Assembly (NCBI GenBank): GCA_025463545.1 | Contig: JAODAR010000011.1 | Coordinates: 103,880 to 167,879, forward strand | Reading direction: 5' to 3' | From: Microbacteriaceae bacterium | Lineage (GTDB): Bacteria > Actinomycetota > Actinomycetes > Actinomycetales > Microbacteriaceae | Length of the DNA: 64,000 nt | Part shown: piece by piece, positions 1-64,000 of the stretch | How the letters are laid out: each line of letters begins with the position of its first letter | Position numbering within the stretch: position 1 is the stretch's first letter | The notes under the pieces: generated by a model | The model's input: only the letters and a program-made list of their open reading frames with translations | What the model was told of the DNA's origin: nothing | Databases searched by the model: none | Program-made: the position numbers and the translations under genes

Positions 1-426
1 GATCAGCTTCGCTCCTCGTAGCTGCGCCACCGTGTCGGCGAACCCCAGGGCGCCGACCAGCGCGGTGTACTCGATGAACGTGCCGAAGTACTTGGGTCCC
101 GGTGCGGCATGCCAGAGGGCGGCAAGCAGGTGCGTCTTACCCACGCCGAAACCACCGTCGAGGTAGATACCCGGCAGTTCGCTCTTCGGCTTGCGGTTGC
201 GCGAGAAGAATCCGCCGGGCCGCTGGGCGCGCCACACCCCGGTGAACTGGTGCAGTCGCTCGACGGCCTCGGACTGGGACGGGAAGTTCATGTCGGGGCG
301 GTACGACTCGAAGGAGGCATGTTCGAACTGCGGCGGCGGAACCAGCTCGGCGACGATCTCCGCCCCGGTGATGCTGGGTGAGCGATCGGCCAGGTGTTGC
401 GGCTGGCGCTGAGCGGCTGACGCCAT
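1..426 (-). CDS. zapE: Cell division protein ZapE / AFG1-family ATPase (partial, N-terminal 142 aa)
   Basis: The minus-strand frame opens at ATG 424-426 and stays open to the window edge, so the C-terminal part is missing. The visible product has the AFG1/ZapE P-loop region, with DGGFGVGKTHLLAALWHA (Walker A, GxxGxGKT) at about residues 85-100, followed by a segment typical of actinobacterial ZapE (KYFGTFIEYTALVGALGF). ZapE proteins are AAA-like ATPases; in proteobacteria ZapE acts on the Z ring, while the actinobacterial role is unproven. The gene is divergent from the rhodanese gene across about 150 bp. Family assignment is confident, function less so. Confidence 0.88.
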   Translation of the reverse strand, partial: MASAAQRQPQHLADRSPSITGAEIVAELVPPPQFEHASFESYRPDMNFPSQSEAVERLHQFTGVWRAQRPGGFFSRNRKPKSELPGIYLDGGFGVGKTHLLAALWHAAPGPKYFGTFIEYTALVGALGFADTVAQLRGAKLI

Positions 427-577
427 ATCGAGTACCTGTTTTCTGTGTCGAAGAACGTCTGCTGCGGATGCGGACGCCGCCCGGATTGCGTAGATTCGAG
501 GTGCGGGCCGGTGACCAGCCTAAACCGCGCCCCAACCCAACTTCGCGCCGCGAGGCTGCGCCACCAGGAGGTTTTCC

Positions 578-1486
578 ATGTCCGTTGAGCTTGATTCGGC
601 ACCGAAGTTCGCTGCGTACGCCCACCCGGAACGGCTGGTTTCCACCGATTGGCTGCAACAGCACCTGGGCACCCCCGGCCTCGTCGTCGTCGAATCCGAC
701 GAAGACGTGCTGGTCTATGAAACCGGCCACATCCCGCGAGCCGTGAAGATCGACTGGCACACCGACCTCAACGACCCGCTGGAGCGCGACTTCATCGGTA
801 GTGAGGCGTTCGCCGCCGTATTGGGCTCAAAGGGCATCGCTCGCGACAGCACTGTCGTCATCTACGGGGATAAGAACAACTGGTGGGCTGCATACGCACT
901 CTGGGTGTTCACCCTGTTCGGGCATGAAGACGTGCGCCTCCTCGATGGTGGCCGTGACAAGTGGATCGCCGAGAACCGTGAGCTGACAACGGATGCGCCG
1001 GTCGTCACCCCGACGGACTACCCGGTGGTTACGCGGAACGACGCACCGATCCGCGCCTTCAAGGAAGACGTGCTCGCCCACTTCGGCAACCCCCTTATCG
1101 ATGTGCGCTCGCCGGAGGAATACAGTGGCGAACGCACCAGCATGCCCGCATACCCGGAGGAGGGCGCGCTCCGCGGTGGCCACATCCCCTCGGCAGCGAA
1201 TGTCCCCTGGGCCCGTGCCGCCGCGGGCGACGCGACCTTCAAGGACCGGGACGAGCTCGAGGCCATCTACAAGGGCGAGGCGGGCCTGGCCGACGGCGAT
1301 CCGGTCATCGCCTACTGCCGCATCGGCGAGCGGTCGAGCCACACCTGGTTCGTGCTCACCCACCTGCTCGGCTTCCAGAACGTGCGCAACTACGACGGAT
1401 CGTGGGTGGAGTGGGGCAACGCGGTGCGGGTGCCGATCACGCACGGAACCGAGCCTGGTACCGCCCCTGAGCCGCGCCACGCATGA
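578..1486 (+). CDS. sseA: Thiosulfate/3-mercaptopyruvate sulfurtransferase, tandem rhodanese
   Basis: This 302-aa protein has two rhodanese domains. The N-terminal one is inactive-type ([17 protein letters not shown], then [11 protein letters not shown]). The C-terminal one carries the active-site loop [12 protein letters not shown] with the catalytic Cys near residue 247. It transfers sulfane sulfur from thiosulfate or mercaptopyruvate to an acceptor. A clear AGGAGG (566-571) sits six bases before ATG 578. A sufE-like gene follows 13 bases after the stop, a very common actinobacterial pair that suggests coupled sulfur transfer. The CRIGERS loop favours thiosulfate as donor, but this is family-based inference. 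Confidence 0.93.
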
Positions 1487-1499
1487 AAGAATGGTGGGA

Positions 1500-1937
1500 A
1501 TGACTGCCACCGAACTTCCCGCACAGCTGGCCGAAATCCGCGAGGACTTCCTGGCGCTGGAGCAACGCGACCGCCTGCAGCTGCTACTCGAGTTCTCCAA
1601 TGAGCTGCCCGAGCTGCCGCCGCGTTACCAGGACCACCCTGACCTGTTCGAGCGCGTCATCGAATGCCAGTCTCCGGTGTACATTTTCGTGGAGGTGGAT
1701 GACGCCGGCGTGCACCTGTATGCGACGGCACCACGGGAGTCCCCGACCACCCGCGGGTTCGCGTCCATTCTGGCGCAGGGCCTCGACGGGCTGAGCGTCG
1801 AGGAGGTGCTCGCCGTTCCCGACGATTACCCGCAGTCGATCGGACTCACCGAGGCCGTCTCCCCGTTGCGCATCCGGGGCATGACCGCCCTGCTCGGGCG
1901 CACCAAGCGGCAGCTGCGGGAGCGAGTCGCCGCGTAG
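1500..1937 (+). CDS. sufE: SufE family sulfur-acceptor protein
   Basis: A 145-aa SufE-fold protein. The acceptor Cys lies in the motif VIECQSPVYIF (near residue 56), equivalent to the SufE active-site loop. It is followed by the typical TTRGFASIL and YPQSIGLTEAVSPLRIRGM blocks. SufE takes persulfide from a cysteine desulfurase for Fe-S assembly; in this genomic pairing it may also receive sulfur from the adjacent rhodanese. ATG 1500 gives the usual N-terminus (MTATELPAQLAEIR). An in-frame ATG at 1491, five bases after the upstream stop, is the alternative, giving three more residues. Neither start has a strong ribosome binding site. Likely co-transcribed with the sulfurtransferase. Confidence 0.9.
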   Translation: MTATELPAQLAEIREDFLALEQRDRLQLLLEFSNELPELPPRYQDHPDLFERVIECQSPVYIFVEVDDAGVHLYATAPRESPTTRGFASILAQGLDGLSVEEVLAVPDDYPQSIGLTEAVSPLRIRGMTALLGRTKRQLRERVAA

Positions 1938-1994
1938 GCGACTCGCCAGCACGTTCGCACCGGCGCACGCTACCGGCCGCCGAGGCCCCTCACG

Positions 1995-2082
1995 AGCTGC
2001 GCACACCACTCGCGACAGCTGCGCACACGACTTACTACAGCTGCCCACACGACTTACTACAGCTGCGCACACCACTCACGAC
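1995..2082. repeat. Four 22-bp tandem repeats overlapping the 3' end of the hydrolase gene
   Basis: Four adjacent 22-base units begin at 1995, 2017, 2039 and 2061, each starting AGCTGC and continuing with a CACAC block. Units 1 and 4 carry the variant CCACT(C)G/ACGAC and units 2 and 3 carry GACTTACTAC, giving an A-B-B-A pattern. A partial fifth start (AGCTTCGCG) lies inside the hydrolase coding sequence. The last unit contains the hydrolase TGA stop (complement of 2076-2078). The rest of 1938-2075 shows no gene. Confidence 0.85.
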
Positions 2083-3257
2083 AGCTTCGCGAGCCATTCG
2101 GCGATGGCACTGTTCCAGCGCTCCGGATCATAGTTCCAGAGCTTGGTGTGGCGTGCCTCGGTGAACGCCACGAAGGTGACGATGTCTGGCCGGCTCTCGG
2201 CGAGGGCGCGCGATCCGGTAGCCGGTACGTAGCCGTCGTCGTCACTGTGCATGAGCAGCACGGGGAAGTCCAATTCACCGGACCGGGCCACGAAGTCCAG
2301 CCGGGCGAAGTCGATCGGCGCGATCTGCCCGGTCACCGCGCGCCCCCATCCCTGTCCGAGCAGTTGCACGGCGCCAGAGGCGATCGGCGGGGGCAACCTC
2401 AGCAGTGCGCCCTGGAACGCGACAACGTCGGCCCAGTCGATGACCGGCGAATCGAGCACCACGCCGCGGATGACACCGGGATGCGTGCTGCGGGTTGCCG
2501 CCTGCAGGCTGATGGCGCCGCCCATCGACCAGCCCATCAACACCACGCTGGTCGCTCCGTGCTGCACCGCGAAGGAGACCGCGGCGTGCACGTCCTCCCA
2601 CTCGGTGTCGCCGAGGCCATAGCGGTGGTCGGTGCTGCGCGGGGCGTCACCATCGTTGCGGTAGGAGACCAGGAGGGTGGTGTACCCGGATTCCCGGAAC
2701 ACCGGAATGCCGCGCAAGCCTTCCTGACGACGCACCGCCCGCCCGTGCACCTGGATCACCCAGCGGTCGGTCGGCTCGGCCGCGGGAACCAGCCAGGCCG
2801 GCGCCGGGCCGAGCGGAGTCTGCACCAGCACGTCCTGGTACGGGACGCCGAGATCCCAGGGCCCGAGGTAGACCCAGCCGCCCAGCCGGCCCCGGGTGGC
2901 CGTGACCAGGTCACCGAAGTCGACCCGGATGATGACACGGGTCACCGTGGTCGCGGTGCTGGAGACGACCTCCCCCAGGCGTGCGTGCCCGGTGTCGCCT
3001 TCGAACCAGAGGCTGTATTCGCCGGGCAGTACCGAGTCGGCATCCGCTCGGAGGGTGATGACGCCGGCCGCGAGGTCGACGGCAAGGATGCGAACCTCTT
3101 CCTCACGCTTCGTCGGCGGCGTCACGATGCGCCGCGCCATCACGCCGGTCACGACACTGATTCCGGCGATGACGCTGAATGCGAGGCCCCCGAGGATTCC
3201 GCCCGCGATGGCGAACGGGATCGTGCCGCGTGACTGGCGAACCGGGTCCCGGGTCAT
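2076..3257 (-). CDS. Membrane-anchored alpha/beta hydrolase
   Basis: This 393-aa protein has one N-terminal membrane segment (about residues 12-40, rich in Ala/Gly/Val/Ile), a beta-rich middle (40-140) and an alpha/beta-hydrolase domain. The nucleophile elbow is GWSMGG with Ser near residue 244. The acid is probably in HSDDDGYVP and the His in EARHTKLW near the C-terminus. The catalytic domain is expected outside the membrane or peripheral. ATG 3257 is chosen because GAGAGG stands five bases upstream; a GTG two codons earlier would overlap that site. Substrate unknown; esterase or peptidase activity are both possible. It is divergent from the DUF3000 gene, and its stop lies inside a 22-bp tandem repeat array. 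Confidence 0.8.
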   Translation of the reverse strand: MTRDPVRQSRGTIPFAIAGGILGGLAFSVIAGISVVTGVMARRIVTPPTKREEEVRILAVDLAAGVITLRADADSVLPGEYSLWFEGDTGHARLGEVVSSTATTVTRVIIRVDFGDLVTATRGRLGGWVYLGPWDLGVPYQDVLVQTPLGPAPAWLVPAAEPTDRWVIQVHGRAVRRQEGLRGIPVFRESGYTTLLVSYRNDGDAPRSTDHRYGLGDTEWEDVHAAVSFAVQHGATSVVLMGWSMGGAISLQAATRSTHPGVIRGVVLDSPVIDWADVVAFQGALLRLPPPIASGAVQLLGQGWGRAVTGQIAPIDFARLDFVARSGELDFPVLLMHSDDDGYVPATGSRALAESRPDIVTFVAFTEARHTKLWNYDPERWNSAIAEWLAKLS

Positions 3258-3321
3258 GAGCACCTCTCATCCGTCGGCGTGCCGGAGCGACAGCGCACCC
3301 AAAAAACTCTAGTCTGCAGAC

Positions 3322-3918
3322 GTGCCCGATTCACAGGACCAGCAGGGTCTCCCCCCGGAGTTCGCCGCAGCGCTTGACGCGGTCCGCCGCGCCGTGGCCC
3401 GCCCCGAACTGGTCGTCACCGAGATCCCGGCCCCCGGCAGCCTCGCCCCGTACGCCGTCGCACTCTCCGCGGATGTGTCCCCGTCCCGGCACGGCAGCGA
3501 CTCCGACTTCGGCACCGGGCGGTTCATCCTGCTCTACGACCCCGACGAACCCGAAGCCTGGGGCGGAGCGTTTCGCGTGGTCTGCTTCGCGCAGGCGCCG
3601 CTTGAAACCGACATCGGGCTCGACCCGTTCCTTGCCGAGGTGGCGTGGGCGTGGCTGGTCGACGCCCTCGATGCCCGAGGCGCGAAGTACACCGCCGCAT
3701 CCGGCACCGCGACCAAGATCATCTCCTCCGGATTCGGGGAGCTCGCCCGGCAGGGCGATGGTGCCCAGATCGAGCTGCGGGCGTCGTGGACGCCGCTGGA
3801 GAACAACGTCGCCGCGCACGTCGAGGGTTGGGGCGAGCTGCTGTGCATGCTCGCCGGCCTGCCGCCGGCGGGCGAAGGAGTCAGTTCGCTGACGATACGC
3901 CGGGCCGAACGTGGCTGA
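3322..3918 (+). CDS. DUF3000 domain-containing protein
   Basis: A 198-aa soluble protein with the conserved layout of actinobacterial DUF3000: N-terminal PPEFAAALDAVRRAVARPELVVTEIPAP, then FILLYDPDEPEAWGGAFRVVCFAQAPLE and AHVEGWGELLCMLAGLPP near the end. No enzyme motif is visible and the function is unknown. The GTG start at 3322 matches the family N-terminus. Its last eight bases overlap the GTG start of rnd, so the two are translationally coupled, a linkage conserved in many actinobacteria. Confidence 0.88.
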   Translation: MPDSQDQQGLPPEFAAALDAVRRAVARPELVVTEIPAPGSLAPYAVALSADVSPSRHGSDSDFGTGRFILLYDPDEPEAWGGAFRVVCFAQAPLETDIGLDPFLAEVAWAWLVDALDARGAKYTAASGTATKIISSGFGELARQGDGAQIELRASWTPLENNVAAHVEGWGELLCMLAGLPPAGEGVSSLTIRRAERG

Positions 3919-5143
3919 ATTGAATGTGGCTGAGCCGTCCGCCGGAGCGACCCGCCATGAGGTGATTGCGACCCGCGAGGCGTACCTGGCGGCTACCGCC
4001 TTGATCAGCGAGGGCAACGGACCGGTCGGAATCGACGCCGAGCGCGCCTCAGGGTTCACGTACTCGCAGCGCGCCTACCTGATCCAGGTGTACCGCCGCG
4101 GCGCCGGCACGTTCCTCTTCGATCCGCCGGCCGTCGGGCGCTTCACCGAACTCAACGACGTCCTTGCCTCCACCGAGTGGATTCTGCACGCGGCGAGCCA
4201 GGATCTCGCCTGCCTGCGTGAGGTCGGACTCGACCCGGCCTGGATCTTCGACACTGAACTGGCCGCCCGGCTGCTCGGACTCCCCCGGGTCGGCCTCGGC
4301 ACCGTCGTCGAGGAACTGCTCGGCATCCACCTGGCGAAGGAGCACTCCGCCGCTAATTGGTCGACCCGTCCCCTTCCGGAATCCTGGCTGGTGTATGCCG
4401 CGCTCGACGTGGAACTGCTGCCCGACCTCCGCGACGTGATGGTGCGCTTGCTCGCCGAGTCTGGCAAGACCGAGATCGCCGCCCAGGAATTCGCTGCGGT
4501 GCTGGCGCGGGAGCCGAAGCCGGCCGCCGCTGAACCCTGGCGCCGGCTGTCGGGCATCCATTCCATCCGCGGGGTGCGAAACCTCGCCGTCGCCCGCGAA
4601 CTCTGGCTGGCCAGGGATGCCCTCGCCCAACAGCTCGACGTCTCCCCCGGCCGCCTGGTGCCGGACGCCTCGCTGACGGCCGCCGCCCGGGTCGCACCAA
4701 CGAGCAGGCAGGCCCTCGCCAACCTCCGTGAATTCAGCGGCCGGGCCAGCCGCAGTGAACTCGATCGCTGGTGGAACGCCGTGCAGGCCGGACTGACGAC
4801 CGAAGACCTCCCGGCCACCAAAGCCAGCGGTGACGCGCTCCCCCCGCCGCGCGCCTGGGGAGACCGCAACCCCGAAGCCGATGTCCGCTATAAGGCGGCC
4901 AGGGCCGCCATCGTCGAGATTGCAGACGAACTGTCCATCCCGGTGGAGAACCTGCTCACCCCGGAGCATCTGCGCCGTGTCGCCTGGTCACCGCCGGAAC
5001 CGGCCGACGCCGCATCCGTTGCCGAAAGCCTCGCCGCACTCGGCGCCCGACCCTGGCAGATTGACGCAACCGTACAGGCGATAACCGATGCCTTTGTAGA
5101 TGTCCACCAAGAAGCGAACACTTCGGCCGAATCGGCTTCGTAG
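3911..5143 (+). CDS. rnd: Ribonuclease D (DEDD exonuclease with HRDC domain)
   Basis: A 410-aa 3'-5' exoribonuclease. The DEDD exonuclease domain covers about residues 20-200: GIDAERASGF (Exo I Asp/Glu), HAASQDLACLREVGLDP (Exo II Asp) and WLVYAALDVELLPDL (Exo III Tyr and Asp). An HRDC-type helical domain follows at about 210-290 (VARELWLARDALAQQLDVSPGRLVPD). The C-terminal third is a second helical module common in actinobacterial RNase D. The role would be RNA 3'-end trimming and turnover. The GTG start overlaps the DUF3000 gene by eight bases. The fadA start follows 78 bases later. Confidence 0.93.
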   Translation: MAELNVAEPSAGATRHEVIATREAYLAATALISEGNGPVGIDAERASGFTYSQRAYLIQVYRRGAGTFLFDPPAVGRFTELNDVLASTEWILHAASQDLACLREVGLDPAWIFDTELAARLLGLPRVGLGTVVEELLGIHLAKEHSAANWSTRPLPESWLVYAALDVELLPDLRDVMVRLLAESGKTEIAAQEFAAVLAREPKPAAAEPWRRLSGIHSIRGVRNLAVARELWLARDALAQQLDVSPGRLVPDASLTAAARVAPTSRQALANLREFSGRASRSELDRWWNAVQAGLTTEDLPATKASGDALPPPRAWGDRNPEADVRYKAARAAIVEIADELSIPVENLLTPEHLRRVAWSPPEPADAASVAESLAALGARPWQIDATVQAITDAFVDVHQEANTSAESAS

Positions 5144-5221
5144 GAACAGTCAAAGGATTCTTGCCGCAAATTGCCGGACCCTAGGATCGATTTCGATCTG
5201 ATCGAAATTGATGGAGGCATT

Positions 5222-6421
5222 GTGGCCGAACGAGCAGAAGTCGTCTTTGTGGACGGGGTACGAACCCCATTCGGACGCGCCGGCGAAAAAGGCATGTACT
5301 GGAACACCCGGGCCGACGACCTGGTGGTCAAGACGATGATCGGCCTGATGGAACGCAACCCGACCGTTCCCGGTGACCGGATCGACGACGTCGCAATCGC
5401 AGCCACCACGCAGACCGGTGACCAGGGCCTCACGCTCGGCCGCACAGCCGCGCTACTGGCGGGGCTGCCCAAGACCGTGCCGGGCTTCGCGATCGACCGG
5501 ATGTGCGCCGGTGCCATGACCGCAGTGACCACCATGGGTTCGGCGATCGGCTTCGGCGCTTACGACCTGGCCATCGCCGGTGGTGTCGAGCACATGGGCC
5601 GCCACCCCATGGGTTTCGGCGTCGACCCCAACCCGCGGTTCCTCGCCGAGAAGCTGGTGAGCGAAGACGCGCTCGTGATGGGTGCCACCGCTGAACGCAT
5701 CCACGACCGCTTCCCGGAGTACACCAAGGAGCGCTCTGACCGATTCGCCCTGCGCAGCCAGCAGAAGCTGGCCGCCGCATACGAGGCCGGGAAGATCCAG
5801 CCCGACCTGGTACCGGTCGCTATTCGCAGTGACAACGGATGGGGACTCGCCACACGCGACGAAGCTCCGCGCCCGGAGACCACCATGGAGGGCCTCGCCG
5901 GCCTGAAGACACCGTTCCGCCCGCACGGGCGGATCACCGCGGGAAACGCCTCTGGCCTTAACGATGGCGCCACCGCGTGCCTCCTCGCCTCAAGTGACGC
6001 CGCCAAGGAGCTGGGCCTGGGCGTCAAGATGAAGATGGTGAGCTTCGCATTCGCCGGGGTCGAGCCGGAGGTCATGGGCCTGGGTCCTGTGCCGTCCACC
6101 GAGAAGGCGCTGCGGAAGGCCGGCCTGTCGATCACGGACATCGGCTTGTTCGAATTGAACGAGGCGTTCGCGGTGCAGGTGATCTCCTTCCTCGATCACT
6201 TCGGAATCGACGATGACGACCCCCGCGTGAACAAGTGGGGCGGTGCGATCGCGGTCGGCCATCCGCTGGCCTCGTCCGGCGTGCGCCTGATGAACCAGCT
6301 CGCAGCGCAGTTCGCCGAGCACCGCGAGGTGCGCTACGGCGTGACCGCAATGTGCATCGGCCTCGGCCAGGGCGGCACCGTTATTTGGGAGAACCCCCAC
6401 TTCAACCGGAAGGCAAAGTAA
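5222..6421 (+). CDS. fadA: Acetyl-CoA C-acyltransferase (thiolase)
   Basis: A 399-aa thiolase of normal length, catalysing CoA-dependent cleavage of 3-ketoacyl-CoA. The nucleophilic Cys is in AIDRMCAGAMTAV (near residue 95). The C-terminal active-site blocks are FELNEAFAVQ, GGAIAVGHPLASSG (His) and MCIGLGQGG (second Cys). The GTG start at 5222 is selected over the longer open frame because GGAGG (5213-5217) is placed four bases before it and the product then begins AERAEVVFVDGVRTPFGR, the normal thiolase N-terminus. Three bases separate it from the multifunctional dehydrogenase/hydratase, forming a two-gene fatty acid beta-oxidation operon. Confidence 0.95.
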   Translation: MAERAEVVFVDGVRTPFGRAGEKGMYWNTRADDLVVKTMIGLMERNPTVPGDRIDDVAIAATTQTGDQGLTLGRTAALLAGLPKTVPGFAIDRMCAGAMTAVTTMGSAIGFGAYDLAIAGGVEHMGRHPMGFGVDPNPRFLAEKLVSEDALVMGATAERIHDRFPEYTKERSDRFALRSQQKLAAAYEAGKIQPDLVPVAIRSDNGWGLATRDEAPRPETTMEGLAGLKTPFRPHGRITAGNASGLNDGATACLLASSDAAKELGLGVKMKMVSFAFAGVEPEVMGLGPVPSTEKALRKAGLSITDIGLFELNEAFAVQVISFLDHFGIDDDDPRVNKWGGAIAVGHPLASSGVRLMNQLAAQFAEHREVRYGVTAMCIGLGQGGTVIWENPHFNRKAK

Positions 6422-6424
6422 CCG

Positions 6425-8584
6425 ATGACCGACTACTCCACCATCGACTTCTCCCCGCTGCTTGCGCTCTCCGACGACGAGGTTGTCACGCACTCATTCG
6501 TGCGCGACGTACCCCTCTCCGGCGGACGAACCCTCGCACTGGTCACCCTGGACAACGGGCGGGACCACACCCGGCCGAACACGCTCGGTGCGGCCACCCT
6601 GATCGAGTTCGCCGGGACGATGGATGCCCTGAAGGAGCGCGCCGCCCGGGGCGAGATCCACGGAGTCGCGGTCACCGGCAAGCCGTACATCCTCGCTGCC
6701 GGCGCCGACCTGAGCAAGGTCGCCGAAATCCCGTCCCGCGAGGTCGGCGTCACGCTCGCCCAGCTCGGCCACTACGCGCTCGGGAAGGAAGCCGAGCTCG
6801 GCGTGCCGTCTTTCGTGTTCATCAACGGACTCGCCCTCGGCGGCGGGCTGGAGATCGCGCTCAACGCCGACTACCGCACAGTCGACGCCTCCGTTCCCGC
6901 GGTGGGGCTTCCGGAGGTGTTCCTCGGCCTGATCCCCGGCTGGGGCGGATCGTATCTGCTGCCGAACCTGATCGGCATCGAGAACGCGCTGACAGTCATC
7001 ATCTCGAACCCGCTCAAGAACAACCGCACCCTCAAGGGCCCCGACGTGCTCTCGCTCGGCATCGCCGACGCCATGTTCGATTCGTCGACTTTCCTCGAGA
7101 AGTCCATCGACTGGGCCGACGGCGTGATCAATGGGACCACGAAGGTCAGCCGCCCCAACTCGCCCGGCAAGATCGAGCGCCTGGTGAAGTGGGACGCGGC
7201 CATCAGCGTGGCTCGAAAGATGCTCGAAACCAAGATCGGCACCGTGGCCAGGTCACCGTATGTGGCGCTTGACCTGTTGAAGGCGGCCAAGGGCGGTACG
7301 AAGGCCGAAGGCTTCGAGCGTGAAGACCAGGCGCTGGCGACCCTGATCGCGGGAGACCAGCTGCAGGCCAGCATCTACGCCTTCAACCTGGTGCAGAAGC
7401 GGGCGAAGCGCCCCGCTGGTGCGCCGGACAAGGCGCTCGCCAAGCAGATCACCAAGGTCGGCATCATCGGCGCCGGTCTGATGGCCAGCCAGTTCGCGCT
7501 GCTCTTCGTGCGTCGGCTTCGGGTGCCCGTGGTGATCACAGACCTCGACCAGGCGCGGGTCGACAAGGGCGTGTCGTACATCCACAACGAGATCCAGGCG
7601 CTCCAGGACAAGAAGCGGATTTCCGCGGACGAGGCGAACCGGCTGCGCGACCTCGTCACCGGCACCACCGACAAAGCGCTGTTCGCGGACGCCGACTGGG
7701 TTATCGAGGCTGTCTTCGAAGAGCTCGGCGTCAAGCAGGACGTGTTCGCCGAGATCGAGAAGCACATCTCCCCCGAGGCCATCCTGGCCACGAACACGTC
7801 GTCGCTCTCGGTGGAGAAGATCGGCGCCAAGCTCGAACACCCGGAGCGACTGGTGGGCTTCCACTTCTTCAACCCGGTCGCCGTGATGCCGCTGATCGAG
7901 GTGGTCAACTCCCCGCAGACCAACGAGTCGACGCTCTCCACCGCGATGGTCATCGCCGCGAAGCTGCGGAAGAACGCCGTCATCACGCGGGACACTCCCG
8001 GTTTCGTGGTCAACCGGGTGCTCGCCAAGGTTCTCGGTGAGGCGATGCACGCCGTCGACACCGGCACCGCGTTCGAGGTCGTCACGCAGGCGGTCGCCCC
8101 GTTCGGACTGCCGATGTCCCCGTTCGAACTGCTTGAACTGGTGGGCCTCACCGTCGGCGCCCACGTGCTGGACACCCACCACGCGGCATTCCCCGACCGC
8201 TTCTTCGAGAGCGAGAACCTGCACAAGCTGGCCGAGTACGGCAAGATCCTCGAGCGCGACTCGAAGGGCCGCATCACCGGCTACGACAAGGGAGCCGTGA
8301 AGATCGTCGCCGGCGGCACCAGGCCGATGAGCGCCGCCGAGCTGCAGATCCGCTTCGAAGACGGCCTGGCCGATGAAATCAAGCGGATGCTGGACGACGA
8401 CGTGGTGCACGCCGCCGAAGACATCGACCTGTGCATGATCCTCGGCGCGGGCTACCCGTTCCAGATGGGCGGGGTCACCCCCTACCTCGACCGGGTCGGA
8501 GCCAGCGAACGGGTATTCGGTGACACGTTCCATCACCCGGTCATTCGCGGCGTGGGTGCCGCGGCCCAGCGGGTGGGCGTCTAG
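6425..8584 (+). CDS. fadB: Fatty acid oxidation multifunctional protein: enoyl-CoA hydratase / 3-hydroxyacyl-CoA dehydrogenase
   Basis: A 719-aa fused enzyme. The N-terminal crotonase domain (about 20-300) has KPYILAAGADLSKV and ALGGGLEIALNADYR (oxyanion hole), then GLPEVFLGLIPGWGG with the catalytic Glu. The Rossmann domain starts near residue 340 (KVGIIGAGLMASQFALLF), with NTSSLSVEKIG and GFHFFNPVAVMPLIEVV containing the dehydrogenase His, and a C-terminal HAD dimer region. It hydrates trans-2-enoyl-CoA and oxidises the 3-hydroxyacyl-CoA with NAD+. It sits three bases after the thiolase gene, so the alpha and beta subunits of the complex are co-expressed. Complete; nothing odd. Confidence 0.96.
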   Translation: MTDYSTIDFSPLLALSDDEVVTHSFVRDVPLSGGRTLALVTLDNGRDHTRPNTLGAATLIEFAGTMDALKERAARGEIHGVAVTGKPYILAAGADLSKVAEIPSREVGVTLAQLGHYALGKEAELGVPSFVFINGLALGGGLEIALNADYRTVDASVPAVGLPEVFLGLIPGWGGSYLLPNLIGIENALTVIISNPLKNNRTLKGPDVLSLGIADAMFDSSTFLEKSIDWADGVINGTTKVSRPNSPGKIERLVKWDAAISVARKMLETKIGTVARSPYVALDLLKAAKGGTKAEGFEREDQALATLIAGDQLQASIYAFNLVQKRAKRPAGAPDKALAKQITKVGIIGAGLMASQFALLFVRRLRVPVVITDLDQARVDKGVSYIHNEIQALQDKKRISADEANRLRDLVTGTTDKALFADADWVIEAVFEELGVKQDVFAEIEKHISPEAILATNTSSLSVEKIGAKLEHPERLVGFHFFNPVAVMPLIEVVNSPQTNESTLSTAMVIAAKLRKNAVITRDTPGFVVNRVLAKVLGEAMHAVDTGTAFEVVTQAVAPFGLPMSPFELLELVGLTVGAHVLDTHHAAFPDRFFESENLHKLAEYGKILERDSKGRITGYDKGAVKIVAGGTRPMSAAELQIRFEDGLADEIKRMLDDDVVHAAEDIDLCMILGAGYPFQMGGVTPYLDRVGASERVFGDTFHHPVIRGVGAAAQRVGV

Positions 8585-8598
8585 CGGCAGAGTCGTAC

Positions 8599-9426
8599 CT
8601 AGGTTCGCGCCGGGAAGCCCTGCGCCGTCAGCCAGTCCAGGGTGACGGCCGCGACGTCCCGCCATCCGCTGTCGATCGTGAGTGAATGGCCACGCCCGGC
8701 GAACTCATGCAGATCGGTCCGCGACGACGTGTGATCCGCGTACAGTTTCAGCACCTCCCGGGTCACGACCTCGGGCACGACATGGTCCTCGGTGCCGCTG
8801 GTGAGCAGCAGCGGCCCGCGCGCCGCCTTGTGCGTGTCGACGCGGGCCGGGGAGTTGCGAGAGAAGTTGGCCGCGGTGTCCTCGAACAGCGGTCGCCCCG
8901 GGCCGGGAATCGTCCACTGGTCGTGGAGGGCATCCGACTCTTCCTCGCTGAGCGCGTTCCCGAAGCTGTAGCGGAACTGTCTCGCCGTCAGGGACACGGT
9001 GCGCTTCCGGTTCGCCGGGTTGGACAGCACGGGAAACGCGGACTTCAGCTGGGCGAATGGCAGCGCCCGCACTCCCTTGATCGGCGCCGGATCGATGGCC
9101 ACCGCCGCGACGGCCAGGTCGTTGGCGAGGAGCTCCTGCGCAATGAGCCCACCGAAGGAGTGCCCGATGACGATCGGCGTGGCACGCATGGTTGCGATGA
9201 GCGACGCGTAATGCTCGAAGATCTGCAGGATTCCGACATCATTGAGGGCGTCGGGATTGTCACGCGTTCCCTGCACTGTGTCCGAGTCTCCAGGCCAGCC
9301 GGGTGCGGTCGCCCGGTATCCTTGCTCGGAGAACAGGTTGATCCAGGGCGCCCAGGCGGCCGCATGAATCCAGAGTCCGTGGATGAAGAGCACGGGCGGC
9401 GCGACAGCCGCGGGTGTGTCCGACAT
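8599..9426 (-). CDS. Alpha/beta hydrolase (esterase/haloperoxidase-like)
   Basis: A 275-aa cytosolic alpha/beta hydrolase. PPVLFIHGLWIHAAAW carries the oxyanion HG motif, IVIGHSFGG the nucleophile (Ser near residue 90), TSGTEDHVVP the acid and FAGRGHSLTID the catalytic His. The start at ATG 9426 is supported by GAGGAG (complement of 9435-9440); an upstream in-frame extension lacks such a site. Similar proteins are annotated as lysophospholipases or non-heme haloperoxidases; the substrate is not predictable here. The gene converges on fadB with only 14 bases between stops. Confidence 0.87.
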   Translation of the reverse strand: MSDTPAAVAPPVLFIHGLWIHAAAWAPWINLFSEQGYRATAPGWPGDSDTVQGTRDNPDALNDVGILQIFEHYASLIATMRATPIVIGHSFGGLIAQELLANDLAVAAVAIDPAPIKGVRALPFAQLKSAFPVLSNPANRKRTVSLTARQFRYSFGNALSEEESDALHDQWTIPGPGRPLFEDTAANFSRNSPARVDTHKAARGPLLLTSGTEDHVVPEVVTREVLKLYADHTSSRTDLHEFAGRGHSLTIDSGWRDVAAVTLDWLTAQGFPART

Positions 9427-9535
9427 GGATTCTTCTCCTCGTTGTGTGAGCTGCCAGTCACCCTTCCGGTCGAGACCGCCGGCTCGGCGGGTCACTCTCG
9501 ACCGGAAGTGCCACCCTCGAGTGAATGCGAGCGGA

Positions 9536-10525
<990 letters not shown>

Positions 10526-10605
10526 ACGGCAACAATAGGACGTGGAGTGCGCTCGCGGTCAATAGTTCAGCGCCGCAACAGGGCCACATGTGGCCGCAAC
10601 GAGGC

Positions 10606-12561
10606 TCAGGTCTGCGGGGCGGGGCGCACCGGGATGGAGCCGGTGTTGGTACCGTCGGCGGCCAGCGGACGAGCGACCGGGATCTTGCTGCCCAGCACCA
10701 TCGCCACCACGTCACGAGCGATGTGCTGCGGGGTGAGTCCGACCCGCTCGAGGATCTCGGCGCGGGTCCCATGGTCGAGGAACTCGTCGGGCAGCCCGAG
10801 TTCGGTGACGGCGGTGTCGACGCCGGCTTCGCGGAGGTCCTGGCGGATGCGGGTGCCGATTCCGCCGACCCGGATGCCGTCTTCGATGCTGACGACGATG
10901 CGGTGTTCCGCTGCGAGGTCGATGATGCTCTTCGGCACCGGGACAACCCAGCGCGGGTCGACCACTGTGGCGCCGATCCCCTGCGCGGCCAGCCGTGCGG
11001 CCACATCGAGGCCCGTTCCGGCCATCGGGCCCACGGTGACGATCAAGACGTCTTTGCGCGGGTCGTCGCGGAGCACGTCGACGCCGTCCGAGAGCCGGCG
11101 CACCGCGGCGTACTCGACTCCGACCGTGCCTTTGGGAAAGCGCAGCACCGTCGGCGCATCGTCGACGGCGACCGCTTCCCCGAGTTCCTCGCGCAGCCGC
11201 ACCGAGTCCCGTGGTGCGGCCAGGCGGATGCCGGGAACCACCTGGAGAATGGCGAGGTCCCACATGCCGTGGTGGCTGGGTCCGTCTGGGCCGGTGACTC
11301 CGGCGCGGTCGAGCACGAACGTGACGCCCGCCTTGTGGAGGGCTACATCCATCAGCACCTGGTCGAAGGCACGGTTGACGAATGTGGCGTAGAGGGCGAC
11401 CACGGGGTGCAGACCACCGAATGCCATCCCGGCCGCCGAGGTCACTGCGTGCTGTTCTGCGATTCCGACGTCGTGCACCCGCTCGGGAAAGCGTTCCGCC
11501 ATCCGGTGCAGGCCGGTGGGACGCAGCATCGCAGCCGTAATGCCGACCAGGCGTTTGTTCGCGGTCGCCAGATGCACGAGCTCGTCGGCGAACACCGAGG
11601 TCCACGACGGCGCGCTGGAGGCTTCGACTGATTCGCCGGTCTCTGGGTCGATCTGTCCTACCGCGTGGAACTGGTCGGCGATGTCCTGGACGGCCGGGTC
11701 GTATCCTTTGCCCTTCTGGGTGATCGTGTGCACGATCACCGGGGCGCCGTAGCCCTTGGCCTGCGCCAGCGCCTCCTGCATGGCCTCCAGGTCGTGGCCG
11801 TCGACCGGGCCGATGTACTTGATGTCGAGGTTGGAGTACAGCGCCTCGTTGTTGGAGAACCGGCTGAGGAACCCGTGCATGCCGCCACGCACACCGCGGT
11901 ACACGGCCCGCCCAGGTGCACCCAGGCGGTCGAAGGCGTTCCGACTCAAGAAGTAGAGGTCCCGGTAGGTGCGGCGGGTGCGCACCGTGTTGAGGAATCG
12001 GGCCATGCCGCCGATGGTGGGCGCGTACGAGCGGCCGTTGTCGTTCACGACGATGATCAGGCGGCGGGTGTTGTCATCGCTGATGTTGTTGAGCGCTTCC
12101 CACGTCATGCCGCCGGTGAGCGCACCGTCCCCGACGACCGCAATCACATGCCGATCGCCCTGTCCGGTCATTTCGAACGCGCGGGAGATGCCGTCAGCCC
12201 AGGAGAGCGAGCTGGAGGCGTGCGAGCTTTCGACGATGTCGTGCACCGACTCTGAGCGTTGCGGGTAACCGGCGAGCCCGCCGGTCTGGCGCAGCCGGCC
12301 GAAGTCCTGCCGCCCGGTGAGCAGCTTGTGCACGTAGGACTGATGCCCGGTGTCGAAGACGATGGCGTCGGAGGGTGAGTCGAACACCCGGTGGATGGCG
12401 ATGGTCATTTCCACGACGCCGAGGTTCGGTCCGAGGTGCCCGCCGGTCTTGGAGACCTCGGCCACCAGGAACGCCCTGATCTCCGCGGCGAGCTGGACCA
12501 GCTGATCCTTCGAGAGAGCATCGAGGTCCCGGGGACCGGTGATCGTCTCCAGAAGGGTCAT
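10606..12561 (-). CDS. dxs: 1-deoxy-D-xylulose-5-phosphate synthase
   Basis: A 651-aa thiamine-diphosphate enzyme, the first step of the MEP isoprenoid pathway, condensing pyruvate and glyceraldehyde 3-phosphate. N-terminal TPP-binding parts are FDTGHQSYVHKLLTGR and VVGDGALTGGMTWEALNN; the transketolase-like middle has the catalytic region VGIAEQHAVTSAAGMAFGG; and the C-terminal swivel domain ends near GLPDEFLDHG. ATG 12561 gives the usual MTLLETI start and has AAAGGTG upstream; the open frame extends further but without homologous sequence. It lies downstream of aconitase, separated by a hairpin. Complete. Confidence 0.97.
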   Translation of the reverse strand: MTLLETITGPRDLDALSKDQLVQLAAEIRAFLVAEVSKTGGHLGPNLGVVEMTIAIHRVFDSPSDAIVFDTGHQSYVHKLLTGRQDFGRLRQTGGLAGYPQRSESVHDIVESSHASSSLSWADGISRAFEMTGQGDRHVIAVVGDGALTGGMTWEALNNISDDNTRRLIIVVNDNGRSYAPTIGGMARFLNTVRTRRTYRDLYFLSRNAFDRLGAPGRAVYRGVRGGMHGFLSRFSNNEALYSNLDIKYIGPVDGHDLEAMQEALAQAKGYGAPVIVHTITQKGKGYDPAVQDIADQFHAVGQIDPETGESVEASSAPSWTSVFADELVHLATANKRLVGITAAMLRPTGLHRMAERFPERVHDVGIAEQHAVTSAAGMAFGGLHPVVALYATFVNRAFDQVLMDVALHKAGVTFVLDRAGVTGPDGPSHHGMWDLAILQVVPGIRLAAPRDSVRLREELGEAVAVDDAPTVLRFPKGTVGVEYAAVRRLSDGVDVLRDDPRKDVLIVTVGPMAGTGLDVAARLAAQGIGATVVDPRWVVPVPKSIIDLAAEHRIVVSIEDGIRVGGIGTRIRQDLREAGVDTAVTELGLPDEFLDHGTRAEILERVGLTPQHIARDVVAMVLGSKIPVARPLAADGTNTGSIPVRPAPQT

Positions 12562-12609
12562 AGAGTGGCACCTTTCATACGCCTGAGTTACCCAGTCTAC
12601 GCGCCGACC

Positions 12610-12659
12610 CGGTGGTCGAGCTGGGCGAGACCACGATCTCGCTCCCAGCCCGACCACCG
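12610..12659. terminator. Large imperfect inverted repeat between acnA and dxs
   Basis: CGGTGGTCGAGCTGGGCGAG pairs with a near-complementary right arm ending CCCGACCACCG around a short loop. This would form a long stem just after the aconitase stop (12683), with no evident U tract. The TGGTCGAGC...GACCA pattern resembles intergenic palindromes common in Microbacteriaceae. A terminator role is inferred from position and structure. Confidence 0.6.
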
Positions 12660-12682
12660 AGACGGCCGGCCCACCAAGACGG

Positions 12683-15532
<2,850 letters not shown>

Positions 15533-15686
15533 GATTCCCTCTCCTTCGTGGAGGCCGGCGGAAAGCCGCCAGCCGTTCTCAATCTTCGTGGTCGCCAACC
15601 CGCCGTTTCCAGCAAGGCTAGCCTAACCAGGGGGCCGCATTCCCGGCCCATGTTTATTGCCAAACTATCTTGACGTCGAGATAACT

Positions 15687-16457
15687 CTAGCCCAGATCCG
15701 CCGGCTCCGCCTTGCGGTACACGGCGCGAACCATGAGCCACGACACCACGAGCAGCGGTGCATAGAGCGGGATGCCCATGAGCAGCCGGGTGGCCCCGAG
15801 CCATTCGACGTTTCCCGCGTAGTACAGCGGAAGCTGTACGGCCAGTCGCAGCACGAACAGCCCGGTCCAGCACAGTGTGAGGATCGTCAGTACCCGCCTT
15901 TTGACCGGGTCGGCCCGCCACGCGGTTCCGTCGCCCATCAGGAATCCGACCGCGAGACCCACCAGCGGCCAGCGTACGAACACGGAGATCAGAAGGGCCG
16001 CGGCATAGACCGCGTTGGTCCAGAACCCGGGCAGGTAAAAGTTCTCGGCCTTACCGCTGAGCAGCACGAGGACCGCACTGATGCCGATGCCGAGCAGGCC
16101 ACCGATTGCCTGGGTGACGGTCTGCTTCTGCGCCAGTCGAGCCGCAGCGAACGCGATGCTGATCACCACGGGCGCGAAGAGGGCCGGAATGAGGTCTTGC
16201 GTGAAGGTATAGGTGAGCAGGAAGACGAGCCCGGGGAGTACCGCTTCAACGATGCCGCGGATGCCGCCCATTGCCGCGAGCAGGGCGTGGCGGGTGATCG
16301 GCTCTCCCTCGGCGACCTGGCCGAAGCCGGCGCGCCGCGCGGCCCCCGCGATACCGTCGGCGAACGCGCTGGGGACGGGAGCGGCGCCGTCAGCTCCCCG
16401 GTCGGGTGCCGACTTCGCGCCGGGCTCGCCGGGGAGGTCGTTGTGGTCCTGGCTCAT
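15687..16457 (-). CDS. DUF3159 integral membrane protein
   Basis: A 256-aa membrane protein with an acidic/Pro-rich cytosolic N-terminus (about 1-60) and five to six hydrophobic segments, such as GIVEAVLPGLVFLLTYTFTQ, VISIAFAAARLAQ, IGISAVLVLLSG and LYAPLLVVSWLMVRAVY near the C-terminus. It matches the actinobacterial DUF3159 family, usually found beside DUF3710 and dut as here. Function unknown. ATG 16457 is used because the frame upstream has no family sequence; the DUF3710 gene ends 25 bases upstream, suggesting one operon dut-DUF3710-DUF3159. Confidence 0.87.
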   Translation of the reverse strand: MSQDHNDLPGEPGAKSAPDRGADGAAPVPSAFADGIAGAARRAGFGQVAEGEPITRHALLAAMGGIRGIVEAVLPGLVFLLTYTFTQDLIPALFAPVVISIAFAAARLAQKQTVTQAIGGLLGIGISAVLVLLSGKAENFYLPGFWTNAVYAAALLISVFVRWPLVGLAVGFLMGDGTAWRADPVKRRVLTILTLCWTGLFVLRLAVQLPLYYAGNVEWLGATRLLMGIPLYAPLLVVSWLMVRAVYRKAEPADLG

Positions 16458-16482
16458 GCTCGGACTACTTTCAGTGGTCTTG

Positions 16483-17103
16483 TCACGCCTCGCTGGGCTC
16501 GCCGGCCGGTGTCGACGGCATCCGCAGCGGGATGAGATCACGCGGGGGCATCGGCGTGGAGCCGCGGACGACGACGATGCTGCGGAACAGGTCTTCGACC
16601 TCGGCCGCTGCATCAGGGTTCACAGCGCCTTCGCCGGCAATCACGCCGCGGAGAAACCAGCGTGGCCCGTCGACGCCGACGAACCGTGCCAGCCGAGTGG
16701 TGCCACCGGCGTCCTGGCCGGCAGCGATCGGGATTTCAGCCACGAGTTCGGGGCCGAACGGACCCTCGCGCAGGGTGGTTGTGCCGCCCTGCTTGGCGAT
16801 CTGGTCGGCGATCTGGTCGCGGATCTCGTGCCACAAGCCGCTCGATCGGGGTGCGGCGAACGGCTGCACCTGGAGCGTGGATCCGGCGTAGTCGAGGCCG
16901 ATGGCCACGACTCGTTTGCTGTCTTCTTCGATCTCAAGCCGGAGGTGCAGTCCTTCACGGGGCAGGATCTTGATTCCGCCGAGGTCGACATACGGCCGTA
17001 CCGGGTTGGCCTCCGCTTCGTCGAGGGGACCTTCGGTCTCGCGGTCGGCCGGAGCCGACTTCGGCAACGGTTCCGGGAATTCTTCGCTTGTGACGTCGCT
17101 CAC
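16483..17103 (-). CDS. DUF3710 domain-containing protein
   Basis: A 206-aa soluble protein of the actinobacterial DUF3710 family. Recognisable blocks are RPYVDLGGIKILPREGLHLRLE, VVAIGLDYAGSTLQVQPFAAPR, LWHEIRDQIADQIAKQGG and the final RFVGVDGPRWFLRGVI. No catalytic motif is seen and the role is unknown. Its start overlaps the dut stop by four bases (17100-17103), indicating translational coupling with dUTPase, a conserved gene order in this phylum. Confidence 0.9.
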   Translation of the reverse strand: MSDVTSEEFPEPLPKSAPADRETEGPLDEAEANPVRPYVDLGGIKILPREGLHLRLEIEEDSKRVVAIGLDYAGSTLQVQPFAAPRSSGLWHEIRDQIADQIAKQGGTTTLREGPFGPELVAEIPIAAGQDAGGTTRLARFVGVDGPRWFLRGVIAGEGAVNPDAAAEVEDLFRSIVVVRGSTPMPPRDLIPLRMPSTPAGEPSEA

Positions 17104-17567
17104 CTGTGCGCTCCTGTCTGCTCTGGTCGTACTGCGGTCAGGCCGGTCGACCCGAATCCACCCTCGCCGCGCTGGCTGCCGGGTAGCCGGTCAACGGGAA
17201 TGAACTCCGCGCGAACGACGGGCATGACCACCAACTGGGCGATTCGGTCGCCGACGCCGATTGTGTAGGACTGGGTGCGATCGGTATTGAGCACGGTCAC
17301 CTTGATCTCACCGCGGTAGCCCGCGTCGACGGTGCCCGGGGAGTTCACGATCGTGATCCCGTGCTTCGCTGCGAGGCCGCTTCTCGGTACGACGAAAGCG
17401 GCGTAACCGTCCGGCAAGGCAATCGACACTCCGGTACCCACGAGCGCTCGCTCACCGGGAGCGAGGACGACGGCTTCAGTGGAGTGCAGGTCCGCCCCGG
17501 CGTCACCGGGGTGCGCATAGCTCGGGACAACGGACGCGGTTATCAGTACTTCGACGCTTTCTGCCAC
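17100..17567 (-). CDS. dut: dUTP diphosphatase
   Basis: A 155-aa trimeric dUTPase that hydrolyses dUTP to dUMP and PPi, preventing uracil misincorporation. The five family motifs are present: HPGDAGADLHS (I), VPRSGLAAKHGI (II), GTVDAGYRGEIKV (III, with the catalytic Asp and the nucleoside-binding Tyr), GDRIAQLVV (IV) and the C-terminal RGEGGFGSTG (V). It is the first gene of the dut-DUF3710-DUF3159 unit and is divergent from the DUF3093 gene. Confidence 0.97.
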   Translation of the reverse strand: MAESVEVLITASVVPSYAHPGDAGADLHSTEAVVLAPGERALVGTGVSIALPDGYAAFVVPRSGLAAKHGITIVNSPGTVDAGYRGEIKVTVLNTDRTQSYTIGVGDRIAQLVVMPVVRAEFIPVDRLPGSQRGEGGFGSTGLTAVRPEQTGAHR

Positions 17568-17605
17568 GTGTCGAGGCTAGTGCAGATATCTGATCGAATA
17601 GAGCC

Positions 17606-18082
17606 ATGCCAGAAGAACCCGAGAGCCGGCCCGTGTACCGCGAAAAACTGTGGGCTGCGCCCTGGATGTTCGTGGCGACGGCACTGGTCATTCCCGCCAG
17701 CCTGCTGGTGTTCGCACCGATCTCGATGCTGGCCGGTGTGATCACGGCACTGGTGTTGTACGGCGGATGCGTCACCCTGCTGGTCATCTCTTCCCCGGTG
17801 GTCGAGATACGAGACGGCGCTTTCACCGCGGGCAAAGCGCAGATCAGCACCCGGCTGCTGGGTGATGCCGAGGGATTCGACGGCGAAGAAGCGAGGCAGG
17901 AGCGCGGTCCGCGACTCGATGCGCGGGCCTGGCTGTTGATTCGCGGCTGGATTGCACCCGTCGTACGCGTTCCGATCCTGGATCAGGACGATCCGGCACC
18001 GTACTGGCTGGTGTCGACCCGTCATCCAACAAAACTGGCCGTCGCGATCAATCGATCGCGACGGCCGGCTTCGCAGGGTTGA
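17606..18082 (+). CDS. DUF3093 domain-containing membrane protein
   Basis: A 158-aa protein with two closely spaced hydrophobic segments near the N-terminus (LWAAPWMFVATALVIPASLL and SMLAGVITALVLYGGCVTLL), followed by a beta-rich soluble domain. The ending APYWLVSTRHPTKLAVAIN is the conserved DUF3093 signature, seen next to dut in actinobacteria. Function unknown; probably a small membrane-attached protein. It converges on the DUF4193 gene with 20 bases between stops. Confidence 0.88.
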   Translation: MPEEPESRPVYREKLWAAPWMFVATALVIPASLLVFAPISMLAGVITALVLYGGCVTLLVISSPVVEIRDGAFTAGKAQISTRLLGDAEGFDGEEARQERGPRLDARAWLLIRGWIAPVVRVPILDQDDPAPYWLVSTRHPTKLAVAINRSRRPASQG

Positions 18083-18102
18083 ACCCTGATCGGTTGCTTC
18101 GT

Positions 18103-18396
18103 TTAGGCGTCGCACTCCAGGCAGATCGGCCCGAGCTTGGTCTCGTGGGATATCTGTGAACGGTGCTTCACCAGGAAGCACGAGACACAGGTGAATTCGT
18201 CGGCCTGCGGGGGCAGGACGACAACGTCGAGGTCGAGGTCGGACAGATCGGCGCCCGGCAGTTCGAATCCGCCCGGGTTGTCAGCGTCGTCTACATCCAC
18301 GACGCCGGACATCTTGTCTGGCACACGCTCCTTGAGGGCCTCAATCGACTCTGAGTCGTCTTCGGTCTTCCGCGGTGCGTCGTAATCGGTTGCCAT
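18103..18396 (-). CDS. DUF4193 zinc-ribbon-like protein
   Basis: A 97-aa acidic protein. Residues 1-70 are Asp/Glu-rich (SDLDLDVVVLPPQADEF) and the C-terminus holds two Cys pairs, FTCVSCFLVKHRSQ and GPICLECDA, likely a zinc ribbon. This is the conserved actinobacterial DUF4193 (dksA-like in size but not in sequence). ATG 18396 gives the family start MATDYDAPRKTEDD and has GGATGGG close upstream; an ATG two codons earlier is the alternative. Function unknown. Divergent from sepH. Confidence 0.88.
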   Translation of the reverse strand: MATDYDAPRKTEDDSESIEALKERVPDKMSGVVDVDDADNPGGFELPGADLSDLDLDVVVLPPQADEFTCVSCFLVKHRSQISHETKLGPICLECDA

Positions 18397-18593
18397 GCCC
18401 ATCCATTCCAGTAACGCCGATCAAACCAAATCGGCGGCCACAGTTTGCATCATTCCCAGTGGAATAGCAAACCGATGGCAAGCCGTTTCAATCGGCACAG
18501 GCATCAACTTCCGGCACGCCCGGTGTATTCCCCGAAAAAGGGGTCGTTGCATGGCAGTCTGGGCGCATCAGTGATCGCGAGAGGGCTTTCGCC

Positions 18594-19784
18594 ATGCAGG
18601 AATTGAAGGTAATCGGAGTCGAGAACGGCGCGCTGCTCGCAGCGAGCGAAGAGGGTGATCGTTTTCGAATCGCCATCGATGAAGTTCTCCAGTCCCGGCT
18701 TCGCCAAACCCAAACGGAATCGGCCAACGGACCGAAACTGTCGCCTCGGGAAATCCAGGCTCACATCCGCTCAGGAATGTCTGCGGAGGATGTCGCTGCG
18801 GTGACCGGTGCCTCACTCGACTACGTGCGCCGGTTCGAGGGGCCGGTGCTGGCTGAACGCGAGTACATCGTGTCGTCGGCACTGAGCGTGCCCGTCCACA
18901 CGGCGATCGACCCGGAGCCGGTCGACAACGAGGCGAACTTCGGCAGCGTGATCCGGGAACGCCTGGCTTCCCTCGGCGCGTCCAACGAGCGCTGGGCCAG
19001 CTGGAAGGAACCAGACGGCGGCTGGATGGTGAAGCTGTCGTTCACCGCTGACGAGATCGACCACGACGCCCGCTGGGCATTCGAACCGAAGAAGAATTCC
19101 CTGTCGCCACTCGGGAGCGAAGCCATCGCGCTCTCCCAGCAGGGCGAACTCAAGGGTGCGCTCATCCCCCGGCTGCGAGCCGTCGGAGCTGAGACCAGCG
19201 CCGCGGACATCTCCCGGTTCGACAGCGGGGCGTTCACCTTCAAGGACTCACTGCCCGACGAAATCCTGAACGACACCGCCCCCCAACTGGAGCCGGTGCC
19301 CTACGGACGATCGATCGCCCGCGATGACGCCGTGTCGAAAGCGGCCATCAAGCGCGCGGACGAACCCAAGCAAAGCCAGAGCGAAACGGCCGACCTTCTC
19401 GATGCGCTCCGGCGCCGACGCGGCGAACGGGAAGCGGCGGCCTTCGGCGACGAGGACGCTCAGGCACACCCGAGCGGAATGCGCCTGGTCGACGTTCCGC
19501 CGGGCACGTTCGACGAGATCGACAATCACGTCGACACGGGCAAGCCCGACGGATCGTCGGCCGGACCGCAGCCGGCCAGGAACGCCTGGGCGAGCCAGGC
19601 GGCCAAGTCGCAGCCGCAATCGCAGCCACAGCCACAGCCACAGCCACAAGCGGCACCGTCAAGCTCGCATGACGCCAAGGCGCAATCGCGAAACACCGGC
19701 GGCCACGGCAAACGAGGACGTGCTTCGATGCCGAGCTGGGATGAGATCGTGTTCGGCGCCCGGACTGACGACGACCTCGCGTAA
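18594..19784 (+). CDS. sepH: Septation protein SepH (DUF3071)
   Basis: A 396-aa protein. The N-terminal 170 residues are the SepH domain, including a helix-turn-helix-like segment (KLSPREIQAHIRSGMSAEDVAAVTGASLDYVRRFEGP). The rest is a low-complexity, charged tail with a Gln/Pro tract near residue 345 (QSQPQPQPQPQ), encoded by a CAGCCA-type microsatellite, ending with SWDEIVFGARTDDDL. In Streptomyces SepH binds FtsZ and stimulates its assembly at division septa. Start ATG 18594 is the family start. The conserved C-terminal end suggests a second interaction site (inference). Confidence 0.92.
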   Translation: MQELKVIGVENGALLAASEEGDRFRIAIDEVLQSRLRQTQTESANGPKLSPREIQAHIRSGMSAEDVAAVTGASLDYVRRFEGPVLAEREYIVSSALSVPVHTAIDPEPVDNEANFGSVIRERLASLGASNERWASWKEPDGGWMVKLSFTADEIDHDARWAFEPKKNSLSPLGSEAIALSQQGELKGALIPRLRAVGAETSAADISRFDSGAFTFKDSLPDEILNDTAPQLEPVPYGRSIARDDAVSKAAIKRADEPKQSQSETADLLDALRRRRGEREAAAFGDEDAQAHPSGMRLVDVPPGTFDEIDNHVDTGKPDGSSAGPQPARNAWASQAAKSQPQSQPQPQPQPQAAPSSSHDAKAQSRNTGGHGKRGRASMPSWDEIVFGARTDDDLA

Positions 19785-19808
19785 TTCCACACCCCGACGT
19801 ATAGTTGT

Positions 19809-19824
19809 TCGAACGTGTGTTCGA
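19809..19824. promoter_or_regulatory. LexA (SOS) box
   Basis: TCGAACGTGTGTTCGA is a perfect match to the actinobacterial/Bacillus-type LexA operator TCGAAC-N4-GTTCGA. It ends 16 bases before the ATG of the small gene at 19841, so DNA-damage control of that gene is expected. It lies 24 bases after the sepH stop. Confidence 0.88.
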
Positions 19825-19840
19825 ACGAAACGGGTGTGTC

Positions 19841-20131
19841 ATGGCTCAGGTTGATGAACCGGTGATGGTGTGGACGAGGAACACCGGTGTGCCGGAACGC
19901 CTGGTTTGGCGCGCCCGCCGCTTCCGGGTGACCGATACTCCGACTGCGCTGGTCGGGACGTGCGACTGGTGGAACCCGTTCGCTCCGCACAGCTTCGGCA
20001 TCGGGCATACGCCGCTGACGATTGCCGGCTGGCGGTTCCAGGCAACAGCGGACGACGGTGAGACGCATGTTTTCGATGTGCATCACGATGACGACGCCCA
20101 TCGCTGGCGCCTGGTGCGCATCTTCGACTGA
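19841..20131 (+). CDS. Small SOS-controlled protein, DUF6504-like
   Basis: A 96-aa protein whose layout resembles DUF6504, a small family often encoded with the ImuB/DnaE2 mutasome in actinobacteria: an early Trp/Arg-rich strand (ERLVWRARRFRVTDTP), a central CDWWNPF, and a C-terminal HVFDVHHDDDAHRWRLVRIFD. ATG 19841 is preferred over an upstream in-frame start that would place the LexA box inside the coding region. A second gene of similar layout, also with a LexA box, lies in the island at 57070. Function unknown; a role in damage-induced DNA repair or mutagenesis is inferred from the operator and family context. Confidence 0.72.
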   Translation: MAQVDEPVMVWTRNTGVPERLVWRARRFRVTDTPTALVGTCDWWNPFAPHSFGIGHTPLTIAGWRFQATADDGETHVFDVHHDDDAHRWRLVRIFD

Positions 20132-20135
20132 GCTG

Positions 20136-20258
20136 TGGACGCTGAGCCGGTGTAAACACGAGCCGGTGTAAAACGCTGAGCGGGTGTGAACGCTGAGCCG
20201 GTCTAAACACCGGGCAGCTGTACAGCGGGCAGCGGGCAGCGGGCAGCGGGCAGCGGGC
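20136..20258. repeat. Two short tandem repeat blocks upstream of the YcaQ-like gene
   Basis: Between 20136 and 20208 an imperfect unit close to CGCTGAGCCGGTGTAAAC recurs about four times. From 20224 to 20258 the 7-mer AGCGGGC is repeated five times perfectly. The blocks fill the 140-base gap between the LexA-boxed gene and the winged-helix glycosylase gene and stop 15 bases before its ATG, so they could affect its expression. Confidence 0.85.
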
Positions 20259-20273
20259 CGCCATACTGGAACC

Positions 20274-21437
20274 ATGGCGACCCAGGCCTCGCGGCGCGAC
20301 GTTGTACGTCTTCGGCTCCGCGCGCATTCCCTCGTCGACCATGACTGCCACTCCCCCGTTGACGTCGTCGAACGGATGCTGGCGATGCAGGCGCAGGACT
20401 TTCTCGCTGGAAAGTGGGCTATCGGCATCCGCTCACCGGGCCTGTCGTCGGCGGACGTAGACGCCGCCATCAATTCGGGCGCAATCCTGCGATCCTGGCC
20501 CATGCGGGGCACCCTGCATTTCGTACCGCCAGCCGATCTCAACTGGATGCTGCAGCTCACGACACCGCGGCTGCTCGCCGGTACAAAGACACGCCAGGCA
20601 CAGCTCGGTCTGGATGACGCACAGATCGAAGACGCCCGGGTGATCGCCCTTGACGTGCTGTCCGGTGGGCAGGAACTCAGCCGTGCCGGGTTCCTGAAGG
20701 CCCTCGAAGACCGCGGCATATCGACCGCGAACCAACGCGGATACCACCTGATCTGGCACCTCGCGCAGTCCGGCACCCTCTGCTGGGGCCGCATCGACGG
20801 CACAACCCAAGTGCTCGTGCTGCTGGACGAGTGGGTGCCGAATCCTCGTCGACTGGAACGGGATGAGGCGCTTGGCGAGTTCCTGGTGCGCTACCTCCGC
20901 GGGCACGGCCCGGCGACGATCAAGGACTTCGCCTGGTGGTCGCAACTCACTGTGGCCGACGCACGCATCGGCCACGCCGTAGCGGGTGACCGGTTGGCCC
21001 AACTCGACGTGGACGGCGAGACCATGTACCTCGAAGCGGCAACGGATGTCGGGGAGCTCGGCACCCGCGTCCGTCAGCGTTCACCTGTGCTCACGCTCGG
21101 CGGGTTCGACGAATACCTGCTCGGGTACCGTGACCGCTCGTTCAGCGTCGACGACGAGGACCTGGCGAGGGTGGTTCCCGGCAAGAACGGCATCTTTCTC
21201 CCGATCATGGTCTCGCACGGCAGGGTCAACGGAACCTGGCGCAGGCTGGCGAAGGGTCGCTCGATCACCGTGGAGCCGCAGCCGTTCGGGGCGTTCTCCG
21301 ATCGGATGGCGACGGCATTCGCCCGCAGCATCGACCAGTACGCGCGGTTTCTGGGCGTGACGGCCACGGTTACCGCCTCGACGGCGAACACGGTGCCACA
21401 CTCGGACGTTGCAGATGAAGAGATTCGCGGAGCCTGA
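20274..21437 (+). CDS. Winged-helix DNA-binding protein, YcaQ/AlkZ-type DNA glycosylase family
   Basis: A 387-aa protein of the HTH_42 (DUF1006) family, which includes YcaQ/AlkX and AlkZ glycosylases that unhook interstrand crosslinks and remove bulky alkylated bases. The expected catalytic Gln-x-Gln motif is visible as MLAMQAQDFLAGKWAIGIR (residues 38-56), followed by LRSWPMRGTLHFV (near 77-90). A winged-helix region follows (SRAGFLKALEDRGISTANQRGYHLIWHLAQSG) and a C-terminal barrel with VLTLGGFDEYLLGYRDR. Placement just after a LexA-boxed gene fits DNA repair. The exact substrate cannot be told from sequence; some family members are only called winged-helix proteins. Confidence 0.82.
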   Translation: MATQASRRDVVRLRLRAHSLVDHDCHSPVDVVERMLAMQAQDFLAGKWAIGIRSPGLSSADVDAAINSGAILRSWPMRGTLHFVPPADLNWMLQLTTPRLLAGTKTRQAQLGLDDAQIEDARVIALDVLSGGQELSRAGFLKALEDRGISTANQRGYHLIWHLAQSGTLCWGRIDGTTQVLVLLDEWVPNPRRLERDEALGEFLVRYLRGHGPATIKDFAWWSQLTVADARIGHAVAGDRLAQLDVDGETMYLEAATDVGELGTRVRQRSPVLTLGGFDEYLLGYRDRSFSVDDEDLARVVPGKNGIFLPIMVSHGRVNGTWRRLAKGRSITVEPQPFGAFSDRMATAFARSIDQYARFLGVTATVTASTANTVPHSDVADEEIRGA

Positions 21438-21599
21438 ACTTCCGCTTGCATGTTCACTTCCGCTTGCACGTGTACTGCCCGTGGCTCGTCTACTGCCGGT
21501 CGCGGAGTTTCCCGCTGGTGGTGGTGCGTGATTTGTGGCGGGTCGCCAGGTGCGAGTGGGGTCCAGCCAGACTGGTGCCTGGAGTCCGGGGGCGCCGTG

Positions 21600-21994
21600 G
21601 TTCATTCTGATGGCCCAGCCGGAGCCGGCCAGGGTGCGCCGGGTGCGGAGCTTCTCGCCCAGCCGCACCCGCTTCCCAATCGTCGCCGCGGAGGCCAGGG
21701 TGACCCGCTCCAACAGTTCCGTCGCCGACCGGCAGCCCTTCCTGGCCGACAACCGGGCGGTGTCCAGGTCCGGCCGGGACCGGTCGGCGACTTCCGCGGC
21801 CGCGGCGACCCGGAGCGCGTCAACCAGCCGCCCCACCCGCTCCGCGACACCGGCCGGCCCGAGCAGGTCCGCATCGGACAACCCCCCGACCGGGCCGGGA
21901 CCTCCGACAGGGCCTCACCGGCGGCAGCCAGACACTCCGCCCAGCCCGGCCGGCGCTCCGCCGGCCTCTCCAGCAATTCCGCGGGAGAACTCAT
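21600..21994 (-). pseudogene. DUF222 (HNH endonuclease N-terminal) remnant, frameshifted and truncated
   Basis: A start with good context (ATG 21994, GGAGG eight bases upstream) opens SSPAELLERPAERRPGWAEC and SEVPARSG. Then the frame shifts at a run of six C on the plus strand (21882-21887), and the DUF222 pattern resumes in the next frame as DADLLGPAGVAERVGRLVDALRVAAAAEVADRSRPDL, ARLSARKGCRSATELLERV and KRVRLGEKLRTRRTLAGSG. Nothing of the rest of DUF222 or the HNH domain follows. The remaining intergenic sequence (21438-21599 and 21995-22261) holds no gene that I recognise. Confidence 0.8.
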
Positions 21995-22261
21995 CTCATT
22001 CGCCTCCACAGTGACCCGCCCAACCCCGTTATTGAGCTTGTCTCGGCTCTACGGAACACCACCGACATTCCAGCGGCGGAGGCCAACCCGCGGGGCCAAA
22101 CTGTGGAAACTCCGACACCGCGACCGCCTGTTAGGGGATCCGAAGCCGCGGCGCCATCCACAACACAGCGTCATCGCGTTCAAATATGCTGCGCCGCGGA
22201 ACACAGCGCAACGCATCCAGCTCGAAGCGGCACTGGCCTAACGCGGCGCTAGCCTGAGAGC

Positions 22262-23299
22262 GTGCAACTTACAGCGACCCTACGATCCAGCAGCCGGGTC
22301 CCGTTTCTGCAAGCCGTCAAGACCTCGGTCGCCACGATTCTCGCGTGGCTGATCGCCCAGGCGCTCCTTCCAACTGAACTGCCGATCTTCGCCGCCATCG
22401 CCGCACTGCTGGTGGTGCAGCCAAGCATCAACCAAACCGTCGGCAAAGCGGTCGAACGAAGCCTCGGCGTGATCGGCGGAGTGCTCGTGGCCTTCGGGGT
22501 CGGCTTGCTGTTCGGGCAGTCGAGCTGGATCGTGCTGCTGACGATCGTGCTCTGCATCCTGCTGGCGTGGGCGCTGCGCCTGGCTCCCGGTTCATCGAAC
22601 CAGATTCCTATCAGCGCGATGCTGGTGCTGTCGATCGGAGCAGCAACGCCGAACTACGCCGTCGATCGGATCATCGAAACCGTGATCGGGGCTGGCATCG
22701 CACTCATCGTGAACCTCGTCATCGTGCCGCCGGTGCTACTGGCACCCGCCCACGACGCTGTGACCCTGCTGGCGACCGAAGTCGCCGATACCCTCGACCG
22801 GGTGGCCCTGGGGCTTCGCACGCCGCAGACGGTGGCTCAGCTTGAGGAGATGATGATCAAGGCCAGGCTGCTGCGGCCGATGCTCGACGCCGGCGACAAG
22901 GCCATCACCCAAGCGGAGGAGAGCCTCACCCTCAACCCGCGGCAGGCAAAGCTACGCCGCCAGCTCGACGCCGACATCGAGATGCAGAAGCGGCTACGCC
23001 CGCTTGTCACTCGTGCGATCGGCATGTCGCGGGCGCTCCGCGACCACTACGACGACTCCTTGCGCAATGAGCCCACTGTGCAGGCGGTGTCAACCGAGCT
23101 CAGCCGAGCGGCCCACGATCTACGGATCAGGACGCGCCAGGGCGGTACAGCGCCCCATGAGGCGACAACGGATGCCCAGGACGAGATGGTCCTGACGGCT
23201 CCGCTGCGGATTGCAACGCCGCATCCGCAGCACTGGATCTTGGTCGGCTCGCTGATGGAGGACCTGCGGCGAGTGCGCGAGGAAATCGTCGGCGAGTGA
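22262..23299 (+). CDS. FUSC family / aromatic acid exporter-like membrane protein
   Basis: A 345-aa protein. About 165 N-terminal residues form six hydrophobic segments (VPFLQAVKTSVATILAWLIAQALL, IFAAIAALLVVQPS, LGVIGGVLVAFGVGLLFG, WIVLLTIVLCILLAWAL, ISAMLVLSIGA, VIGAGIALIVNLVIVPPVLL), and the second half is a helical cytosolic domain. The QPSINQTVGKAVERSLGVIGG block is typical of the FUSC/ArAE fold (fusaric acid resistance and aromatic acid efflux). GTG start. Substrate unknown; a link to the phenylacetate genes 10 kb away is only speculative. Converges on the YceI gene across a hairpin. Confidence 0.87.
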   Translation: MQLTATLRSSSRVPFLQAVKTSVATILAWLIAQALLPTELPIFAAIAALLVVQPSINQTVGKAVERSLGVIGGVLVAFGVGLLFGQSSWIVLLTIVLCILLAWALRLAPGSSNQIPISAMLVLSIGAATPNYAVDRIIETVIGAGIALIVNLVIVPPVLLAPAHDAVTLLATEVADTLDRVALGLRTPQTVAQLEEMMIKARLLRPMLDAGDKAITQAEESLTLNPRQAKLRRQLDADIEMQKRLRPLVTRAIGMSRALRDHYDDSLRNEPTVQAVSTELSRAAHDLRIRTRQGGTAPHEATTDAQDEMVLTAPLRIATPHPQHWILVGSLMEDLRRVREEIVGE

Positions 23300-23365
23300 C
23301 GCGGTGAGATTGCCGGTCAGGGTGAACCAACAGCGTCAACGCAAACGACCAGCGTAAAGGCAAAC

Positions 23366-23392
23366 GACCGCGGTGGCAGCGCCACCGCGGTC
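23366..23392. terminator. Bidirectional hairpin terminator between FUSC and YceI genes
   Basis: Two perfect 12-base arms (GACCGCGGTGGC / GCCACCGCGGTC) flank a 3-base loop, placed between two convergent stop codons (23299 and 23407). The geometry fits a shared transcription terminator, though no strong U tract follows on either strand. Confidence 0.75.
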
Positions 23393-23406
23393 GAGCACAG
23401 GGAAGA

Positions 23407-23970
23407 TTACGCCTGGTTGAGAACTGCCTGCAGCTCAATGGTGATGGTCACCTTGTCGCCGAGCAGAACGCCGCCGGTTTCGAGGGCTGCGTTGTAGGTG
23501 AGGCCGAAGTCTTCGCGGTTGATCTCGGTCTTCGCGGTTGCGCCGCCCTTGTAGTTGCCGTAGGGGTCGCCGCCGAAGCCGCCAAATTCGAATTCGAACG
23601 TGACCGGCTTGGTGATTCCCTTGATGGTGAGGTCGCCATCGACGAGGAACTCGCCCTTGACCTCGCGCACACCGGTCGACACGAAGTCGATGGTCGGGTA
23701 CGTCTCAGCTTCGAAGAAGTCACCGGTGCGGAGGTGACCGTCGCGGTTGGGCTCGTTGGTGTTGATCGACGCCACAACGGCGTGGGCGGTCACGCTCGAG
23801 TCGAGCGGGTTCTCACCGGTCACGAAGGTAGCCGAGAACTGCTCGAACTTGCCCTTGACCTTGCTGATCATGATGTGACGAATGCTGAAGCCGACCTCGC
23901 TGTGCGTGGGGTCGATGGTCCAGGTGCCGGCGCGGTAGCCGGGAATGGCGGTGGTGACGGTGTCGCTCAT
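23407..23970 (-). CDS. YceI family lipid-binding protein
   Basis: A 187-aa protein with the complete YceI/polyisoprenoid-binding lipocalin-like domain: AGTWTIDPTHSEVGFSIRH, VKGKFEQFSATFVTGENPLDSSVTAHAVVASINT, RDGHLRTGDFFEAETYPTIDFVST, then the C-terminal GDKVTITIELQAVL. There is no signal peptide, so it is probably cytosolic, unlike E. coli YceI. The family binds isoprenoid or amide lipids and is often stress-induced. The AT-richer 300 bases upstream (23971-24286) separate it from the divergent oxygenase gene and hold both promoters but no gene. Confidence 0.94.
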   Translation of the reverse strand: MSDTVTTAIPGYRAGTWTIDPTHSEVGFSIRHIMISKVKGKFEQFSATFVTGENPLDSSVTAHAVVASINTNEPNRDGHLRTGDFFEAETYPTIDFVSTGVREVKGEFLVDGDLTIKGITKPVTFEFEFGGFGGDPYGNYKGGATAKTEINREDFGLTYNAALETGGVLLGDKVTITIELQAVLNQA

Positions 23971-24286
23971 GCGATCTCCTCTGATTGGGAAAGTAGGCGG
24001 GCACGATTCATGCCACCGGTATATGCAAGTGCATACAGCTCCGTACTATTCCGGATCTGCGAATCTTTTTCCACAGCTGTCCAGTCTGGTCGGACTGGCT
24101 CCGGCGAAGTGCTAACGGCGGCCTTGCGTCGTCATTGACCACAGCTTCCGGGATCCGCCAGGATGTGACGGCCGCTTCAATCCCGCCCCCACCAGCGCGC
24201 GGAAAATAGCCATCAGCCGATCCTAACCCGATGGTCTGCGAACTCTCGGCGGTAGTGGCTAGGCTCTCGCAGCGAAAGGAGTCCCC

Positions 24287-25090
24287 GTGCGCCTGTCCGA
24301 CCTCGCTTCCGAAGCGGTACTGATCGCCGGCGGCGGCCGCGCCATCCTGCTGCAGATCGCCGACCTGGCCGTCGGTCACGGCGTCGCCGATCACAGCGAT
24401 TTCGCTTCACGACCGCTCGACCGGCTGCACGCGACTCTGACCTTTGTTTACGCTGTCGCCTGCGGAACGCCGGATGACGTCGAGATAGTCCGGCGCCGGG
24501 TCGACCGTGCGCACGGGCCCGTGCACGGAGCCGGCGGCGCCAGCTCCCCTGCCTACAACGCCTTCGACCCCCAACTGCAGCTGTGGGTGGCGGCCACCCT
24601 GTACGACTCGGCGATGGCAGTGCATGAACTGGTCTTCGGCCCGCCCGCCGATTCGGACGCGGACACCATCTACGCGCAATACGCCGACCTCGGAACTGCG
24701 TTACAGATGCCTGCGGCCCTGTGGCCGCGCGACCGGGCAGCGTTCAACCGATACTGGCAGGAACGCATCTCCGAGCTGACGACGGATGCCGCCACACGGG
24801 CTGTCGTGCACCAGCTCCTGTATCCGCGCACCGGCCCCGTGCTGCTTCGCGCGGCCATGCCGCTCGGTCGGCTGGTGACCGTCGGCCTTCTGCCGGCCCC
24901 GGTGCGGCAGCTTTACGGGCTCTCGTGGAACAGGACGCTTCAGAAGCGGTTCGACCGTACGTTCCGTCTCATCGTCGCCGTGTATCCACGGCTCCCGCGT
25001 CGACTCCGGCACGGGCCGAAGGACCACTATCTGCGCGCGTTGCGTGACTCCGCGGCGGCAAGCGGCACGGTGCAGCAGTCCAGCGCGTGA
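24287..25090 (+). CDS. Oxygenase MpaB family protein (DUF2236)
   Basis: A 267-aa protein of the DUF2236/latex-clearing protein superfamily, heme-dependent oxygenases such as Lcp and MpaB'. Family blocks are AILLQIADLAVGHGVADHSDF, PLDRLHATLTFVYAVACGT, VHGAGGASSPAYNAFDPQLQLWVAATLYDSAM and WPRDRAAFNRYWQERI. A candidate heme-ligand His is the conserved HG of the second block (family knowledge). GTG 24287 with GAAAGGA just upstream. Substrate unknown. Ends 24 bases before the convergent coiled-coil gene. Confidence 0.85.
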   Translation: MRLSDLASEAVLIAGGGRAILLQIADLAVGHGVADHSDFASRPLDRLHATLTFVYAVACGTPDDVEIVRRRVDRAHGPVHGAGGASSPAYNAFDPQLQLWVAATLYDSAMAVHELVFGPPADSDADTIYAQYADLGTALQMPAALWPRDRAAFNRYWQERISELTTDAATRAVVHQLLYPRTGPVLLRAAMPLGRLVTVGLLPAPVRQLYGLSWNRTLQKRFDRTFRLIVAVYPRLPRRLRHGPKDHYLRALRDSAAASGTVQQSSA

Positions 25091-25113
25091 TTGTTGAAGG
25101 CCATTTCGGCATC

Positions 25114-26070
25114 TCACTCGAGCGAGTGAAGCCGGTCCCTGGCTCGGCGCTCCCGTGCCAGTGCGGTGTCAGCCCTGTCTGCGGCGCTGGCCCGGTCGCG
25201 CTCAAGCCGGTCTGCTTCACGCTCGAGCGCGGCGATACCGGCACGAACTTCAGCGGCCTTCTTCTCCAGGTCGGTCAGTTCGACTTCAAGCTGGTTGCGA
25301 CGAGGCGTGAGAGCATCTATCCGCTCGTCCAGGTCCGTCAGCCGCGCCTCAGCTTCCTCTGACCGCTGCGCGGCCTCGTCAGCGGCGCGTTGCGCCTCCG
25401 CCCTGCGCTCCGCAGCAGCCTTCTCCCGGGCGGCGCGGCCTCGCGCGGCGGCAGAGTCATCGCCTTCGACGGTGACACGCCGGGCGTCGCCCTTCGCGTC
25501 TTGTGCGGCATTGCCCGGCCTGGCGGCCTTCCTCGCGGTGAGCTTCCGCGTCTCGCCCACGGCCAGCGGGATCGCCACTGCATCAGTCAGGTCCACGGGC
25601 TCGAGCCCGGTCGACGCCAGCGGATGGGTGAGACAGCCAGTGCGGACCGCTGCTTCGGCCTCCGGATCGGCCAGGGCCGCCTGCAGGGTCTGTTCCACCT
25701 CGCCGATTGCAGATGCGCTGACCTTCATGCCGTGGTTCTCGGCCACGGCTGTCCCCTTCCGCGCGACTGCCGCGACCAGCTCTTGCCTGGCCCGGCCCAG
25801 ACGCTGCAGTTCGCGTCGGTCGAGGTCCTCCTGTGCTGCCCGCAGTTCAGAGCCCAGCCCGAACAACTGCTCCAACTCGTCGGAACGCTCGCGCATCAGC
25901 AGGTTGACAACCGCGGCACTCGTCGACGGTTTTGACAGGCCGCCGATGATCTTCGCCAGATCAGCCTCCCCGCTGCTGCGGGCCTCTTTCGCGCGTGCGG
26001 TCCGAGCGGCCGTGAACTCAGCGGGAACGAGCCCGTAGAGTTCCGCGGCGACATCCGGCAGCTCCAGCAT
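25114..26070 (-). CDS. Coiled-coil protein of unknown function
   Basis: A 318-aa, highly charged, Ala-rich protein. Residues 1-140 are helical (LYGLVPAEFTAARTARAKEARSSGEADLAKII is a conserved-looking start), and residues 195-318 are a near-continuous coiled coil (ARGRAAREKAAAERRAEAQRAADEAAQRSEEAEARL and onward) with heptad-like spacing. No catalytic motif, signal peptide or membrane segment. I do not recognise a named family; similar proteins occur as conserved hypotheticals in actinobacteria. It is divergent from the nitronate monooxygenase gene and probably structural or a partner-binding protein (inference). Confidence 0.75.
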   Translation of the reverse strand: MLELPDVAAELYGLVPAEFTAARTARAKEARSSGEADLAKIIGGLSKPSTSAAVVNLLMRERSDELEQLFGLGSELRAAQEDLDRRELQRLGRARQELVAAVARKGTAVAENHGMKVSASAIGEVEQTLQAALADPEAEAAVRTGCLTHPLASTGLEPVDLTDAVAIPLAVGETRKLTARKAARPGNAAQDAKGDARRVTVEGDDSAAARGRAAREKAAAERRAEAQRAADEAAQRSEEAEARLTDLDERIDALTPRRNQLEVELTDLEKKAAEVRAGIAALEREADRLERDRASAADRADTALARERRARDRLHSLE

Positions 26071-26150
26071 GACGGCACCTTACCGGTCAAATCATCGAGC
26101 CGCATCGTCAACGCAGACCATAGAGTCGAAGCAGAGTCGAAGGGACCACC

Positions 26151-27245
26151 ATGACCGGCACGACGTCGAACGACTGGCGCACCACTCCACTGACCGAGCT
26201 CCTCGGCTTGCGCGTGCCGATCGTGCAGGGCCCCTTCGGCGGCGCCTCCTCCGTGCCGCTGGCTGCGGCGGTCAGCAACGCCGGCGGGCTCGGGTCATTC
26301 GGCCTCTACGGATACGACGCCCAGCGGATCCGTGACACCGCCGCGCAACTGCGCAGGTCCACCGACGGCCCGTTCAACCTCAACCTCTGGCTCGACCATG
26401 AGGACGCGGCATCCCTGCACCCCTCCGAAGCCGAGTTCGCCGAGTGGCTAGGGCCGCTGGTGCCCTACTTCACCGAACTCGGCGTTCCGCTCCCCACCTT
26501 GCCCACCCGGTTCCTGCCGACGTTCGAGGAACAGTTCGAGGCGCTGCTGGAGGCGCGCCCAGCGGTCGCGAGCTTCGTGTTCGGGATTCCGCCCGAGGCG
26601 GTGCTCCAGCGGTGCCGTGCGGCCGGCATCCGCACCCTGGCCTCGGCGACCACTGTGGAGGAGGCTGTCGCGCTCGACGCGGCCGAGGTTGACGCTATCG
26701 TGGCGACCGGCTTCGAAGCGGGAGGGCATCGGGTGTCATTCCTGCGAACGGCGGAGGAATCCCTCACCGGGCTATTCGCCCTGCTTCCCCAGGTGGTCGA
26801 CTCCGTGAGCATTCCGGTGATCGCGGCGGGTGGCATCGCCGACGGCCGCGGAATCGCCGCTGCCCTCACTCTCGGTGCCGATGCCGCTCTGCTCGGAACG
26901 GCGTTCCTCGCGACCGACGAATCGGTGGCCTCGCCCGTGCACAAGGCAGCGATTCACAGCGACGACGCCGCGCACACGGTGTTGACGCGCGCTTTCAGCG
27001 GACGGCTCGCCCGCGGCATCCCGAACCGCATGCAGCGCGAGCTCGAGGAGGTGAGCGCCAACCTGGCGCCGTTCCCGGTGCAGAACTGGCTCACAGCGCG
27101 GTTCAAGCCGATCGCCGCTGAGCTCGGAAACGGCGAACTGATGTCACTGTGGGCTGGGCAGTCCGCGCCGCTGGCCCGGGGCATCCCGGCTTCGGAACTC
27201 ATCGCGGCGCTCGTGAGCGAAACCGACGCCCTGCTCGGCCGCTGA
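26151..27245 (+). CDS. Nitronate monooxygenase (2-nitropropane dioxygenase family)
   Basis: A 364-aa FMN-dependent TIM-barrel enzyme. Visible motifs are VPIVQGPFGGASSVPLAAAVSNAGGLGSFG (FMN site), FVFGIPPEAVLQRC, VATGFEAGGHR (containing the usual catalytic His of class I enzymes) and VIAAGGIADGRGIAAALTLGADAALLGTAFLAT (phosphate binding). It oxidises alkyl nitronates such as propionate 3-nitronate; some family members act on other substrates. Complete and of normal length. The Lrp-like regulator follows 37 bases downstream on the same strand. Confidence 0.9.
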   Translation: MTGTTSNDWRTTPLTELLGLRVPIVQGPFGGASSVPLAAAVSNAGGLGSFGLYGYDAQRIRDTAAQLRRSTDGPFNLNLWLDHEDAASLHPSEAEFAEWLGPLVPYFTELGVPLPTLPTRFLPTFEEQFEALLEARPAVASFVFGIPPEAVLQRCRAAGIRTLASATTVEEAVALDAAEVDAIVATGFEAGGHRVSFLRTAEESLTGLFALLPQVVDSVSIPVIAAGGIADGRGIAAALTLGADAALLGTAFLATDESVASPVHKAAIHSDDAAHTVLTRAFSGRLARGIPNRMQRELEEVSANLAPFPVQNWLTARFKPIAAELGNGELMSLWAGQSAPLARGIPASELIAALVSETDALLGR

Positions 27246-27282
27246 CGATAGTCTGGAGCCCCCACACACCCTGAGGTTTTCA

Positions 27283-27825
27283 ATGACGCAACGCTCGGTG
27301 CCGCACGAGTCCGGCCAACGCCGCAGCTCCGGGACAGCCACTGGCGCACCGGGCAGCGGCGTGCTCGACAGCATCGACCGGCAGATCGTTGCCGAACTCG
27401 GCCGTGACGGCCGGCTGTCCATGCGCATGATCGCCGACCGGGTGCACATCTCGCGGACCGCCGCCCACACGCGCGTGCAGAAACTTGTGGAGCGTGGCGT
27501 GATCACCGGGTTCGGCGTGCAGGTCAACCGGAAATCACTCGGCCTGCACGTCTCGGCACTGGTCGTGGTGAAGATCGGCGACGTCTCCTGGACGGAAATC
27601 GCCGCCAAGCTCACCGCCCTGCCATTTGTTGAGAAGGCGCAGGCGGTGAGCGGCGACATCGACATCATCCTCACCGTGAGCGCGCCCGACCCTGAGCAGC
27701 TGAGCCAGGCGATCCTGCGTGACATCCACAGCATGAAGGGTGTGATTTCGACCCGGTCGCACCTGATCCTGGAGGAAATGCAGGGCCACGCGCCGTCCGC
27801 ATCGCTGGACAGTTGGCATAGGTAG
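27283..27825 (+). CDS. Lrp/AsnC family transcriptional regulator
   Basis: A 180-aa regulator. After about 25 disordered residues comes the winged helix (LDSIDRQIVAELGRDGRLSMRMIADRVHISRTAAHTRVQKLVERGVI), then the RAM ligand-binding domain (GLHVSALVVVKIGDV... SGDIDIILTVSAPDPEQLSQAILRDI). Lrp-type proteins sense amino acids; many control bkd (branched-chain ketoacid dehydrogenase) genes. Here the regulator directly precedes a 2-oxoacid dehydrogenase operon by about 110 bases, so control of that operon is a good working guess. No operator is assigned. Confidence 0.9.
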   Translation: MTQRSVPHESGQRRSSGTATGAPGSGVLDSIDRQIVAELGRDGRLSMRMIADRVHISRTAAHTRVQKLVERGVITGFGVQVNRKSLGLHVSALVVVKIGDVSWTEIAAKLTALPFVEKAQAVSGDIDIILTVSAPDPEQLSQAILRDIHSMKGVISTRSHLILEEMQGHAPSASLDSWHR

Positions 27826-27932
27826 CGCCCATTTCAGGGCCGTTCGGCACGGTGCGGACAGTGTTCGGGCCATTCGTACATATCTGCCGGCGTGACGTGG
27901 CCGATGCGGTCGGCGTGACGCACCATAGCGTC

Positions 27933-29288
27933 ATGAGTCTCAGTGTTGAGAAGCCGGGTGTCGAGGAACCGGGTGTCGCGAAGCCGCGTGTCTCGAATCC
28001 TGGCGGCGCGAAGAACGATGCCGCGAAGAACGATGCCGCGAAGAACGATGCCGCGACCGCGCCGATGGGCAGTTCGCCGGCTCCCGAACCGCTCCGTCTG
28101 ATCGACGAGACCGGCCACGCGGTCAGCCAGGTAGAGGTGGACCGTGCCGTCCTCGGCCAGGCTGCCTTCGGCCAGACCACCACCGGTGAGATCACCATGC
28201 CCGACGGCGCGACCCTGCTCTCCTTGTACCGCCAGATGGTCATCGCCCGCCGCTTCGACCAGCAGGTCACCGCGCTCACCCGGCAGGGTCGCCTCGCCAC
28301 CTATCCGTCCGCGCTCGGGCAGGAGGGCTGCGAGATCGCCGCCGTGGCCGCCCTGGCCGCCGGGGACTGGCTGTTCCCCACCTACCGTGACAGCATTGCC
28401 CTGCTCACCCGCGGGGTGAAACCGGAGCACATCCTCACCTCGTTCCGCGGCGACTGGCACAGCGGCTACGACTACCGCGAGCACCACATCGCCCCGCAGG
28501 CCACGCCGCTGGCCACCCAAGCGCTGCACGCGGTGGGCCTCGCCACCGCGTCCAAGCTCAAGCGAGACTCGACCGTCGCCCTGACCTTCCTCGGCGACGG
28601 CGCCACCAGCGAGGGCGACGCCCACGAAGCGTTCAACTTCGCCGCCGTCTGGCAGGCTCCGGTGGTCTTCGTGGTTCAGAACAACCAGTTCGCCATCAGC
28701 GTGCCGCTTGACAAGCAGATGCATTGCCGCACCATCGCCGACAAGGCCGTCGGCTACGGCATGCCCGGCTACTACGTTGACGGCAACGACGTGGCCGCCA
28801 TGTACGCGGTGATCTCCGCGGCCGTCGCCAACGCACGGAACGGCCACGGTCCCACCCTGATCGAGGGCCTCACCTACCGCATCGAAGCGCACACGAACTC
28901 CGACGACCCCACCCGCTACCGTGCCAGCAGTGAGGTCGAGGCCTGGAAGGGCAAGGACCCCATCCTGCGCCTCCAGAAGTACCTGTTGGCAGCTGGTCTG
29001 CTCTCCGATGCCGAACAGGCGGAGATAACGGATGCCGCCGAGCGGGTCGCCGCGGAGACCCGCGACTGCATGACCCGCGACGCAGTGATCGACCCGCTTG
29101 AACTGTTCGACCACCTCTATGCGACACCGCGGGCGGCCCTGGCCGAGCAGCGGGAGGCTCTGGCCGCGGAACTGGCAGAGCACGCGGCGCATGCAGCGCA
29201 TCCGACCGTCGGCGCTCCGGAAACCGGCACCGCTCCTCGAGGCGGCACCGTGGCATCCGTGGGACAGCAGGAGGGCCCCCGATCATGA
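27933..29288 (+). CDS. 2-oxoacid dehydrogenase E1 alpha subunit (branched-chain ketoacid or pyruvate type)
   Basis: A 451-aa TPP-dependent E1 alpha subunit. After a repetitive N-terminal tail come IARRFDQQVTALTRQGRLATYPSALGQEGCEIAA, WLFPTYRDSIALLTRGV and the TPP/Mg motif LGDGATSEGDAHEAFNFAAVWQAPVVFVVQNNQFAIS, then the phosphorylation-loop region YRIEAHTNSDDPTRYR. It decarboxylates a 2-oxoacid and passes the acyl group to E2. ATG 27933 is chosen because the longer frame lacks family sequence. The stop overlaps the E1 beta start by four bases (ATGA). The YR.E.HTNSDDPTRYR type and the Lrp neighbour favour branched-chain 2-oxoacids; pyruvate is possible. Confidence 0.92.
   Translation: MSLSVEKPGVEEPGVAKPRVSNPGGAKNDAAKNDAAKNDAATAPMGSSPAPEPLRLIDETGHAVSQVEVDRAVLGQAAFGQTTTGEITMPDGATLLSLYRQMVIARRFDQQVTALTRQGRLATYPSALGQEGCEIAAVAALAAGDWLFPTYRDSIALLTRGVKPEHILTSFRGDWHSGYDYREHHIAPQATPLATQALHAVGLATASKLKRDSTVALTFLGDGATSEGDAHEAFNFAAVWQAPVVFVVQNNQFAISVPLDKQMHCRTIADKAVGYGMPGYYVDGNDVAAMYAVISAAVANARNGHGPTLIEGLTYRIEAHTNSDDPTRYRASSEVEAWKGKDPILRLQKYLLAAGLLSDAEQAEITDAAERVAAETRDCMTRDAVIDPLELFDHLYATPRAALAEQREALAAELAEHAAHAAHPTVGAPETGTAPRGGTVASVGQQEGPRS
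27948..28052. repeat. 15-bp tandem repeats in the N-terminal tail of E1 alpha
   Basis: Two adjoining in-frame blocks. Imperfect units around GAGAAGCCGGGTGTC at 27948, 27963 and 27978 encode VEKPG/VEEPG/VAKPR. Perfect units GCGAAGAACGATGCC at 28008, 28023 and 28038 encode AKNDA three times. All are multiples of three, so length changes would keep the frame. Confidence 0.9.
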
Positions 29289-30304
29289 CCATGACGACAG
29301 CAGCGGCGCCCGCCGTCGCCCAGACTCCTCCGGCCGTGATCACCATGGCCGCCGCCCTGAACGCCGCGATCCACGACGCGATGGTCGCCGACCCCACCGT
29401 GGTGCTGTTCGGCGAAGACGTCGGGCCGCTCGGCGGTGTGTTCCGGGTCACAGACGGGCTCTACGCGGAATTCGGCGAGACGCGGGTGAGCGACTCGCCG
29501 CTGGCCGAGTCGGGCATCGTGGGCACGGCGATCGGCATGGCGATCTACGGCCTGCGCCCGGTGGTCGAGATGCAGTTCGACGCCTTCAGCTACCCCGCGT
29601 TCCAGCAGATCGTGTCGCACGTGGCAAAGATGCGCAACCGCACGCGCGGCAGGATCCAGCTGCCGATCGTGATCCGAATCCCCTACGCCGGTGACATCGG
29701 AGGCGTTGAGCACCACTCCGACTCCTCGGAGGCATACTGGTCCGCGACTCCCGGGCTCACCGTGGTCACGCCATCGAACCCCGCCGACGCGTACTCCATG
29801 CTGCGCGAGGCGATTGCGAGCGACGATCCGGTCATCTTCATGGAACCGAAGAGCCGCTACTGGATGAAGGACGAACTCAGCCTTCCGGTGCAGACCTCGC
29901 CGATGGACCGGGCCGTTGTTCTGCGCGAAGGCAACGACGTCACGCTGATCGCCTACGGCCCGACAGTCAGGACTGCTCTGGCCACCGCAGACCTCGCCGC
30001 CGAGGAGGGCCTGTCGGTGGAGGTGATCGACCTCCGCAGCCTGTCCCCGTTCGACGACCAGACGGTCAGCGACTCGGTGCGGAAGACCTCGCGCGCCGCG
30101 GTGATCCACGAGGCCGCTCAGTTCGGCGGCTATGGGGCCGAGGTCGCCGCCCGGCTGACTGAACGCAACTTCTTCTACCTGGCCGCGCCGATCCTCCGGA
30201 TCACCGGATTCGACATTCCTTACCCGTCACCCAAGCTCGAGGAGCACTTCCTGCCCACGCCCGACCGCATCCTCGCCGCCCTCAGCACATGGGAGTGGTC
30301 ATGA
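29285..30304 (+). CDS. 2-oxoacid dehydrogenase E1 beta subunit
   Basis: A 339-aa transketolase-like E1 beta subunit that pairs with the preceding alpha chain to form the alpha2beta2 E1. Motifs: VLFGEDVGPLGGVFRVTDGL, RVSDSPLAESGIVGTAIGMAIYGLRPVVEMQFDAF, RIPYAGDIGGVEHHSDSSEAYW, and the C-terminal swivel domain VEVIDLRSLSPFD with HEAAQFGGYGAEVAA. Four-base overlaps (ATGA) with both the upstream alpha gene and the downstream E2 gene show tight translational coupling. Complete. Confidence 0.94.
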   Translation: MTMTTAAAPAVAQTPPAVITMAAALNAAIHDAMVADPTVVLFGEDVGPLGGVFRVTDGLYAEFGETRVSDSPLAESGIVGTAIGMAIYGLRPVVEMQFDAFSYPAFQQIVSHVAKMRNRTRGRIQLPIVIRIPYAGDIGGVEHHSDSSEAYWSATPGLTVVTPSNPADAYSMLREAIASDDPVIFMEPKSRYWMKDELSLPVQTSPMDRAVVLREGNDVTLIAYGPTVRTALATADLAAEEGLSVEVIDLRSLSPFDDQTVSDSVRKTSRAAVIHEAAQFGGYGAEVAARLTERNFFYLAAPILRITGFDIPYPSPKLEEHFLPTPDRILAALSTWEWS

Positions 30305-31851
30305 GCGATGTCGCCCGCAGTGAGTTCCTGCTGCCTGACCTCGGTGAGGGCCTGACCGAGGCGGCGATCGTGGCCTGGCTGGTGAATCCGGGCGACACGA
30401 TCGCCATCGACCAGCCGGTGGTCGAGGTGGAGTCGGCGAAGTCCGTCGTCGAATTGCCGTCGCCCTTCGGGGGCGTGGTCGAGAAGCTGAACGGCGCCGT
30501 CGGTGACGTCATCCACGCCGGTTCGGTGCTGCTGACGGTGACCGATGCCGGGGTGACTGGTGCCGGGGTGACGGATGCCGGGGTGACGGGGGCCGGGTTG
30601 GCCGACGAGCGCGCTGCGGCGTCCGCTGCCGCCAGCACGCCGACCGAAACCTCCGGAGCCGTACTCGTCGGATACGGCACCAGCACACGCACCCGAGGTG
30701 CGCGGCGCCCGCCTGCCAACCGGTTCGGCCGCAATTCCGGCGATAGCCGTGCACAGCCAACCGCCGCGGCGACGAGCTCTGCTGTGACCAGCTCTGCTGT
30801 GACCAGCTCTGCTGTGAGCAGCTCTGCTGTGACCAGTTCTGCTGTGACCAGTTCTGTCGCCGTGCTGGACCCCGACCGCCGGTCGCCGGTCGTATCACCG
30901 CTGGTGCGGCGACTGGCCAGAGAGAACGGATTCGACGCCAGCCAACTGGCTGGAAGCGGACGAGGCTCGCTGGTGATGCGAAACGACGTGGAGTCGTTCA
31001 TCCGGGAGCGTGAAGGCGCGACGCAGACCGCGCCGCCCATCTCAGCCGGCCCCTCGGCCCCCGCACCCTCGGCCCCCGCACCCTCGGCCCTCGCACCCTC
31101 GACCCCCGCGCCCGCGGGTACGCCCGCGCCCGGGGCATCCCTTGCCTCAGCTGCCACGCTCGAGGACACCCGCATCCCGATCACTGGCCTGCGCAAGACC
31201 GTTGCCCAGCGGATGAGCGTGTCGCGCCGAGAGATCCCCGAGGCGACGATCTGGATGGACGTCGACGCGACCGAGCTGTTCGCCGCCCGTGAACAGCTGC
31301 TCGCCGGGACCGGGGAGCGGTTTAGCGTTACGGCGCTGATCGCCCGGTTCGTTGTGGCCGGGCTGAAGGCCTACCCGCTGCTTAACTCGTCCGTCGACAC
31401 CGCCAGCCAGGAGATTCTGCAGCACAGCGCGATCAACCTCGGGATTGCAGCGCAAACGCCGCGGGGCCTGATGGTCCCCGTGGTGCACGACGCCCACGCG
31501 ATGACCACCCGGCAGCTGCGCGATGCCGTCGCCGCCCTGGTCGACCAGTCGGCGGACGGCACCTTCGCGCCGAGCACGCTCACCGGTGGCACGTTCACCC
31601 TGAACAACTTCGGCTCACTGGGTGTGGACGGTTCGGCAGCCATCATCAACCATCCGGAAGCCGCGATCCTCGGTATCGGCCGCATGATCGAGCGCCCGTG
31701 GGTGGTTGATCACCAGCTCGCGGTTCGCCGCGTCGTGGAGCTGTCAATGGTCTTCGACCACCGGGTCTGCGACGGCGGCACCGCGGCGGGTTTCCTCACC
31801 CACATCGCGCGCTCGATCGAGCACCCGGTCGCTGTCCTCGCCGATCTGTAG
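30301..31851 (+). CDS. Dihydrolipoamide acyltransferase (E2) of 2-oxoacid dehydrogenase complex
   Basis: A 516-aa E2 protein. It has one lipoyl domain (about 1-80, lipoyl-Lys in VEVESAKSVVELPSP), a long repetitive linker, a peripheral-subunit-binding domain (VSPLVRRLARENGFDASQLAGSGRGSLVMRNDVESFI), a Pro/Ala/Ser linker, and the catalytic domain from about residue 285 (PITGLRKTVAQRMSVSRREIPEA) ending with VFDHRVCDGGTAAGFL (the DHR..DG active site). It transfers the acyl group from lipoamide to CoA. ATG 30301 overlaps the E1 beta stop by four bases and has GGGAGTGG upstream. The E3 (lipoamide dehydrogenase) gene is not in the window. Linkers are unusually rich in 15-bp repeats. Confidence 0.93.
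   Translation: MSDVARSEFLLPDLGEGLTEAAIVAWLVNPGDTIAIDQPVVEVESAKSVVELPSPFGGVVEKLNGAVGDVIHAGSVLLTVTDAGVTGAGVTDAGVTGAGLADERAAASAAASTPTETSGAVLVGYGTSTRTRGARRPPANRFGRNSGDSRAQPTAAATSSAVTSSAVTSSAVSSSAVTSSAVTSSVAVLDPDRRSPVVSPLVRRLARENGFDASQLAGSGRGSLVMRNDVESFIREREGATQTAPPISAGPSAPAPSAPAPSALAPSTPAPAGTPAPGASLASAATLEDTRIPITGLRKTVAQRMSVSRREIPEATIWMDVDATELFAAREQLLAGTGERFSVTALIARFVVAGLKAYPLLNSSVDTASQEILQHSAINLGIAAQTPRGLMVPVVHDAHAMTTRQLRDAVAALVDQSADGTFAPSTLTGGTFTLNNFGSLGVDGSAAIINHPEAAILGIGRMIERPWVVDHQLAVRRVVELSMVFDHRVCDGGTAAGFLTHIARSIEHPVAVLADL
30538..30597. repeat. 15-bp repeat, four units, first E2 linker
   Basis: Four in-frame units GTGAC(C/T/G)G(A/G)TGCCGGG start at 30538, 30553, 30568 and 30583 and encode V-T-D/G-A-G repeats immediately after the lipoyl domain. 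Confidence 0.9.
30781..30855. repeat. 15-bp repeat, five units, E2 linker before the binding domain
   Basis: Five in-frame units GCTGTGA(C/G)CAG(C/T)TCT start at 30781, 30796, 30811, 30826 and 30841 and encode AVTSS (one AVSSS). This makes a flexible Ser/Thr-rich tether between the lipoyl and subunit-binding domains. Confidence 0.92.
31054..31113. repeat. 15-bp repeat, four units, E2 linker before the catalytic domain
   Basis: Four in-frame units TCGGCCCCCGCACCC (last two with one or two changes) at 31054, 31069, 31084 and 31099 encode S-A-P-A-P type repeats, a classic Pro/Ala hinge. Confidence 0.9.
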
Positions 31852-31885
31852 GCACATCGAGATCGAGGGATTCTTACCGATCGAC

Positions 31886-32521
31886 TTACTCCGGGCCGCT
31901 CCCCGGCGGACCACTGAGCACGGTGGGGACATACTCAAGCAGCTGAAGCCGACCGTCGAAGGTCCGGCTGTCCACCATCTCAAGGGAGACGTCCGGATAG
32001 CCGTCGTAGATCCGCTCACGCCCGGTGCGGCCGGTGATCACCGGAAAGACGACCAGCCGGAACCGGTCCACGAGGCCCGCAGTCAGCAGCGATCGGCACA
32101 GGCTGAGGCTGCCGAGCGTACTGAGGTGCCCGGTCCCAGTCCGCTTCATCTCGGCCACGGCCTCGACCGCGTCCCCCTCGACCAGCTCCGAGTTCGGCCA
32201 GGTCAGGGGCGCCTGCAGGGTGGAGGAGAAGACGACCTTGGGCACGGCGGCAAGGCCGGTCAGGGTCGCCCCCTCATCCTCGGAGAATCCCGACCCCTCG
32301 GCCGCGGCCTCCTCTGACATCCCGGACATGAGCCGATAGGTGTTCGCCCCCATGAGGAACGTATAGGCCTTCTCCGATTCCTCCTCGAGCCAGGCCAGGT
32401 ATTCCGGGCCCTCCAGACCCCACCAACCGGGCCATCCCTCGGCCGAGGCATACCCGTCCAGGGAGATGATCAGGTCGACCATCAGGTCTGCTGATGACGT
32501 TTCCACAGGTACCTCGCCCAT
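31886..32521 (-). CDS. Dihydrofolate reductase family (RibD C-terminal domain) protein
   Basis: A 211-aa protein with the DHFR/RibD-C fold: DLIISLDGYASAEGWPGWWGLEGPEYLAWLEEE, FLMGANTYRLMSGM, PKVVFSSTLQAPLTWPNSELV, then HLSTLGSLSLCRSLLTAGLVDRFRLVVFPVITG. Such stand-alone proteins are NADPH-dependent reductases of unknown substrate rather than true folate enzymes. ATG 32521 is chosen because GGAG stands about seven bases upstream; the open frame extends 66 codons further without family similarity. Convergent with the E2 gene. The 277 bases between this start and the next minus-strand stop (32799) hold no recognisable gene. Confidence 0.85.
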   Translation of the reverse strand: MGEVPVETSSADLMVDLIISLDGYASAEGWPGWWGLEGPEYLAWLEEESEKAYTFLMGANTYRLMSGMSEEAAAEGSGFSEDEGATLTGLAAVPKVVFSSTLQAPLTWPNSELVEGDAVEAVAEMKRTGTGHLSTLGSLSLCRSLLTAGLVDRFRLVVFPVITGRTGRERIYDGYPDVSLEMVDSRTFDGRLQLLEYVPTVLSGPPGSGPE

Positions 32522-32798
32522 CGCCGTCTCCTCGATCTGATCGACGTCAGTCGTCGCTGGGTCCCTCGGCCCGAGACAGCCGGTTCCCGCCGGGTGGAAC
32601 GAAACCATCCCTGGCTCCCAGTTCCTGACCGACACCACGCCGTAGAGGTGCGTCATGGACCCTATGCCGGCATGGTAGCCCCGGAGTGACGAAGCGTTCA
32701 AGGGGGCGTCCTCCACCACGGCGTCCCGGGCAACGACCCGGCGGCGTGGCCCATCAGGGATTCAGCGGCAAGCGAGTCAGCGCGAAGAGGGCTGAGAG

Positions 32799-33572
32799 TC
32801 ACCCATGCCCGCGAAAGACGGGCGGCCGCTTTTGCTGGAACGCACCGAAGCCCTCGATGAAGTCCGGCGTACCGGCGAGTGCGGCCTGTGCGCGGTTCTC
32901 CCCCGCGATCGACTCCCAGAGCCCGAGCCGCTCATCACGCAGCGCCGCAACCAGTGCTTTGCTGGCCAGGAACGCCTCGGTGGGTCCGGCCGCGACCTGC
33001 ACCACCTTCGACCGGGTGAAGTTGTGAACCTCCCCGTCGGGCAAGGCACGACTGAAGAGACCGGATGCCACTGCGTCGACACCGCTCATCAGCTCGGACG
33101 TGTAGATCAGGTCAAGCGCGCGGTGGGCCCCGAGCCGCTCGACGAAGAGGGCGTGGCCGCCTGAGTCGAGGGTGGCCCCGAGGTTCGCGAACGGCGACCC
33201 GATCTTTGCGCCGTTGGCCACGTAGACAACATCGGTGGCGATCAGGAGCCCGAGGCCGATGCCCAGGCACGCGCCGTGCGCCGCCGCGAACGTCGGCGCG
33301 GGGAACGCGCTCATTCGCTTCAGCAGCGGGGTCAGGACATCCGTCATGAAGCCGAACGCGTCGTCCGTTGCCGGATCGACCTCGGAGATATCGCGGCCGG
33401 CACAGAACGCCCGTCCCTCGCCGCGGAGCAGCAGAGCGCGCACTCCGGCGGACTCGGCGTCGTCGTAGGCCGCACCGAGCGCGGCGAGGGACGCAGGGTC
33501 GAGGGCGTTGAGCTTCTGGGGGGCGTTCAGCACGATCTCGGCGATATCGTTCTGGATAGTCAGGTCGATCAT
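32799..33572 (-). CDS. paaG: Enoyl-CoA hydratase/isomerase, probably PaaG-like
   Basis: A 257-aa crotonase-fold enzyme: GRAFCAGRDISEVD and HGACLGIGLGLLIATDVVYV form the oxyanion hole. The segment FANLGATLDSGGHALFVERLG has Asp in the place used by PaaG-type isomerases (LDSG) instead of the Glu of standard hydratases. PaaG isomerises ring-1,2-epoxyphenylacetyl-CoA to the oxepin. It follows paaE by 30 bases and so probably ends the paaABCDE operon. The PaaG assignment rests on this context and the Asp; an ordinary hydratase is possible. Confidence 0.72.
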   Translation of the reverse strand: MIDLTIQNDIAEIVLNAPQKLNALDPASLAALGAAYDDAESAGVRALLLRGEGRAFCAGRDISEVDPATDDAFGFMTDVLTPLLKRMSAFPAPTFAAAHGACLGIGLGLLIATDVVYVANGAKIGSPFANLGATLDSGGHALFVERLGAHRALDLIYTSELMSGVDAVASGLFSRALPDGEVHNFTRSKVVQVAAGPTEAFLASKALVAALRDERLGLWESIAGENRAQAALAGTPDFIEGFGAFQQKRPPVFRGHG

Positions 33573-33602
33573 GCGGTCCCCTCGGTGCCAGGCAACGCGG
33601 CC

Positions 33603-34730
33603 TCACACGTCATAGTCGACGCTCACGGCTTCACTGGTCGGCAGCGACTGGCAGGTCAGCACGTAGCCGCGCTCCAGCTCCTCCGGTTCGAGGGCGAAGT
33701 TTTCTTCCATCTCGACCGTGCCGCTGACCAGTTTCGCCCGGCACGTGCCGCAAACCCCACCGGCGCAGGCGAACGGCACGTCCGGTCGCACCCGGAGTGC
33801 CGCGTTCAGCACGCTCTCCCGCCCGTGCACCGGCGTGGTCACGGTGGAGGCCCGCCCGTCGAGCGTGAAGGTGATGGAGTGCACCGCACCGCCCGGTTCC
33901 ACCTCGACAGGGCGCCCGCGGGAGCCCTCCGGACGGCCCGGTTCCCCGGTCGTGAAGAGCTCGAAGTGGATGTCATCTGCCGCGACTCCGGCCTCGGCGA
34001 GGGTGTCCCGGCACAGTTGCACCAGCTCGAACGGCCCGCAGATGAACCACTCGTCCACTGTTTCAGGACGCACCAGCATGCCGAGGATGGCCTGCAGCTT
34101 CTCGTGGTCGATTCGGCCGGAGAGGAGCGGCGAGCTGCGCGTCTCGCGGGTGAGCACATGGTGCAAGGCCAGCCGGGCCGGATACCGGTCTTTCAGGTCG
34201 GCGAGGTCCTCGAGGAACATGGTGTCCAAGGCGGTGCGGTTTGAGTAGACCAGAGTGAACTGCGAGGTTGGCGACTCCGCCAGCACGCTGTGGGCCAGGG
34301 CGACCACCGGGGTCACCCCGGACCCGGCAGCAATCGCCGCGAAGTGCCGGTCGAGGCCTGCGCCCGAAGAGACGACGAAGTTGCCCTCCGGGCTCATCAC
34401 GTCGAGCTTCGCTCCGGGCGCGAGGTTCTCCAGCGCCCAGGTGGAGAAGACACCGCCGAGGTCCCGTTTGATCGCCACCCGGATCTCCCCCCGCACCGGG
34501 GCCGCGCAGATCGAATAGCTGCGTCGCAGCTCCCTGCCGCCAACGCTGGCTCGGATGGCGACGTACTGCCCGGGGTCGTAGTCGTAGTCGCCGGCCAGCT
34601 CCGGCGGAACGTCGAAGGTGACCTCGATCGAATCATCGGTGAGCGGCCGCACCCGGGAAACGGTCAACCGGTGGAAGCGCGCCCGCCGCCGGGGTCGCAC
34701 CCGGGCGGCGGCATCCGCTGTCATCACCAT
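33603..34730 (-). CDS. paaE: Phenylacetyl-CoA epoxidase reductase subunit PaaE
   Basis: A 375-aa reductase that feeds electrons from NADPH to the PaaABC(D) diiron monooxygenase. The FAD domain has GQYVAIRASVGGRELRRSYSICAAP (RxYS motif), the NAD domain has AAGSGVTPVVALAHSVL and FICGPFELVQL, and the C-terminal plant-type 2Fe-2S ferredoxin has FACAGGVCGTCRAKLVSG and YVLTCQS (four Cys). The ATG at 34728-34730 overlaps the paaD stop (TGATG); a second ATG two codons later is possible. Complete. Confidence 0.95.
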   Translation of the reverse strand: MVMTADAAARVRPRRRARFHRLTVSRVRPLTDDSIEVTFDVPPELAGDYDYDPGQYVAIRASVGGRELRRSYSICAAPVRGEIRVAIKRDLGGVFSTWALENLAPGAKLDVMSPEGNFVVSSGAGLDRHFAAIAAGSGVTPVVALAHSVLAESPTSQFTLVYSNRTALDTMFLEDLADLKDRYPARLALHHVLTRETRSSPLLSGRIDHEKLQAILGMLVRPETVDEWFICGPFELVQLCRDTLAEAGVAADDIHFELFTTGEPGRPEGSRGRPVEVEPGGAVHSITFTLDGRASTVTTPVHGRESVLNAALRVRPDVPFACAGGVCGTCRAKLVSGTVEMEENFALEPEELERGYVLTCQSLPTSEAVSVDYDV

Positions 34731-35278
34731 CAGTGGTCCTTGAAGAAGTCGAAGGGCTCCTGGCACCGCTGGCAGACATAGAGCGCCTTGCAGGACGTGG
34801 ACCCGAACCGGCTGAGCTGACGGGTGTGCAGCGAACCGCAGTGCGGGCAGCGCACACCGAGCCCCAGCGAGACCGGCCCGGCCGGACGGGCGCCCGTGGG
34901 TGGCGCGATGCCGAAGTCAGCGAGTTTGCGCGTGCCGTCGTCACTCATCCAGTCCGTCGTCCAGGCGGGGCTGAGCACCACCCGCACGCTCACCTTCGCG
35001 TAGCCGGCCCGGTTCAGCACGGTCACGATGTCGTCACGGATCGCCTCCACTGCGGGGCAGCCGGAGTAGGTGGGCGTGATTTCCACGAGCACGCGGGCTC
35101 CGCCAACCGATGCGGTAACGGACGCGCCGCGCAGCACTCCGAGGTCGGCGATCGTCAGGACCGGCACTTCCGGGTCCACCACGGTCGCCGCGAGGTCCCA
35201 GACGGCGGCGGACGCGGCATCCGTCGGGCGGGGCCGGGCGACGACTTCGGTTTGCGTCATCTTGGTCATGGTGTTCAC
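34730..35278 (-). CDS. paaD: Phenylacetate degradation protein PaaD
   Basis: A 182-aa protein with an N-terminal MIP18/DUF59 domain (VVDPEVPVLTIADLGVLRGASV, ITPTYSGCPAVEAIRDDI, VVLSPAWTTDWMSD) and a C-terminal zinc-ribbon (RCPHCGSLHTRQLS ... YVCQRCQEPFDFFKDH). PaaD is thought to mature the Fe-S or diiron centres of the epoxidase. GTG 35278 overlaps the paaC stop in a GTGA arrangement; an adjacent GTG (35281) and ATGs at 35269 and 35260 are alternatives. Confidence 0.94.
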   Translation of the reverse strand: MNTMTKMTQTEVVARPRPTDAASAAVWDLAATVVDPEVPVLTIADLGVLRGASVTASVGGARVLVEITPTYSGCPAVEAIRDDIVTVLNRAGYAKVSVRVVLSPAWTTDWMSDDGTRKLADFGIAPPTGARPAGPVSLGLGVRCPHCGSLHTRQLSRFGSTSCKALYVCQRCQEPFDFFKDH

Positions 35279-36093
35279 CACGTCGCTCCGGGGTGCTGCC
35301 GGGCCAGCACCTGCATCTCGGCCAGCAGCGTGCCGAAACTGCCGGAGTGCACGCCCTGCCTGCCGCCGCCGCGGGCGACGAAACCCACGGGCAGGGCGAG
35401 TCCGGCCCGCTCGAGCACAGTGCCGACCAGCGCGTCGAACGGTTCCTGCAGGGAAGACGGACGCACGGCGATGCCATCAAGCACGTCGATCAGCGGGTCG
35501 TCGCGGAAGAGTTCGTCCACGTACGGCCAGACATCGCCGAGGGCGACCTGGACGCGGTCGCGGGATTGCTCCGTGCCCAGGCCCAGCCGCAGCATCCACT
35601 GGGCGCTGTGGTCTCGGTGGTAGTCGACCTCCTTGACCGCCTTGGCTGCGATGGCGGCCAGCACCGGGTCGACGGATGCCGACAGCCCGGTGTAGAGCTC
35701 GAACTGGTACACGGAGACGGCGAGCTGGCGCACGATGGTGTGCGCGAAGTCGCCACCCGGCAGCTCGAACAGCTGGGCGCTCCGCCAGTCCGGCTCGTCT
35801 CGGAAGTAGGCGAGGTCGTCCTCGGTTTTGCCCCACGCACTTCCGGCGTAGGTGAGGAACGACCGGGCGTGCCCGATCAGGTCAAGGGCGATGTTGCCGA
35901 GCGCGATGTCCTCTTCGATCTCCGGGGCGCGGGAGATCCACTCGCCCAGGCGCTGGGCGAGGATCAGGGCGTCGTCACCGAGGCGCAGTGCGTACTCGGC
36001 GACCGGCGGGGAGGCGACAGGGCCGCCGCCATTGATTTGTTGGGCGATCCGCTCCGGGGTGAGAGCGTCACCCGGGGTGATCTTTTGCGACAT
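35275..36093 (-). CDS. paaC: Phenylacetyl-CoA epoxidase structural subunit PaaC
   Basis: A 272-aa all-helical ferritin-like protein, the non-catalytic partner of PaaA. Blocks: YALRLGDDALILAQRLGEWISRAPEIEEDIALGNIALDLIGHARSFLTYAG, DFAHTIVRQLAVSVYQFELYTGL, AAKAVKEVDYHRDHSAQWMLRLGLGTEQSRDRV. ATG 36093 is used because GGGAGCG precedes it at suitable distance; a TTG two codons upstream is unlikely. It lies 15 bases after paaB in the operon. Confidence 0.95.
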   Translation of the reverse strand: MSQKITPGDALTPERIAQQINGGGPVASPPVAEYALRLGDDALILAQRLGEWISRAPEIEEDIALGNIALDLIGHARSFLTYAGSAWGKTEDDLAYFRDEPDWRSAQLFELPGGDFAHTIVRQLAVSVYQFELYTGLSASVDPVLAAIAAKAVKEVDYHRDHSAQWMLRLGLGTEQSRDRVQVALGDVWPYVDELFRDDPLIDVLDGIAVRPSSLQEPFDALVGTVLERAGLALPVGFVARGGGRQGVHSGSFGTLLAEMQVLARQHPGATW

Positions 36094-36108
36094 GGTCAAC
36101 GCTCCCGG

Positions 36109-36417
36109 TCACAGATGTCTGACGGCATCGGCTTCGGTGTAGTAGCTGGCGTGGCGGTAGTCCTTGCCCTGCGGTGACTCGAAAAAGGAGCCGCGCGCGT
36201 CGGGATCCGACGCGGTGATCATCGCCGATGGAACCACCCACACCGAGACTCCCTCGTTGCGCCGCGTGTAGACGTCACGGGCGTTACGGACGGCCATGTC
36301 CGCATCCGGTGCGTGCAGCGACCCGGCGTGCACGTGCGACAGGCCACGCGACGAGCGGATGAAGACCTCCCAGAGCGGCCATTGCTCACGGCCGCCGGAT
36401 TCGCCGGGGGCGCTCAT
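36109..36417 (-). CDS. paaB: Phenylacetyl-CoA epoxidase subunit PaaB
   Basis: A 102-aa protein of typical PaaB length, bridging PaaAC heterodimers. Family blocks: WPLWEVFIRSSRGLSHVHAGSLHAPDADMAVRNARDVYTRRNEGVSVWVV and the C-terminal GKDYRHASYYTEADAVRHL. The start overlaps the paaA stop by one base (36417). Complete. Confidence 0.96.
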   Translation of the reverse strand: MSAPGESGGREQWPLWEVFIRSSRGLSHVHAGSLHAPDADMAVRNARDVYTRRNEGVSVWVVPSAMITASDPDARGSFFESPQGKDYRHASYYTEADAVRHL

Positions 36418-37409
36418 CAGGCCACCTCGCGTTCTGTCTGCTCGCTCTGGTCACTGAGCATGGCCTGTTTGCGGGCGTATTCGCGGGCGGCTTCCCGTAC
36501 CCATTCGCCGTCTTCGTGTGCCTGGCGCCGGCGCTCCAGCCGTTCGGCGTTGGCCTGCCCCCGGCCGGCGAGCACCTCATGAAACTCCGCCCAGTCGAGC
36601 TCACCGAAGTCGTAACTGCCGCGCGCTTCGTTCCAGGCGATGTCGGGGTCGGGCAGGGTGATGCCCAGGACCTCGGCCTGAGGAACCAGCATGTCCACGA
36701 ACCGTTGCCGCAGCTCGTCGTTGCTGAACCGTTTGATGTTCCATGCCATGCTCTGCTTCGAGTTCGGCGACTCGTCGTCGGGCGGCCCGAACATCATCAG
36801 CGCGGGCCCGTACCAGCGGTTCACCGACTCCTGCGCCATCTCCTGCTGGGCCTTCGTGCCACGCATCAGGCTGAGCAAGATCTCGAAGCCCTGCCGCTGG
36901 TGGAACGACTCCTCCTTGCAGATCCGCACCATCGCGCGGCCGTAGGGACCGTAGGAGGCCCGGCAGAGCGGCACCTGGTTGCAGATGGCGGCGCCGTCGA
37001 CGAGCCAGCCGATCGACCCCATGTCGGCCCAGGTGGGCGTGAAGTAGTTGAAGATCGAGGAGTAGCGAGCCTTGCCGGTGATCAACTGTTCGAACATCGT
37101 GTCGCGATCGGTGCCAAGGGTCTGCGCGGCTGAGTAGAGGTAGAGGCCGTGGCCGGCTTCGTCCTGCACCTTGGCCATCAGGATCGCCTTGCGCTTGAGG
37201 CTCGGGGCGCGGCTGATCCAGTTGCTCTCCGGCTGCATGCCGATGATCTCGGAGTGCGCGTGCTGCGAGATCTGGCGCACAAGCGTGCGGCGGTAGGCCT
37301 CCGGCATCCAGTCGGTCGGTTCGATCCGGCCGTCGGCGGCAATCAGTTCGTCGAAACGTGACTGCTCAGGGCTGGGTGGTATCGAGGGTGGGACACTGGG
37401 AATCGACAT
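36417..37409 (-). CDS. paaA: Phenylacetyl-CoA epoxidase catalytic subunit PaaA
   Basis: A 330-aa carboxylate-bridged diiron oxygenase that epoxidises the aromatic ring of phenylacetyl-CoA. Iron-ligand helices are visible: [56 protein letters not shown]. The first-gene start ATG 37409 has AGGTG six bases upstream; an ATG three codons earlier lacks such a site. It heads the operon paaA-B-C-D-E-(paaG-like), facing the TetR regulator across about 105 bases that contain a TetR-type operator. Confidence 0.96.
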
Positions 37410-37447
37410 TGACCGCACCTCGACCTCGTTGCATAGCTGGGCCTATT

Positions 37448-37471
37448 ACTGACCGACCGTTCGTTCAGGGT
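37448..37471. promoter_or_regulatory. PaaR/TetR-type operator in the paaA-regulator intergenic region
   Basis: ACTGACCGACCGTTCGTTCA lies 39 bases upstream of paaA and 45 upstream of the TetR gene. It shares the word GACCGTTCGTTC with the site before paaF and fits the ACTNACCGNNCGNN-type palindrome described for actinobacterial PaaR (from general knowledge). Binding is inferred. Confidence 0.7.
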
Positions 37472-37515
37472 AACATTGGGCATCGCGGTGGTCAAGCGAC
37501 CGGAATCGGGGACAG

Positions 37516-38139
37516 ATGAATACAACGCATGCGGCGGCACCGGAAGCGACGCCGGTTCAGAAAGCAGGTCGACCGGGCCACGACCAGCAGAGTGTGCTCA
37601 CCATCGCGGTCGAAACCTTCAACGAATTCGGTTACGAGGCCACCTCGATGGGGACCCTGGCCGAACGCCTCGGAACCAGCAAGTCGGCGATATACCACCA
37701 CTTTCCGAGCAAGGAAGAGGTGCTGAACCGTGCGCTCGACTATGCGCTGGGCGGCCTGGAGGCGATCCTCGACGCCCCTGGGGCCCGGGCCGGCACCGCG
37801 GAGGCCCGACTGCGCTTCGTGGTGGGCGAAGCAGTACGAGTGCTGTGCGAACGGCTCCCCTACGTCACCCTGCTGCTCCGACTCCGCGGCAACTCCCCGA
37901 TCGAGCGACAGGCCCTGGAGCGTCGCCGGGCGTTCAACTCGGCAATGGCCGAGCTGGTGGAGTCTGCCAGCTCAGACGGCACACTTCGCACTGACGTGGA
38001 CGCTCGCACGATCACGCGGTTGTTGTTCGGCATGATCAACTCGATCGTCGAGTGGTACCGCCCCGGCGGCCTGATGACGCCGGGTCTGCTCGCGCAGGAC
38101 GTGCTCGCGGTCGCCTTCGACGGCATCCGCTCGCCCTGA
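37516..38139 (+). CDS. paaR: TetR/AcrR family regulator of phenylacetate genes (PaaR-like)
   Basis: A 207-aa TetR repressor with a 20-residue tail, then the HTH domain (VLTIAVETFNEFGYEATSMGTLAERLGTSKSAIYHHFPSKEEVLNRALDYAL) and a helical ligand domain ending GMINSIVEWYRPGGLMTPGLLAQDVLAVAFDGI. Divergent from paaA and adjacent to paaZ, so a phenylacetyl-CoA-responsive repressor of both paa operons is likely. Assignment as PaaR is by context and HTH type; other TetR proteins share the architecture. Confidence 0.88.
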   Translation: MNTTHAAAPEATPVQKAGRPGHDQQSVLTIAVETFNEFGYEATSMGTLAERLGTSKSAIYHHFPSKEEVLNRALDYALGGLEAILDAPGARAGTAEARLRFVVGEAVRVLCERLPYVTLLLRLRGNSPIERQALERRRAFNSAMAELVESASSDGTLRTDVDARTITRLLFGMINSIVEWYRPGGLMTPGLLAQDVLAVAFDGIRSP

Positions 38140-38177
38140 GTCGCCCTGAACACCCTCACCGATCGGGACCGGCCGGG

Positions 38178-40262
38178 TCAGCGGACGCCTTCCTTCGCCA
38201 CCAGCGTCAGCACGTCGTACGTCGCCACGACCTCGTCGTTCTGGTTCGTCAGCACGGCGTCCCATCGCACTTCACCATAGTCCTCGGTCTCCCGTGGAGT
38301 GATCCGCTTGGCCGTGAGGGCCACCCGGATACTGTCCCCCGGCGATACCGGCGTGACGAACCGCAGGTTCTCCAGGCCCGAGTTCGCCAGCACGGGGCCG
38401 GGTGCCGGGTCGACGAAGAGTCCGGCCGCCCACGACAGCAGCAGGTACCCGTGGGCCACGATGCCGGGGAAGAACGGGTTGGCCGCCGCGGCTTCCTCGT
38501 CGGTGTGGGCGTAGAAGGTGTCGCCGGTCGACGCGGCGAACGCGGCGATGTCGTCGGAGGTGACCGTGCGCGGCCCTCCGATGGCCTGGTCGCCCAGCTT
38601 GAGTTCGGCGAGCGATTTCCGGAACGGGTGCATCGCGGCGTCGACCGCGGCGCCGGTGTGCCACTCCCCGGTGATGGCGGTCAGCATGTCGGGGGACCCC
38701 TGGATCGCCGTGCGCTGCATGTAGTGCAGCACCGCACGGATGCCGCCGAGCTCCTCCCCGCCGCCGGCCCGGCCCGGTCCCCCGTGCACAAGGTGCGGCA
38801 CCGGCGATCCATGGCCCGTGCTGGTCTTCGCGTCGTCACGGTCGAGCACCAGTACCCGGCCGTGGTGGGCGGCGATGGCGAGCACGAGGGTGCGGGCGAT
38901 CTCGGGGTCATGGGTGGCGACGGTTGCCACCAGCGACCCTCCGCCCCGTGCGGCCAGCGCGACGGCGTGGTCCAGGTCGCGGTACTCGAACACAGACGCG
39001 ACCGGTCCGAACGCTTCGATCTCGTGCACGGCGTCGGCCTCCGGGTTGTCGAACGCGAGCAGCAGCGGCTCCATGAAGGCCCCGTCGGGGTCGGTTCCGG
39101 ATGGCGCATCAAGCGATCCGAGCACAACCCGGCCGCCGCCCTCGATCAATTGGTTGGCGCTCGAACGCACCTCGCGCAGTTGCTCCGGGCTCGCCAGCGG
39201 GCCCATGGTCACGCCCTCGCGCCGCGGGTCGCCGAGCGTGACCCGCCGCCCCACCCGTTCGGTGACCGCGGCGACGACGGCGTCCATCCGGCCGGCCGGC
39301 ACAATCAACCTGCGGATGCTGGTGCACTTCTGGCCGGTCTTCGAGCTCATCTCTGTGACCACGGAGGCCACGTAGGCGTCGAATTCCGGGGTACCCGGCG
39401 TCGCATCCGTTCCGAGGATCGCCGCGTTCAACGAGTCGGTCTCCGTGGTGAAGCGCACGCCGCGCTGCACGATGTTCGGGTGCGCCTTGAGGGCCCGGGC
39501 GGTCGACGCCGAGCCCGTGAAGGCGACCAGGTCGCGGTAGTCGAGGTGGTCGAGCAGGTCCCGGGCGCCCCCCGAGACGAGCTGCAGCGCGCCGTCCGGC
39601 AGGATGCCGGAGGCGAGGATGTGCCGCAGGATGGCTTCGGCGAGGTAACCGGTGGGCGTGGCGGGCTTGACGATCGAGGGCACGCCGGCGATGAAGGCGG
39701 GCGCGAACTTCTCCAGCATCCCCCAGACCGGGAAGTTGAAGGCATTGATCTGGCAGGCCACTCCGGGCAGGCGGGTGTAGATGTGCTGGCCGAGGAAGGA
39801 GCCGTCGCGGGAGAGGGATTCCGCCGGGCCGTCGATGTAGACTTGGCTGTTCGGCATCTCACGGCGGCCCTTGGAGGAGAACGTGAAGAGCACGCCGATT
39901 CCGCCGTCGATGTCGATCATCGAGTCGGAACGGGTGGCCCCGGTCTGCGCGGAGAGGGAGTACAGCTCCTCCTTGACCCCGCCCAGGTATCGGGCGAGTT
40001 CCTTGAGCAGTATCGCCCGCTGGTGGAAGGTCAGCCGGCCGAGTGACGCCTGTCCGACGGTGCGGGCATAGTCGATCATGCCGGCGAGGTCGACGCCTTC
40101 GCTGCTGACGGATGCGACCTCGCGGCCGGTGCTCGCGTCGAGCACGGTCTGGATCGCGTCGTCGGTGAGGGCGTCGGTGGCGGGCGACCACCAGGCGTCG
40201 CGCACGAAGCTCGGAACGATGCCGGTCGGGGCGGCGGTGGGATTCGGGTCGAGCAGCGTCAT
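38178..40262 (-). CDS. paaZ: Phenylacetate degradation bifunctional protein PaaZ
   Basis: A 694-aa fusion. The N-terminal aldehyde dehydrogenase (about 1-520) has LVAFTGSASTARALKAHPN, the nucleophile in SSKTGQKCTSIRRLIVPAG, and EIEAFGPVASVFEY. The C-terminal MaoC-like hydratase (about 540-690) has TVTSDDIAAFAASTGDTFYAHTDEEAAAANPFFPGIVAHGYLLLSWAAGLF. It opens the oxepin-CoA ring and oxidises the resulting semialdehyde with NADP+. The start overlaps the paaH stop by four bases. Complete. Confidence 0.95.
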   Translation of the reverse strand: MTLLDPNPTAAPTGIVPSFVRDAWWSPATDALTDDAIQTVLDASTGREVASVSSEGVDLAGMIDYARTVGQASLGRLTFHQRAILLKELARYLGGVKEELYSLSAQTGATRSDSMIDIDGGIGVLFTFSSKGRREMPNSQVYIDGPAESLSRDGSFLGQHIYTRLPGVACQINAFNFPVWGMLEKFAPAFIAGVPSIVKPATPTGYLAEAILRHILASGILPDGALQLVSGGARDLLDHLDYRDLVAFTGSASTARALKAHPNIVQRGVRFTTETDSLNAAILGTDATPGTPEFDAYVASVVTEMSSKTGQKCTSIRRLIVPAGRMDAVVAAVTERVGRRVTLGDPRREGVTMGPLASPEQLREVRSSANQLIEGGGRVVLGSLDAPSGTDPDGAFMEPLLLAFDNPEADAVHEIEAFGPVASVFEYRDLDHAVALAARGGGSLVATVATHDPEIARTLVLAIAAHHGRVLVLDRDDAKTSTGHGSPVPHLVHGGPGRAGGGEELGGIRAVLHYMQRTAIQGSPDMLTAITGEWHTGAAVDAAMHPFRKSLAELKLGDQAIGGPRTVTSDDIAAFAASTGDTFYAHTDEEAAAANPFFPGIVAHGYLLLSWAAGLFVDPAPGPVLANSGLENLRFVTPVSPGDSIRVALTAKRITPRETEDYGEVRWDAVLTNQNDEVVATYDVLTLVAKEGVR

Positions 40263-41182
40263 CGGTCAGCCTTCCAGTCGAAGAAGCCGCGGCCGCTCTT
40301 GCGGCCGAGATCTCCACGCGCCACGAGGTCGCGCAGCAATTGCGGTGGGGCGAAGCGTTCACCCAGGGTTTCGTAGAGGTGCTCGGCGATGCCCAGCCGC
40401 ACGTCGAGGCCGACGATGTCGGTGAGCCTGAGCGGCCCGACCGGGTGCTTGTAGCCGAGGACCATCGCCGTGTCGATGTCGCGGGCAGTGGCCACGCCCT
40501 CTTCCAGCATCCGGATCGCTTCCAGTGCGAGGGCCACGCCGAGACGGGAGCTGGCGAATCCGGGCGAGTCGCGCACCACGATCGGGGTCTTGCCGATGGC
40601 ATGCACCCAGTCCGCCGCGGCCTCAACCAGTTCTGCGCTGGTCGCGGCGCCGGTGACGATCTCGACCAGGGCCGAGACCGGGACCGGGTTGAAGAAGTGC
40701 AGGCCGATGAACCGCTCAGGGCGGGCCAGCGACCCGGCCAGGTCGGTGATCGACAGCGACGAGGTGTTGGTGGCCAGCCAGGCGCCGCCCGACAGGTGGG
40801 CTTCGGCCGCCTGCAGTGCGGCGACCTTGAGGGCGGTGTTCTCGGGGACCGCTTCGACGACCAGGTTGCAGCCGTCGAACGCCGTGGCATCCGTCGCCAC
40901 GAGCAGCCGGTCGGCGAGATGTGTGCGCTCGCGCAGGATGCCGCCAGTTCCGTCTGTGTCGGTTCCCACGCCGAGGCTCGTGTCGACCGACGCCATGGTG
41001 CGCTCCCAGGCCGCACCGGCCTCGTCGGCACCCTGTTCGACGATGGTCACCTGTGACCCGTGCAGCAGGAAGGCGTGCGCGATGCCGGCACCCATGCGGC
41101 CACCGCCGATGACGCCGACCCGCTCGGGAAGGGCGCGCTGGGCAACCGACGGGGGAACCGGAGCCACGGCATCCGTCGTCAT
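40259..41182 (-). CDS. paaH: 3-hydroxyacyl-CoA dehydrogenase PaaH
   Basis: A 307-aa NAD+-dependent dehydrogenase: RVGVIGGGRMGAGIAHAFLLHGSQVTIVE (Rossmann), NTSSLSITDLAGSLARPERFIGLHFFNPVPVSALVEIV (catalytic His), and C-terminal MVLGYKHPVGPLRLTDIVGLD. In the paa pathway it oxidises 3-hydroxyadipyl-CoA. Four-base overlaps with paaF upstream and paaZ downstream. Complete. Confidence 0.95.
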   Translation of the reverse strand: MTTDAVAPVPPSVAQRALPERVGVIGGGRMGAGIAHAFLLHGSQVTIVEQGADEAGAAWERTMASVDTSLGVGTDTDGTGGILRERTHLADRLLVATDATAFDGCNLVVEAVPENTALKVAALQAAEAHLSGGAWLATNTSSLSITDLAGSLARPERFIGLHFFNPVPVSALVEIVTGAATSAELVEAAADWVHAIGKTPIVVRDSPGFASSRLGVALALEAIRMLEEGVATARDIDTAMVLGYKHPVGPLRLTDIVGLDVRLGIAEHLYETLGERFAPPQLLRDLVARGDLGRKSGRGFFDWKADR

Positions 41183-41937
41183 CGTGTGCGCCGTTCGAGG
41201 AAGGCCGTCATGCGGGCCTGTTTGGCTGGGGACTCGAACAGTCCAGCCTGCGCTTCGTTGTCGGCCAGCGGATGCGCGTCGGCCGGCGCGTGGAAGACCC
41301 GCTTGGCCGTGCGGGTGGCGAGGGGGTCCTGCGCGGCGATCCGGTCGGCGAGGGCGTGGGCGGCGGGGAGCAGGTCGGCGGGTTCGTACACACCGGTGAC
41401 CAGATTGACGGCCAATGCCTCCTCGGCCGTGAGCACCCGGCCGGCGAGGATGATCTCCTTGGCGACGGGTTCACCGACCAGGGCGGCGAGCCGCCACAGG
41501 GCCCCGGCAGCCGGGATGATGCCGAGGGACGTCTCAGGGTTGCCGATCTTCGCCCGGGTGGAGGCGAGGCGGAAGTCGGCGGCGTAGGCGAGCTCCGCTC
41601 CCCCGCCGAGTGCCCAGCCGTCGATGGCGGCGATCACGGGCATCGGCAGTTCGCTGATTCGCCGGAACAGTGACGAGTTGATGCCCTCGAGGGCGTCGGC
41701 GCGGCCGCGTTCGCGCAGCTCCGCGATGTCGGCGCCCGAGGCGAAGACGCCGCCACTGCCGGTGATGATGAGGATGAGCTGCTCGACCTCGAGTTCGGCA
41801 CAAACCAGGTGGAGCTCGTCGACGGTGGCGCGGTCGATTGCGTTTCGGGTGGCCGGCCGGTTCAGGTGCACTTGGATCCGGTCGGGCCGCCGGTCGACGA
41901 CGAGGTTCTCGAGGCTGTGGGCCACTGCTTCACCCAT
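41179..41937 (-). CDS. paaF: Enoyl-CoA hydratase (PaaF-like)
   Basis: A 252-aa crotonase: GGVFASGADIAELRERGRADALEG, IDGWALGGGAELAYAADFRLASTRAKIGNPETSLGIIPAAGALWRL, containing both catalytic Glu positions, so a true hydratase is expected (2,3-dehydroadipyl-CoA to 3-hydroxyadipyl-CoA). First gene of the paaF-paaH-paaZ operon. A strong TetR-type operator lies about 57 bases upstream of the start. The rest of the 41938-42154 gap shows only a purine-rich stretch. Confidence 0.9.
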   Translation of the reverse strand: MGEAVAHSLENLVVDRRPDRIQVHLNRPATRNAIDRATVDELHLVCAELEVEQLILIITGSGGVFASGADIAELRERGRADALEGINSSLFRRISELPMPVIAAIDGWALGGGAELAYAADFRLASTRAKIGNPETSLGIIPAAGALWRLAALVGEPVAKEIILAGRVLTAEEALAVNLVTGVYEPADLLPAAHALADRIAAQDPLATRTAKRVFHAPADAHPLADNEAQAGLFESPAKQARMTAFLERRTR

Positions 41938-41993
41938 GGCGCCATCACCTTCGACTGTTGTTCGGACAGCGCCCGCCGCTGAACCGATTACTG

Positions 41994-42015
41994 ACTGACC
42001 GTTCGTTCGGTAAAG
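41994..42015. promoter_or_regulatory. PaaR/TetR-type operator upstream of paaF
   Basis: ACTGACCGTTCGTTCGGTAA has the ACCG-N2-CG-N2-CGGT core expected for actinobacterial PaaR (general knowledge) and repeats a 12-base word of the paaA-side site. It sits at promoter distance from paaF, supporting joint control of the two operons. Confidence 0.75.
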
Positions 42016-42154
42016 CGTCTCACACGTGCCCTACACGGGTCAACACGCCCCGAACTCCGGCCGCCCAGTCGCCGGGAACGCACTCGTTGCGACTCAGACG
42101 CTCGCATAGACGCCACGACTGCAGGTTCGGCGGGGAGGGAAGGGGGGAAGGAGG

Positions 42155-42724
42155 TTAGAAGAAGTCGTCGGGGGTGCCGGCGGCCTTGGTGACCTCATCG
42201 GTGCTGATGCCCGCGGCGGTCAGCTTGGCCATGGCGACCCGCAGGCCCGATTCCATCTGGGCCGCCCAGATCTCGGTTTCCCGGCTCGCCGTCACCGCGG
42301 CATCCGCTCGGGCGATCGCCTTCTCTTTCTCGGCACGCTCGTTCCGCACCTGCTGGATGCTGAGGGTGATGCCGTAGTACGCGGCCACCATGGTGGCGAT
42401 CGGTGTGGCGATCACGGCCAGCGCGTTGATGCTCTCACTCGTGACATTCACGAAGATCATGATGATGAAGGCGACCGCGAGGGCCACCATGCCGACCAGC
42501 ACAACCAGCGCGGTACGTTGCGGGGCCCGAGCGAGTGCCAAGGCTCCGGGACGGCGCGCCGGCTCCTGGGCCGGCTGCCGCACGGATTCCTGCACCGGCA
42601 GCTGCATGGTTTCCTGCGCCGGTTCCTGCAGCGGCTCCTTCACGGTGGTGCTCGGTTGAAGCAGTTGATCGGCAACCGGCGCCTGTGACGTCTTGTTGAG
42701 TGGCTGGGTCGGAAGGTCGGTCAT
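42155..42724 (-). CDS. Hypothetical membrane protein
   Basis: A 189-aa protein. Residues 1-80 are Gln/Pro/Glu-rich with repeated VQEP/AQEP-type units (EPLQEPAQETMQLPVQESVRQPAQEPARRPG), encoded by short imperfect DNA repeats. Two hydrophobic segments follow (TALVVLVGMVALAVAFIIMIFVNV and INALAVIATPIATMVAAYYGITL), then a charged helical tail ending AAGISTDEVTKAAGTPDDFF. ATG 42724 has GGAG five bases upstream; the open frame upstream lacks a site. No family recognised. Confidence 0.75.
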   Translation of the reverse strand: MTDLPTQPLNKTSQAPVADQLLQPSTTVKEPLQEPAQETMQLPVQESVRQPAQEPARRPGALALARAPQRTALVVLVGMVALAVAFIIMIFVNVTSESINALAVIATPIATMVAAYYGITLSIQQVRNERAEKEKAIARADAAVTASRETEIWAAQMESGLRVAMAKLTAAGISTDEVTKAAGTPDDFF

Positions 42725-42815
42725 TGCATCTCCGTGGTCCGGATTCGGCCGTGCCGGGGGTGGCGATGGCTCTCGCCCATTGTGCTGTGCCCCAGTCCGG
42801 GGGTCAAGCTGGGCA

Positions 42816-43280
42816 TCAGTCGGGGAACACCCGCTGGTAGCTGCGGCCATCATCCAGTTCGACCACCTGGCTCACCATCGTGCCGCGGCGCACCCGCAGG
42901 TAGATCGCCTGGGGCGTCACGCCCAGTTTGCGTGCGGCCTCGGAGACCGAATACCCGGGAAGATCTGTTGGCACACTGCTCGGCCGGGCTGCGCGCTTTC
43001 GCCCCGCCTCGTGGCGCGCGGCGATCTCCTCGTCGCTCCCCTGCCAGCGCCACTTCGCGGCCGCCGGTTTCAGCCCAGCGGCGTCGGCGACCTCTTCCCA
43101 CGTCGCTCCGTTTGCGACCGCGCGGCGGATCGCTCCCAGCGTCGCCTGCTCAACGTCCAGCTCCCCGATTACAGAGCGGATGCCGCGCACCACCTCGAGC
43201 GGGTCCGCCGCCGACTGGTCGTCGAGTGCCGCGAGCCGGTCGAGCGATTGCCGGCTGGACGGCGAAAGGAAATGTCCCAT
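42816..43280 (-). CDS. Helix-turn-helix protein of unknown role
   Basis: A 154-aa protein. An N-terminal helical part includes GAIRRAVANGATWEEVADAAGLKPAAAKWRWQG (HTH-like), and a C-terminal MerR/excisionase-type HTH is seen in YSVSEAARKLGVTPQAIYLRVRRGTM, followed by VVELDDGRSYQRVFPD. Two HTH-like segments suggest a DNA-binding regulator. ATG 43280 is chosen; a GTG six codons earlier is possible. It is divergent from the FMN reductase with about 50 bases between starts and could regulate it (inference). Confidence 0.7.
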   Translation of the reverse strand: MGHFLSPSSRQSLDRLAALDDQSAADPLEVVRGIRSVIGELDVEQATLGAIRRAVANGATWEEVADAAGLKPAAAKWRWQGSDEEIAARHEAGRKRAARPSSVPTDLPGYSVSEAARKLGVTPQAIYLRVRRGTMVSQVVELDDGRSYQRVFPD

Positions 43281-43331
43281 AGTGAACAAACGGTACACGG
43301 CGTAGCCTTGCGCGCAGGAAGGGAGTTACCG

Positions 43332-43907
43332 ATGACACGAGAATTCACCGTCGGCTATCTCGTCGGCAGCCTCGCGGCCGACTCGATCAACCGCAAGCTC
43401 GCGACGGCACTGGTCAAACTGGCCCCGCCCGAATTGCACCTGACGGAGATCCCCATCCGCGACCTCCCGTTGTACAGCTACGACTATGACGCTGACTACC
43501 CGCCTGAGGGCCGTGCCCTCAAGGACGCCATCGCCGCCGTCGATGCGGTGCTGTTCGTCAGCCCGGAGTACAACCGGTCCATTCCGGGGGCGCTGAAGAA
43601 CGCCATCGACTGGGCGAGCCGCCCCTGGGGTACCAACTCCTTCGCCCGCAAACCCTCAGCGGTGATCGGCACATCGCCCGGGGCGATCGGGACGGCAGTC
43701 ATGCAGCAGGACCTGAAGTCAGTCCTCAGCTTCTGCGACTCACCGCAGATGAACGCGCCGGAGGCGTACATCCAGTTCACTCCAGGGTTGATCACCGACG
43801 CCGGCGAGATCACGAACGAGGGCACTGCGGAATTCCTGCGCGCCTGGATGGAAGAATTCCACCAGTTCACCAGGCGGGTGCTCGCCGCCCTCGCCGAGTC
43901 GCAGTAG
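43332..43907 (+). CDS. NADPH-dependent FMN reductase
   Basis: A 191-aa flavodoxin-like reductase. VGYLVGSLAADSINRKLATAL is the phosphate-binding loop, LFVSPEYNRSIPGALKNAIDWASRPWG the conserved flavin-binding PEYN motif, and KPSAVIGTSPGAIGTAVMQQDLKSVL typical of quinone/azo/chromate reductases of this family. ATG 43332 with GGAG (43322-43325) upstream; the longer open frame on this strand is not coding. It reduces FMN or quinones with NADPH. Confidence 0.92.
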   Translation: MTREFTVGYLVGSLAADSINRKLATALVKLAPPELHLTEIPIRDLPLYSYDYDADYPPEGRALKDAIAAVDAVLFVSPEYNRSIPGALKNAIDWASRPWGTNSFARKPSAVIGTSPGAIGTAVMQQDLKSVLSFCDSPQMNAPEAYIQFTPGLITDAGEITNEGTAEFLRAWMEEFHQFTRRVLAALAESQ

Positions 43908-43919
43908 CGGCTCCGCAGG

Positions 43920-45764
43920 TCAGTGACCTGATCGCACCAGAACGGAGTGTGCGGGCATCAGCGTGCCGACCGTCTGCGTACCTTCTGCTTGCGCTCGGTC
44001 GGCTTGCGCGCTGAAATCCGCACCGGCATCCGTTGCGAAGCTGAGCAGGATGGCGCCGGCGCCACTCGGGACAGTCCGCGGTTCGGTGCTGAGGTTCGCC
44101 AGGATCTCAGCGCTGCCGCGGCAGAGCCTCAGCCAGCGTTCGTCCTCATCGTACTGAACCGTCACCCGGTTGAAGCGCGGGTCGGTGAACTCGGCGTGCT
44201 CACGCCGGAGACCCGTCAGCGCGCGGTAGAGCTCGAGCAGCCGGGCGTGCTCCGGTTCGGCGGTTTCGTCCCAGTCCAGGTGGGAGCGCTCGAATGTCGC
44301 CGGATCCTGCGGATCGGGGACCACCGCCGGGTCCCAGCCCATCCGGGCGAACTCGGCGATCCGGCCGCGCGCGGTGGCCTCCCCCAACTCGGGCTCCGGG
44401 TGCGAGGTGAAGAACTGCCACGGCGTCGACGCGCCCCACTCCTCCCCCATGAACAGCATCGGCGTGAACGGTCCCAGCAGGGTGAGGGTGGCGGCGATCG
44501 CCAGCTGCCCGGTGTCCAGGTGCGCGGTGAGCCGGTCACCGGTGGCGCGGTTGCCGATCTGGTCATGGTTCTGGCTGGCGACGACCAGCCGCCAGGTCGG
44601 CATCCGTTCGGGGTCGATGCGGCGCCCATGGCTGCGTTCCCGGAAGCTCGACCAGGTGCCGTCGTGGAAGAAGCCGCGCGCCAGCACCTTGGCCAGCGCT
44701 CCCAGCGACGCGAAGTCGGCGTAGTAGCCCGTGGTCTCACCGGTGAGGGCCACGTGCACGCCGTGGTGGAAGTCGTCGCTCCACTGCGCGTCGAGCCCGT
44801 AGCCGTTCGCCTCGCGCGGAGTGATCAGCCTCGGGTCGTTGAGGTCGGACTCGGCGATCAGGGTGAGCGGGCGGTGAACGGATGCGGCCAGGGCGTCGAC
44901 CTCGCCGGCCAGCTCTTCGAGCAGGTGGATGGCGCGGTCGTCTTTCAGCGCGTGCACGGCATCCAGCCGTAGTCCGTCGACGTGGTAGTCGCCGAGCCAC
45001 ATCAGGGCGTTGTCGATGATGTAGCGGCGCACCTCGTCGGACAGTGGGCCGTCGAGGTTCACCGACGACCCCCAGGTGTTGCCGCCCTCGGTGCTCAGAT
45101 AGGGGCCGAACTTCGGCAGGTAGTTGCCGCTTGGACCAAGGTGGTTGTAGACGACGTCCTGGATCACGCCGAGGCCGGCCAGATGGCAGGCGTCAACGAA
45201 CCGCTGGTAGGCGGCCGGGCCGCCGTAGCTTTCCTGAACGGCATACCAGAGGACTCCGTCATAGCCCCAGTTGTGCGTGCCGTTGAAGGCGTTGACGGGG
45301 AGCAGTTCGACGAAGTCGACGCCGAGCGCGACCAGGTGATCCAGTCGTTCGATTGCCGAGTCGAGGGTGCCCTCCGGAGTGAACGTGCCGATGTGGAGCT
45401 CGTAGATGGTGCCGCCGGCCAGTGGGCACCCGGTCCAGGCGGCGTCCTGCCAGGAGTGCCGGGCGGGGTTGAAGCTGCGGGAGAGTTCGTGTACCCCCTC
45501 CGGCTGGCGCCTGGAGCGCGGGTCGGGGAACGGGCCCTCACCGTCGACGATGAACCCGTAATCGATGCCAGGGCCGGTGTCTGGCCCGGTGTCTGGCCCG
45601 ATCTGTGGATCGGTGCCGAGTGGAGTGGCGGCGGCCCACCAGCCGTCGTGGCCGCGCGTCAGGGCGTGTCGGGTCGCGGGCTGGCCGTCACCACCGACGA
45701 CCAGGTCGACCGTGGACGCCGCCGGCGCCCACACCTCGAACAGCGGATGTGATTCTGTTGTCAT
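43920..45764 (-). CDS. treZ: Malto-oligosyltrehalose trehalohydrolase
   Basis: A 614-aa GH13 enzyme that releases trehalose from maltooligosyltrehalose. N-terminal [15 protein letters not shown] (CBM48-like), then catalytic parts [31 protein letters not shown] (nucleophile Asp), [13 protein letters not shown] (acid Glu) and [17 protein letters not shown] short [11 protein letters not shown] repeat near residue 65 is unusual. ATG 45764 has GGGAG about nine bases upstream; the treY stop is four bases away. Last gene of treX-treY-treZ. Confidence 0.95.
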
Positions 45765-45768
45765 GGGC

Positions 45769-48132
45769 TTACTCTCCCGAGGTTCCGGCATCGGTCAGCA
45801 GCGCCACCGGGTAGCGCCCGAGAAGTTCGTCCAGCGGCAGCACCGGGTGGTCGTATCGGATGCCGGTGAGCGCGTCGATCAGCGGGCCCCGTCCGGTCTC
45901 GATCACCGTGTCGCGCCAGCCTCCCGCAGCCTCGAGCCCGGCCGGCAGCCGTGTGGCGACGGTGATCGCGCCGTCAGCTCCCGTTCCTCCGCGGCCGAAG
46001 GCGATCACGTGGGCGGCCGCCGCTCCGCTTGCGGCCAGCGGGGCGTAGCCGGTGAAGAGGCCTGGCCGGTCGCGGCGAAGGCGCAGCGCCCGGGACGTGA
46101 CCAGCAGCTTGGCCGCGCCGGTCTCGTCGACCGGCGGCAGCCATCCGTTCTCGAGCCGGTCGAGCAGAGTGCTGCGCAGGTCGTAGTCGACTGGACGCCG
46201 GTTGTCGGGGTCGACCAGTGACGTCTCCCACAGTTCGCTGCCCTGGTAGACGTCGGGCACGCCGGGCGCGGTGAGTTGCAGCAGTTTGGCCGAGAGCGAG
46301 TTGCTCCAGCCGAATGGCCGAACCCGGGCCACGAACTCGTCGATCACACCGGCGATCCGCTGGTCGTCGAAGACGGCATCGACGAGTTCACCGAGGACCG
46401 CCTCGAAGGCCTGGTCAGGTGCGGTCCAGGTGGTGGAGACGCCGGCTTCGCGGGCGGCCTTGAGCGCGTAGCCCGCGAGCCGTTCCCGGCTGGCCGGCCA
46501 GGCTCCCACGATCGCCTGCCAGAGCAGGTTCTCGAAGGGGGCAGCGGCGGGGTCGACCGACGTCAACGGCGCCAGCTCCCTCAGCCGGGCCAGCGTGGCT
46601 TTCCATTCCGCCGGCAGTTCCGCCAGCACCGAGATGCGAGCGCGCACGTCTTCGCCGCGCTTGGTGTCGTGGGTGGAGAGCGTGGTCATGGAGGCCGGGA
46701 AGGCATCCAGCCTGGCCTGTTGGCGGTCGTGGAAGTCGTCGGTTGTGATGGCGAACTCGGCCGGGTCGGCGCCGACCTCGTTCAGCGAGGTCAGGCGGCT
46801 GTACCGGTAGTAGGCGGTGTCTTCGACGCCTTTGGCCATGACCATTCCGGAGGTCTGCTGGAACCGCACGGCCGCCGGGTGCGCCGGGTCGGAGAGGATC
46901 GGCACCAGCTCGTCGATGCGTTCGGCGAGCTCTGGGCGCCGTTCGGCGGCCCTGCCGGATGCAGTGTGCAGGTGTTCGATGCCCAGCGGAAGGTAGGAAC
47001 GGTACACCGGGAACTCGGCGAGCAGTTCGGCGAGGGCGTCGGCCGTGGTGTCCGCATCACCGAGCTGCGGCAGCAGCCGGGCGATGCGCAGCACCTCTGA
47101 GCGCAGGATGCCGTCGGCGACGGCCCGCTTGCCGGTGTGCACCCGCTCCTCCCACGAGGTGTCGGCGTTGCCGGCTTCCGTCTGCAGCGCTGTTTCCAGC
47201 TCGTCCAACGGATCCTCACCGGCCGGGTCAACGAGCACGCGGTCGAAATCGGCCAGGGCGTCGTATCCGCTTGTCCCCTCGGCTTCCCAACCGTCGGGCA
47301 GTGTCTCGCGGCCCTCGAGGATTTTTTCCACCACGATGTAACCGGAGCCGGTTTCCGCCCGCAGGTCGGCCAGGTAGCCGCCGGGGTCGGCCAGGCCGTC
47401 CGGGTGGTCTACCCGCAACCCCTGCACCAGTCCCCCGTGCACCCAGCGGATGATCTCGGCGTGCGACTCGTCGAAGACCCAGGGCACCTCGACGCGCACC
47501 CCGGCGAGGGTGTTCACTGCGAAGAACCGCCGGTAGTTCAGTTCCGCGTCGGCGCGGCGCCAGTTCATGAGCTGGTAGTGCTGCCGTGCGTGAACCTCGG
47601 TGGCGGGTGCACCGTCGTCGGCGCTGCCGGGAGCAAGCGGGAAGCGGTGGTCGTAATACCGCAACGTCCCGTCGATGATCTCGAGCCGGGCCAGTTCGCC
47701 CGCCTCGTCGCCCGTGCCGTCGCCGAGCACCGGCAGTCGTACCTTGCCGCCACCGAAATCCCAGTCGATGTCGAAGGCGTCGGCGTAGCGAGAGTCGCGA
47801 CCGTGGGTCAGCAGGTCCCACCACCACGGATTGTGCGCGGGGGTCGCGACGCCGGTGTGGTTGGGCACGATGTCGACCAGCAGGCCGCGCCCGGCGCTGC
47901 TCGCCTTCTCGGCGAGGCGGGCCAGGGCCTCCGCACCACCCCTGGACGGGTCGACGACGCTGAAATCGACCACGTCGTATCCGTGGCTTGAACCGTCTTC
48001 CGCCTTCAGCAGCGGCGACAGGTAGACCCAATCGACGCCCAGGCGGGTGAGGTAGTCGACCCGCGCTGCCGCGTCGTCGAGGGTGAACTCGGCGGTGATC
48101 TGCAGCCGGTACGTCGACCGAGGGGCGCTCAT
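45769..48132 (-). CDS. treY: Malto-oligosyltrehalose synthase
   Basis: A 787-aa GH13 enzyme converting the reducing-end alpha-1,4 link of a maltodextrin to alpha-1,1. Motifs: [91 protein letters not shown] (nucleophile), [15 protein letters not shown] (acid Glu), [15 protein letters not shown]. Start overlaps the treX stop by four bases. Complete; normal length. Confidence 0.96.
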
Positions 48133-50351
48133 AGTCCCAGCTCCGGCTCCGTACGGGTGGGCACCACCCTGCCCTGCTCGTATTCACGAGTGGACGGCAT
48201 TCCGGCCAACGACGCGGCCACGGAGTGGTCGGGAACGATCTCGGGAGGCTGGAACGCGCGCAGCACCACCAGCGATCGGGCGAACACCGTGTGCCGGGCA
48301 CCCGCTGGGCGCGGCACAGAGTCCGCTCCTTCGCCGGCGGTGTCGACCACGATCTCCCACGCCGGCGAGTACTCCTCCGACGGAATGACGACCTCCACGT
48401 CGTCGGCGCCGGCATTGAAATAGATCAGGAAGTTGACGTCGGTGACCTCCTGTCCGCGCGGGTCACGCTCGCGGATTCCGTTGCCGTTGAGGAACACCCC
48501 GAGGCTGGGCGTGCGCTGCTCGTCCCAGTCCTCCGGTTGCATTTCGTCGCCGTCAGTGGTCAGCCAGACCAGGTCGGGCAGCGGTTCGCCCTCTCCGCGG
48601 CGAACCGGCCGCCCGTCGAAGAACCGGCTTCGCCGGAATGTCGGATGCTCCTTCCGCAGCCGCGTCACGGCGGCCGCGAATTCGGCCAGCGGCTGGTCGG
48701 CTTCGTCCCAGTGGATCCAGCTCAGCGGGGAATCCTGCGCGTAGGTGTTGTTGTTGCCGTTCTGGGTGCGGCCGAGTTCATCGCCGTGCAGGATCATCGG
48801 CACGCCCTGGGAGAGCAGCAGCGTCGCCAGGAAGTTCCGTTGCTGCCGGGAGCGCAATCCCCGCACAGCGGGGTCATCAGTCGGACCCTCGACCCCCGAG
48901 TTCCAGGAGCGGTTGTGGGACTCGCCGTCCTGGTTGTTCTCACCGTTCGCCTCATTGTGTTTCTCGTTGTAGGAGACAAGGTCGGCCAGGGTGAAGCCGT
49001 CGTGGGCTGTGACGAAGTTGATTGACGCCACCGGGCGGCGCCCGGAGTGCTCGTAGAGGTCGGCGGAGCCGGTGAAGCGGGAAGCGAATTCTCCCAGCGT
49101 GGAGGGTTCCCCACGCCAGAAATCGCGCACCGTGTCGCGGAACTTTCCGTTCCACTCCGTCCACTGCGGCGGGAAGTTTCCCACCTGGTAGCCGCCGGGA
49201 CCGACGTCCCACGGTTCTGCGATGAGCTTGACCTGGGAGACGACCGGGTCTTGCTGCACGAGTTCGAAGAAGGTCGACAGCCTGTCGACGTCGTAGAGGT
49301 CGCGGGCCAGCGCCGACGCGAGGTCGAACCGGAAACCGTCGACGTGCATCTCCGTGGCCCAGTACCGCAACGAGTCCATGATCAGCTGCAGCACGTGGGG
49401 GTGCCGCACGTTCAGGGTGTTCCCGGTGCCGGTGTAGTCCATGTAGTACCTCTCGTCGTCGTCGACGAGCCGGTAGTAGGCGCCATTGTCGATGCCCTTG
49501 AACGACAGTGTGGGTCCGAGGTGGTTCCCCTCTGCGGTGTGGTTGTAGACCACGTCGAGGATGACCTCGATGCCCTCGGCGTGCAGGCTCCGCACCATTC
49601 CCTTGAACTCCTGCACCTGCTGGCCGCGCTCGCCGGTGGACGAATAGGTGTTCTGGGGTGCGAAGAAGCCGATGGTGTTATAGCCCCAGTAGTTGGAGAG
49701 CCCCTTCTCGACGAGCGTGCTGTCGTTCACGAACTGGTGCACCGGCATCAGCTCGATGGCGGTCACGCCGAGCTTCTGCAGGTGTTCGATGACGGCCGGA
49801 TGAGCGACGCCCGCGTAGGTGCCGCGTTGCGACTCCGGGACCGCTTCGAGGAGCTCCGTGAGGCCCTTCACGTGGGCTTCGTAGATCACGGTCTGGTTGT
49901 ACGGCGTGCGGAGCGGTCGGTCGCCGGCCCAATCGAAGAACGGGTTGACCACCACGCCCAGCATCATGTGCGACGCGGAGTCTTCGTCATTGCGGGACTC
50001 GGGGTTGCCGAAGTTGTACGAGAACAGGGACTGGTCCCAATCGATGGTCCCGGCGGTGGCCTTCGCGTACGGGTCGAGCAACAGCTTGTTCGGGTTGGCG
50101 CGCATGCCGCGCGCCGGGTCGTATTCCCCGTGTACCCGGTACCCATAGCGCTGGCCTGGCTGCACTTCCGGCAGGTAGCAATGCCAGACGAAGGCCTCCG
50201 ACTCCCGCACGTCGACGCGGGTCTCTGTGCCGTCTTCGTCGAACAGGCACAATTCCACCCGATCGGCCGCTTCGCTGAACAGGGCGAAGTTCGTTCCGCT
50301 TCCATCGAACGTTGCCCCGAGCGGATATGCGGTTCCCGGCCAGACTTCCAT
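48129..50351 (-). CDS. treX: Glycogen debranching enzyme GlgX/TreX
   Basis: A 740-aa isoamylase-type GH13 enzyme hydrolysing alpha-1,6 branches to supply linear chains to TreY. CBM48 N-terminus ([33 protein letters not shown]), catalytic [14 protein letters not shown] region after [13 protein letters not shown] (Asp), [20 protein letters not shown] (Glu), [19 protein letters not shown]. The leading gene of the trehalose operon; its upstream 105 bases (50352-50456) hold no gene. Together the three genes make trehalose from glycogen, commonly for cold and osmotic stress. Confidence 0.95.
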
Positions 50352-50456
50352 GCGACTCCTTGGGTAAAAAGGGGGGTGGAATCACAAACTATCCCGAAAC
50401 CGGCATTGTCGGTCCCTTCGGCCGAGAAGATCCGCTCCCCCGATCAGATCCGCGGG

Positions 50457-51494
50457 CTACGCCTGCAGTTGCTCCCGCACCAGGGGTGCGACCTGGCCGC
50501 CGTACAACTCGATGCTGGTCATCAGTTTCTCGTGGGAGAGAGTGCCGTTGCTGTACTTCAGGTCGAATCGGGAGAGGCCCAGTTCGGTGGCGACCTTCAC
50601 GATTTTCGTCGCCACGGTCTCCGGCGAGCCGACGAACAACGCGCCGTCGGGTCCGGCGGTGTGCTCGAACTGGTCGCGAGTCATCGGCCCCCAGCCGCGT
50701 TCCTTGCCGATGCGCTCCTGCATGGCGGCGTAGTGAGGCCACAGCTCCTCGCGGGCCTGCTCATCCGTCGCGGCGACGTATCCCGGCGAGTGGGCGCCGA
50801 CCGGGCGCTCGTGGATGCCGAATTGGGCCAGGGCGCGGTGGTAGAGGTCGACCATGGGCGCGAACTGGCGCGGCTCCCCGCCGATGATCGCGAGCATCAG
50901 CGGAAGGCCGTAGTGGGCGGCGCGAATAACGGACTGCGGGCTGCCGCCGACGCCCACCCAGGTCCGGAGCGACCCGGATTCGGTGGGCGGATACACGGCC
51001 TGCTCGCTGAGGGCGGCGCGGGTGCTGCCGGCCCAGCTGACCGGCTTCTCCTTCAGCAGCTCGGCGAACAATTCGAGCTTCTCTTCGAACAACTGCTCAT
51101 AGTCGCGCAGCTCCAGGCCGAACAACGGGAACGACTCGGTGAACGAGCCACGGCCGAGGATGACTTCGGCCCGGCCGTTGGAAACAGCATCGAGAGTGGC
51201 GAAGCGCTGGAAGACGCGCACCGGGTCGTCGGAGCTCAGCACCGTGACGGCCGATCCGAGACGGATGCGGCTGGTCTGGCCCGCGATGGCAGCCAGCACG
51301 ACCTCCGGTGCGGAGACCGAGAAGTCCTCGCGGTGATGCTCTCCGACGGCAAAGAAGTCGAGGCCCACTTTCTCGGCCAGGACCGCCTCGGCAACGACAT
51401 TACGGATCACCTGCGGCATCGGCAGCGGGCGCCCGTCGGCGTCCCAGGTGACGTCTCCGAATGTGTCGAGGCCGAGTTCGAGTGTGGGAGCCAC
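50457..51494 (-). CDS. LLM class flavin-dependent oxidoreductase
   Basis: A 345-aa luciferase-like (F420/FMN) TIM-barrel protein: LELGLDTFGDVTWDADGRPLPMPQVIRNVVAEAVLAEKVGLDFFAVGEHHREDFSVSAPEVVLAAIAGQTSRIRLGSAVTVLSSDDPVRVFQRFATLD is the conserved N-terminus, and FVGSPETVATKIVKVATELGLSRFDLKYSNGTLSHEKLM the end. GTG 51494 gives the usual APTLELGLDTFGD start, with GAAAGG upstream. The substrate is unknown; the family oxidises diverse small molecules. Confidence 0.9.
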   Translation of the reverse strand: MAPTLELGLDTFGDVTWDADGRPLPMPQVIRNVVAEAVLAEKVGLDFFAVGEHHREDFSVSAPEVVLAAIAGQTSRIRLGSAVTVLSSDDPVRVFQRFATLDAVSNGRAEVILGRGSFTESFPLFGLELRDYEQLFEEKLELFAELLKEKPVSWAGSTRAALSEQAVYPPTESGSLRTWVGVGGSPQSVIRAAHYGLPLMLAIIGGEPRQFAPMVDLYHRALAQFGIHERPVGAHSPGYVAATDEQAREELWPHYAAMQERIGKERGWGPMTRDQFEHTAGPDGALFVGSPETVATKIVKVATELGLSRFDLKYSNGTLSHEKLMTSIELYGGQVAPLVREQLQA

Positions 51495-51580
51495 GTGGTG
51501 CGCCTTTCGTTCATTATCGATGCGTACGCATCTATCCAGGGAACATCGCCGCGGCATCCGCTATTCCGCGCGGCGTCGAT

Positions 51581-51973
51581 TCACACCGATTCGCCGTCGA
51601 GATACCTCCACCGGCCGCCATCACGCTGGAAGCGACTCAACTCGTGCTGCTGGCCTGCCCCGCTGTCTTCGCGGTAGAAGGCGCGGAACTCGACCGTGCC
51701 ATCGGCGTCGAGGAGTCCGCCGCGAGCCGTGCGCAGGATGTCCAGGCGGTACCACCGCACTCCGGGGTCGAGTTCCAGCATTTTCGGGCGAGTGCGAGGA
51801 TGCCACGTCTGCAGCAGGTAGCCGGCGTCGCCCACCGCGAAAGCCGAGTACCGCGATCGCATCAGCCGTTCCGCGGTCGCCGCGTCGGCCTCACGACGAT
51901 GCAAACGGCCGCAACAGTCGTCGTAACGGTCACCGCTCAGGCACGGGCAGCGGGTTGTCAGGGAGTCGGCCAC
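51581..51973 (-). CDS. YchJ family (UPF0225) SEC-C-containing protein
   Basis: A 130-aa protein. The N-terminal SEC-C zinc-binding motif reads TRCPCLSGDRYDDCCGRLHRREADAATAERLMRSRYSAFAVGDAGYLLQTWHPRTRP, then an NTF2-like domain (WYRLDILRTARGGLLDADGTVEFRAFYR ... HELSRFQRDGGRWRYLDGE). Function unknown in bacteria. I chose GTG 51973 because it gives the family start; in-frame ATGs at 52045 and 52066 would add a nonconserved extension. The start is uncertain. Confidence 0.82.
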   Translation of the reverse strand: MADSLTTRCPCLSGDRYDDCCGRLHRREADAATAERLMRSRYSAFAVGDAGYLLQTWHPRTRPKMLELDPGVRWYRLDILRTARGGLLDADGTVEFRAFYREDSGAGQQHELSRFQRDGGRWRYLDGESV

Positions 51974-52105
51974 TTCTCCATTATGGGAGCGTTCGGTTAT
52001 GGGAGTGTCCGGTGTCGGCCGTTCCGTCTCGGCGGATTCCGGCATCAGCCGGCTCGTCAGACCCAACCTGTGATTGTCTGGGACTACACCTGCGAAAGGG
52101 AAACC

Positions 52106-52762
52106 ATGTCACGAATCGCGATCATCGGCGGCCACGGCAAAGTGGCGCTGCATCTGGCCAGGGTCCTGTCGGAAACGGGCCACTCCGTGAGTTCAGTCGT
52201 TCGCAATCCGGCGCACTTCGACGATGTCAGCGAGAGGGGCGCGACCCCGGTGCTGCTCGACGTGGAACAGGCTTCAACGGAGGAGTTGTCGACGGCGCTC
52301 GCCGGCCACGACGCGGTCGTGTGGGCGGCGGGCGCGGGCGGCGACAGCCCCGCCCGCACCTGGGCAGTCGACCGGGATGCGGCCATTCGTTCGATGGATG
52401 CTGCAGCGGATGCCGGCGTCGAGCGGTACGTGATGGTCTCCTACATCGGGGCGAACGTCGACCACGACATCTCGCCGGAGGACTCCTTCTTCGCGTACGC
52501 GGAAGCCAAGGCCGCTGCCGACGAGTACCTGCGCAGCACTGCGCTCGCGTGGACGATCCTCGGGCCCGGCACGCTCACCCTCGACCCGGCCACCGGGATG
52601 ATCGACATCGGCGAGCGAGCCGCGGGCGGGACGGTCAGCCGGGAAGACGTGGCGCTGGTTGCCGCGGCGGTCCTGGAGCGGCCCCAGACGGCCGGACGGT
52701 TCATCCAGTTCAACAACGGGGCCACGCCGATCGCTGAGGCGCTGGACAGGCTGAGCGCCTGA
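52106..52762 (+). CDS. NAD(P)-binding SDR-type protein (NmrA/YwnB-like)
   Basis: A 218-aa atypical short-chain dehydrogenase. RIAIIGGHGKVALHLARVLSETGHSVSSVVRN is the Rossmann GxxGxxG loop, ALAGHDAVVWAAGAGG the core strand, YVMVSYIGANVD and FAYAEAKAAADEYLRSTALAWTILGPGTLTLDPATGMI the typical extended SDR end. Function unknown; possibly a redox sensor or epimerase-like protein. ATG 52106 with GAAAGGGA about six bases upstream. It is the last chromosomal gene before the inverted repeat and island. Confidence 0.9.
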   Translation: MSRIAIIGGHGKVALHLARVLSETGHSVSSVVRNPAHFDDVSERGATPVLLDVEQASTEELSTALAGHDAVVWAAGAGGDSPARTWAVDRDAAIRSMDAAADAGVERYVMVSYIGANVDHDISPEDSFFAYAEAKAAADEYLRSTALAWTILGPGTLTLDPATGMIDIGERAAGGTVSREDVALVAAAVLERPQTAGRFIQFNNGATPIAEALDRLSA

Positions 52763-52782
52763 GTGGACCGCCATTCAACCGT

Positions 52783-52837
52783 GAGGCGCGTATAACGCAC
52801 CTTCCTTTCGCGAAGGAAGGTGCGTTATACGCGCCTC
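52783..52837. terminator. Perfect 25-bp inverted repeat after the SDR gene
   Basis: Two perfectly complementary 25-base arms (left arm 52783-52807, starting GAGGCGCGTATAACGCACC) surround a 5-base TCGCG loop. It begins 20 bases after the SDR stop, so it could end that transcript, but there is no U tract and the perfect symmetry also fits a mobile palindromic element. Type given as terminator by position. Confidence 0.6.
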
Positions 52838-52946
52838 ACCGGGGGTGGTGGGGAATTGCACGATTAACGAAGTAAGGATTCAAGGGGACCCAGTCGTTCG
52901 GGCTCCGCCCTCACTCCTCCTCGAATCGCTGGGTACGATTAACGAA

Positions 52947-52979
52947 GGATCCAAGGGGATTCGAACCCCTGACCCCCTG
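52947..52979. repeat. Left attachment-site copy (tRNA-Ala 3' end fragment)
   Basis: GGATCCAAGGGGATTCGAAC and the following CCCTGACCCCCTG repeat exactly the bases at 63945-63977. The flanking base pairs differ (no CCA end here), fixing the core at 33 bases. A degenerate earlier copy, with the same preceding 13 bases (ACGATTAACGAAG at 52860 and 52935), lies about 75 bases upstream. Confidence 0.9.
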
Positions 52980-53511
52980 TTGTTTTCAGCGGGTCTAGGA
53001 TTCGTCTATTCTGAGCCGTCAATTCGACTTAACTTGGACGAAGTACTGGTCAGTTGGTCTTTTCCAAAACCAAGTTTCTATGTTGCGATACTCAATTTTA
53101 TGGCAATCGGATGATTTAGACCACCCTCGACGTCGCTGAAGTGTCGAATAAGTGTCGACCCCTCACGCGGGTCGTTAGCAGATCGCCAGCACGAACACCC
53201 CGTCTCACACTTCCGGATGGACGGCCTCGCTCGACGCTGCACCACCGCCAAAGTCGCCGGCATCGCCCGCCAGAAACTCCTCAACGAGCGGCACTCCGGC
53301 ATTCGTCGCAACCTCATCCATGCCCACCGATGCGCCCTCGTGAGTGTGATCATTGCCGTGCTTAGCGTGGTCGTGACGATCAGCACCAGGGCGAAGCTGC
53401 GCAAAATCGGGATCGCGACGTTCCCACCCGACAGAGAAATGGCCTGAAGCCACAAAACGTGGGTTCGGGCTATTCCGATGTCCTGAGACATCACATTTGT
53501 TGCGGGGACAG

Positions 53512-53545
53512 TGCCGGGGACAGGATTTGAACCTGCGACCTCTGG
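53512..53545 (-). other. tRNA 3'-end fragment (second attachment-site scar)
   Basis: Read on the minus strand the sequence contains a T arm with GGTTCAAATCC and an acceptor end CCCCGGCA, the 3' third of a tRNA. No 5' half follows, so it is not a tRNA gene. Its isotype cannot be fixed from the fragment. It suggests another integration event at a different tRNA. The surrounding 52980-53670 otherwise holds no recognisable gene. Confidence 0.7.
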
Positions 53546-53669
53546 GAGAAATCTCGAGGTCAGCGATTGATTCCTGTTGTCTCGGATCGCCGCGGGTTCC
53601 CTTGAGTTGACAAGGATCCAGGCGGTTGGCCTGTTCCGAGTGTATCGAGTTTGCGGCGGTCGGTCCTGG

Positions 53670-54110
53670 ATGATTCTGATCGGTAAACGATAGGACCGCA
53701 CAGCTGGGCCCCGGGTGAGGCCCTTGTCGGCGGCAGTTCCATCGCCTCGCAGCTGAGTTGGAGGTCGCCGACGATCGAGTCGTGCCTGCGTTTGGCCGCG
53801 GCGCGGTGCAGGCGGATATCGTGCGAGGCGCAGCGGATGCGGAGTCCGTCGCTGCGGGTGGCGAGGTCGCCGATGTGGCCGGTGAGTGCCTTGTCGTACG
53901 GGGTCTCCGTGCTTGGGGCCACAGCACCACGATCATGTCCGCGGCCATCCGCTCCCTAGCGTAGAAACATTGGCGTTCGGGTCGAGGAAGGTGAAACGCG
54001 GCATTCGCCGGGCGACTTCCGCTGCGCATCATGGGCGCGTAGCGCGAATCCGAGCGCATTGGTGGCAAGGAAGTCGCCGCGGTAGTTGAGCACCCAGGCC
54101 GGCTTAGAGA
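53670..54110 (-). pseudogene. Remnant of an XRE-type regulator with MmyB-like ligand-binding domain
   Basis: Three pieces of one domain occur in order in different minus-strand frames: AWVLNYRGDFLATNALGFAL (near 54100-54040), RFTFLDPNA (near 53980), and TPYDKALTGHIGDLATRSDGLRIRCASHDIR ... GDLQLSCEAMELP (53900-53720). This is the pattern of the MmyB-like C-terminal domain of actinobacterial HTH regulators. The HTH part is absent and at least two frameshifts separate the pieces, so the gene is dead. Confidence 0.75.
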
Positions 54111-54189
54111 AATAGACAAGCAGTCTCTGCAGCGGGAGATGCGTGGTAGCCCATAGCTTGCAAGTTTGCAGTCAGTCTCTACTTCAGGG

Positions 54190-56646
54190 TCAGCGGCTCG
54201 CTCGACCTGTCCCGACAGAATCGAATATCTCCAATGCGCGGGTCAGTTCAGTCGCCGCATCAAATGGCACTTGGGAATGATGAAGTATCGAACGTATCGC
54301 TTCGCGAACGTAGGGAACCTTCTTCGACGCCAGAGAGCTAGTTGCTTCACTTCGCAGGAATCGACTGACTTGCTCGAGCCGCTTCTTGTCCGACTCCAAT
54401 TTCTGAGGAACCGCGTTTAAGGCTCTTAGATATGTGAGACAACACTCGAGGGTCGCATCGACTAGCTTGCGATCTTTTCTAGATGCTCGCGCAAGGTCAT
54501 GGCCGAGATGAAAGCCGGCCATTGATTTATGAATTGCTTCGTCAGCTCGATGAGCCTTCCATTCTGAGTCTCCCCACCTTCCCCAGCTATCGACGATTGC
54601 CGTCGTTACAACTATCTCCTGACGGCCCGTCGAACTCACGAGAGCTTCCTCCAGGAGTTCTTGACCAGCCGCGTATGAACCGTTCCAGACTCGCAACCGG
54701 CCTAGTAGGAACGCGGTATTTACGTTGGGCCAAGTGGAGTACGCCTGTTCAGCGTAAGGGAGCGCGAGCGTAGCGTCATGAAGTCGTCTTCCCATCACGT
54801 CGGCCAATAGGTAAGCGGTGGTTGCGACCGTAGCGTCGCCGTGCGCGTATCCCAGAGCGTTTTGGTATTCCGAAACGGCTGACTCGAAATGGCCTTCCTG
54901 GACATCAAGGTCAGCGGCTACCCGGTATATCTCTGAAAATTCGGGATTGAAGTTCTTGGCGCGTTCGACCTGTTCGCGGGCTGTGGCGACTTTTCCCGTA
55001 CGCGCGAGTCGGAGCGCAGCTCGAAGAAGGTGCACGGAGGGATTATCTGCGTCCGTTCTCGGGCGAATTAAAGCGGTATCTATACTTCTACCGCGCTCGG
55101 CAACCCGCTCTTCGAGAGTCGCCTTGTACTGCCTCTCACGCTGAAGGACGGCAACGATGAAAGTTCCAGATCGATCTTCTCGACCGAGGAACGCGCGGGC
55201 GGTAGGAGTCAGTGCTAGACGTCCTGAGATGGCTCCAGCTACTTCCGGCTCAACAATCACGAGAGAGCCTCTAGTAAGTTCCTGGGTCGCGCTTCGAAGA
55301 TCGTCAATTGGCATATCGGTGAGAACCGCAAATTCATCGAAACCTATAGCGCGATCCAAGGCACGAAGGACCGTCAAAACAGCCTGCGAACCTTCGCTAA
55401 GACTGTCGTATACGTTCTTAACGCAGAAGTCGAGCAGTTCTTGTTGCGAATGAATGAGATCGCTTGGAACGCGCCCGGCTTCAGCCGAAAGAACGTACCA
55501 GCGAATTGCTAGCGGACTGAAGCGCAGTCTAGCCACCACTTCTTCGAGTGTCTTATCGCTGAGACCTGCCAGTGGACGTTGTCCACGCTTAGCAGCAAAT
55601 TTCCTGAAGAGAAGCTTCGCTTCAGCCATGCTGAGGGGAAGCAGCGGGTATCGACGCTCGAGTTCTCCGATACCCAAGCGGCTCGTAAAGAGGTAACGAA
55701 CTGTGTTCGGAAGGGCTTCGTAAAGCGCGATGATTTCTGAGCCCTGAGCCGACTCGAGATTGTCCAAGACAATCAAGCACTGAATGCCGTCGAGCGACTC
55801 TGATAGCTCCCTTATAGAACCATTGAAATCGCCACTTAGGCCGCCACTCAGAGCAGCGACAGACTCGTCGATTCCTTGGATGGCGTCATTAAGCAGTTCC
55901 ACGCCGTTAGCGGTTAGCTTCTCAGTTTTGAGCGATACCCAAAGCACGGCGTCGAACGGATTCGAATCGCTATCAAGAAGTCGATACGCGACATCCAGGG
56001 CGAGAGCTGTCTTTCCAATACCGCCTTCTCCTGTAATGGTAATTACGTTCTCACGCCCGAATTCCAGCGCCTGCATCAACTTCTTTGCTTCATCGCCGCG
56101 GCCGACAAGGCCGGTCTCGTCGTAGTCAGGATCGGGGAGATTATGGAGCACTTTGTCGACGGTGCCTACCGGTTCGTGAAAGGCGGGCTCCCACGCTGGA
56201 TCTGCCTTGAGCCGGTCGAGAGTATGTGCCGTTTCTTCCCACTGTCGAGAACGGAACGCCGACAGAGCGGACACTGCGTTCTCGGGATCGTCAGGGTGCA
56301 GTGGCCGACCGTGCATTACACGGTTGCGAATTGGCGTGAGAGTTTCGAGGAAGGATGCGTTTGCTCCGAGCTCATCAGCAAATTCGACGGGGAGGTCTTT
56401 TCTGTTTCGCAGTAATAGGTCGTAACAGGGGCGAAGATCTAGGTAGTGAATCGCGCTCGATTCCGCGCCAGCCGAATCGCCATTCTTTCGACCAAGTGCG
56501 CCCTCGTAGTCGGGCCCTAATAGCGTCGCTTCCTCTTCGTACGGCAAAAGGAAGCGAATGACCGCACTGCGCATATCTGTCTCGAAACTATCGATCAGAG
56601 CAAAGAGCCGATTTCGGCTCATACGCATAGTTTCGATTCTCGCCAC
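54190..56646 (-). CDS. HEPN-NB-ARC-TPR STAND ATPase, candidate anti-phage defence protein
   Basis: An 818-aa protein. Residues 1-170 form a helical domain with a HEPN-type R-x4-H motif, IRNRVMHGRPL (Arg107, His112). The NB-ARC ATPase (about 178-400) has GLVGRGDEAKKL, Walker A ITGEGGIGKTALA (Lys212), Walker B CLIVLDNLES (Asp295), sensor LFTSRLGIGELERRYPLLPLS and RFSPLAIRWYVL. A winged-helix-like part (about 405-490) and a helical repeat half (560-800; EIYRVAADLDVQEGHFESAVSEYQNALGYAHG is TPR-like) follow. GTG 56646 is used since AAGGAG stands about eight bases upstream. HEPN domains are often RNases; STAND proteins are switch ATPases sensing intruders. Lower GC than the chromosome and located in an island: acquired. 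An in-frame regulator role is the alternative. Confidence 0.85.
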   Translation of the reverse strand: MARIETMRMSRNRLFALIDSFETDMRSAVIRFLLPYEEEATLLGPDYEGALGRKNGDSAGAESSAIHYLDLRPCYDLLLRNRKDLPVEFADELGANASFLETLTPIRNRVMHGRPLHPDDPENAVSALSAFRSRQWEETAHTLDRLKADPAWEPAFHEPVGTVDKVLHNLPDPDYDETGLVGRGDEAKKLMQALEFGRENVITITGEGGIGKTALALDVAYRLLDSDSNPFDAVLWVSLKTEKLTANGVELLNDAIQGIDESVAALSGGLSGDFNGSIRELSESLDGIQCLIVLDNLESAQGSEIIALYEALPNTVRYLFTSRLGIGELERRYPLLPLSMAEAKLLFRKFAAKRGQRPLAGLSDKTLEEVVARLRFSPLAIRWYVLSAEAGRVPSDLIHSQQELLDFCVKNVYDSLSEGSQAVLTVLRALDRAIGFDEFAVLTDMPIDDLRSATQELTRGSLVIVEPEVAGAISGRLALTPTARAFLGREDRSGTFIVAVLQRERQYKATLEERVAERGRSIDTALIRPRTDADNPSVHLLRAALRLARTGKVATAREQVERAKNFNPEFSEIYRVAADLDVQEGHFESAVSEYQNALGYAHGDATVATTAYLLADVMGRRLHDATLALPYAEQAYSTWPNVNTAFLLGRLRVWNGSYAAGQELLEEALVSSTGRQEIVVTTAIVDSWGRWGDSEWKAHRADEAIHKSMAGFHLGHDLARASRKDRKLVDATLECCLTYLRALNAVPQKLESDKKRLEQVSRFLRSEATSSLASKKVPYVREAIRSILHHSQVPFDAATELTRALEIFDSVGTGRASR

Positions 56647-56752
56647 TTGACAGTCTCCTTGGATTCAGCCGAGTCCTCAGACACCCGGCCATGCCAATCT
56701 ATGGGGTAAGTACGCGAATGGAGGAAAACTGGCGCATAGAAAGGATGCACAT

Positions 56753-56771
56753 GCGGGCGACGATCGCCCGC
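56753..56771. other. Short hairpin upstream of the STAND gene
   Basis: GCGGGCGA and TCGCCCGC pair around a CGA loop, 107 bases before the STAND gene start. It may be a terminator for something lost, or part of a 5' leader. The remainder of 56647-57039 shows no gene I can support. Confidence 0.5.
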
Positions 56772-57039
56772 ACGTAGCAATACCGGAGCTGCCGAGACAC
56801 TGGCTTAGCCTTCACCGGGCGTCGTGAGTGCTTACGAATTTGCGAGCGGCGCGTGCAAACCTCGGTCAGGCTGACTCTCTCTCCCACCAGCAATTTGTCG
56901 AACGCGCCATAAACTCCGGTCGGCACCCTGGGGGCGCGAACGGCTCGGGTTGTGCAGTCATGGCTGCCCGCTTGCCACTGTCGCCCCTGTAAATCGCCCC
57001 TGCGGACCGAGTGTCGGCCCCTCGGCGTACACTATCAAC

Positions 57040-57055
57040 TCGAACATACATTCGA
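57040..57055. promoter_or_regulatory. LexA (SOS) box in the island
   Basis: TCGAACATACATTCGA matches the LexA operator TCGAAC-N4-GTTCGA with one change in the right half. It ends 14 bases before the ATG at 57070, the same placement as the box at 19809. Confidence 0.8.
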
Positions 57056-57069
57056 ATAGAGAGCGTCGC

Positions 57070-57357
57070 ATGCCGGAAATCATTGACGTCCCCGTGGTGG
57101 TGGAGCTCTCGCCTGCCGGCGACCCACGCGCTTTTATCTGGGACCGCTTCGAGCACACCATCATCGGTCAACCTCAGGCGATCTTTTCCCGAACCCACTG
57201 GTGGGCGAACGATCAAAACTACGGGATGAGAGACCTTAACCGCATCGACACCGAGCTGTGGCGGGTTGACGCGTCACGTGGAGGCGAGGAGCAGCGCCGG
57301 TACGACCTGCGGCGGGACGCTGACGGCACGTGGGTGCTCGCCCTCGACTGGGGATGA
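57070..57357 (+). CDS. Small SOS-linked DUF6504-like protein
   Basis: A 95-aa protein: PVVVELSPAGDPRAFIWDRFEHTIIGQPQAIFSRTHWWANDQN, then TELWRVDASRGGEEQRRYDLRRDADGTWVLALDWG. The layout (early Trp-Arg strand, central WW, C-terminal YDLRRD-G-W-L) resembles DUF6504 and the gene at 19841. Its stop overlaps the following dnaE2 fragment in ATGA, the arrangement found in actinobacterial mutasome operons, where such a gene sits beside error-prone polymerase genes. imuA and imuB are absent here. Function unknown. Confidence 0.72.
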   Translation: MPEIIDVPVVVELSPAGDPRAFIWDRFEHTIIGQPQAIFSRTHWWANDQNYGMRDLNRIDTELWRVDASRGGEEQRRYDLRRDADGTWVLALDWG

Positions 57358-58195
57358 GCTTCCCACACCTCCACGTGGCCAGCGCCTACTCGACGCACTA
57401 CGGCGTCACCCTCCCGGAAGCCCTGGTCGAGCAGGCAGCGGCCCAGGGCTCGGACTTCTTGGCGGTCACCGACCGGGACGGCCTGTACGGGGCGGTGAAG
57501 CATGTTCGCGCGTGCGCGGCCGCCGGCATCCGCCCGGGGCTGGGCGCTGAGCTGGCCGTCCACGACGATGAGCATCGGCCGCTTGGCCGTGTCGTCGTCC
57601 TCGCTCACGGGAACACGAAGGGTCGCGGGTATGGGGCGCTCTGCCGGGCCGTGAGCGCCGCGCATCAGCTGGGCAAGAAGCCCAGCGTCTCCCGTGCCCG
57701 GCTGGCGACGCTCGCGAGCTTACGATCTCTGACGGTCCTCATCGGCCCGGCATCCGATGTGGGGCAGGCCATCGAACGGCGGGACAGCTCCGACGCGCAC
57801 GCCCGCATCACCGCTTGGAACCGCGCCATGCCACCGGAGTCCATCGCACTCGAAGTGGTCAGCCACCTCACCGAGCTTGGAACCCGGGGCAGCGTCACAC
57901 CGGCGACCAAAATGCTGAGCATGGCGGAGGCCATGCTGCTGCCCGCGGTCCTCACCAACGCCGTCCGGTACGGCACGCCGGAGGAAGCGGCCACCGCCGA
58001 TCTGGCGGACGCCGCACGCCTACTCACCCCGCTGGCCCAATTGGATCAGGTGCAAGTCAACGGGCAGGCGTACCTGAAACCGGGGTGGGCCATGCGGCAG
58101 GTGGCGCGGATGATGGTCGACGTTGGCACCCACGAGGACGGGGCGCTTGAACGCCTGCTCCGGGACACGGAGCAGCTCGCCGCGTTTTCTGAGGA
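57354..58195 (+). pseudogene. dnaE2: Truncated error-prone DNA polymerase DnaE2 (PHP-domain remnant)
   Basis: About 280 codons match the start of DnaE2: FPHLHVASAYSTHYGVTLPEALVEQAAAQGSDFLAVTDRDGLYGAVKHVRACAAAGIRPGLGAELAV, GYGALCRAVSAAH, ALEVVSHLTELG, LLPAVLTNAVRYGTPEEAATADLADAARLL, AYLKPGWAMRQVARM. Past about 58195 (after RDTEQLAAF) similarity ends, though the frame stays open to 58631. A complete DnaE2 is over 1000 aa, so palm, fingers and the rest are gone. DnaE2 performs translesion synthesis under SOS control. The stump cannot polymerise; a residual PHP function is unlikely but not excluded. Confidence 0.8.
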
Positions 58196-58501
58196 CCTTG
58201 TGGCGTCTTGCGCAAAAAGGGTCGGTCGTTCTTCGAGTCGAGGATTAGCCAACCGGAATTTGTTCCACTGCACCTTCCCATGCGGGCAATCACATCCCGG
58301 CCAATCGGGACCGCGAATCGCCTGGGCCATGTCCCTCGAAGGGCGCCCGGACACCGTCCGTCATACGGAACGCTGCAATGGAGTGCCGGACGGATCGCTA
58401 CGTGCGGGATGCCCGACCCCCGGCCGCGCCCCGGAAGCGCAAAGTTCAATGTCGGTGGCCCGGTGGATAATGTCGATGAGAAGGGTCGAGAGGAAAGCCG
58501 A

Positions 58502-59020
58502 ATGTCAGATGTCATCTCCGCCACGGTTGGATCCGTCACTGGAGCGCTCATTGAGTTCATTCACGGCAGTCATCGCGATCGCGCACGCGACCGAAGGGAC
58601 AGGCGCCGAGCGAGCGCTGAAAGCCTCCTGAGCGACCTTCGACCGCTTCATCGACGGATGCGGAAAGTCGACTTTTCGCGTAACCCCACAAAGTGGTCGC
58701 AAGACATTGAGCGCGCGCTGCAATGCATTGAAGCGAACGAGTCGTTGCTGCCTGATGAGTGGCGACATCTATATTGCAGCATTCGCGCGGCCGTCGGCGA
58801 GGCCACCGGCCTCGGATGGAGCGAGGTGCTCGGCGGCAGGCGGTCCAAAGTCGCTTCCTTCGACGCGTTATGGATCGAGCACGGTGCTGCCTACCTGGGC
58901 TACGCCATCCTTAGGATCGAGCGATGGCAGAACGCATATCGTGACACATCCGCGCGTCGCGTGCGTCTCGCTGACTTCGATACCTGGCTTCGGCTCACCG
59001 GCAAGGTCTCGGGAGTCTGA
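58502..59020 (+). CDS. Hypothetical protein of the island
   Basis: A 172-aa protein with a short hydrophobic start (VISATVGSVTGALIEFIHG), a strongly basic stretch (DRARDRRDRRRASAESLLSDL), then a helical domain (KWSQDIERALQCIEANESLLPDEWRHLYCSIRAAVGEATGLGWSEVLGGRR ... WIEHGAAYLGYAILRIERWQNAY). ATG 58502 is preceded by GAGAGGAAAG. No known family is recognised. It could be membrane-associated. Its nearest unbroken neighbour is the SOS remnant; a link to the STAND gene is not supported by distance. Confidence 0.6.
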   Translation: MSDVISATVGSVTGALIEFIHGSHRDRARDRRDRRRASAESLLSDLRPLHRRMRKVDFSRNPTKWSQDIERALQCIEANESLLPDEWRHLYCSIRAAVGEATGLGWSEVLGGRRSKVASFDALWIEHGAAYLGYAILRIERWQNAYRDTSARRVRLADFDTWLRLTGKVSGV

Positions 59021-59427
59021 CCACGGCGGGGTGGGGCTGTCCTAGCATGTGTCGGATGGGGGCTTCCCTTGCGGGCCGCCCCGTCTCGGCTGACCGTCAC
59101 CACAATCGCCTGCGTGAAGCAGCTCGAAAAGCGCCCGCTGACCGTCCGCTTTCCGGACGGTTGCCCAATGCCCAGAGGCGGTTCCCGGTGAGGGACGCTT
59201 GGGCGGTCGGCTTATGGTTCAACGCCGCCGAGACGCTGTGCACGTATTCGACATTTTGCGGACCCCGGGCGGTATGGTGACGACATGACCCAGCGGGCCG
59301 ACCCGGCACCAGCACCTGCGCACGAGGACAGGATGTTTATCGGAGGTCCAATCGCCATCGATAGCGGGGCGCGCCGCACGCCGTGCACCCCGACGCCGCA
59401 CCGGGACCGGCATGGTCATCGCCCGGG
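59021..59427. other. No supportable gene
   Basis: Several short open frames on both strands exist here but none has recognisable sequence, ribosome binding site or consistent coding bias. It is probably junk between a lost gene and the peptidase remnant. Confidence 0.5.
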
Positions 59428-59657
59428 CTACCGGACCAGGTCACCCAGGCGAAGCTCACCCTCGACGCCCCACGACCAGGGGCCGCCCCTGGTGATGTCC
59501 AGGTTACGGAACACCACGGGATAGCTGCGCTCGGCGTTCATGTCTGCCGGGGAGTCCTGGACATGCAGGTGCAGGTGCGGCTGACTCGAATTACCGTTGT
59601 TCCCGACCGCGGCGAGCAGCTGCCCGCTCACCACGGAATCCCCGACCTGGACCGTGG
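59428..59657 (-). pseudogene. C-terminal fragment of an M23-type metallopeptidase
   Basis: The minus-strand frame reads TVQVGDSVVSGQLLAAVGNNGNSSQPHLHLHVQDSPADM and ends SWGVEGELRLGDLVR before the stop. GNSSQPHLHLHV is the conserved last active-site strand of M23 (LytM) endopeptidases. The N-terminal two thirds are missing; the IS5-type transposase fragment abuts it at about 59657. Confidence 0.8.
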
Positions 59658-60001
59658 CGAGTCGTGTTCGTCGCGTGCTGATGCGCACGCGCGATGGTGG
59701 AGTCCGCCGACAACGACCAGTCCACCAGCCGGGCCGCGTCCGCGGCAGCGGTCAGCTTCTGGAACACGGCGTCCCAGGTGCCGTCCGTCGCCATCCGGTG
59801 ATGCCAGGTCCACACCGTCTGCCACGGGCCGAACACCTCGGGCAGGTCCCGCCACGCGATCCCTGTCCGATACCGGTAGATGATCGCCTCGACCATCACC
59901 CGGGCGTCCGAGATAGGCCGTCCCTTGCGCCCCGTCGGACGCGGCAGCATTCCCTCGATCAAGGACCACTGACTATCTGAAAGCACCTGGAACCGCGACA
60001 T
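59658..60001 (-). pseudogene. IS5-family transposase, N-terminal fragment
   Basis: ATG 60001 starts SRFQVLSDSQWSLIEGMLPRPTGRKGRPISDARVMVEAIIYRYRTGIAWRDLPEVFGPWQTVWTWHHRMATDGTWDAVFQKLTAAADAARLVDWSLSADSTIARAHQHATNTT, about 115 aa typical of the first part of an IS5/IS427-group DDE transposase, including the first Asp (DSTIARAH). The remaining catalytic residues are absent: the reading enters the peptidase fragment. No intact terminal inverted repeat was found. Confidence 0.85.
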
Positions 60002-60047
60002 GAACCCAGCATCCCAGCACACCGGCCATTCATTTGTCGGACACGCC

Positions 60048-60170
60048 CTAGGTGTCCTTGACGCCGAGAGTGCCCGCCTCCTGTTCAACTGCGGCAGCTG
60101 CCGCTTTCTCCGCAGCAGTCGGCCGCGGTTTCGGTGGTACTGGTGCGCCAACCGGGGCGACAGCTCGTAA
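60048..60170 (-). pseudogene. 3' end of an unidentified gene
   Basis: The minus frame ending at TAG 60048-60050 reads GAPVPPKPRPTAAEKAAAAAVEQEAGTLGVKDT, with coding-like codon use, but no start or body can be traced upstream of about 60170. It is probably the tail of a gene cut by rearrangement. Unrecognised. Confidence 0.4.
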
Positions 60171-60410
60171 TCATGACGTCAGGTCCGTGGTCTTCGTAGT
60201 CGAGATGAGTCCGCCGTCTGGCATCCGGACCGTCTCGTTACCGGCGTGTTCGTCCACGTCGGCGAAAGGCAACTCCATGTTGACGTCAACGATTGCGAGA
60301 AAGCGATGATCCACTTCCACGTCGGAGATGGCGACGCCACAGAGGACAGCCCCTGAGATGACGAAACGACGACGGAGCTCACCCAGTGGGTCGCCGCGTA
60401 CGCGCTCGAG

Positions 60411-60680
60411 GTGAACGCCTGGTTCGAGTTCCTCATCCGTCACGTGCATGCCGCCGTCGAAGCGTTCCAGAGCGGCACCACCGAGTACTACACCGACAAC
60501 ACCGACATCCTCACCGAAGACGACGTGGAATCCGATGATTTCATCGTCGTCGCAGTCCAACGACCCGCCAACATCAGCACCCGCGCGGGCGTCGAAACAC
60601 TCCGCACCACAATCGCCGCAGAAGCCCTCAAAGCCATCGCGAACCTGACCGAACCGGTCCCATCGCCGTATGTTTCCTGA
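60411..60680 (+). CDS. Short hypothetical protein, possibly 5'-truncated
   Basis: An 89-aa acidic protein, GTG start: NAWFEFLIRHVHAAVEAFQSGTTEYYTDNTDILTEDDVESDDFIVVAVQRPANISTRAGVETLRTTIAAEALKAIANLTEP. Third positions are strongly G/C, supporting real coding. Coding-like residues (DDETTTELTQWVAAYALE) continue upstream to an in-frame stop near 60355, so the true start may be lost or non-standard. No family recognised. The opposite strand is also open here; I consider it a shadow. Confidence 0.5.
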   Translation: MNAWFEFLIRHVHAAVEAFQSGTTEYYTDNTDILTEDDVESDDFIVVAVQRPANISTRAGVETLRTTIAAEALKAIANLTEPVPSPYVS

Positions 60681-60728
60681 CCCGAATCGCCATCCAGTGT
60701 TGCGCCGATCCCTCTTGATCGATACGCC

Positions 60729-62012
60729 CTAAGGGCCCAATGCAAGCCGGTTCACGTTGCCGTTTCCGACGACCCATTTGTCGCGTGGACTAAGGAGGTC
60801 GAAGGCGTTGGTCCCTGGATCCATCTCGACATTGAGAATCGTGGCTGGCTCACCGAGCGGGCTAACCGATTGGGCATACATCTCGAAGCACGGCCAGTGG
60901 TCCACATTGCCTGCGAAGGAAACAGTCACAGAGCCGTCGGTCTCCGGGTGCAGGGTGATCTCTCCTTCCGCGCCGACTGTTGGCGCTCCGGTTACCAGCG
61001 GGTCGGCTGCCGCAATCCGCAATGGAATGGTCCACACTTCTTCCGCGAGTTCAGGCGGCCCGATGACGGTCAAAGTCGGTGTGGCGGTTTTGCGTTCGAC
61101 CTCCGCGCCAGACCCGCTCACCTCTATCGTTTCGCCGACGCGGAGGACGCTTTCCGTGAGCTCAAGCCCTTGCTCCGTATACCTAGCGAAGTCCGCAGTG
61201 CCCATCCACAGGTCGAACTGACAATGGACGCGTGAGGCTGCCGTCAGCTTAGAACTGAACGTGCGCTGGTCTGTGGAGAAGAGGCGAATCGGGCCGCGCA
61301 CAGGCCCCGTCGTGGGTGGCGCTACGGCGCGAACCAGCGTCTTGTTGGGATGATTCGGCCAGGACACGATGTCGTCACCAGCGTCCGGGATAAATATGTT
61401 GAACCACACACGCACTTGGTTGACGCGGTAGCTCTGCGGGGTGGCTGTCCAGGTGCGGCGCGCTTTCAAATCACCGGCAGCAACATCCTCAGCGCCTTTA
61501 AGCGTCGAGACCGTTCGGGGCAGCGGCTCACCCCTCGCGAACTGCGTCGGCAGGCTCACCACACCGACATTTGGTCCCGTGACGGCTCGCCTTGGAGGCC
61601 CCGTCACGTAATACTCCTTCTTGACCCAGTCGACGTCAAAGATGCGGTTGTTCTCTGTTTCGAATTCTGCGATGTCCTTCGGTCCGGCCGCCTCCTCAGT
61701 CTTTGCTGGGGTGCCTGGGAGGGGCGGATTCATACCTGACAACCCTTTGCACCTGGTCTTGTCCGGGTCGGCGAGCCAGCCGAGACTACTGGGGAGGAGA
61801 AGGGCCGAAAGCTTGGTGTCCACTGTGATCTCGGAAGACCCGGGGCCGTTGAATAGCGATTTGACCAGATCCGTTCCCTCTACCGCCCATTCGCGCACTT
61901 CCCAGAACTGTCGCGCGCCCTCGTCCGGCAATGCGAACGCCGCCGTTGCGTAGCCGACGGTCTTGATTTCCTGTGGCACGTTACCCTCAAAAAAGATTGA
62001 CCTGAGGGGCAT
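60729..62012 (-). CDS. Hypothetical 427-aa protein of the island
   Basis: A soluble-looking, beta-rich protein with no signal peptide or membrane segment. It begins PLRSIFFEGNVPQEIKTVGYATAAFALPDEGARQFWEVREWAVEG and has a central RVWFNIFIPDAGDDIVSWPNHPNKTLVRAV, then LFSTDQRTFSSKLTAASRVHCQFDLWMG, and ends GNVDHWPCFEMYAQSVSP ... NVNRLALGP. The two strand-rich blocks with F-x-DQR-F and W-P-FEMYA patterns suggest an Ig-like or lectin-like fold. I do not recognise the family. ATG 62012 is uncertain; ATG 62042 is an alternative. GC is closer to the chromosome than the STAND gene. Confidence 0.65.
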   Translation of the reverse strand: MPLRSIFFEGNVPQEIKTVGYATAAFALPDEGARQFWEVREWAVEGTDLVKSLFNGPGSSEITVDTKLSALLLPSSLGWLADPDKTRCKGLSGMNPPLPGTPAKTEEAAGPKDIAEFETENNRIFDVDWVKKEYYVTGPPRRAVTGPNVGVVSLPTQFARGEPLPRTVSTLKGAEDVAAGDLKARRTWTATPQSYRVNQVRVWFNIFIPDAGDDIVSWPNHPNKTLVRAVAPPTTGPVRGPIRLFSTDQRTFSSKLTAASRVHCQFDLWMGTADFARYTEQGLELTESVLRVGETIEVSGSGAEVERKTATPTLTVIGPPELAEEVWTIPLRIAAADPLVTGAPTVGAEGEITLHPETDGSVTVSFAGNVDHWPCFEMYAQSVSPLGEPATILNVEMDPGTNAFDLLSPRDKWVVGNGNVNRLALGP

Positions 62013-62282
62013 CACTCCATCGTCCCGGTGCCGCTGCCCCATGCGATGGCCCCGATGGTACCCCTGGTGCTGCGGCACAGCAATGGGGGACCCGGGAGCA
62101 AACCTAGCCTCTTGCGTTTGAGGTTCGGGTTACGGGCAGTCCCTCTGCACCTAACTCGGGGAGTCAGGACTTGGTGTTGTCGGGATTCATCGCACGAACT
62201 CACTCCTCGCGCGCGACCATTTCTTCACAAGTCATCCAGCACTTCCGCCGGTACTAACGGAGAGCGAGCTACACGCTGCTCA
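62013..62282. other. Intergenic region, no gene recognised
   Basis: This holds the presumed promoter of the 427-aa gene and the end of the integrase transcript. Short open frames occur but none is supported. Confidence 0.5.
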
Positions 62283-63551
62283 TCAGGTTTCGTCGTCGTC
62301 GACGCCTTCAAGATCGGTCAGCAGATCCTCTTCATCCGTTGTCGTGATTTGCCGAAGAAGCGAATCATCCGGATCGATTGGGCGGAGGGTGCGTTGGAGC
62401 AGTTCCGCCGGGCCGTGATCGACAGTTCGGTCGGGTTCGATGTAGTGACCTTCAGTAATAGCCGTGGAGCCATGGCCGAGAAACGCGGCTGCCGCATCGG
62501 TGCTGCCACCGCGGGCTATAACGGTCGCCCCGGTGCGGCGGTACCAACGCAGAGTGATGTCGGGTTTGTCTAGTCCTGCCAGCTCCAGAAATGCTCGAAA
62601 CGTGCGGCGAACGTTGTAGGGGCTGAAGGGGCCACCGTTCCGATTCGCAAAAATCGTCCGTTCGGTATCGTTCGGGCCCATCGCGGCAAGCCGCGCGCGA
62701 AGAACTTTGGCCGCGAACTCGGGCAAAGCGATGCGGCGAACCGAGTGCTCTGTTTTGGGGTGGGACTGGCGGACAGCACCGTGACCGGTTTTAAAGACGA
62801 CCGTGCCGGTCACGTCGATCACCATGCCTTGCGGACCATCACGAACATCGCACGGACGCAAAGCGAGGGCCTCGCCAATCCTGAGCGCCGATCCAAGCAG
62901 TACTTCCAGAATGTCCCGGACCTGCCCGTCGGGTTTCGGGCCGAGAACGTCGGGGCCGGTGCGCCAGGTCGCTGCCGCGTGTCGGATGGCCGCGATCTGT
63001 TTCAGGGTCAGCGCCTCCGGAGTGCCTTTGGGTTTCTTCAGCTGCGACGTGCCCTCGACGGGGTTCCGTGGGATCGCGTCGTGCCGCAGAGCGAAACCGA
63101 ACATGACATTCAGCATGGTCCGCGAATGCTTCGCCCGGGAGTACGACACTGCCAGTTCCGACTTCAAAAAGCGTTCCACCCGACCGGTCGTGATCTCCCC
63201 CAGTGTGAAGTATTGGAACGCGGGCAGCACATGCAGGCGGATATCGTCGCGGTAGTTCTCCTTGGTTTGATCCACTAGGTCCTGCAGTTCGAGATCTGCC
63301 AGCCACAGCGCCACAAGGTCACCGAAGGAACTGCTGAGCGAGAGCATCCCGGACGTTCCAAAGCCGGAGCGATTCAGCAGTCGCAATTTCAGATTCGCCT
63401 TGGCTGCGGATTGGGATTCGCCGCTTGCGGTTACTACCCGCAGGCGCCCATCCGCATCCCGGTAACGTGTAGCAACTAGGAACCGGCCGGCTTGGCGGCG
63501 AACGCCGATCTGCCCGTACGTGCCAATTGCCGTGTGAGGGCGGCCGGCCAT
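62283..63551 (-). CDS. int: Tyrosine recombinase / site-specific integrase
   Basis: A 422-aa phage-type integrase. N-terminal AP2-like arm-binding part (AGRFLVATRYRDADGRLRVV), core-binding domain (FGDLVALWLADLELQDLVDQTKENYRDDIRLHVLP), catalytic domain from about 190: LLGSALRIGEALAL (Arg224), ITLRWYRRTGATVI (Arg338 of box II), FLGHGSTAITEGHYIEP (His360, nucleophile Tyr370). In box II the usual His (H-x-x-R) is replaced by Arg335. ATG 63551 overlaps the excisionase stop (TAATG). It inserts the island in the adjacent tRNA-Ala. Confidence 0.92.
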   Translation of the reverse strand: MAGRPHTAIGTYGQIGVRRQAGRFLVATRYRDADGRLRVVTASGESQSAAKANLKLRLLNRSGFGTSGMLSLSSSFGDLVALWLADLELQDLVDQTKENYRDDIRLHVLPAFQYFTLGEITTGRVERFLKSELAVSYSRAKHSRTMLNVMFGFALRHDAIPRNPVEGTSQLKKPKGTPEALTLKQIAAIRHAAATWRTGPDVLGPKPDGQVRDILEVLLGSALRIGEALALRPCDVRDGPQGMVIDVTGTVVFKTGHGAVRQSHPKTEHSVRRIALPEFAAKVLRARLAAMGPNDTERTIFANRNGGPFSPYNVRRTFRAFLELAGLDKPDITLRWYRRTGATVIARGGSTDAAAAFLGHGSTAITEGHYIEPDRTVDHGPAELLQRTLRPIDPDDSLLRQITTTDEEDLLTDLEGVDDDET

Positions 63552-63784
63552 TACCCTCGCCCCACCCGCGAACGTCGTGCGTCGTCGTCTTCCAAACGAC
63601 GAAGCCACGCCTCGACCTCGGAAGCCCGAAATTTCAGCTCCCGGCCGATACGGAAGCCGTGTGGACCTCGACCATGATGGCGCAGGTCGTAGATCGTCTG
63701 GATCGGGACGCCGAGACGTGCCGCCAGATCGGAAATGGACAGAACCGACTCGAAGTCGCTGGAGAGAGAATTTTCGCTAGTCAT
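63551..63784 (-). CDS. xis: Excisionase-like helix-turn-helix protein
   Basis: A 77-aa MerR/Xis-type winged HTH: SVLSISDLAARLGVPIQTIYDLRHHGRGPHGFRIGRELKFRASEVEAWLRRLEDDDARR. Such proteins bend DNA to favour excision and commonly precede the integrase. ATG 63784 is used as it gives the family start. Its TAA stop overlaps the integrase ATG. Regulation of excision is inferred from family. Confidence 0.88.
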   Translation of the reverse strand: MTSENSLSSDFESVLSISDLAARLGVPIQTIYDLRHHGRGPHGFRIGRELKFRASEVEAWLRRLEDDDARRSRVGRG

Positions 63785-63940
63785 ACCTGCGAGGTGTGCA
63801 AGCGATTCCGAACCCGCCCGGGAATACCTCGATGGCATTCGAAAAATGTGGGTACGAAAGCGAAAAGTGTCGAATAAACGTCGAACGGCCATCCCAAATC
63901 CCTTGTTCGGGTTTTGGAATGGCCGTCTGACTGGTACTTC

Positions 63941-64000
63941 TGGTGGATCCAAGGGGATTCGAACCCCTGACCCCCTGCATGCCATGCAGGTGCGCTACCG
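63941..64000 (-). tRNA. tRNA-Ala (anticodon GGC), 3' part; 5' end beyond the window
   Basis: Read on the minus strand: D-arm end TAGCGCACC, anticodon stem-loop CCTGC-ATGGCAT-GCAGG (anticodon GGC), T arm GGTTCGAATCC, acceptor GGATCCA and an encoded CCA. The first 15 or so bases of the tRNA lie past position 64000. It is the insertion target of the island. Confidence 0.9.
63945..63977. repeat. Right attachment-site core in tRNA-Ala
   Basis: Exact 33-base match to 52947-52979 within the T arm and acceptor stem, with the integrase gene on its left. Integration restores a complete tRNA at this side. Confidence 0.9.

What the first reader, a model, noticed from the sequence alone, without database searches (positions are those of the whole stretch)
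54190..56646. HEPN-NB-ARC-TPR STAND protein: candidate stand-alone anti-phage system
Seen: R107-x4-H112 (IRNRVMH) in an N-terminal helical domain, Walker A GEGGIGKT, Walker B LIVLDN, NB-ARC sensors and a C-terminal TPR-like half, in a lower-GC gene on a tRNA-borne island. Known: STAND ATPases with effector domains (Avs, bacterial NLR-like) sense phage proteins, and HEPN effectors cleave RNA. Inferred: TPR repeats sense an intruder, NB-ARC oligomerises and HEPN kills or stalls the cell. The combination HEPN + NB-ARC (not NACHT) + TPR in an actinobacterial island is uncommon and I know of no characterised example in this group.
Basis: partly seen in the sequence, partly recalled or inferred. Interest (0 to 1): 0.8.

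Follow-up and report, generated by a model that had tools for sequence, protein, structure and literature searches.

The report
Stand-alone HEPN-NB-ARC-TPR immune-type protein
A mobile bacterial island carries a one-gene, NLR-like protein that probably senses an intruder with its repeats and answers by cutting RNA; its E. coli relative sits in the same prophage slot as a known phage-exclusion gene, so the idea can be tested directly.

Summary
An intact 818-codon gene (54190-56646, minus) encodes a Swt1-like HEPN domain, an NB-ARC STAND ATPase and a TPR superhelix. R107 and H112 are unchanged in 118 of 118 close homologues and, with E22, are the only invariant HEPN-domain residues in 42 distant members. 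Profile-profile comparison with curated-model Swt1-like HEPN domains gives 97.5% probability, motif on motif; reversed and shuffled controls give at most 1.9%. The gene lies in an ~11-kb integrative element bounded by a 33-bp repeat of a tRNA 3' end, with integrase and excisionase-like genes. The family is rare, found across phyla, without a conserved partner, and GC-poorer than its flanks in 63 of 64 loci. In 13 of 5,426 E. coli genomes a homologue fills the intE-icd slot of an e14-like prophage, where K-12 carries lit (phage exclusion) and several other strains carry other defence-type genes. Defence by sensor-gated RNA cleavage is the best reading but untested. The architecture is not new: a 2013 HEPN survey lists Swt1-like HEPN + STAND-ATPase + TPR + S1. 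New here are the placement in that prophage slot and the loss of the C-terminal cold-shock domain in this protein's clade.

The parts
54190..56646 (-). HEPN-NB-ARC-TPR protein, 818 aa, GTG start
56197..56628 (-). Swt1-like HEPN domain, about residues 7-150
   Evidence: (AF2 pLDDT 94.9); fold search weak
56311..56328 (-). R107-N-R-V-M-H112, predicted RNase active-site motif
   Evidence: 118 of 118 homologues; R107 and H112 invariant in 42 of 42 and 53 of 53 more diverse sets
55177..56157 (-). NB-ARC STAND ATPase module, about residues 164-490
56008..56031 (-). Walker A GEGGIGKT, residues 206-213
55759..55776 (-). Walker B LIVLDN, residues 291-296
54247..55059 (-). TPR-like superhelix, about residues 530-800, predicted sensor
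52947..52979 (.). 33-bp copy of a tRNA 3' end, distal attachment site of the island
63945..63977 (.). second copy of the 33-bp repeat, within the 3' end of the tRNA gene
63944..64000 (-). tRNA gene, cut by the window end; anticodon read by eye as GGC (Ala)
   Evidence: letters
62283..63608 (-). tyrosine integrase of the island
   Evidence: Phage_integrase 1.8e-12
63551..63985 (-). HTH_17 protein, excisionase-like (true start probably inside)
   Evidence: HTH_17 5.4e-11; the excisionase role is inferred

Best explanation
The gene is a single-protein, NLR-like anti-phage (anti-invader) system carried as cargo of a tRNA-integrated mobile element. At rest the NB-ARC module holds the protein in an inactive, probably ADP-bound form. 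The C-terminal TPR superhelix recognises an invader product or the disturbance it causes; nucleotide exchange then lets the NB-ARC modules assemble into a ring or other oligomer, which brings HEPN domains together in pairs, and the composite R-x4-H active sites cut RNA (tRNA, rRNA or mRNA), stalling or killing the cell before the invader spreads. Shown here: domain content, motif conservation, island, low-GC mobile context, rarity, placement of a homologue in a prophage cargo slot with defence-type alternatives. Inferred: sensing by TPR, oligomerisation, RNase activity, abortive outcome.
For: HEPN: R107/H112 118 of 118; E22, R107, H112 the only invariant positions of the domain in 42 members at 19-51% identity; hhalign with 13 over-cut-off HEPN_Swt1 domains 97.5%, E 7e-12, motif on motif, against 1.9% for the reversed profile and at most 0.9% in 40 column shuffles; over 22 whole genomes PF18731's only two hits at E<=0.01, both below its cut-off, fall on family genes. 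STAND and TPR. Intruder-defence context: in 13 of 5,426 E. coli genomes a homologue (30% identical over 606 aligned columns) is present; one place spans xisE, intE, the gene and icd in all 13; in the two strains viewed it is the only annotated gene between intE and icd. In MG1655 that interval holds ymfD, ymfE and lit, 'cell death peptidase Lit', with a small RNA. In 10 other strains that I picked it holds AAA+HNH (2), DNA methylase+AAA (2), DUF262 (1), a KwaB-like protein (1), a HEPN/Toprim-associated protein (1), DUF2357 (1), and only hypotheticals, once with an integrase remnant (2). The gene is GC-poorer than its flanks in 63 of 64 loci, mean -10 points. One full-length copy per genome in 22 of 22. 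Tyrosine-recombinase-like ORF in 14 of 67 loci vs 1 of 22 shorter control stretches. PADLOC hits within 6 kb of 22 loci include Lamassu LmuA/LmuB, AbiEi/AbiEii, type I R-M, Dsr2 and SoFic models, none of which is listed for the controls.
Confidence: 0.72

Rival explanations
1. A STAND-type regulator of host genes (as one source's 'LuxR family glucitol operon transcriptional activator' label implies): TPR senses a metabolite or protein, NB-ARC switches, output is transcription.
Against: No HTH family is among the 25 Pfam families that most of the 53 members match (15 further families were not shown); R-x4-H invariance points to catalysis; no ORF cluster recurs in more than 7 of 69 neighbourhoods; rare, GC-poor, prophage-borne in E. 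coli.
Confidence: 0.07
2. An addiction or element-maintenance module: the HEPN RNase is a toxin that stabilises the mobile element or excludes competing elements, rather than defending the cell.
For: Mobile context (window island; E. coli prophage); HEPN-MNT toxin-antitoxin pairs are known (recalled; titles of 6m6u and 8xeh); element-versus-element exclusion fits the intE-icd slot equally well.
Against: No partner ORF cluster recurs in more than 7 of 69 neighbourhoods; a large self-regulated STAND architecture makes a partner antitoxin unnecessary (inference).
Confidence: 0.13
3. HEPN is not a nuclease but an RNA- or protein-binding dimerisation domain, and the protein acts as a scaffold.
For: Some HEPN versions, such as eukaryotic Swt1, are thought inactive after loss of the motif (PMC3710099, passages); the hit for the single protein is weak.
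Against: Here the motif is kept: 118 of 118 and 65 of 67 family ORFs across phyla; the other two ORFs, as called, lack the N-terminal region (for L058 the tblastn match does cover it, and I did not look at its motif).
Confidence: 0.08

Closest known systems
Swt1-like HEPN + STAND-ATPase + TPR + S1 proteins (Npun_F6454, MED222_16016, Desac_1927) of Anantharaman et al. 2013, PMC3710099
   Same: Same set of domains; listed as 'mostly active' HEPN; the text also mentions C-terminal cold-shock-like OB folds in some HEPN-STAND proteins (passages seen). Nostoc and Vibrio members occur in our family (L035, L036).
   Different: The window protein lacks the OB/cold-shock domain. Whether those three named proteins belong to our family was not checked sequence by sequence.
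TIR-STAND-TPR protein of P4-like satellites (Rousset et al. 2022, PMC9122126, passages)
   Same: Effector + STAND + C-terminal TPR; cargo of a phage-satellite defence hotspot.
   Different: TIR effector instead of HEPN; no sequence comparison made here.
Avs (AVAST) and bNACHT bacterial NLR-like systems (recalled)
   Same: STAND ATPase between effector and sensor part; stand-alone.
   Different: No Avs model is among the PADLOC matches; NACHT is below Pfam's cut-off, NB-ARC above it.
Apaf-1, CED-4 and plant NLRs
   Different: Effector is HEPN, sensor is TPR; bacterial.
PADLOC candidate model PDC-M34B
   Same: Matches the HEPN part (residues 8-126) of the E. coli protein, E 5.9e-10, and 25 of 53 family members at E<=0.001 (where it matches in those was not shown).
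   Different: A 192-position model, so only the HEPN part is shared; not matched by the window protein at E<=0.001; what its system is was not looked up.

Membership tests
Swt1-like HEPN domain | R-x4-6-H motif | tested here: met
   R107, H112: 118 of 118; 65 of 67 family ORFs
Swt1-like HEPN domain | sequence-profile relation to curated members | tested here: met
   hhalign 97.5% with 13 over-cut-off PF18731 domains, controls; but single-protein hmmscan gives only E 0.029, below cut-off
Swt1-like HEPN domain | four-helix HEPN fold | tested here: inconclusive
Swt1-like HEPN domain | RNase activity | not testable with these tools
   -
STAND ATPase, NB-ARC/AP-ATPase clade | P-loop, Walker B, TSR sensor, PLA motif | tested here: met
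   invariant columns G206-G209, G211-T213, D295, T321-R323, P378-L379; NB-ARC over cut-off; NRC1 match over 174-492. Motif names recalled
TPR repeat protein | helical-hairpin superhelix | tested here: met
   TPR_2 matches 37 and TPR_19 35 of 53 members; in the window protein itself TPR models stay below cut-off
HEPN-STAND-TPR-S1/CSD proteins (2013 survey) | HEPN + STAND + TPR | tested here: met
HEPN-STAND-TPR-S1/CSD proteins (2013 survey) | C-terminal OB (S1/cold-shock) domain | tested here: not met
   absent in all 50 sequences of the window protein's clade, present in 47 of 62 loci; the survey says 'in some cases' for the cold-shock domain
Avs (AVAST) | match to Avs models | tested here: not met
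   no Avs model among the PADLOC matches; that PADLOC-DB holds Avs models is recalled
bNACHT | NACHT domain over cut-off | tested here: not met
   17.0 vs 26.7 bits
Anti-phage defence system | protects a host from phage | not testable with these tools
   context only

The most novel reading that the evidence does not exclude
A bacterial 'HEPN resistosome': an NB-ARC wheel of the Apaf-1/plant-NLR type whose assembly pairs HEPN protomers into gated RNases, so that an NLR-like receptor answers infection by RNA cleavage. The family splits by whether it keeps a C-terminal cold-shock domain; the window's clade, which lost it, would sense by TPR alone while the others also read RNA.
Probability: 0.3. 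Interest if true: 0.75.

Novelty: new member of a known kind. Interest (0 to 1): 0.52.

Why it matters
HEPN-STAND-TPR proteins were described as likely conflict proteins in 2013, and I found no experimental test of one in the searches made here. A homologue of the same architecture in the prophage interval that holds lit in K-12 turns the prediction into a simple E. coli experiment and could link NLR-type sensing to RNA cleavage.

Tried and rejected
The first genome-contig scan, with the single protein, found no relatives; the alignment-based scan did. Phage records: none. Plasmids: 10 distant hits, two covering at least 80% of the query. Viral contigs: one hit, L078. Conserved operon partner: none; the widest clusters of neighbouring ORFs span 7, 6 and 6 of 69 loci (the third holds tyrosine-recombinase-like frames). 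tRNA proximity as a general rule: rejected, 4 of 22 family loci (one of them a tmRNA) vs 4 of 22 shorter control stretches. Profile of the HEPN part against PDB sequences: no hit. Foldseek with the HEPN model: nothing significant. Attachment-repeat search around the E. coli gene by exact 14-mers of the icd end: nothing. Regulator idea: see rivals.

Rows left out: of 77 loci L069-L077 match mainly the ATPase part and were not used; L013 and L068 were not recovered by my ORF caller; with L078 from the viral scan this leaves 67 ORFs, of which L056 and L058 as called lack the N-terminal region. The GC test used 64 of 67 (flanks under 8 kb dropped); its 163 control ORFs of at least 500 aa in the same loci may include spurious ones. 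The PADLOC neighbourhood test used 22 of 67 loci (232 ORFs) and 22 control stretches (255 ORFs), 21 of these placed on cold-shock-like hits elsewhere in the same genomes and one arbitrary; the tool lists only the top 25 families and not which ORF matched, so no per-ORF count is given. The 10 further E. coli slots were picked by me from 40 'spread' rows of 500 records, avoiding K-12 repeats.

Literature: searches. Papers seen as passages only: PMC3710099, PMC7159879, PMC11090510, PMC13092281, PMC9122126, PMC8195603; PMC10482375 was searched for five terms, none found. No supplements were read, so a tested homologue in a supplementary table would be missed.

Full report

The family. The search found 464 homologues among the 7,988 candidates scored, 120 listed; an alignment-based scan found 77 loci in genomes of Actinobacteria, Bacteroidota, Proteobacteria, Bacillota, Cyanobacteria, Chloroflexi, Acidobacteria and others (phyla read from the record titles). 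Of 67 family ORFs that my ORF caller recovered, 65 keep the R-x4-H motif; the other two, as called, lack the N-terminal region. There is one full-length copy per genome in 22 of 22 (in four of them not all candidates were scored). In a phylum-wide draw around one carrier, 0 of 395 other genomes had it at E<=1e-60 (only two candidates per genome were scored). No neighbouring ORF cluster recurs in more than 7 of 69 loci. The gene is GC-poorer than its surroundings in 63 of 64 loci, by 10 points on average; 163 other long ORFs in the same loci average +3 points.

The cold-shock domain. Pfam CSD matches 28 of 53 members; an HMM built here finds it in 71 of 118 proteins and 47 of 62 loci, and two more loci (L057, L062) have similar tails by eye. 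In a midpoint-rooted tree of 180 sequences built without that domain, the 50 sequences of the window's clade all lack it, form one clade (support 1.0) and sit inside larger groups that contain cold-shock-bearing relatives (support of the next nodes 0.778, 0.956, 1.0). A secondary loss is the simplest reading. Some gammaproteobacterial, cyanobacterial and other members lack it too.

The island. The last bases of the window are a tRNA gene (Rfam). Its 3' end, 33 bp, recurs perfectly at 52947-52979. Next to the tRNA are an HTH_17 protein and a tyrosine integrase. The element is thus about 11 kb and the gene is its cargo towards the far end. The rest is worn: an IS4/5 transposase piece, a PHP-domain ORF and an ORF without Pfam match.

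The E. coli relative. Blastn with a Vibrio and a Shewanella member found a homologue in 13 of 5,426 E. coli genomes; it matches at 100.0% in all 13, is 30% identical to the window protein over 606 aligned columns, and has RNRVMH and GEGGVGKT. In all 13 a single place covers xisE, intE, the gene and the icd end. In the two strains viewed it is the only annotated gene between intE and icd. In MG1655 the same interval of e14 holds ymfD, ymfE, lit and a small RNA; that Lit excludes T4 is recalled. Ten further strains, picked by me, have other contents there: AAA+HNH in two, DNA methylase+AAA in two, DUF262, KwaB-like, HEPN/Toprim-associated and DUF2357 proteins in one each, only hypotheticals in two (one with an integrase remnant). 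That AAA+HNH, DUF262 and DUF2357 are marks of Septu-, GmrSD- and McrC-type systems is recalled. The slot looks like a defence cargo site, and the family gene is one of its alternatives. The E. coli gene's GC is 0.345, against 0.511 on the icd side and 0.484 in the prophage stretch.

Other neighbourhoods. Within 6 kb of 22 loci, 232 ORFs of at least 100 aa gave PADLOC hits at 1e-10 (33 and 72 families in the two batches, 25 shown of each) including LmuA and LmuB, AbiEi and AbiEii, type I restriction enzyme and methylase, Dsr2, SoFic and a ThsA-type model. 255 ORFs of 22 control stretches from the same genomes gave 30 (25 shown) and 22 families: mostly models that I recall as helicases (DpdF, BrxH, PsyrT, Cas3, DrmD), RtcR, and others such as CARF_2OG, mad3, PDC-M37B, DolB and AriA. 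DpdF, BrxH, mad3, PDC-M37B, DolB, PbeA and RtcR appear in both sets. The tool does not tell which ORF matched, so this is a qualitative contrast. Tyrosine-recombinase-like frames occur in 14 of 67 loci (1,269 kb) vs 1 of 22 controls (310 kb); in L006, L010, L028, L030 and L063 the frame lies within about 200 bp of the family gene. One family locus comes from a viral contig collection, L078, and one gene (L024) starts about 330 bp from a tmRNA gene.

Mechanism. The best explanation is given in its field: TPR sensing, NB-ARC assembly, HEPN RNA cleavage. Parts and context are shown; every functional step is inferred. [quoted passage not shown]

What is known. PMC3710099 (passages) lists under Swt1-like HEPN 'STAND-ATPase, TPR, S1 (Npun_F6454, MED222_16016, Desac_1927), mostly active' and mentions C-terminal cold-shock-like OB folds in some HEPN-STAND proteins. 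So the architecture is known in silico. I found no experimental report; only an open-licence library was searched and no supplements were read. PMC13092281 reports validated E. coli systems with HEPN domains (passage); I could not see whether one is this protein.

Verdict. A real, intact, well-supported member of a known but, as far as my searches show, untested kind. Its value lies in the ready experimental handle from E. coli.

Noticed in passing
E. coli, between intE and icd of e14-like prophages (L116, L117, L119-L129): A cargo slot with interchangeable gene sets, several of defence type, in the 13 records viewed; an intE match occurs in 500 records, so the slot could be mined systematically.
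   Followed up: partly
window 53511-53545: A different tRNA 3'-end-like stretch about 550 bp inside the island, perhaps the scar of another integration; found only once in the window.
   Followed up: no
window 52781-52839: Perfect 27-bp inverted repeat with a 5-nt loop just outside the island's far end, terminator-like, after the NAD(P)-binding protein gene.
   Followed up: no
window 57070-58631: A small ORF that recalls DUF6504 (from memory) followed by an ORF with a PHP domain that may be the start of a DnaE-type polymerase: possible remnant of a mutasome cassette.
   Followed up: no
window 60729-62078: 449-aa ORF in the island with no Pfam hit.
   Followed up: no
window 59591-60151: Piece of an IS4/5-type transposase (DUF4096) inside the island.
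   Followed up: no
L024 9311-9662: tmRNA gene about 330 bp upstream of the Dyella family gene; tmRNA genes are usual attachment sites (recalled).
   Followed up: no
L048 12643-13771: Janibacter: family gene, then a recombinase-like fragment, then tRNA-Thr, a set-up similar to that in the window.
   Followed up: no
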